IMG/VR virus record: IMGVR_UViG_3300033148_004143
Coordinates: 1 to 22,232 of that record
Direction: 5' to 3' (one strand)
Source: a virus
DNA: 22,232 nt
The notes below the pieces were generated by a model. That model was given only the letters and a program-made list of their open reading frames with translations. It was not told the DNA's origin and ran no database searches. A program made the translations under genes and the position numbers. Below are positions 1 to 22,232 of this stretch, in pieces (the stretch's first letter is position 1; every line of letters starts with the position of its first letter).

Positions 1-170
1 TAGACTGGCTTGATGGTCTATATTACAATCCACCCCGGACGAAGGCCGCCAAAAAGGTATATGCAGGTATAGACATAAGCCGTCTGCATTTTGTTGACAA
101 CGCAAAAATGACTATTGATGAACAAAACAAAACTATTCTTGAAATCGCAAAAAGCTATATCGAGGTATAA
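1..170 (+). CDS. 3' end of an unidentified protein
   Basis: The window opens inside a plus-strand reading frame (codons begin at position 3) that runs 55 codons to a TAA at 168-170. The visible C-terminus contains the stretches WLDGLYYNPPRTKAAKK and GIDISRLHFVDNAKM and ends in a charged helix-like tail. I do not recognise the family. The next gene starts two bases after the stop, so the two are probably in one operon. The start lies outside the window. Confidence 0.6.
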   Translation, partial: DWLDGLYYNPPRTKAAKKVYAGIDISRLHFVDNAKMTIDEQNKTILEIAKSYIEV

Positions 171-172
171 AA

Positions 173-511
173 ATGAGAAAAACAAAGGTTTACGTAGCCG
201 GGCCGTACACAATAGGCAATACCGCGGACAATATCAACCTGATGGTACAGGTTTGTGATGCACTTTTAACTGAAGGATATGTGCCTTTTTGCCCCCTGCT
301 AAATCATTTTTGGCACTTAATATGTCCACGACCGGAAAAAGACTGGCTGGAATATGACAATGAATGGCTGGATGTTTGCGATTGTATGTATCGTCTGCCA
401 GGTGTATCTGCCGGAGCAGACAGAGAAGAATTTCGTATGATTGAGCAGAACAAGCCGATATTCAAGGATTTCAAGGTATTATGCGAAAATATGCCGAAGG
501 AGATGTCGTGA
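173..511 (+). CDS. DUF4406 / nucleoside 2-deoxyribosyltransferase-like protein
   Basis: This 112-residue protein has the features of the small nucleoside 2-deoxyribosyltransferase-like fold annotated as DUF4406 in many phages. It begins with a beta-strand and glycine loop (VYVAGPYT, residues 6-13). It then has a helix after DNI, the motif EYDNEWLDVCDCMYRLPG, and SAGADREEF, where the family places its acidic catalytic or nucleotide-binding residues. Such proteins are thought to act on nucleotides or nucleotide-derived ligands in the cytoplasm. The substrate cannot be read from sequence. GAGGT lies just upstream of the ATG. The stop overlaps the next gene's GTG start as GTGA, so translation is coupled. 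The family call is good, the enzymatic role is inferred. Confidence 0.8.
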   Translation: MRKTKVYVAGPYTIGNTADNINLMVQVCDALLTEGYVPFCPLLNHFWHLICPRPEKDWLEYDNEWLDVCDCMYRLPGVSAGADREEFRMIEQNKPIFKDFKVLCENMPKEMS

Positions 512-771
512 AACCTATCCGCACGCACACATTTAACGGCTTGAAATACAAGATAACTTTCGGTGAGTTTGACGGTTTGTGCGATACTTGCAAAAAAGAG
601 CGCGAGATTATCATCAGTGCGGACTTGTCTAAGTTTACAGGACTTGAGACGGTAATCCACGAGAGCCTGCACGCTTGTAATTGGCGGGCGAGTGAAAAGT
701 CGGTGGAGCGAACAGCGCGGGATATTGCAAGGTTTTTGCGGAGAATATATAAGATTTCATCACCCCCCTAA
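508..771 (+). CDS. small HExxH putative zinc metallopeptidase-like protein
   Basis: I place the start at GTG 508 because AAGGAG sits five bases upstream and the GTG overlaps the previous stop (GTGA). A longer frame from ATG 481 lacks a ribosome binding site. The 87-residue product has a CxxC pair (CDTC) near residue 26 and the zinc-peptidase motif VIHESLHACNW, where HESLH is HExxH. A downstream segment, SEKSVERTARDIARFLRRI, could carry the third ligand. Short phage proteins of this shape are common and uncharacterised. Activity is inferred from the motif alone. It is the last plus gene before a convergent minus-strand pair, whose stop lies only two bases away. Confidence 0.75.
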   Translation: MKPIRTHTFNGLKYKITFGEFDGLCDTCKKEREIIISADLSKFTGLETVIHESLHACNWRASEKSVERTARDIARFLRRIYKISSPP

Positions 772-773
772 GC

Positions 774-905
774 TCATTGTGAGCTTTGTCGCTGGCCAAG
801 CCATTGCAAGTCCTCACCAACGCCCTTTAGCGTTTGACAGCCTATCAAAGCCCAAATAAAGACAATGGCGGCTATCAAGATTGCGATTTTCTGAAATAGA
901 CTCAT
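774..905 (-). CDS. entericidin-like small lipoprotein
   Basis: This 43-residue protein has an N-terminal hydrophobic signal (AILIAAIVFIWALIGC) ending in a lipobox with Cys23. The predicted mature peptide, CQTLKGVGEDLQWLGQ, matches the general pattern of entericidin A/B-type lipoproteins (GC-N/Q-T-x-K-G-x-G-x-D-I/L). In bacteria, entericidins are membrane lipoproteins linked to a toxin/antidote pair. In a phage the role could be envelope modification, superinfection exclusion or lysis, and nothing in the sequence decides between these. Its ATG overlaps the stop of the upstream minus gene (ATGA), so the two are coupled. Transcription should come from the promoter at 1140-1167. It was found by reading the minus strand and is too short for a 60-residue cutoff. 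Confidence 0.72.
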   Translation of the reverse strand: MSLFQKIAILIAAIVFIWALIGCQTLKGVGEDLQWLGQRQSSQ

Positions 906-1036
906 TTTACTTCTTCCTTTCTGCGCCGCGCGAAAGCGGCTGCTCTGAGAAAATGTTTGACATTTTGCGGCTGTGCGGTAGCGGCAGCCAGTAACATTTG
1001 CTTTTCAGCCTTTTCATAGTATTTCTTATCTTTCAT
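902..1036 (-). CDS. small basic protein upstream of the lipoprotein gene
   Basis: The ORF has 44 codons plus a stop. A strong GAGGTGA ribosome binding site lies five to six bases before the ATG at 1036. The product is alanine-, lysine- and arginine-rich (KYYEKAEKQMLLAAAT near the start, FARRRKEEVK at the end) and probably helical, with no membrane segment. I do not recognise a family. Its TGA overlaps the start of the entericidin-like gene. In bacterial entericidin loci two small genes also lie in tandem, but those are both lipoproteins, and this one is not. A partner or regulatory role is only a guess. Confidence 0.65.
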   Translation of the reverse strand: MKDKKYYEKAEKQMLLAAATAQPQNVKHFLRAAAFARRRKEEVK

Positions 1037-1058
1037 TTTTTCACCTCATTTTCATAAA

Positions 1059-1110
1059 AGGCCCGGTATCGCCAGAAGTGTTTGAGAGCAACGCGGCAAT
1101 GACCGGGCCT
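1059..1110 (-). promoter_or_regulatory. hairpin in the 5' leader of the lipoprotein transcript
   Basis: AGGCCCGGT at 1059-1067 pairs with ACCGGGCCT at 1102-1110 (9 bp, 34-base loop). Read on the minus strand, the stem is followed by TTTTATG and then by the ribosome binding site of the 44-residue gene. It lies between promoter and first start codon, so it could act as an attenuator or a stability element. The U-tract is too short for a confident terminator call. Confidence 0.5.
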
Positions 1111-1139
1111 GTTAGTTTTAATGTCGCTCTCATATATAA

Positions 1140-1167
1140 AATATACCACATATTTTTCGTTTGTCAA
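1140..1167 (-). promoter_or_regulatory. sigma70-type promoter for the lipoprotein unit
   Basis: On the minus strand, TTGACA (1162-1167) is followed after 16 bases by TATATT (1140-1145). The -35 is a consensus match and the -10 is one base off. It points to the genes at 1036 and 905. The sequence just downstream, TTATATATGAGAGCGAC, closely resembles that downstream of the promoter at 3964-3991. Confidence 0.75.
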
Positions 1168-1170
1168 GTA

Positions 1171-1190
1171 ACAAAATAAAATAAATTTGT
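1171..1190. promoter_or_regulatory. candidate operator between divergent promoters
   Basis: ACAAA and TTTGT form a perfect 5-bp inverted repeat with a 10-base AT-rich spacer. Its centre (about 1180.5) coincides with the midpoint of the gap between the two divergent -35 boxes (1167 and 1195). The adjacent small HTH proteins are natural candidate binders. No binding can be shown from sequence, and short palindromes are frequent in AT-rich DNA. Confidence 0.35.
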
Positions 1191-1194
1191 ATAT

Positions 1195-1222
1195 TTGACA
1201 GGCATACTATATATGGTATAAT
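1195..1222 (+). promoter_or_regulatory. perfect-consensus sigma70 promoter for the HTH operon
   Basis: TTGACA (1195-1200) and TATAAT (1217-1222) are both exact consensus boxes, separated by 16 bases. Transcription would start near 1229, giving a short leader before the AAAGGA ribosome binding site at 1243. It is the strongest promoter-like sequence I see in the window. Confidence 0.85.
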
Positions 1223-1252
1223 GCGGCGCGAAAAATCAATATAAAGGAATAT

Positions 1253-1435
1253 ATGATGACAAAATATGAAGAATTGGTCAGAGAAATAGCGACTCCGCGC
1301 CAGTATGAAGCTTGGAGGTTGCGAAAAACAGGGATGAGAAGGAGCGAAATAGCCGTAAGAATGGGCATTTCCGGGCCAGCAGTTAGTAATCTTAGACGAA
1401 AATTACTCAAAAAAATTAAAAAAAACCTGAGATAA
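1253..1435 (+). CDS. small HTH protein, sigma-70 region 4-like
   Basis: This 60-residue basic protein is mostly a helix-turn-helix. TPRQYEAWRLRKTGMRRSEI is followed by AVRMGISGPAVSNLRRKLL, the arrangement seen in sigma-70 region 4 and LuxR-type HTH domains, and then by a lysine-rich tail. Two adjacent ATGs are possible. The second, at 1256, lies seven bases from AAAGGA and may be the true start. It is the first gene after the consensus promoter at 1195-1222 and sits opposite the lipoprotein unit. It is therefore probably a DNA-binding regulator of this divergent locus. Its target and sign are unknown. Confidence 0.8.
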   Translation: MMTKYEELVREIATPRQYEAWRLRKTGMRRSEIAVRMGISGPAVSNLRRKLLKKIKKNLR

Positions 1436-1473
1436 AAGGTTACTTTCGGTTACCTTTGTCCTTACTTATTGAG

Positions 1474-1734
1474 ATGATAACGCAAAAACAATGGGAAGCG
1501 TTTGCTTATGTGCAGCAAGGCGGACTCGCTCTAAAACAAGCAGCAGAAAAAATGGAAGTTGAGCCGCGCGAAGTTGCACAGCTTCTTAAATCTTTGAAGG
1601 CTGAGCAGCCCGATTTGTTTTTTCGCGACTCTGAATATGGCCGAATGTGCAGCCAGCTGCGGTCTGATGAAAGGCCGGATTTGTATCATTATGAGCCTGG
1701 TCGGGACGATGAACAGGTAAAAAGGGCGTTTTAA
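1474..1734 (+). CDS. second HTH protein, sigma-70 region 4-like N-terminus
   Basis: I start at ATG 1474, where the N-terminus aligns with the upstream HTH gene. ITQKQWEAFAYVQQGGLALK resembles TPRQYEAWRLRKTG, and AAEKMEVEPREVAQLLKSL supplies the recognition-helix region. A TTG at 1456 would add six residues, but neither start has a clear ribosome binding site. The product is 86 residues, with an acidic and aromatic C-terminal half (YHYEPGRDDEQV) that lacks an obvious domain. The two HTH genes look like diverged tandem paralogs. The stop overlaps the next ATG (TAATG). Confidence 0.75.
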   Translation: MITQKQWEAFAYVQQGGLALKQAAEKMEVEPREVAQLLKSLKAEQPDLFFRDSEYGRMCSQLRSDERPDLYHYEPGRDDEQVKRAF

Positions 1735-1883
1735 TGTCTGAAACATTATCACAGCGCGTAACCAGACTTGAAAAGATAGCCAAACTTGAGTATAACAAGG
1801 TAAAACTCCTCAAGAGCCAAGTCAAGCAGTTGCGCGCAGAAATGAGCGAATATCTCCGGCAGGGGTTGGTGAATGGTAAATAA
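1734..1883 (+). CDS. 49-residue coiled-coil peptide
   Basis: The ATG overlaps the preceding TAA (TAATG), so it is translationally coupled to the HTH gene. The product has heptad-like spacing of leucine, valine and isoleucine from residue 5 to 45 (RVTRLEKIAKLEYNKVKLL, then SQVKQLRAEMSEYL) and is highly charged. It is probably a short coiled coil, perhaps a dimerisation partner for the preceding regulator. No family is recognised. A terminator follows immediately. Confidence 0.65.
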   Translation: MSETLSQRVTRLEKIAKLEYNKVKLLKSQVKQLRAEMSEYLRQGLVNGK

Positions 1884-1912
1884 AAAAGCCCCTGCAACGA
1901 GCAAGGGCCTTT
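1882..1912 (-). terminator. intrinsic terminator ending the minus-strand operon
   Basis: GCCCCTGC (1888-1895) and GCAAGGGC (1901-1908) form a stem of 7 of 8 pairs with a 5-base loop. Read on the minus strand it is followed by six U residues (A tract at 1882-1887), the classic intrinsic form. In the plus direction only a short T stretch follows. It may still help end the convergent HTH transcript. Confidence 0.75.
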
Positions 1913-1929
1913 GAAGGAGAAAAAATGTC

Positions 1930-2211
1930 TTAGCCAGCACTGGTACAATCTCGCGAAGTTTTTGTGCCGAGCCTGCAATGTTGACGCGTGCTGGTGAGGC
2001 CGAGAAAGGGGCAGTAATCGGGACACTCATCAACGAGAGCCCCGACGAGTTGCTCTGTGGTTTTTTTAATTGAATAGCCTTCGTATTTAAAATCACGACG
2101 CCACTTTTCGGGGAAAATAGCGTGTAAATATTCAAGACAATCGTTGTGTGTAGTGCCTCGAAAAATTTCTTCTCCATTCTTACATAAAAAATAAGATGTT
2201 TCTGTTTTCAT
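1930..2211 (-). CDS. small phage protein with KYEGYSI motif, unknown function
   Basis: This is the last gene of the minus-strand operon, 93 residues, with AAGGAA before the ATG at 2211. The N-terminal half looks globular: SYFLCKNGEEIFRGTTHNDC, then a helix (LEYLHAIFP), then KYEGYSIKK. That pattern occurs in many short phage and plasmid proteins built around a x-G-T/S-x-x-E/D-C-hydrophobic turn. The C-terminal 30 residues are cysteine-rich (ECPDYCPFLG and CRLGTKTSRDC) and could bind metal or form a separate tail. Function is unknown. Confidence 0.65.
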   Translation of the reverse strand: MKTETSYFLCKNGEEIFRGTTHNDCLEYLHAIFPEKWRRDFKYEGYSIKKTTEQLVGALVDECPDYCPFLGLTSTRQHCRLGTKTSRDCTSAG

Positions 2212-2299
2212 TTTAGTTCCTTTTCATAAAAATACGGTTAGTGTTAAAATAGGCAAGCGCCAGGATAGCCCACAAGGGACGAAGTCGGGGCGGATGGTG

Positions 2300-2488
2300 C
2301 TATAGTGCCCTGTTTTTTAGTTGGTATCTTTGGATTGCTAAACAAATATCTTTTGGAGGTTTTCGCGCGGGATAGCCATAGTCGGTAGTAAATAGTTTGC
2401 CAGAGGCTGTTTGTTTTACAGTAAGGCCGCGAAGTTGACTATTTCGTCTTACATAAAATTCATTGTCGTTGATTTGCAGTATTTTCAT
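2300..2488 (-). CDS. hypothetical 62-residue protein
   Basis: AGGAG precedes the ATG at 2488, and the frame ends at TAG 2300-2302. The protein is basic. Its start, MKILQINDNEFYVRRNSQLR, suggests two beta strands, and its end, PKDICLAIQRYQLKN, suggests a C-terminal helix. I do not recognise the family. Its leader is a diverged form of the repeated leader of its neighbours, with two GGTTAAC copies at about 2508-2535. Confidence 0.6.
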   Translation of the reverse strand: MKILQINDNEFYVRRNSQLRGLTVKQTASGKLFTTDYGYPARKPPKDICLAIQRYQLKNRAL

Positions 2489-2538
2489 TTTTTCAATCTC
2501 CTATTGAGGTTAACTTTAAAGCTTGAGGTTAACATTAA

Positions 2539-2578
2539 AGCCCGATGCCGGAGTTGAACCGGCGCGCCGTGTCGGGCT
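2539..2578 (-). ncRNA. tRNA-like minihelix (acceptor plus T-arm)
   Basis: On the minus strand AGCCCGA pairs perfectly with TCGGGCT (7 bp). Inside it, GCCGG and CCGGC (5 bp) enclose TTCAACT, which fits the tRNA T-loop pattern TTCRANY. Only eight bases (CACGGCGC) replace the D and anticodon arms, and no CCA is encoded. It lies between two genes of the minus operon, so it would be part of their mRNA. It may be a tRNA remnant, a processing or stability signal, or a tRNA mimic. The GGCGCGCC palindrome allows an alternative fold. Confidence 0.45.
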
Positions 2579-2584
2579 GACGGA

Positions 2585-2752
2585 TTAGTCTTTTTTGGCG
2601 TAAACCAGCGTTGATGTGGTTATGCCGCCATAGGTTTCAATCAGAGTATAACCGGCATTCTCACACTTTGCTTTGAGCTTTTCAGCTTTGCGGATAGACT
2701 TCAAACTGTTCCAGTTTACTTCGATTTGGACTCGATAATATGGGTATTTCAT
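2585..2752 (-). CDS. hypothetical 55-residue protein
   Basis: The start is the ATG at 2752, which follows the repeated AAAGGAGAAAAA leader. An in-frame ATG at 2785 lies inside that leader and is an artefact of the repeat. The product has two strand-like segments (YYRVQIEVNW and GYTLIETYGG) around a lysine-rich helix (LKSIRKAEKLKAKCENA), suggesting a small alpha/beta fold. No family is recognised. It is one of seven small genes in the minus operon. Confidence 0.65.
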   Translation of the reverse strand: MKYPYYRVQIEVNWNSLKSIRKAEKLKAKCENAGYTLIETYGGITTSTLVYAKKD

Positions 2753-2825
2753 TGTTTTTTCTCCTTTGTAAAAATAGGTTAACATTCATCAGCAGACCGC
2801 GTTACTGGCCTGCTATTGAAGGTTA
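2753..2825 (-). repeat. repeated intergenic cassette (hairpin plus leader), copy 1
   Basis: Reading on the minus strand, this interval contains a hairpin (2791-2798 with 2807-2814, 7 of 8 pairs), then GGTTAAC and then ACAAAGGAGAAAAA before the next ATG. The block GGCCTGCTATTGAA, followed by GTTAAGC after one variable base, is shared with copy 2 at 3597-3670. The whole spacer between genes is therefore duplicated, not just the ribosome binding site. Confidence 0.7.
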
Positions 2826-3005
2826 AGCAATATCGCAAGCATCGAAAAACTTGCGCCGGTCAAAATAGGGGTTGATTTTGGCGAAGTACGTGGCGAGGTT
2901 TTCTTCGATAGATATTAGTATTGCTTCAGTAGGTGTTCCGCCGCGCCAGTCTTCTTTCGCTTCTTTCACAATTTCCGCCACAGCCTTGAAGTGTTTTTTA
3001 GTCAT
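2823..3005 (-). CDS. small conserved phage protein (NPxFDRxxFxxAC type)
   Basis: The start is ATG 3005, seven bases after AAAGGAG. The in-frame ATG at 3035 belongs to the repeated leader. The 60-residue product has a basic helix (KKHFKAVAEIVKEAKEDW), a middle helix (IEENLATYFAKI) and the ending NPYFDRRKFFDACDIA. The ending LAxxFAxxNPxFDRxxFxxAC is a recurrent signature of short uncharacterised proteins in many phages. The family is common but no function is established, and I infer none. Confidence 0.75.
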   Translation of the reverse strand: MTKKHFKAVAEIVKEAKEDWRGGTPTEAILISIEENLATYFAKINPYFDRRKFFDACDIA

Positions 3006-3037
3006 TTTTTTCTCCTTTGTAAAATAGGTTAACATTT
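3006..3037 (-). repeat. repeated translation leader, copy 2
   Basis: On the minus strand this holds AATGTTAACCTATTTT followed by ACAAAGGAGAAAAAA directly before an ATG. The same string, with one to three differences, precedes the starts at 2752, 3221 and 3596. GTTAAC is a conserved 6-bp palindrome at its 5' end. Confidence 0.75.
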
Positions 3038-3221
3038 AGTTTTTCTCTTTGATTTGATGGAATTGATTGAGATGGATAAGGTTGCGACTGACGAGGCCTT
3101 GTGCTATTTTGAGCGTAAAACCGCCGTCAGCGCGGCTGATGCTGTGCCAGCCAGGATACTTTTGACAAAATTCAAGCATTTTGCGTTGATGTTTGCCGAG
3201 TTTAGATTTGTTTGTTTTCAT
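3036..3221 (-). CDS. hypothetical basic protein, possible winged-helix fold
   Basis: This 61-residue protein starts at ATG 3221 after AAAGGAG. LGKHQRKMLEFCQKYPGWHS forms a first helix and turn. GGFTLKIAQGLVSRNLIHL looks like a second helix followed by a recognition-type segment. The tail NQFHQIKEKN is basic. The pattern (a helix, WHSI, then a helix ending in L-x-x-R-x-L-I-x-L) is compatible with a small winged-helix DNA-binding protein, but I cannot confirm a family. Confidence 0.65.
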   Translation of the reverse strand: MKTNKSKLGKHQRKMLEFCQKYPGWHSISRADGGFTLKIAQGLVSRNLIHLNQFHQIKEKN

Positions 3222-3253
3222 TTTTTTCTCCTTTGTAAAAACAGGTTAACATT
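3222..3253 (-). repeat. repeated translation leader, copy 3
   Basis: On the minus strand this is AATGTTAACCTG followed by TTTTTACAAAGGAGAAAAAA, ending at the ATG of the gene at 3221. Its short ATG frame is out of frame with the gene, unlike copies at 2785 and 3035. That argues the repeat is conserved as RNA or DNA, not as a peptide. Confidence 0.75.
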
Positions 3254-3596
3254 ACTCAAATAATTCTAAAAATGTATTGCCCCAAAAGATTGGTTCATTT
3301 TTTAGATTTGTATCCCATTCGCCGTCAGTGAGAAGCTCCGGGTGTAACAGTAATTCCAAAAGAGGCTCGGTGTCGTAATAATCGCAATTTGATGCATATT
3401 TGCCGACGTGGTGCCATTCGCTTGGGCCTTGCAGCTCCAGCCATTCTCTGATTGTTTTTTGGGGAATTCGGTAGTATGGTTTAATTCTCTGGCTGATTAT
3501 TTTGACACCGCGGGTTAATGGGTATAGCCCGCAAGATTCAGCATAATACGCGTTATCGGATTTTCCTTGGCCTTTTCTTAAATAAGTTGCAGTCAT
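3252..3596 (-). CDS. hypothetical 114-residue protein
   Basis: The start is ATG 3596 after AAAGGAG in the repeated leader. The protein is rich in tyrosine, tryptophan and histidine (KPYYRIPQKTIREWLELQG, then SEWHHVGKYASNCDYYDTEP) and ends in an acidic leucine-rich segment (LLELLLHPELLTDG). It has no membrane segment and no catalytic motif I know. I do not recognise the family. It is the largest product of the minus-strand small-gene operon. Confidence 0.7.
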   Translation of the reverse strand: MTATYLRKGQGKSDNAYYAESCGLYPLTRGVKIISQRIKPYYRIPQKTIREWLELQGPSEWHHVGKYASNCDYYDTEPLLELLLHPELLTDGEWDTNLKNEPIFWGNTFLELFE

Positions 3597-3670
3597 TTTT
3601 TTCTCCTTTGTAAAAACAGACTAACATTCAACAGCAAGCCAACGAGTTGGCCTGCTATTGAAAGTTAAGC
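3597..3670 (-). repeat. repeated intergenic cassette (hairpin plus leader), copy 2
   Basis: This is the counterpart of 2753-2825. A hairpin is formed by 3633-3643 with 3646-3656 (one mismatch, innermost pair probably open), followed on the minus strand by GTTAGTC and ACAAAGGAGAAAAAA before the ATG at 3596. GGCCTGCTATTGAA and GTTAAGC are shared with copy 1. Confidence 0.7.
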
Positions 3671-3687
3671 GTAAACAATCAGTCTTC

Positions 3688-3909
3688 TTAAGGACAGTTA
3701 AGATAAGAGCCCAAACCAGCATCGGCGCATATATCCCGATAGGGCTGAATGCAGTAACCGAATCTGGCAAGAGCAAGCCAGGAAATATGTTCGTTGTTGA
3801 GGTTGGTCTTGATTTGCAAAGTCCCGCACATTCGGGCCGTAGCTCGTAACCACCTGATGTAGCAGGCACAGCTATATCTCTTGTCTATCCTAATTGTGTT
3901 ACGTTTCAT
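3688..3909 (-). CDS. hypothetical 73-residue protein, first gene of minus operon
   Basis: The ATG at 3909 follows CAAGGAGAAAAAACA, a diverged form of the repeated leader. The overlapping minus frame 3621-3869 starts with GTG and has no ribosome binding site, so I rejected it. The product is basic and cysteine-containing (RYSCACYIRWLRATARMCG at residues 11-29), with ALARFGYCIQPYRDICADAG near the end. No family is recognised. It is promoter-proximal in the seven-gene minus operon. Confidence 0.6.
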   Translation of the reverse strand: MKRNTIRIDKRYSCACYIRWLRATARMCGTLQIKTNLNNEHISWLALARFGYCIQPYRDICADAGLGSYLNCP

Positions 3910-3963
3910 TGTTTTTTCTCCTTGAAATTTGGGTTAATTAAATTCGTTACTCTCACTATATAA

Positions 3964-3991
3964 AGGATAACGCAAAAACCAGCAAAGTCAA
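3964..3991 (-). promoter_or_regulatory. promoter of the minus-strand small-gene operon
   Basis: On the minus strand TTGACT (3986-3991) and TATCCT (3964-3969) are separated by 16 bases. The -35 has one mismatch and the -10 has two. Immediately downstream, TTATATAGTGAGAGTAAC matches TTATATATGAGAGCGAC at the lipoprotein promoter, with the same spacing to -10. This suggests that both minus units are controlled together. Confidence 0.6.
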
Positions 3992-4049
3992 CAGGCAATT
4001 GTACTCAAAGAATAAAGATAAATGAAAAATATGGGTTTATTGCTTAAAA

Positions 4050-4478
4050 ATGGCAGTAAAAGAAAAGAAAAAGAATAAAAAAATGAAAAACAAGCAAAAA
4101 ACAGGCAAACGTAAGCGCGGCAGGCCGAGAAAAATCTTCACTGATGAACAGATGGAGATAATCAGGGAGCTCGCGCATAACAATTGCAACACTAAGACTA
4201 TAGCTGAATGCGCAGGGGTTGACAGGGATACGCTGAAGAGGCATTTTGCGCAAGAAATGATAAAATGGCGGTCTGAAGGCAAGCGTGACCTGCTCGCCAC
4301 ACAATTCAAGCTCGCTAAGAGTAGCCCGCAAATGGCTATCTTCTTGGGCAAAAACTACTTAGACCAGCGCGACAGGCAGGATGTGCATACGAATACTGAG
4401 CGCACGCGCGAACTAACAGAGGCAGAGTATGAGGAAGCCCGGCGCCTTGCAGCTATTCGCTTGCAGCAGCCTGCTTGA
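4050..4478 (+). CDS. putative terminase small subunit
   Basis: This 142-residue protein begins with a very lysine-rich tail containing an AT-hook-like KRGRPRK (residues 22-28). A helix-turn-helix follows (EQMEIIRELAHNNCNTKTIA, then CAGVDRDTLKRHF), then FKLAKSSPQMAIFLGKNYL and an acidic helix. The HTH followed by a segment like SPQMAIFLGKNYLG is typical of small terminase subunits of tailed phages. These bind the packaging site and hand DNA to the large subunit. It opens the plus-strand packaging and virion operon. No clear ribosome binding site lies before ATG 4050, and ATG 4083 is an alternative. The large subunit lies 1.6 kb downstream, which is farther than usual. Confidence 0.7.
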   Translation: MAVKEKKKNKKMKNKQKTGKRKRGRPRKIFTDEQMEIIRELAHNNCNTKTIAECAGVDRDTLKRHFAQEMIKWRSEGKRDLLATQFKLAKSSPQMAIFLGKNYLDQRDRQDVHTNTERTRELTEAEYEEARRLAAIRLQQPA

Positions 4479-4573
4479 GTATGAGTACCTAAGCAGAATG
4501 TGCTCTGAATGCTCGGAAATACGGGCGAATACATTTTCGCAGGCCTTTTCAGGCGTTTCAGACAAGACACGGC

Positions 4574-4816
4574 TTGTCAGGAATAGAGCATAAGCAGGAG
4601 AATGGAGCGCCTGCGCATGCGCACGCGCGCAGGCAAGAGCAAGAGAATGAAGCGCACGCGCACGCGCAGGCGCAGGGGGGGGGGACGCAAACAAGCGAAA
4701 CCCCCCAAGCAGGCGGGGTGCGAATGCGTGATAGTAAGCCCCGACAAATATATGCATTTTCAAGTACAGGACAAGCGACATCCAAAACAGCAATTGCGTT
4801 ATGGGGAAAGAGATGA
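4574..4816 (+). CDS. low-complexity ORF over GC-rich tandem repeat (doubtful)
   Basis: The frame is open from 4493 and could start at TTG 4574, without a ribosome binding site. The product carries a repeated block, ENGAPAHAHARRQ then ENEAHAHAQAQ, a Gly run encoded by the G10 tract, and a more normal C-terminus (SKPRQIYAFSSTGQATSKTA). It ends in an ATGA overlap with the next gene, which favours it over the competing arginine-rich frame at 4602-4883. Either frame could be fortuitous, and the homopolymer makes sequencing errors or slippage likely. Confidence 0.35.
   Translation: MSGIEHKQENGAPAHAHARRQEQENEAHAHAQAQGGGTQTSETPQAGGVRMRDSKPRQIYAFSSTGQATSKTAIALWGKR
4592..4670 (+). repeat. imperfect GC-rich tandem repeat between terminase genes
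   Basis: Two units of about 40 bases (4592-4633 and 4634-4670) share AGAATG, AGCGC and GCGCACGCGC blocks. They contain long alternating purine-pyrimidine runs. GCCTGCGC (4609-4616) and GCGCAGGC (4627-4634) form a perfect inverted repeat in the first unit. The GC content is far above that of the flanks. It could be a packaging-site region, a low-complexity coding segment, or inserted DNA. Confidence 0.55.
4675..4706 (+). repeat. G10 homopolymer with facing C6 run
   Basis: Ten G residues occupy 4675-4684. Six C residues lie at 4701-4706, with CGC and GCG between them, so a nested hairpin is possible. Homopolymers this long are prone to slippage. The tract changes the reading of the ORFs crossing it. 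Confidence 0.7.
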
Positions 4817-5163
4817 AAGATTTAAACAAAGCCTTAAGGTGGGCTTTTGCAGAAGCACAAGGTTCAAGTGCGTATTCACTTGACAGGAATAGGCCTTACG
4901 ATGGTCAATCTCATACAGATTGTGGGGAACGGGGCAAAGCTCTTGTTGAAGGATTAACTATGCGGGACGTTGCTGATTGTATTGTTCAGGCTTTTCTAAC
5001 TTGTGCTGATATGGAAAGGGAGTACCCGATAAGAGACGACCTTTATTCGATACCCGATTTAAACGAAATTGACCCTGGTGCTATAATTAAAAATACAATT
5101 TGTAATATCGAGAAAATGATGAATATATATCCAAATATTCCAAAACCAAAAGGTAATGAATGA
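4813..5163 (+). CDS. conserved phage hypothetical protein
   Basis: I place the start at ATG 4813, which has GGGGAAAGAG upstream and overlaps the previous stop. ATG 4801 has no binding site. The 116-residue acidic protein has a first helix (LNKALRWAFAEAQGSS) and then YDGQSHTDCGERGKALVEGL followed by TMRDVADCIVQAFL. The GERG...G(L/I)TMRDVxDC(I/F)xxAF arrangement is recurrent in uncharacterised phage proteins near packaging genes. No enzymatic motif is seen. The stop overlaps the next ATG (ATGA). Confidence 0.7.
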   Translation: MKDLNKALRWAFAEAQGSSAYSLDRNRPYDGQSHTDCGERGKALVEGLTMRDVADCIVQAFLTCADMEREYPIRDDLYSIPDLNEIDPGAIIKNTICNIEKMMNIYPNIPKPKGNE

Positions 5164-5345
5164 GAAAAGACAGCAGGACTTATTCTTGCACTAATGGGCA
5201 CAGGTTAGTTCCCAACGGCCATAATGATTTGGATTTAATGTGTGGCGGGACGAAGTTATTATTTGTACCCATTTTAACTCGTTTTGCTATTAAGGGCACT
5301 TGTGGTATTTGCGGCAAGAGTGTGGAGTATAACGACCCGGATTGA
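5160..5345 (+). CDS. small protein with possible zinc-binding cysteines
   Basis: The ATG overlaps the previous stop (ATGA). The 61-residue product has Cys at TYSCTNGH, at LMCGG and at the pair CGICGKSVEY near the C-terminus. This is compatible with a small zinc ribbon whose second knuckle is CxxC. It has no membrane segment. The family is unknown and the function is not inferred. Confidence 0.6.
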   Translation: MRKDSRTYSCTNGHRLVPNGHNDLDLMCGGTKLLFVPILTRFAIKGTCGICGKSVEYNDPD

Positions 5346-5401
5346 TTTCTCTATCAGCCTAACGGCAGTATTTGGCCTCTTATCCCGTGAGCCGCCTAAT
5401 C
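5346..5401 (+). other. non-coding spacer before the tRNA-like element
   Basis: I see no convincing ORF here. CGGC and GCCG segments at about 5363-5393 could pair around a CTC...GAG stem, so the spacer may be part of a larger structured RNA together with 5402-5479. No promoter is evident. Confidence 0.3.
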
Positions 5402-5479
5402 AAGCCGATAGCGGCGTGTGGGAAACGCGCAAGTAAAGGTGAACATCACACAGCGGGTTCGACTCCCGCCTATTGGCTT
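5402..5479 (+). ncRNA. tRNA-like element with degenerate anticodon arm
   Basis: A 10-bp helix joins 5402-5411 with 5470-5479 (one G-U pair). A D-like stem of 4 bp joins 5414-5417 (GCGT) and 5425-5428 (ACGC), with a loop containing GGG. A T-arm of 5 bp (5453-5457 with 5465-5469) carries the canonical loop TTCGACT. Spacing matches a tRNA: 7-bp acceptor, two linker bases, D-arm, 24 bases, T-arm. However, no 5-bp anticodon stem can be formed in those 24 bases. The best register pairs 3 of 5. CCA is not encoded. It may be a decayed tRNA gene or a functional tRNA mimic. A tRNA finder may score it as a pseudo-tRNA. Confidence 0.5.
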
Positions 5480-5502
5480 TAGAAAGAAAGAATGAGAAAG
5501 AA

Positions 5503-5751
5503 ATGAAATATCGCAAGAAGCCGGTTGTAATTGAAGCGATACAATACACGGGCGAGAATAAGCAGGATGTTTTGGATTTCGGAAAAAACAACGTTTGGCC
5601 GGAAACGTGCAGCAGTGCTATAACAGTTACAACAATAGACAGAAACAATGCCCGCATTGATATTGGGGACTGGCTGCTAAAGGGCGTTAAGGGCGAGTTT
5701 TACCCCTGCAAGCCTGATGTATTTGAACAAACTTACGAACCAATCAATTGA
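5503..5751 (+). CDS. PGDYG-domain-like phage protein
   Basis: The start is ATG 5503, giving 82 residues. The N-terminus KYRKKPVVIEAIQYTGENK and the C-terminus GDWLLKGVKGEFYPCKPDVF are the two conserved ends of the short phage family usually labelled PGDYG domain (here IGDWLLKG replaces the PGDY-type turn). Members are common in phage genomes and their function is not established. It directly follows the tRNA-like element, and the ribosome binding site is weak (GAGAAAG). The family call is secure, the role unknown. Confidence 0.85.
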   Translation: MKYRKKPVVIEAIQYTGENKQDVLDFGKNNVWPETCSSAITVTTIDRNNARIDIGDWLLKGVKGEFYPCKPDVFEQTYEPIN

Positions 5752-5881
5752 CTTCATCTGCCACGTGCAGACTGAGTACGGGAGTCGTTTTGCGGCTCCG
5801 GCAGTTGTTAAGGATTACTTGATAACTCGACTTCAAGACGGAGAACGTCCGGTACAAATGTATAATTTACTGCACGTGTAG
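5717..5881 (+). CDS. small ORF overlapping the PGDYG gene
   Basis: This 54-codon frame begins at ATG 5717 inside the end of the preceding gene and runs to TAG 5879-5881, filling the gap before the next gene. The product looks protein-like, with an alternating hydrophobic pattern (EYGSRFAAPAVVKDYLITRL, then DGERPVQMYNLLHV). There is no good ribosome binding site, so it would rely on coupling to the upstream gene or on an internal start. No family is recognised. An inverted repeat (CACGTGCAG at 5762, CTGCACGTG at 5870) lies within it. Confidence 0.5.
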   Translation: MYLNKLTNQSIDFICHVQTEYGSRFAAPAVVKDYLITRLQDGERPVQMYNLLHV

Positions 5882-5904
5882 TATTATTTACTTTGGGAAA
5901 GAAA

Positions 5905-6081
5905 ATGTGGCCGTTTAGAAAATCAAAAAAACTTGCATTACTTAACTGGTGGGACGATATGAAGCCTGACTACGACTATCTGTATAAGCATAACCATCGT
6001 GTAATACTGCCTTACATACCAATCAGTTGGTATTGCCCAATGACTTTTACTTATTACTCAGGTACTATATGCGCGAGATGA
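5905..6081 (+). CDS. small aromatic-rich protein upstream of terL
   Basis: ATG 5905 follows GGGAAAGAAA, and a TTG at 5893 is less likely. The 58-residue product begins MWPFRKSKKLALLNWWDDMK and is rich in tyrosine, tryptophan and proline (YDYLYKHNHRVILPYIPISW). The last 17 codons overlap the 5' end of the large terminase frame, and the TGA overlaps ATG 6078. It may be a small coupled gene or, less likely, the N-terminus of the terminase separated by a frameshift. Confidence 0.5.
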   Translation: MWPFRKSKKLALLNWWDDMKPDYDYLYKHNHRVILPYIPISWYCPMTFTYYSGTICAR

Positions 6082-7691
6082 CCCCGGAAGACCTGTCCTT
6101 TGCCAATCCGGGCTTTTGGGCGCGTGCAAAGAAAATAAAGCTCCAGGCCGCTACGTTCTCATTTGTCGACCACGAATACCAAATAGAGCCTATGGGGTCG
6201 CTGGCAAGGCGCAGATGCTATATGAAGGCCACACAGGGCGGCTGGACTGAAATAGAAGTCCTGCGGTCGCTCTGGAGTATGATATACAAGAAGCATCCTC
6301 TTGGGGATTTGTACTTATTCCCGACGTCTGATGATGTTAATGAGTTCTCTAAAAGCAGATTTAACCCCCTGATTGCCGCTAATCCTGAGTATATAGGCCA
6401 ATATGTCAAGTCCGGCGGGCAGGGTACTGATACCGCTTCTTTGAAGAAGATTCACAATGCTTTTCTTTATCTTCGCGGGGCACGTTTATCTCAGAGGGTT
6501 TCTGAGCAATATGAATCATCCAAGATGAGAAGTATCCCTGTTGATGAGGTCAAGTTTGACGAATTAGACCTGATGGATGAGGCTGTTGTCGCCAAGGCTC
6601 GTGGAAGGATGGGGCACAGCAAGATTAAGGCTGAGACGTATCTTTCCAATCCTCTTGTTCCCGGTGAGGGGATTGATAAGATATTTCAGACCTCCGACCA
6701 GAGGTATTGGTTCAGGAAATGCTCTTGTGGGGAAGAGACTTGTGCTGAGTTGTTCTTTGATGAAGACCCCGAAAAATGCGTTGGTATCCGTGATGACGGG
6801 ACCGGATATATCCGGTGCAAAAAGTGTGAAAAAGAAGTACCGTTAAATAACGGCGCGTGGATTCCTTCCGTTCCTTCAAATTCAGATTTTATGCACGGAT
6901 ACAGATGGTCGCAGTTGACGTCGGTGTTTAACGACCCCGCTGAGATACTTAAAGATTTCCGCAATCCCCCTGAAGGAAACCTTGCTGACGTTTACCGGTT
7001 AAAACTGGGTCTTCCGTATATTGCCGCAGAAGACAGGCTCACAATGGCACAGGTTTATGCCTGTTGCAATAATGACGGAATGTACTCATCTCACTCAGGC
7101 CCGTGCGCAATGGGAGTTGATGTGGGGGATACGAAACACATTGTCATTGGTGCAAGAACGGGAAGAGAACAGTATCAGTTGTTCAAAATTATTGCTCTGG
7201 ATTCGTGGAATGATATTCACGATTTGGCTGTAAGATTCAATGTAAAAAGTGCTGTATTTGATTTGCGCCCTTTTCGTGATAAGGTGATGGAGTTCATCTC
7301 CAAAGAATCTTATCGGGCGTTTGCCTGTGAGTATTCCGACAATCCCGCCTATACAAGAACGTGGGATGATAAGAGAAAGATAGTTAAGGATTACCGCACT
7401 GCTCTTTTTGATGAAACCCACAGAATGGTTGTAACGCCGGGGATGCTGACTATCCCGCGAATGTCTGAAGTTATCAAGGAATTTGCCAAACAGATGTGTG
7501 ATGCTTACAAATTACTTGAAACCAATAAGAGAACCGGCGCCAAGCAATACAGATATAAGGGCAAGAAAGAGCATTACCGGAACGCCTTGAATTACTTTAA
7601 GCTGGCGGTGTCTCATAGCGGCCTGCGCCCGATTAAGAATTACAGAAAAGATTCAGACAGTAATGTGATTTCGGATTATGAGAGAATCTAA
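6069..7691 (+). CDS. terL: terminase large subunit (GpA-type)
   Basis: This is the ATPase-nuclease motor that packages DNA into the prohead. The protein is 540 residues from ATG 6069 (AGG six bases upstream). ATG 6078, in ATGA overlap with the preceding gene, is an alternative. It has a deviant Walker A (KATQGGWT, residues 53-60), a Walker B-like segment (SIPVDEVKFDE, about 155-165), a cysteine cluster (about 218-253: CSCG, ETC, KC, RCKKC) like the zinc region of GpA terminases, and an RNase H-type nuclease start (MGVDVGD, Asp351) followed by AVFDLRP (Asp398). Portal genes follow. Family assignment is by motif order. The packaging mode cannot be told. Confidence 0.88.
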   Translation: MREMTPEDLSFANPGFWARAKKIKLQAATFSFVDHEYQIEPMGSLARRRCYMKATQGGWTEIEVLRSLWSMIYKKHPLGDLYLFPTSDDVNEFSKSRFNPLIAANPEYIGQYVKSGGQGTDTASLKKIHNAFLYLRGARLSQRVSEQYESSKMRSIPVDEVKFDELDLMDEAVVAKARGRMGHSKIKAETYLSNPLVPGEGIDKIFQTSDQRYWFRKCSCGEETCAELFFDEDPEKCVGIRDDGTGYIRCKKCEKEVPLNNGAWIPSVPSNSDFMHGYRWSQLTSVFNDPAEILKDFRNPPEGNLADVYRLKLGLPYIAAEDRLTMAQVYACCNNDGMYSSHSGPCAMGVDVGDTKHIVIGARTGREQYQLFKIIALDSWNDIHDLAVRFNVKSAVFDLRPFRDKVMEFISKESYRAFACEYSDNPAYTRTWDDKRKIVKDYRTALFDETHRMVVTPGMLTIPRMSEVIKEFAKQMCDAYKLLETNKRTGAKQYRYKGKKEHYRNALNYFKLAVSHSGLRPIKNYRKDSDSNVISDYERI

Positions 7692-7713
7692 TAAAATTTA
7701 AGAAGGACAAAAA

Positions 7714-7893
7714 ATGAGCGGCGGAGCACCAAAGACGATTAAACCCCCACCTGTTCCACCCCCACAAGCAATACCGGATGTTGGCGAAGAGACTGAAGAG
7801 TTTGCAAGGCGCAAGCGCCCGAGGGGCAGGCAGGAAACGATTATAACAGGTGAATTAACACCGGATACGGGTAAAAAGAAGGTATTGGGATGA
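7714..7893 (+). CDS. short proline-rich phage protein with KRPRGRQ motif
   Basis: The ORF has 59 codons with a good AGAAGGA binding site. The product starts MSGGAPKTIKPPPVPPPQ, followed by EEFARRKRPRGRQETIITG and a short KKKVLG end. Proteins of this layout, with a proline stretch, a basic RRKRPRGR centre and (T/I)ILTG, occur next to head-tail connector genes in many podovirus-like phages. The function is unknown, possibly structural or internal virion. The stop overlaps the next gene. Confidence 0.8.
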   Translation: MSGGAPKTIKPPPVPPPQAIPDVGEETEEFARRKRPRGRQETIITGELTPDTGKKKVLG

Positions 7894-8039
7894 TGTGGAC
7901 TGTTGGGGCTATCATTATTAGCACCGGAATTATAATAAGTTGTATTATTTGCGGGGCATATATAAATATCAAGTCTTATTTTTGGCATCGAGAAATGGAT
8001 TTGTTCCGAGAAGAATTAAATAACCATAATTGGAAATAA
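7890..8039 (+). CDS. 49-residue single-pass membrane protein
   Basis: The ATG overlaps the preceding stop (ATGATGA). The N-terminal half is one hydrophobic helix (VGAIIISTGIIISCIICGAY). The C-terminal half is charged (KSYFWHREMDLFREELNNHN). The size and topology resemble small phage membrane proteins such as holin- or spanin-like peptides, but no lysis gene lies nearby, so I make no functional call. Its stop lies two bases before the portal ATG. Confidence 0.65.
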   Translation: MMWTVGAIIISTGIIISCIICGAYINIKSYFWHREMDLFREELNNHNWK

Positions 8040-8041
8040 CT

Positions 8042-9664
8042 ATGCCAACCAAAGCAGAAGAGATAATAGATATTCGCAACAGGGAACTGCGGGCGCAGGC
8101 CAATATAAGAAGTTTATGGCAAAAGACAGCGAATAAATTATATCCTTACGTCCAGATAGACGCGACTTACGAGCCAGGCTCGATGAGAACCACAGAGATT
8201 TACGACCAGACTCCGATACTGGACGCTGAGGATATGGTGTCGGGCTTAAAACAAATTCTTATACCATCCGGCCAGCCGTTTTTTGCAATTAAGACGGGCG
8301 GTAATACGAGCGACTCCATTCAGAGATATATTTCTTACTTAACCGAAGCTGCGCACGAAGCAATTTATACATCTAATTTCATAACCGAGTTTGATGAAGT
8401 ATTGAGGTCTCTGATAATTTTCGGCCCTGCAAGTATCTTTTCCGAATGGACGCCCAAGACAGGTTTGAATTACAAGAATTGTGTTTTGGGGTCGTATCAG
8501 TTTCTTGAAAATAGTAAGAAGTTGGTTGACGGAATTGTTCTGACCATAAAATACACTCCACGGCAGGCAATAGAGGAATTTGGCAAGGATAATGTCGGCA
8601 AGGAAGTTATGGAGGCTTTCGCCGAGCCGAAGAAGCAGAATGACTTATTCAATTTCATTTATCTTGTAAGACCGAGAGAAATAATCAATCCCAACCTGTC
8701 TCGTAGTTATACCAACAATATGCCGTGGGAATCCACAGTAGTAAATGAAAAAGAAAAGCTAATTGTATCCGAAAGCGGCTTTGTTGAATTCCCATACCAC
8801 AGCGCAAGGTGGAAGCGTCCGGCAAATGAAAAACACGGCAGGGGAATAGGGACGGAGATACTTCCGCAAATTAAGGTTCTCGACAGGACAATGCGGAACT
8901 GGATAGACGTTGGCAATTTGTGGGCCAATCCGCCGAGAGAAGTTTTATATTCCGTTGACGGCCCTGTAAGGGTTACCCCCGGCGCAAAGAACATTGTGCA
9001 GGAAATGAATTCCATTCGTGCTCTTGACTCAGGGCTGAATGGCAACTTTCCGATAACCGAGAAAGGATTAGACCGCCAGCAGGAACTAATCCACAGAGCG
9101 TTTTTCAGAGACGCTTTCTCTCCATTGGACGACTTGACCGGCGACAGAAGGACTACGCTTGAAATAAGAGAGCGCATCAAATCTACGTGGCACAAAATTG
9201 GCCCGCCTGTATCAAGAGTATGGTACGAGCTTCTGGATGGTTGTATGACCAGAAGTGTTTTATTGCTTATAAGAAACGGCGCCGTCGAGCGCCCTCCGGC
9301 GGAGCTTGAGGGGGCTAACTTCGGGCTTGAGTTCGTAGGCCCGTTCGCGCTTGAGTTAAGAAGCCAGCAGGCCAAGGCGTTTCAGGAGTGGGTTGCGTTT
9401 GTTGGTAATATGGAAGGTGTCTTTCCGGGCGCTACTGATAACGTTGATACCGATGATGCTATTATGCGTATGGGGCGGACGTTCGGCGTCAACGTGGAAG
9501 ATATGGCTTCGGAAGAGGAAAGAGACGAGAAGCGGAGAATACGTCAGGCCGAGAAGGAGGCACGGCAAGCATTACAGGCGGCTCAGGTTGGGGCGCAGGC
9601 CTATCAGGGAGCAACAAAAGCGCCGGAAGAGGGAAGTCCCGCTGCCGCGTTAATGGGAGAATAA
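8042..9664 (+). CDS. head-to-tail connecting protein (portal)
   Basis: This 540-residue protein is the T7 gp8-type portal: a ring at one head vertex through which DNA enters and leaves, and to which the tail attaches. Family features include the N-terminal helix region (EIIDIRNRELRAQANIRSLW), DAEDMVSGLKQILIPSGQPF near residue 75, and AIEEFGKDNVG. The C-terminal part has DLTGDRRTTLEIRERI, a match to the conserved T-A/T-x-E-x-x-x-R motif, and an Ala/Gln-rich tail that could reach the capsid interior. I start at ATG 8042 (GGAA seven bases upstream). The length fits the family. Confidence 0.9.
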   Translation: MPTKAEEIIDIRNRELRAQANIRSLWQKTANKLYPYVQIDATYEPGSMRTTEIYDQTPILDAEDMVSGLKQILIPSGQPFFAIKTGGNTSDSIQRYISYLTEAAHEAIYTSNFITEFDEVLRSLIIFGPASIFSEWTPKTGLNYKNCVLGSYQFLENSKKLVDGIVLTIKYTPRQAIEEFGKDNVGKEVMEAFAEPKKQNDLFNFIYLVRPREIINPNLSRSYTNNMPWESTVVNEKEKLIVSESGFVEFPYHSARWKRPANEKHGRGIGTEILPQIKVLDRTMRNWIDVGNLWANPPREVLYSVDGPVRVTPGAKNIVQEMNSIRALDSGLNGNFPITEKGLDRQQELIHRAFFRDAFSPLDDLTGDRRTTLEIRERIKSTWHKIGPPVSRVWYELLDGCMTRSVLLLIRNGAVERPPAELEGANFGLEFVGPFALELRSQQAKAFQEWVAFVGNMEGVFPGATDNVDTDDAIMRMGRTFGVNVEDMASEEERDEKRRIRQAEKEARQALQAAQVGAQAYQGATKAPEEGSPAAALMGE

Positions 9665-9665
9665 A

Positions 9666-9881
9666 ATGGCAAGCAATGTGAACCATCTTGTTGAAAAAGC
9701 GACCGGTTTTTCAGTAATAAAAGAAAATAATGGAATTTATAAAGAGATAGAGCAGTGTTGTAATTGTGGTGATGCAACGAAAATAAGAATAGAACGATGG
9801 GAATCCGGCAGAATAGATATATTCTGTCAATGTGGTGAATGGCTTGGAGATATTTGGCCGAACTCTTTAGTGAGAGCATAA
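9666..9881 (+). CDS. small zinc-ribbon-like protein
   Basis: The ORF has 71 codons starting one base after the portal stop, with GGGAGA upstream. Two cysteine clusters, QCCNCGD and FCQCGEW, about 25 residues apart suggest a small zinc ribbon. An intervening beta-rich segment (KIRIERWESGRIDI) fits. Such short proteins are frequent in head gene clusters, and no function is known. Confidence 0.7.
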   Translation: MASNVNHLVEKATGFSVIKENNGIYKEIEQCCNCGDATKIRIERWESGRIDIFCQCGEWLGDIWPNSLVRA

Positions 9882-9912
9882 AACGCATTATCATTTTAAG
9901 AAAAATACCCCA

Positions 9913-10065
9913 GTGTATGTTAAGCTCAAGGATGGTACATCTTTTGTCGCTAAATGGCACGCCTGCATAAGAAAGTGTTTTCATTTTATGAATAGAAAGC
10001 CAATAAAAATCAAAAAAGTTAGATTTATCAGTATCAACAAACCGAGGTTGCACGATGCCGGTTAG
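9913..10065 (+). CDS. probable 50-residue basic protein, start uncertain
   Basis: A frame open from 9874 ends at TAG 10063-10065. The most plausible start is GTG 9913, but it has no ribosome binding site. The product looks genuine: YVKLKDGTSFVAKWHACIRK, then RKPIKIKKVRFISINKPRL, beta-rich and strongly basic. It fills a gap that otherwise holds no gene and overlaps the next start by 11 bases. No family is recognised. Confidence 0.45.
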   Translation: MYVKLKDGTSFVAKWHACIRKCFHFMNRKPIKIKKVRFISINKPRLHDAG

Positions 10066-10174
10066 AAAAGTGGGCGGAAAATGGAAGATGGGCAGTAAGA
10101 CATTCGGCAGCAAGGCTAAAGCCGAGCGTGCCTATACTGCATATCGCGCAAAGAAATATGGAAAGAAAAAATGA
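10055..10174 (+). CDS. 39-residue basic phage protein
   Basis: The ORF runs from ATG 10055 to a TGA in ATGA overlap with the next gene. The product is very basic: MPVRKVGGKWKMGSKTFGSK, then AERAYTAYRAKKYGKKK. The pattern (a short Gly-Lys beta-hairpin followed by KxxAERAYxAYxAKK) is recurrent in tiny phage proteins located in head gene clusters. The function is unknown, and nucleic acid binding is plausible from charge alone. Confidence 0.7.
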   Translation: MPVRKVGGKWKMGSKTFGSKAKAERAYTAYRAKKYGKKK

Positions 10175-10431
10175 GCATAAGTCTTGAGACTTGTGGCGAT
10201 ATTATCAAGATTGAAGACAATCTCCCGGCGTATCCGTTAAGCGACAAACTAATTGACCGAATGGTCAAGAAATATTGTGAGATTGTAATTTCAGCTTTAG
10301 GAGAAATAATGGCCATACCAAGAAAAGGTGATTGCGGCGGCACGCCGCGCGTGGGGAAAGTCGGCGACCCGAAACCAGGCAGAGGCGGAAGGAGAAGAAA
10401 TGGCAGGAGAAGAACTTCAAGAGGCTCTTAG
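10171..10431 (+). CDS. ORF with internal start encoding a GR-rich small protein
   Basis: The full frame starts at ATG 10171 (ATGA overlap) with MSISLETCGDIIKIEDNLPA and a helical middle (LIDRMVKKYCEIVISALG). An internal ATG at 10309 has its own AGGAG six bases upstream and would give a 40-residue Gly/Arg-rich product (MAIPRKGDCGGTPRVGKVGD, ending GGRRRNGRRRTSRGS). Short PRKGDGxG...GRG-type proteins exist as separate genes in other phages. This may therefore be a fusion or two products from one frame. Confidence 0.6.
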   Translation: MSISLETCGDIIKIEDNLPAYPLSDKLIDRMVKKYCEIVISALGEIMAIPRKGDCGGTPRVGKVGDPKPGRGGRRRNGRRRTSRGS

Positions 10432-10636
10432 TCAGCGTGTATCGGACTTCAAGCACTCATTTGGAACGCCATCCGGCCAGAGAGTCTTAAAGTACCTATC
10501 GGAGTTTTGCTTTGAGAACCAGAGCACTTTCGATGCGAGTTCTCAGAGCACGTGCAATTTTAATGAAGGCTCAAGGTACGTAATTCTTGAGATAAATAAA
10601 TGGTTGAATTTTGATTTAACGAAAGGAACAAAATGA
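10400..10636 (+). CDS. Bbp19-like phage protein
   Basis: The start is ATG 10400, with AAGGAG six bases upstream. A longer frame from 10328 has no such site. The 78-residue product contains VSDFKHSFGTPSGQRVLKYL, FCFENQSTFD, and FNEGSRYVILEINKWL. The order (F-x-T-P-x-G-x-R-V-L, a C/TF segment, then F-N-E-G-x-R-x-V) matches the small Bbp19-type proteins found beside portal genes in podovirus-like phages. The role is not established. The stop overlaps the next ATG. Confidence 0.8.
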   Translation: MAGEELQEALSQRVSDFKHSFGTPSGQRVLKYLSEFCFENQSTFDASSQSTCNFNEGSRYVILEINKWLNFDLTKGTK

Positions 10637-11022
10637 GTAAGGACGGATTAGCTGTAGCCTCAAAAGAGACTACTACGGCCCCGACAATGTATCGGGAGGA
10701 AGAACAGGACGAAGCGGTAGCAAGGGGGCACGTAAGAGTTACGGAAGTAATCGCGTATGATGCTACTAAAACACCAAGAAGGTATCCCCCTGAAAGCCTG
10801 ACAGACAAGGGCAGGATAATGAAAGACGCCGACGGAAACACAATGTATGTGGAAATTGGTCGCGGCCCGTATTTCTTTCAGGACAGTGAAGATTTTATTA
10901 TTTTCAAGGAGAACAACCCCAAAGCAAGATTGGAAACCTTTGGCGTTCAAATGCTAAAGTCAACAGCAATCAAGAAAATTAACAACCCGGAGAATATGAA
11001 GCAATTCAGGAGGAAGAAATAA
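10633..11022 (+). CDS. hypothetical head-cluster protein, 129 residues
   Basis: The ATG overlaps the preceding stop, and GAAAGGAAC lies upstream. The product is acidic at the start (MYREEEQDEAVARGHVRVTE), then has TDKGRIMKDADGNTMYVEIG, GPYFFQDSEDFIIFKENNP, and a basic end (MKQFRRKK). It is probably a soluble small virion or assembly protein between the connector and scaffold genes. I do not recognise a named family. The stop TAA overlaps the next ATG (TAATG). Confidence 0.7.
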   Translation: MSKDGLAVASKETTTAPTMYREEEQDEAVARGHVRVTEVIAYDATKTPRRYPPESLTDKGRIMKDADGNTMYVEIGRGPYFFQDSEDFIIFKENNPKARLETFGVQMLKSTAIKKINNPENMKQFRRKK

Positions 11023-11306
11023 TGGAAAACGCCCCGACTCTTGAAAACGTTTTTATGTTAGGTGATATAAGATGTGAAATACTACCTCGCAGTGATACAG
11101 GAACCGACTTCATTCCAGAAGAGCACTATGCGATAGTTGCTGATAGTGTTATAGATGGAAAAGACTATAGGTGGTGTGATACTTTCAAGAACAGCATACC
11201 ATATCATATAGCAAAAGAAACTTTTAGTAAACTTGTGGTAGATATTTTTGCAAGAACAAAGAAAAGATTTGGAAGAACAGATTTGGGAGGAAGAAATAAT
11301 GGCTGA
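11022..11306 (+). CDS. hypothetical 94-residue protein
   Basis: The start is coupled to the previous gene (TAATG), with AGGAGGAAG upstream. The product begins MENAPTLENVFMLGDIRCEI and contains YAIVADSVIDGKDYRWCDTF, a beta-rich segment ending in a possible helix (AKETFSKLVVDIFARTKKR). Its last eight bases overlap the scaffold gene. It has no recognised family. Confidence 0.65.
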   Translation: MENAPTLENVFMLGDIRCEILPRSDTGTDFIPEEHYAIVADSVIDGKDYRWCDTFKNSIPYHIAKETFSKLVVDIFARTKKRFGRTDLGGRNNG

Positions 11307-12201
11307 AGAAACAACGGCATCCGCCGCAACAGCTGATACTTCAGCAGGCGAAGCTGCGACAAGCAGTGCCACAGAAGCGACGAAAACAGCTTCCGAAACT
11401 AACTACTTCGGCGGCGATGGTACTTTGTTGGAAGGCTGGCAGAGCACGTTACCGGAAGGGTATCAAAATGAGCCAAGCCTTAAAACAGTAAAAGACGCTA
11501 AAATTTTAGCAAAGATGTTCGTCGATACCAAGAGAATGGTCGGTAAGAACACGATAAAAGTGCCGGACGAACATTCTCCGAAAGACGAATGGTCGGAATA
11601 TTACAGAATCGGCGGCAGGCCGGATACAGTCGAGGATTATGGTCTTGCTGTGCCCGAAGGATTTCCGCCTGAATTCGCCGAGCAGGTATTTCCCGCTGAT
11701 AAGATAGCCAAATGGCAGCAAAGATTCTTTGACGGCGGAGTCAGCAAGAAGGCGGCAAATCAATTCATTGCCGAGTTTGCTAATGACGCTTTGGCTGATA
11801 TACAAAATGCGAAAATCGCCGAAGAGGCTCAGTTGGCGGAACTCACAAGCGGTCTGTCAAAAGACTGGGGCAATGCTTACGACCAGCATATACATTTCGG
11901 CAATATAGCAATTGAAGAAGGCACTATGGGCAATCAGGAGTTCAAGGACAGGGTTGTGGCTAAAGTACAGAAAGACCCTGACCTTACAAGACTGTTAGCC
12001 AACCTTGGAGGCAAGTTCTCTGAAGGTAAGTCGCCTGAATTTACAAACATACCGACACCATCTGATTTACAGACACAAATTGATGAGTTAATGGCAAACC
12101 CAATCTTAACAGACCCACGGAGTTTGCCGGCACAAAGAAAGCCCATAATGGATAAAATTATGGCGTTACGAAAACAGATGACCCCTGAAACTACCCGATA
12201 G
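11299..12201 (+). CDS. putative scaffolding protein
   Basis: The start is ATG 11299 with GGGAGG upstream; the earlier in-frame start at 11248 lacks one. The 300-residue protein is placed directly before the capsid gene, as scaffolds are. It begins with a low-complexity Ala/Thr/Ser tail (AEETTASAATADTSAGEAAT), then LPEGYQNEPSLKTVKDAKIL, AKMFVDTKRMVGKNTIKVPD, then PEDYGLAVPEG-like sequence (VEDYGLAVPEG), a helical middle (KAANQFIAEFANDALADIQN) and a helical C-terminus (ELMANPILTDP, MDKIMALRKQM). This layout is typical of scaffold proteins of T7-like and related phages. Confidence 0.85.
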   Translation: MAEETTASAATADTSAGEAATSSATEATKTASETNYFGGDGTLLEGWQSTLPEGYQNEPSLKTVKDAKILAKMFVDTKRMVGKNTIKVPDEHSPKDEWSEYYRIGGRPDTVEDYGLAVPEGFPPEFAEQVFPADKIAKWQQRFFDGGVSKKAANQFIAEFANDALADIQNAKIAEEAQLAELTSGLSKDWGNAYDQHIHFGNIAIEEGTMGNQEFKDRVVAKVQKDPDLTRLLANLGGKFSEGKSPEFTNIPTPSDLQTQIDELMANPILTDPRSLPAQRKPIMDKIMALRKQMTPETTR

Positions 12202-12322
12202 GGCTTTAGGTTTCATCACAAAAAATGCGGATTAGCCTTTCAATGAGGCCCCGGAAAATGCAGGAAAAACCCACTCGTTGTGGATTATTTTTCCGTGGTA
12301 AATTTTAATTGAAAGGTTAATT
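12202..12322 (+). promoter_or_regulatory. capsid gene leader with hairpin
   Basis: No ORF is visible. GGAAAAA (12263-12269) pairs with TTTTTCC (12288-12294), and inside it CCAC (12271-12274) pairs with GTGG (12280-12283) around TCGTT. The hairpin sits about 30 bases before the capsid start and its AAAGG binding site. It could protect or partly terminate the transcript, as expected for boosting capsid mRNA. A promoter is possible but not convincing. Confidence 0.45.
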
Positions 12323-13249
12323 ATGAGCACACAGATTCCGATTGCCTTTGTTGACCAATTCAAGGCCAACATTCTGCTCTTATCGCAGCAAAAGCCTTCG
12401 ATATTACGCGGATGTTGCCGACCTGAACCGGTTACAGGCGATACGATGTATGTGGAGCGTATCGGCCCGAAGGATGCTCAGCCGCGTGGTGCACGCCACG
12501 GCGAGACTCCTATCTCCGACGCCGACCACACCCGTCGAAAACTGTCGATGGTGGACTATGTAGTTCCCGCCGACATAATCGACAAGCCTGATAGACTGAA
12601 AATGCTCATCGACCCACAGTCGGTGTATGCTCAGAATCAGGTATTTGCATTGAACCGACAGATAGACGATGTGATTATCGCAGCCCTCTATGGCGATGCT
12701 TACGGCGGACACGCCGGAGGCACTACGATTCACAACTACGATGTAGGCGAATGTCGTCTTATCGAGTCGGATGGTTCAGTGCAAACCGCAGGTACAGACC
12801 ACGAAGCCGCAACTGATACCCAGTTGTCAATCGCGAAGTTACTTACCTGCAAACAGCTTCTTGATGATGCAGAAATTGATGAATCAAGACAGCGTTATTT
12901 CCTTACTAATCCCTACAACATTAACCAGTTACTAAACCTGACTGAAGTTAAGAGTGCGGATTATAACACAGTGAAAGCATTGGCGCAGGGAAAGATTGAT
13001 ACCTTTATGGGCTTCAAGTTCCTGCGTTCAACGAGACTTCCAGCGGATGACACAGATGTAAGTGCCACCCACTGTTTTGCTTTCGCTCAAGACGCTATCG
13101 TGCTTGCAGTCGCCGAAGAGCCGAATGTTTCTATCGACCTTCGTCCTGATATGCTAAACAGTACTCAAGTATTTTCTACGCTTAGTATTGGCGCAACCAG
13201 AGTAGAAGGGCCGGCAGTAGTCGATATAGCTTTACCGACATCTGCGTAA
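12323..13249 (+). CDS. major capsid protein
   Basis: This 308-residue protein forms the icosahedral shell. It contains the pattern of podovirus capsid proteins annotated as phage capsid: FVDQFKANILLLSQQKPSIL at the start, RGARHGETPISDADHTRRKL, VDYVVPADIIDKPDRLKML, FALNRQIDDVIIAALYGDAY near residue 115, and YFLTNPYNINQLLN. It ends with a beta-rich domain (STLSIGATRVEGPAVVDI). The ribosome binding site is AAAGG. It follows the scaffold gene and precedes a putative decoration gene, and the HK97-like fold is inferred. Confidence 0.88.
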   Translation: MSTQIPIAFVDQFKANILLLSQQKPSILRGCCRPEPVTGDTMYVERIGPKDAQPRGARHGETPISDADHTRRKLSMVDYVVPADIIDKPDRLKMLIDPQSVYAQNQVFALNRQIDDVIIAALYGDAYGGHAGGTTIHNYDVGECRLIESDGSVQTAGTDHEAATDTQLSIAKLLTCKQLLDDAEIDESRQRYFLTNPYNINQLLNLTEVKSADYNTVKALAQGKIDTFMGFKFLRSTRLPADDTDVSATHCFAFAQDAIVLAVAEEPNVSIDLRPDMLNSTQVFSTLSIGATRVEGPAVVDIALPTSA

Positions 13250-13267
13250 TTGAAAGGAGATTAAACA

Positions 13268-14038
13268 ATGTCTAAACAGTTTCCATATCCGTTTAATCCT
13301 ATCCCCTACCAGGCTGCACCGCACGATTTTACTGGTGATAACAATTTGGGGCTTTCGACTAACGAGGCTACGCAGCGATACGTCCTTGGAACACGGCATT
13401 TAGGGTGGGATGGTAGCGTTTACAAGTATTGCAAGGCTGCATCTACTTATACCTCATACCAGTTGGCAGTGTGGGATGAAGGCACAGGCGCGGGTGTAAG
13501 TTATGAAGCCCTTGGAGCCGCTTCACCTGCTGGCTCTAATGAAGTTACTCTTACAGAAGGGTCAATTTCAGAAGACCAGTATTCTGGTGGATATTTGCTT
13601 TTATTCCACGCAACTGGTGATGGGCAGGTATATGGCATCCAAAGCAATGAGGCTACATCTGGAACGACAACCAAATTCTATCTTGACAGGCCGTTAAGTG
13701 TTGCGGTTACCACATCGGACAATATAGAGCTTTATGCAAATCCGTATTCTGCTGTAAAGCAGGGTAATTCGGGTGGCACACAAGGGTTTATAGGTGTCCC
13801 ATTACGCCTTCTTACGGATAATTATTACGGTTGGGTAAAAACCTGGGGGCCGACGTTCATTGCTCCCCAGTCAACCGTTGGTAATACGTATCTTGGCGGA
13901 TGTTGGTTCCGGCACGACGGGTCGATAGATGTTCACGGCAACATCGAAACATATGTTACCAGTCAGTATGCTGGTTATGTTATGGTTGGTGATGCCTCGA
14001 ATGACGGCCCATTGATTATGTTGCAGGTTTCCATCTAA
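13268..14038 (+). CDS. putative capsid decoration or minor structural protein
   Basis: This 256-residue protein is encoded immediately after the capsid gene (AAAGGAG binding site). It is rich in Gly, Ser, Thr, Tyr and beta-strand patterns: TRHLGWDGSVYKYCKAASTY, then EVTLTEGSISEDQYSGGYLL, and a C-terminal domain with YYGWVKTWGPTFIAPQ and RHDGSIDVHG and a final QYAGYVMVGDASNDG-PLIMLQVSI segment. A conserved YGWV(K/Q)...G...V.GDA...LI.L.I layout is seen in several decoration and head-fibre proteins. The position supports that reading, but the function is inferred. A terminator lies about 65 bases downstream. Confidence 0.65.
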   Translation: MSKQFPYPFNPIPYQAAPHDFTGDNNLGLSTNEATQRYVLGTRHLGWDGSVYKYCKAASTYTSYQLAVWDEGTGAGVSYEALGAASPAGSNEVTLTEGSISEDQYSGGYLLLFHATGDGQVYGIQSNEATSGTTTKFYLDRPLSVAVTTSDNIELYANPYSAVKQGNSGGTQGFIGVPLRLLTDNYYGWVKTWGPTFIAPQSTVGNTYLGGCWFRHDGSIDVHGNIETYVTSQYAGYVMVGDASNDGPLIMLQVSI

Positions 14039-14104
14039 TCGATTACCAAAAAGGTTAGATTTGAAAGAGAAATCCAATGAATCTGTTGAAAAAGAAGTAA
14101 GGAT

Positions 14105-14133
14105 GGGGAGGGGCAATCCCCTCCCTGTTTTTT
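14105..14133 (+). terminator. strong intrinsic terminator after capsid genes
   Basis: GGGAGGGG (14106-14113) and CCCCTCCC (14118-14125) form a perfect 8-bp G/C stem with a CAAT loop, followed by TG and six T residues (14128-14133). It separates capsid from tail-module transcription. Partial read-through is expected, since downstream genes have no obvious promoter. Confidence 0.9.
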
Positions 14134-14349
14134 ATGGAAATAATAACAAAAAGACATAGATGCCCTGGTGAGATAATTTCTTCAACAGAATCCGAAAGCA
14201 GCATTAGGGACGAAGTAAATCGTAGAACCCACAAAGCGGGCTATACCGATAGGGACGGTCAGCAAAAAGTGAGGTTGGCGGAAATAGTATCAAAGCCGCC
14301 ATCGGATAAGTATAGAGAAAATTATGTTAAAATATTCGGACACGAATAA
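14134..14349 (+). CDS. hypothetical 71-residue protein starting at the terminator U-tract
   Basis: The only in-frame ATG follows the terminator's T6 tract directly, leaving no ribosome binding site. The product is charged and hydrophilic: MEIITKRHRCPGEIISSTES, then RDEVNRRTHKAGYTDRDGQQ, and ends PPSDKYRENYVKIFGHE. It looks soluble and helical. No family is recognised. Expression would depend on read-through and on an unusual start, so it may be weakly made. Confidence 0.55.
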   Translation: MEIITKRHRCPGEIISSTESESSIRDEVNRRTHKAGYTDRDGQQKVRLAEIVSKPPSDKYRENYVKIFGHE

Positions 14350-14360
14350 GGAGTATTATT

Positions 14361-14702
14361 ATGGCAGTAGATGCCGATGAAACATTCTGGGGATTTTTAT
14401 TTTGGATTAAGCACAATCCATATATGTCCATAGAAGAAATGACGTGGCCTGATTTGCACGAAATGGCAAAGCAGTTTGTGGCCGTGAACGAAGATGCCTG
14501 CACATTTACCCTTGCGACAGAACTATCATCTGCCAATCAGGGATTTGGGGTTGTAGATTTTTCTAACGACTCTATTCAGTTTCCCAAATATGCAGCGGCC
14601 ACAAGATATGCGGCCAAAGGCGCAGGGCAGGATGCAAGTACTACAGTTGCGCTTAATGAAGCGGCTTGTGCAGCCTCACTTTATCCACAGCAGCACATTT
14701 AA
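14361..14702 (+). CDS. hypothetical virion-region protein
   Basis: AAGGAGT precedes ATG 14361. The 113-residue product starts MAVDADETFWGFLFWIKHNP, has IEEMTWPDLHEMAKQFVAVN, and then an alanine-rich domain (FPKYAAATRYAAKGAGQDAS). It is soluble, alpha/beta. No family is recognised. Its TAA at 14700-14702 is followed by 32 further open codons in the same frame that encode a peptide repeated elsewhere (see 14703-14801), so the gene may be truncated or read through. Confidence 0.65.
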   Translation: MAVDADETFWGFLFWIKHNPYMSIEEMTWPDLHEMAKQFVAVNEDACTFTLATELSSANQGFGVVDFSNDSIQFPKYAAATRYAAKGAGQDASTTVALNEAACAASLYPQQHI

Positions 14703-14801
14703 GCAAGGATAATTCTCGGCGTACCCGTAGGTAAGAACCATTCAATAGATATGCGTGCTGTTTACGTGGAGTATTATACAAGCGACAAACCAATAAGTTA
14801 G
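14703..14801 (+). pseudogene. in-frame continuation after the stop, possible remnant
   Basis: The frame of the preceding gene continues for 32 codons to TAG 14799-14801 after its TAA. The peptide contains IILGVPVGKNHSIDMRAVYV and ends EYYTSDKPIS. The last part recurs almost identically in the small ORF at 16976-17056. An ATG at 14751 could start a 16-residue peptide but has no binding site. This may be the cut-off C-terminus of the preceding protein, a short peptide, or sequence kept because it carries the next gene's leader. Confidence 0.4.
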
Positions 14802-14804
14802 GAG
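14766..14804 (+). repeat. direct repeat at module boundary, copy 1
   Basis: These 39 bases match 17021-17059 at 36 positions. They encode VEYYTSDKPIS, the TAG stop and the TTAGGAG binding site for the next gene. Two of the three differences are silent, and one changes Pro to Ser. Confidence 0.9.
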
Positions 14805-14811
14805 CGTTGTT

Positions 14812-15342
14812 GTGACGTTAAACAAAAATAGGCCATTTATAGACGATGATTCAAAAAGTTTGGCTACTTTGCAGTCTGAATGGATAACAGTTGGTGTGAT
14901 TGATGCAACGGCAGGTGCCGCTGATGGTGCCTTGGGGGTAACAGAAAGAAATTTCTCTACCTCCGGCATATTAGCTAACTCTGTGCAGGAATTAGCTATT
15001 CCGCCTTCTTGGAACTCAATAGAAGTGCAACTGGAATCTGCCACAGACGACGAGAACAGCGTGATAGATGTATATGTTGGCAGGGCGCTTTCGGATGTAG
15101 CGAAACGTGTCTGCACGCTCACCTGTACTACAGGCACACAAACTGGCGACGGGTCTGGGTTAAAACTTGTTGACACCATAACTGTAACAAATGAAAAATG
15201 GTATTCGGCTATTACGGTTTTAAGCGGAGTCGCTAATCACGCCGCAGGAATAATGTTTGATTTGCAGGGGTATAGCAAAATAATGTTTCACGGACATACT
15301 ACAGTTGATGGGGATTTAACTGTCAAAATAGCAGGGATATAA
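14812..15342 (+). CDS. beta-rich structural protein, module 1
   Basis: This starts with GTG 14812, seven bases after AGGAG in the direct repeat. The 176-residue product has alternating beta-type sequence: NSVQELAIPPSWNSIEVQLE, then NSVIDVYVGRALSDVAKRV, and ends with KIMFHGHTTVDGDLTVKIAG. It contains two cysteines (CTLTCTTGTQTG). It is probably a virion protein, perhaps a tail-fibre base or adaptor for the following beta-helix protein. No family is recognised. The last base of its TAA stop is also the A of the next ATG (TAATG). Confidence 0.65.
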   Translation: MTLNKNRPFIDDDSKSLATLQSEWITVGVIDATAGAADGALGVTERNFSTSGILANSVQELAIPPSWNSIEVQLESATDDENSVIDVYVGRALSDVAKRVCTLTCTTGTQTGDGSGLKLVDTITVTNEKWYSAITVLSGVANHAAGIMFDLQGYSKIMFHGHTTVDGDLTVKIAGI

Positions 15343-16964
15343 TGACAGATTGGTATGTAAGTGCGGCAGGTGCAGGTTCTAAGGATGGCACTCTTGGCAA
15401 TGCTTGGGATACGTTTGCTAATATTGACTGGACAGGTTCTGGTGTACAGCCCGGAGACGACCTTTACGTTATAGGAACTGTTACAGGTCAATTAACGGTA
15501 GGCGGGTCTGGTTCCGCAGGACTTCCAATCACCATTAGAGGTGATGCGGACGGGGAGGATGCTGGAATAATAACCAGTTTAACATCTGCAAATCCATTGG
15601 GGGCAGGTGATGACTGGGTAGTTGTTCCGGGTAGGGGAACATTCGCATTCCAAACAGTTAACTTAGAGCCCACTGCTTTTTATCTAAACGGTACGCGCCT
15701 TACTTTTGTGGAGTGGACTGTTGATGCCGACACTACAGCGGCTGTTATGGATACTATAGATAATAGTTTCTCGGTGGATGTGGACAATAACATAGGCTAT
15801 GTCCATTTGGAGGCCGAGGCCGACCCTGACACTTTAGGGACGGCTTCTGCTAATTGGGGAGTTACCCGCAATTACGCCCACGGTGTAACGATGGTGGACA
15901 AAAGGTTTATAACGATTAAGAATCTTACTATTCAAAAGAAAACGTCTCAAGGCGTTAATATAACCACTTCCGGCAACGTGTTATCTTCGGATATTATTAT
16001 AGACAATGTTACAATTACAAGTTGCGGGTGGAATGGGATATATTTTCTTAATCTTACTGGTAATACATATGATATGACAGGATGTGCAGTCCGAAATTGT
16101 ACTATCAGTGATTGTGGATGGGGGGCCATAAATACGTCTTTTGGAATAGACGGCCTCGTTATAGAAAACAATACTTGTAGGGTCTGTGGGTGGCATAGGC
16201 TGGCCAACCAGATAGCCACAGGCGGGTCGAGCGCAACTCGTTATTCTAAAAATGTCATCATTAGAAACAATATAAGTACGGGAGCTATTTCTTTTCCTTA
16301 CGCACAATCAGTTTTGGCCGGCGCCGAAGACAAAGACCAGGTTGACGGCAATGGTATTATGCTTGACCAATACTCGGAAGATTCGATAACAGAACATAAT
16401 ATATGCTATGACAATCAGGGGTATGGCATAAGAGTCAGTAATAATTCAGACGGCCATACAATTCGATATAATACTTGTTATGGCAATGGTAAACTTGCAA
16501 ATGATTCTGCTAACGCAGCGGGAATAGGTGCGTGGGATTACGATGGCATAATTATTGAATATAATACTTGTTATGACAATGAGAATGGAATTTCTTTACG
16601 CAAACAAGATGCCGGAACCTCTATAGTTCGGCATAACATTGTGTCTTCGAGCGTAGCATACGACTTTCGCTATGATGATTCTACCGTAACTGCGATAAAT
16701 TTTAACAACAACTGTTACTATAATGCGGGAGTGGCTAATAATTTTTACGAAATCAATGGGACAACTGCAATGGATTTCGCATCGTGGCAAACACAAGCCG
16801 GAGAATCGTCTTCTATTGAAGCTGACCCCAAATTCACCGATGCAGCTAACGCTGACTTTAGTTTACAGGGCAATTCACCCTGTTTGGGCTTAGGCGCTGT
16901 CTCATCGCCAACAACAAGGGGTAGGGGAGCGAGATACTTAGGAAGGCGGACGAGACATAGTTAG
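15342..16964 (+). CDS. right-handed beta-helix protein (tailspike-like)
   Basis: The start is coupled to the previous gene. The 540-residue protein begins WYVSAAGAGSKDGTLGNAWD, the entrance motif of many DUF1565/NosD-type beta-helix proteins. It then shows many coils with N/I/V/T spacing (SDIIIDNVTITSCGWNGIYF, GLVIENNTCRVCGWHRLANQ, NVIIRNNISTG, HTIRYNTCYGNG, IIIEYNTCYDNENGISL), which is right-handed parallel beta-helix architecture. The C-terminus has a PKFTDAANADFSLQGNSPCL segment common in such proteins. In phages these act as tailspikes that bind or cleave surface polysaccharide. The enzymatic activity is not visible. There is no signal peptide here. Confidence 0.82.
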   Translation: MTDWYVSAAGAGSKDGTLGNAWDTFANIDWTGSGVQPGDDLYVIGTVTGQLTVGGSGSAGLPITIRGDADGEDAGIITSLTSANPLGAGDDWVVVPGRGTFAFQTVNLEPTAFYLNGTRLTFVEWTVDADTTAAVMDTIDNSFSVDVDNNIGYVHLEAEADPDTLGTASANWGVTRNYAHGVTMVDKRFITIKNLTIQKKTSQGVNITTSGNVLSSDIIIDNVTITSCGWNGIYFLNLTGNTYDMTGCAVRNCTISDCGWGAINTSFGIDGLVIENNTCRVCGWHRLANQIATGGSSATRYSKNVIIRNNISTGAISFPYAQSVLAGAEDKDQVDGNGIMLDQYSEDSITEHNICYDNQGYGIRVSNNSDGHTIRYNTCYGNGKLANDSANAAGIGAWDYDGIIIEYNTCYDNENGISLRKQDAGTSIVRHNIVSSSVAYDFRYDDSTVTAINFNNNCYYNAGVANNFYEINGTTAMDFASWQTQAGESSSIEADPKFTDAANADFSLQGNSPCLGLGAVSSPTTRGRGARYLGRRTRHS

Positions 16965-16975
16965 AAAGGGAAACA

Positions 16976-17056
16976 ATGGCCGAAATAGATGAAGTATGTG
17001 TCTTTGAGACCAAGACAGGCGTGGAATATTATACAAGCGATAAATCAATAAGTTAG
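16976..17056 (+). CDS. 26-residue ORF ending in the repeated peptide
   Basis: ATG 16976 has AAAGGG upstream. The product is MAEIDEVCVFETKTGVEYYT followed by SDKSIS. The end, VEYYTSDKSIS, repeats that at 14801. The start MAEI resembles that of the genes at 19828 and 20619. It may be a real short peptide or a shortened version of a larger gene. The TTAGGAG at its stop serves the next gene. Confidence 0.5.
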   Translation: MAEIDEVCVFETKTGVEYYTSDKSIS

Positions 17057-17059
17057 GAG
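17021..17059 (+). repeat. direct repeat at module boundary, copy 2
   Basis: This matches 14766-14804 at 36 of 39 positions, including the stop and the AGGAG. The next start codon lies seven bases after AGGAG in both copies. Confidence 0.9.
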
Positions 17060-17066
17060 TTTTATT

Positions 17067-17453
17067 ATGGCTTTAGATGCTTCAAATACAGGCGCATTAG
17101 CCAATTTGTCTCAAGATTTGCCTATGGGGGCTACGAGACATTATTTTAACGGCACTGATAACGATTCAGCGGATGCGAAAGAAATAGTCGCCGCACCGGG
17201 CGCAGGAAGAAGGTTGATACTTACGCACCTTAGTATCAATGTTTCTGCTGCTCAGGCAATCGCCATTCTTGATGGCGCCACGACCATATTGATTGGTCCT
17301 ATACAAGTCGAGGCTTCGGGTGCAGGATATGAAAAGGAATATAAATGGGGCGTTCCTTTGACAACGAATACGGCTATGTATGTCGATTCTGATACAGATG
17401 CGCTGTTTCATATCTACATAGAATATATAAACGCCCCGGTTGGGACTTTCTAA
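17067..17453 (+). CDS. beta-rich structural protein, module 2
   Basis: The start is ATG 17067 with AGGAG in the repeat. The product has 128 residues. It begins with a small N-terminal part (LPMGATRHYFNGTDNDS) followed by beta strands: RRLILTHLSINVSAAQAIAI, LDGATTILIGPIQVEASGAG, and FHIYIEYINAPVGTF. It is a likely virion protein with a jelly-roll-like or fibre-type fold. It occupies the place that the gene at 14812 has in module 1, although the two proteins are not obviously similar. The stop overlaps the next ATG (TAATG). Confidence 0.65.
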   Translation: MALDASNTGALANLSQDLPMGATRHYFNGTDNDSADAKEIVAAPGAGRRLILTHLSINVSAAQAIAILDGATTILIGPIQVEASGAGYEKEYKWGVPLTTNTAMYVDSDTDALFHIYIEYINAPVGTF

Positions 17454-17932
17454 TGAAAAAGATTATAGCATTGATTTTGTTGTTAGCCGTTTGCGTGGTT
17501 TACGCTGCTACGGAAACCCATACAACAGGAACGGCTAATGTGTCATCTGCTCACCATCAGAGCACGGCAACAAATTACGGGATGATGAAAAAAGCAGCGA
17601 TTGTTATGTCTGCCGGGGAACTTGATGGAACTGTTACAGAAGCCATTGACAGTATTCACGGCATTGTAATGAGAATCAGTATAGATGTAACAGGAACAGA
17701 CGGCGATTACACTGTCACGTTGCGGGACGAGAATGATATTACCATATTCTCAGCAGCAAATCTCGACTCCGACCCGACTGCCGATTTTTCTTATGCTGTC
17801 TATGAGGATGACACAGAGGGCAATCCGTGGGCCGGTGTGCCTGTAGGGGGTGTAATGGACTTGGTTGTTACTGATGCTGCTGATTTAACGGCAATGACCG
17901 TAAGCATTTATTATCTTGACTTCTGGAGATAA
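17453..17932 (+). CDS. exported beta-rich protein with Sec signal peptide
   Basis: ATG 17453 overlaps the previous TAA. The N-terminus MKKIIALILLLAVCVVYA is a classical Sec signal peptide (two lysines, hydrophobic core, AxA-type cleavage after YA), so the mature protein should leave the cytoplasm. The remaining 140 residues are beta-rich: IVMRISIDVTGTDGDYTVTL, then GVPVGGVMDLVVTDAADL. It lacks a lipobox. A secreted protein in a phage virion cluster is unusual. It may be displayed on the infected host or be released with the next gene's product. No family is recognised. Confidence 0.7.
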   Translation: MKKIIALILLLAVCVVYAATETHTTGTANVSSAHHQSTATNYGMMKKAAIVMSAGELDGTVTEAIDSIHGIVMRISIDVTGTDGDYTVTLRDENDITIFSAANLDSDPTADFSYAVYEDDTEGNPWAGVPVGGVMDLVVTDAADLTAMTVSIYYLDFWR

Positions 17933-17933
17933 T

Positions 17934-19835
17934 ATGAAATCCATCCTGGCGATATTTTTACTGTTGGGGTCTGTTTGTTATGCAACAGACCATTGTGTAC
18001 GTGCTCACGGGGGTAATAACGGTGATGGTACTACGTGGAACGCTGCCGGTGCTCCCGGTGGTGCTGGATGTTATACAGAATTGCCCGCCGCTCTGACTCG
18101 TGGGGACACGTATTATATAGCAGATGGGGCAGATTATGCAAATTATAAGTTCGATGATGCTGTAGATGGGACGAAATGGATATATATTAAGAAAGCCATT
18201 GAGTCTGACCACGGCACAGACACGGGTTGGGATAGTAGTTATGGTGACGGTCAAGCTGTATGGATTGCGGCTGATTCGGGATATGACGTTGACGCGTGTT
18301 GGTGGGTAACTACAGAGTATTATGAGTTTGACGGTCAAGTGGGCGGCGGGCCTTCTGACTGGGACGGTTCTTCAACTGCCCACGGCTTCAAATTAACAGG
18401 CCCAGAGGACAACGATGGTACTAACTGTATGCTGATGGGTATTGGTGCATCGACAAATACCTTTGGGGCGCATTATGTAATTAAACATATTGAATTTACC
18501 TGTGATGGTTATGGCTGTGCTTCTGACGATGATTTTTCAGACTGTTCAGGCTTCAATCCTTACGCAATTATTTCACGCGGCAATATAAGAGCACATTCCA
18601 ATCTCGACACAGACGTCGATTGCTTACACGATGTTACATTATCGTATTGCTATTTTCATAAACTTCATATGTGTTGGAATAATTCTGCGTGTAGAGATTG
18701 GATAGTAGAATACAACCATTTTAAAACGATGATTGATAACGATTCTGGTACACCATATCAAGAAGATGGTATGAAATTTCTTCAGAGCCGTAATATAACA
18801 ATACGGTACAATTATTTTTATGATACAAGCGGTTCTGGTTCAATCTTTATGGCACCTTCTGACCAGGTTACTAATATGACAGCTGGGGGGTTTTACGATG
18901 AAGTTGAGCCCTGTGACGCACCGGAACTTTCAAAGATATATATTTATGGTAATATTTTTCACAATGAAAATCAGCGTTCCAATGACGTGGGGGTGGTTTG
19001 TATTGAGGATGACCGAAATCGAGATGATGAAGTTATAAGTGAAATCTATTTCTATAATAATACTGTTATTGCTGAAGTTGAGGGTGGCAATCACGGAATA
19101 AATGCAGACGATTGCTGGAAGCACGTCTCGCCAACCAACCTAACTGGATTATCAAGCACAGCCGCATCCGATAGAATTACTGGCAGTAACGGCGACTTTA
19201 CAGGCATAGAGATTGACGATGTTGTCAAGATTACAAACACCGGCGACGGCGGGCACGTAACCGCAGGGTTTTATCAGGTAGATGCGACAGATGACACCAA
19301 TGCAGCTTATGTTGAATTTAGTACTGATATTGATGACGGCAACGATGATACAGGTGTAACGGCCACAATAAATTTTGGCGTCGGCTCAATTAGTGATATT
19401 CAGGTAAAAAATAATATATTTTATAATGTAAATTCAGAGGTATTAGTAATTGGCGACGCAGATTCGTCATTTTATGATAATGTAAGCTCAACAGATGTAA
19501 CACACAACTGGTATGATGATATGATTCTCGGTTCGAGCGATGAAACTGCTGCGTTTGTTGCTTTTGGCTCTAATCACCAGACGGGGGAGGGAGACCCTTT
19601 TATAAATTTGGCAGGTCACGATTATTCGCTTACTGCTCCTACAACTGCTGGTGTTGATGTAACCGACCCCTGCCATACTTATGAAACTGATATGTTTGGT
19701 GTTACGAGAGGCGACGATGGCACGTGGGACAGGGGGGCTTTAGAATATGATGACTCAGGCGCTGCAATAACCCCAATGCCCATAATACGAACACTTATAA
19801 TTATGAAATTGTTAGGAGGAGGTTTCGATGGCTGA
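17934..19835 (+). CDS. exported right-handed beta-helix protein with Sec signal
   Basis: I start at ATG 17934 (GGAG upstream), giving 633 residues. The N-terminus is a Sec signal peptide (MKSILAIFLLLGSVCYA). The mature protein begins DHCVRAHGGNNGDGTTWNAA, a beta-helix entrance, followed by coils such as KWIYIKKAIES, YVIKHIEFTCDGYGC and NITIRYNYFYDTSGSGSIFM, SKIYIYGNIFHNENQRS and ISEIYFYNNTVIAEVEGG. The end has a hydrophobic stretch (ITPMPIIRTLIIMKLLGG). The fold matches pectate-lyase-like or polysaccharide-binding proteins. It forms a pair with the preceding exported protein. The last bases overlap the next gene. Confidence 0.78.
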   Translation: MKSILAIFLLLGSVCYATDHCVRAHGGNNGDGTTWNAAGAPGGAGCYTELPAALTRGDTYYIADGADYANYKFDDAVDGTKWIYIKKAIESDHGTDTGWDSSYGDGQAVWIAADSGYDVDACWWVTTEYYEFDGQVGGGPSDWDGSSTAHGFKLTGPEDNDGTNCMLMGIGASTNTFGAHYVIKHIEFTCDGYGCASDDDFSDCSGFNPYAIISRGNIRAHSNLDTDVDCLHDVTLSYCYFHKLHMCWNNSACRDWIVEYNHFKTMIDNDSGTPYQEDGMKFLQSRNITIRYNYFYDTSGSGSIFMAPSDQVTNMTAGGFYDEVEPCDAPELSKIYIYGNIFHNENQRSNDVGVVCIEDDRNRDDEVISEIYFYNNTVIAEVEGGNHGINADDCWKHVSPTNLTGLSSTAASDRITGSNGDFTGIEIDDVVKITNTGDGGHVTAGFYQVDATDDTNAAYVEFSTDIDDGNDDTGVTATINFGVGSISDIQVKNNIFYNVNSEVLVIGDADSSFYDNVSSTDVTHNWYDDMILGSSDETAAFVAFGSNHQTGEGDPFINLAGHDYSLTAPTTAGVDVTDPCHTYETDMFGVTRGDDGTWDRGALEYDDSGAAITPMPIIRTLIIMKLLGGGFDG

Positions 19836-20016
19836 AATTAAAGAAGAAGTAACATTCTTTACCAAGGCAGACCAGGTGAGATTTGAGACCCGCACCAACG
19901 GCGACAGACTGCACATAAAAGGCTTCCATCTTGACCCTTCTCAAGCCGCGTCATTAGCCTGGCTGGTAAATCAAGATAATAACGCCCAACTGAAATTTAA
20001 GATTAAGGTGAAGTAG
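19828..20016 (+). CDS. small protein upstream of the tail tubular gene
   Basis: TTAGGAGGAGG precedes the ATG, and the start overlaps the previous gene by eight bases. The 62-residue product is MAEIKEEVTFFTKADQVRFE followed by FHLDPSQAASLAWLVN and KIKVK. The C-terminal part resembles a short helix plus strand, as found in small tail or single-strand DNA-binding-like proteins of phages, but no family is certain. It opens the tail-tube gene group. Confidence 0.65.
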   Translation: MAEIKEEVTFFTKADQVRFETRTNGDRLHIKGFHLDPSQAASLAWLVNQDNNAQLKFKIKVK

Positions 20017-20609
20017 TGGCACTTTCTGAGACAAAAATATGCAATGCCGCCCTTAGTAAGATTGGCAGTCAAAGACTTAACGATTTAGATGAAGATACCA
20101 CCCCGCAGGCTATCCAGTGCCGGACGCATTACGAGATGACCAGAGACTTTCTTATGCGCTCTCACTGGTGGAGATTTGCTTCGGCAAGGGCTGACTTGTC
20201 TGTAAGCGCTGATACGCCAAGCGGCGATGAGTGGGACTATCAGTTTCCTTTGCCGAACGACTTTCTTGCAATGAAGTCTGTTTATGAGAACAGATTCTCT
20301 AACGAGAATTTACGCTCTTACGCTCTTGAAGGAAAGATGCTCCTTACAAACGAAAACGAGATGTCCATTCGGTATATTAAAAAAGTTACCGACGTTACCG
20401 AGTTTGACCCGCTTTTTGTAGAGGTGCTCGTTTTGCAGTTGGCTTTGAAACTGGTCGGGCCGCTTGCTGGTGGCGCTGCGGGGATTCAGGATGTAATCCA
20501 AAAAGAACTTGCTTCTATAATGCCTGCGGTTAAAGCGTTAGACGGGCAGGAAACCAATACCGAAGGCCAGTACAGCTTGGAGACGTGGAATGATGCTCGT
20601 TATACGTAA
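20016..20609 (+). CDS. tail tubular protein A-like (T7 gp11 type)
   Basis: This starts with GTG 20016, overlapping the previous TAG. The 197-residue protein begins LSETKICNAALSKIGSQRLN and continues DEDTTPQAIQCRTHYEMTRD, then LMRSHWWRFASARADLSVSA and YQFPLPNDFLAMKSVY. It is characteristic of the gp11-type family: A-L-x-x-I-G, then C-x-x-x-Y-x-x-x-R-D-x-x-L-R-x-H-x-W-x-F-A, then P-x-D. This protein forms the ring between portal and nozzle in T7-type tails. The length is normal. The next tail gene is gp12-like, so the order matches T7-like tails. Confidence 0.88.
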   Translation: MALSETKICNAALSKIGSQRLNDLDEDTTPQAIQCRTHYEMTRDFLMRSHWWRFASARADLSVSADTPSGDEWDYQFPLPNDFLAMKSVYENRFSNENLRSYALEGKMLLTNENEMSIRYIKKVTDVTEFDPLFVEVLVLQLALKLVGPLAGGAAGIQDVIQKELASIMPAVKALDGQETNTEGQYSLETWNDARYT

Positions 20610-20618
20610 GGGGACGGA

Positions 20619-20981
20619 ATGGCAGAGATAAAGTTTGGATGGAAGACAGGCGAGACGCTTACTTATGGGGCTTATGAACCTGATGGAACGGTAAGAACCG
20701 CTCCCCCTACAAATTTGCCGGAAGAAGGCGCAACAGGCTACTATCACGTTACTGATGCCGCTCTTGTGGCCGGTGATGTTGTAGTTGTAAATGACGGCAC
20801 CAACAATGTGGGTTTTGGCGAATATCGTCCAGAGGTGGATACTGTCCTTATTGAGGGGGCTGATGCGACAGATACAATTATCGGCACTGACGGCGATACA
20901 CTTGAAACACTATCAGACCAGTTAGACACACTTCAATCTTCACAAAGTCAAGTTATAAACAAATACGGGCCAGGAGAGTAA
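20619..20981 (+). CDS. small tail-associated protein with C-terminal helix
   Basis: GGGGA lies upstream of ATG 20619. The 120-residue product begins MAEIKFGWKTGETLTYGAYE and has beta-rich GATGYYHVTDAALVAGDVVV, then a C-terminal helix (LETLSDQLDTLQSSQSQVI) likely to trimerise. This resembles short fibre or tail-connector proteins in marine and environmental podophages. No enzymatic motif is seen. It sits between the gp11- and gp12-like genes, an insertion compared with T7. Confidence 0.65.
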   Translation: MAEIKFGWKTGETLTYGAYEPDGTVRTAPPTNLPEEGATGYYHVTDAALVAGDVVVVNDGTNNVGFGEYRPEVDTVLIEGADATDTIIGTDGDTLETLSDQLDTLQSSQSQVINKYGPGE

Positions 20982-22232
20982 ATGGCAAACCTTCCTGTAA
21001 TCACATTAAATTCCGGTAAACTTACGCCATTGATAGATGCGCGTTCTGACGTAGAGAAATACGGCGGCGGATGCCGTGAACTTCAGAATATGATACCGTT
21101 GGTTTACGGGCCGGTTACACGAAGGCCGGGTACGCTCAGGGTTGCAAACTGCTATGACCACGATGTCAAGTCGAGGATGGTGAAATTTATATATTCATCT
21201 ACTATAGCATATAAGTTAGAGTTTTCTAATAAGATACTGAACGTATATTACGAACAGGCTTTGGTTGACACTCTTGTAACTTCATACCTCGAAGCAGACC
21301 TTCCTGAACTTCAATTTGAGCAATCGGCGGACGTGATGTGGATTGTCCACCCTGAATATCATCCAGCCAAATTAACCAGAACAGACGCAACTACATTTGC
21401 TCTTAATGATATAACATTTGAAAGCGGCCCATTTATTGAGAGAAATGATATAGCTGAAGATGATGGTGTAACTATCAAGGCGGTAGGATATACGATTGCT
21501 GCGGCAACTGCCGGTGCACCGGAGACAGGCAATTTTACTATTGAGGGAAGCGACGAAGATGATGCTACAGCCATAGGGGCACTGTTTACAGCAAATACAA
21601 GGTTTTATATTGATGCTTCTGATTCTGAAACAAACGACGGTGCGTGGACGGTTCACGAAAGCAAAGCTACTGATGTTACCGGTACAACTGTAACAATTTA
21701 TACGAACGAAACCATTGCCGGTGGTATTGACGATGGTGAAATACAAATCGCTGGCGGAGAAGTAACGCTTACTGCTTCGGCAGCCACATTTACAACCGGA
21801 ACATCCGGCCACACAGGGTCATTATTCAAGTTGACCCACAAGCGATTGCAGACAATAACGAAAATTGAGGGCGCAACCGCAGACGCATACAGTTCCGCAA
21901 TAGACGTAAAAGGCAGTTGGTCGTTTACCACGCACGGCAACTGGGATGGGGTTGTAGAAATACAACGGCTTGAAGATGGTACAAATTGGGAAACGTTCAG
22001 GTCTTATACGTCAACGATGGCAAGCGGGACAGGGTCAAGGAATATCCAGAAGTCTGACGTTGAAGAAACCAATGGAGTTCAGTATAGAATATTTTTTGAT
22101 TACACCGACGGCAGTTTAGACGCCGACCTTGTAGTGGACGAAAGCACACAGGACAGTATATTCAAGATAACCGCCACAGCGTCCACAACATCGGCGACGG
22201 CTACGGCCATTATTCCTGCACCATACAACGAG
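20982..22232 (+). CDS. tail nozzle protein B-like (T7 gp12 type), 3' truncated
   Basis: ATG 20982 follows CAGGAGAGTA. The frame stays open to the window end (417 codons), so the C-terminus is missing. The N-terminus has the gp12-type start: GKLTPLIDARSDVEKYGGGC and ELQNMIPLVYGPVTRRPGTL, then FIYSSTIAYKLEFSNKILNV and LQFEQSADVMWIVHPEYHPA and KLTRTD. These are conserved in tail tubular protein B. Gp12 forms the nozzle at the tail tip. Residues of about 180-400 contain a Thr/Ala/Gly-rich beta region (TIEGSDEDD, TLTASAATFTTG) that looks like an inserted or variable domain. Confidence 0.88.
   Translation, partial: MANLPVITLNSGKLTPLIDARSDVEKYGGGCRELQNMIPLVYGPVTRRPGTLRVANCYDHDVKSRMVKFIYSSTIAYKLEFSNKILNVYYEQALVDTLVTSYLEADLPELQFEQSADVMWIVHPEYHPAKLTRTDATTFALNDITFESGPFIERNDIAEDDGVTIKAVGYTIAAATAGAPETGNFTIEGSDEDDATAIGALFTANTRFYIDASDSETNDGAWTVHESKATDVTGTTVTIYTNETIAGGIDDGEIQIAGGEVTLTASAATFTTGTSGHTGSLFKLTHKRLQTITKIEGATADAYSSAIDVKGSWSFTTHGNWDGVVEIQRLEDGTNWETFRSYTSTMASGTGSRNIQKSDVEETNGVQYRIFFDYTDGSLDADLVVDESTQDSIFKITATASTTSATATAIIPAPYNE

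Follow-up and report, generated by a model that had tools for sequence, protein, structure and literature searches.

Two adjacent genes with Sec-type signal peptides between the capsid and tail-adaptor genes of an HTVC010P-like podovirus may encode exported late cargo

The DNA analysed here (the window) is a 22,232-base IMG/VR record that we assigned to the HTVC010P-like podoviruses on the basis of homologous capsid, portal and terminase genes lying in the same order. Downstream of the terminase (position 6027), portal (8030) and scaffold-like (11248) genes, the major capsid protein is encoded at 12323..13249 on the plus strand (phrog_3437 4.4e-69; 42-48% identity to HTVC010P-like Pelagibacter phages), and the gene for tail tubular protein A, the adaptor, lies at 20016..20609 on the same strand, followed by tail tubular B at 20982, in the order found in HTVC010P and Baldr. 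Taking the capsid and tubular A genes as the left and right landmarks of a slot, we found that this slot spans 6.8 kb in the window vs. 1.9-3.2 kb in sister phages and usually 0.1-1.2 kb in more distant marine relatives. Within it, all on the plus strand, an accessory 176-residue beta-rich protein (14812..15342) and an accessory 540-residue right-handed beta-helix protein (15342..16964; PF13229 at 2.2e-20 and 73.3 bits, over the cut-off), both devoid of a signal peptide, precede a 128-residue protein (17067..17453) with homologs in most of the closed sister intervals; the 159- and 633-residue proteins considered below come next, followed by a conserved 62-residue protein (19828..20016) which also has homologs in the sisters. 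Downstream of tail tubular B in L008, a near-identical twin of the window phage, a part resembling the N-terminus of T7 gp17 is followed by a beta-helix (L008:6473-8205), and this is probably the actual tail spike of the twin.

The 159-residue protein is encoded from an ATG at 17453 to a stop at 17932 and starts with a textbook Sec/SPase-I signal peptide, MKKIIALILLLAVCVVYA^A (17453..17506, plus strand), leaving a mature protein, with its stop codon, at 17507..17932. The neighboring frame is longest when read from a TTG at 17916 (639 residues), while initiation at ATG 17934, preceded by GGAG, yields the 633-residue form, signal included, with its stop at 19835; the textbook Sec/SPase-I signal peptide of this protein, MKSILAIFLLLGSVCYA^T, occupies 17934..17984 and the mature part, comprising beta-helix-like repeats and 15 cysteines, occupies 17985..19835 with the stop (plus strand). 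Both proteins were called by our own rule-based finder, which looks for a basic n-region, a hydrophobic h-region and an A/V-x-A-type c-region and which accepted 8 of 9 well-known E. coli signal peptides, missing TolB; in both window proteins the basic n-region and hydrophobic h-region are joined to a c-region of the A-x-A type. Cleavage sites were read by eye, not by a dedicated predictor, and for the 633-residue protein, where the finder placed the cut at 24, we judged A17^T18 to be more likely. Shuffling of each protein's own N-terminus reached the observed score in 0/20000 trials for the 159-residue protein and in 7/20000 for the 633-residue protein. Of the 981 distinct genes in the window and 80 HTVC010P-like loci, no more than 3 passed at strict thresholds, compared with 0.10 expected from shuffling, and since the third was an ORF in the wrong frame across the portal gene, the window pair represents the only convincing signal peptides in this set. 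The loose form of the rule called 7 of 1067 real genes vs. 1.1% of shuffled ones; because this is near chance level and includes false calls (e.g. L192), we have used strict calls only. Thus, the reading frames, the two signal peptides and the absence of a signal from the 540-residue beta-helix, all put forward in the first-pass annotation, were borne out.

Two further arguments were considered and rejected. A lipoprotein assignment was dropped because the h-region does not end in a lipobox ([LVI][ASTVI][GAS]C); as read from the sequence, the cysteine near the h-region follows a valine in both proteins (LAVC, GSVC) and is itself followed by more c-region. Cysteine enrichment was likewise dropped as evidence for export because the signal-less 540-residue helix is nearly as rich in cysteine (2.0% vs. 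2.5%, against a background of 1.4%).

None of the sister phages carries the 176-, 540-, 159- or 633-residue gene, while genes for proteins of 256, 71, 113, 128 and 62 residues are retained among them in varying combinations. Across 64 closed capsid-to-adaptor intervals with 171 genes, called signal peptides occurred in the window only. The slot from capsid to tail-adaptor gene is thus variable, with the 159- and 633-residue genes as accessory cargo, and, as the sister phages do without both of them, their description as virion-cluster proteins in the first-pass annotation is correct for location but is not evidence of particle membership. Both are nevertheless working genes under purifying selection, as evidenced by comparison with L008, which revealed 0 nonsynonymous and 6 synonymous changes in the 159-residue gene and a dN/dS of 0.19 in the 633-residue gene. 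The pair is also translationally knitted into the late operon: the start of the 159-residue gene overlaps the stop of the 128-residue gene (TAATG), a single base separates the 159- and 633-residue genes, and the ribosome-binding site (Shine-Dalgarno) of the 62-residue gene lies inside the 633-residue gene.

Relatives of the 159-residue protein occur in four phage types (HTVC010P-like, Mu-like, SU10-type and siphovirus-like). In Mu-like phages, members of 264 (L003), 164 (L107, of which L109 is an N-terminally truncated copy) and 159 residues (L114) lie directly before gp27; a 267-residue member (L004) is positioned between the capsid gene and an SU10-type adaptor in another podovirus, and a 368-residue member (L093) between the capsid gene and a DnaT_2-type connector gene. 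Family identity is 35-40% and the N-terminal letters differ, and the signal is present in all 6 distinct members with an intact N-terminus, counting the atypical signal of L004, which has a long n-region and was accepted by eye, the rule having passed it over. Homologs lacking the signal would have told against export; the motif-based retrieval made no use of the signal, and the intact members all carry it. Further members probably exist, given that L114 lacks the DDTEGN motif, which stands as DDTEGNP in the window protein. No cellular relative was confirmed in 84,980 bacterial and archaeal species genomes by two pattern scans, which find only exact short motifs and could miss distant relatives, and the earlier suggestion of host gene capture therefore found no backing for this family.

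An AF2 model of the 159-residue protein has a jelly-roll beta-sandwich core (pLDDT 65, pTM 0.58), the fold neighbors of which include phage cement proteins and CBM6 at Z 8-9. The matches to the Pam1, KHP30 and KHP40 cement proteins (Z 8.2-8.7) are to be read against unrelated beta-sandwich proteins that score alike, and no cement-family sequence match was found among Pfam and PHROG profiles. Low Foldseek and VIA scores were excluded from function assignment. Members L003, L004 and L093 carry an extra inserted domain, at which the profile built from the three hits the tail-tip cage protein of a phage (PDB 9d93, 7.5e-21). Near the L093 member, beside the head-tail connector gene, there is a porin-like ORF with a signal (L093:3776-4363; PF13609 7.8e-5, under the cut-off), and in L004:2154-5336 (L010:6199-9336) the capsid-adaptor slot holds a gene of more than 1000 residues, apparently a methyltransferase and glycosyltransferase fusion, adjoining a 205-residue methyltransferase-like gene.

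The repeats of the 633-residue protein (NITIRYNYFYD / KIYIYGNIFHN / DIQVKNNIFYN) suggest a beta-helix fold, with a PF13229 score (14.4 bits) under the cut-off of 25.9. We discarded its AF2 model (pLDDT 27), the input of which was two near-identical sequences. Relatives of the 633-residue protein were not found in phages, the PDB or plasmids, nor those of the 540-residue protein in phages or the PDB save for a weak viral match, L091. We identified no catalytic, enzymatic or binding site in the pair.

Signal peptides on head and tail genes are not confined to the window. In Mu-like loci, all from metagenomes and collected via terminase, strict signals exceeded the shuffled expectation in both the near set (17 vs. 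1.1) and the far set (25 vs. 1.6); many belong to lysis-type lipoproteins upstream of terminase, and others map to the head and tail genes. Cement-like proteins encoded immediately after the capsid gene bear textbook Sec signals, including phrog_673 proteins (L134:16104, L154, L155:6949 and L177:7394/L180), which occur both with and without a signal, and a Phage_cement_2-like protein (L166:17076) with its relative (L179:12321). In one contig the major capsid protein itself (L135:12666-13724; phrog_1005 6.9e-91 from residue 42) is extended at its N-terminus by 42 signal-like residues, with their own Shine-Dalgarno before them, while homologs in isolate phages lack the extension and start right after it. 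A Shine-Dalgarno sequence stands upstream of the signal in every head-type case that we read, and L136 and L141 are further, uncharacterised signal cases. The head-tail region of L109 and L112 contains a beta-helix (PF13229 5.6e-11) whose N-terminus resembles a signal but did not pass the rule, as well as a 259-residue protein with a signal, residue 33 of which, in L112, aligns with residue 1 of a signal-less 448-residue protein of the window's own clade (L018). In the same post-capsid slot, a beta-helix plus a tail-type protein are signal-less in L125:9903-12783 and signal-bearing in L112:8179-10494. Inside a Mu-like tail operon, L124:18324-21275 and L191 present four consecutive signal-bearing genes; in the L124 set two of these have dockerin-like (Dockerin_1-like) EF-hand repeats and one is LamG-like, with a tail tube gene downstream. 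Another Mu-like contig encodes a PEP-CTERM protein (24.5 bits, over the cut-off) upstream of terminase (L132:2066-2800). Together, the Dockerin_1 match, just under its cut-off, and the PEP-CTERM match in related Mu-like loci are only a hint that the host might be a member of the Planctomycetota. On signal peptides of virion or capsid proteins, we found nothing on point in the literature.

Since lysis frees cytoplasmic proteins anyway, a signal would be useful only to a protein that has to work beyond the inner membrane no later than at lysis. Judging from the signals, it is very probable that the host Sec machinery takes up both products, that signal peptidase I cleaves them and that they end up across the inner membrane, with virions meanwhile assembling in the cytoplasm. 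We surmise that the exported pair most likely acts on the envelope or the surface polysaccharide of the infected cell itself, with the jelly-roll protein as a putative binding module and the beta-helix as a partner that would bind or cleave polysaccharide. Receptors might thereby be masked or stripped late in infection (receptor masking or capsule trimming); progeny and debris would then not capture new virions and superinfection would be blocked, as with T5 Llp. This chain as a whole, from export to masked or stripped receptors, is a tentative reading to which we give somewhat less than an even chance. It is favored by 1) strict signals far above chance that are kept across the 159-residue family; 2) a variable slot in which the pair is under purifying selection; 3) envelope-like late-operon neighbors, i.e. 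the L093 porin-like ORF and the L124/L191 set; and 4) the resemblance of the jelly-roll to CBM6 as well. Speaking against it are the failure to identify an enzymatic or binding site, the 633-residue protein's lack of relatives among phages, plasmids and the PDB, the signal-bearing head proteins elsewhere, given which a signal at such a position need not mean a non-virion role, and the inserted domain of L003, L004 and L093, related as it is to a tail-tip protein. The step made in the first-pass annotation, from export to cell-surface action, is well supported in its first half and plausible in its second, while its premise that exported proteins are not virion parts has been weakened by the signals on cement-like proteins and on one major capsid protein.

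The main competing explanation, which we regard as unlikely but which weighs most among the alternatives, is that the pair are Sec-targeted surface parts of the virion, either capsid decoration or receptor-binding modules, that might be made in the periplasm, where disulfides are possible, and added at lysis, or else retained at the inner membrane as the site of head assembly. The recurrence of signals on head-type proteins beside the capsid gene of Mu-like phages would fit this, as would homologs that exist with and without a signal (L112 vs. L018), the predicted proximity of the 159-residue fold to cement proteins and the assembly of T4 and SPN3US heads on the inner membrane (PMC9026906). 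Nonetheless, with a cleavable signal the protein would not meet particles assembling in the cytoplasm before lysis, sister phages make their particles without these genes, the 159-residue family in Mu-like relatives sits before gp27 and away from the capsid gene, the signal-bearing capsid protein is a single contig, and the cement fold matches fall within common beta-sandwich noise. A broader version, in which several tailed-phage lineages Sec-target head or tail surface proteins (cement, receptor-binding modules, even the major capsid protein) and finish the particle partly at or beyond the inner membrane, with the window pair as one case, strikes us as doubtful.

That the pair are recently captured host exported genes, carried as neutral or decaying passengers of the late operon with relic signals, seems improbable to us: their accessory status and the similarity of the beta-helix and of the dockerin/PEP-CTERM neighbors in related loci to environmental bacterial exported proteins are what one would expect of passengers, but purifying selection, tight translational coupling on both sides and a 159-residue family for which the pattern scans confirmed no relative outside viral contigs, with its signal always kept, are not. 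Some podoviral ejection proteins touch membranes, and the hydrophobic N-termini could on that account be uncleaved membrane anchors for ejection or lysis, for which the long n-region of the uncalled L004 member may also speak; we consider this very unlikely in view of the A-x-A-type sites and the classical n/h/c layout that most members show, the lack of any second transmembrane stretch seen and a position in the window outside the lysis and ejection modules.

The textbook view has tailed phages assemble from proteins of the cytoplasm, and annotators usually label any gene within a head-tail operon as coding for a virion protein. Our data suggest that some of the operons that build particles also supply proteins destined for the exterior of the infected cell. 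With conserved Sec signals in unrelated phages, either these operons also encode tools that act outside, or some virion proteins cross the membrane; each alternative would alter the annotation of genes between capsid and tail, and both are directly testable.

Among known systems, the filamentous phage coat proteins pVIII and pIII are virion proteins made with Sec signals, but these phages assemble in the membrane, whereas the terminase, portal and major capsid genes of the window mark it as a tailed phage. Cement or decoration proteins (PF09956, phrog_673, Pam1 gp6 and KHP30/40 cement) may share a jelly-roll-like fold with the 159-residue protein and, like it, have a gene near the capsid gene, and some of their relatives in other phages have signal peptides; however, the 159-residue protein has no sequence match to them and classical cement proteins are cytoplasmic and signal-less. 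Right-handed beta-helix proteins of PF13229 share the repeat pattern of the 540- and 633-residue proteins, but the latter falls below the Pfam cut-off and has no known catalytic site or relative. A precedent for the envelope-directed reading is Llp of T5 and BF23, an exported receptor-blocking phage lipoprotein that prevents superinfection and has been proposed to protect progeny against debris (PMC4728585). Like the presumably exported window pair it involves a small exported phage protein, its gene lying beside the tail receptor-binding gene (PMC4728585); unlike Llp, the window proteins have signals that look to be of the SPase I type, are unrelated in sequence and include, as one of the partners, a 633-residue putative beta-helix.
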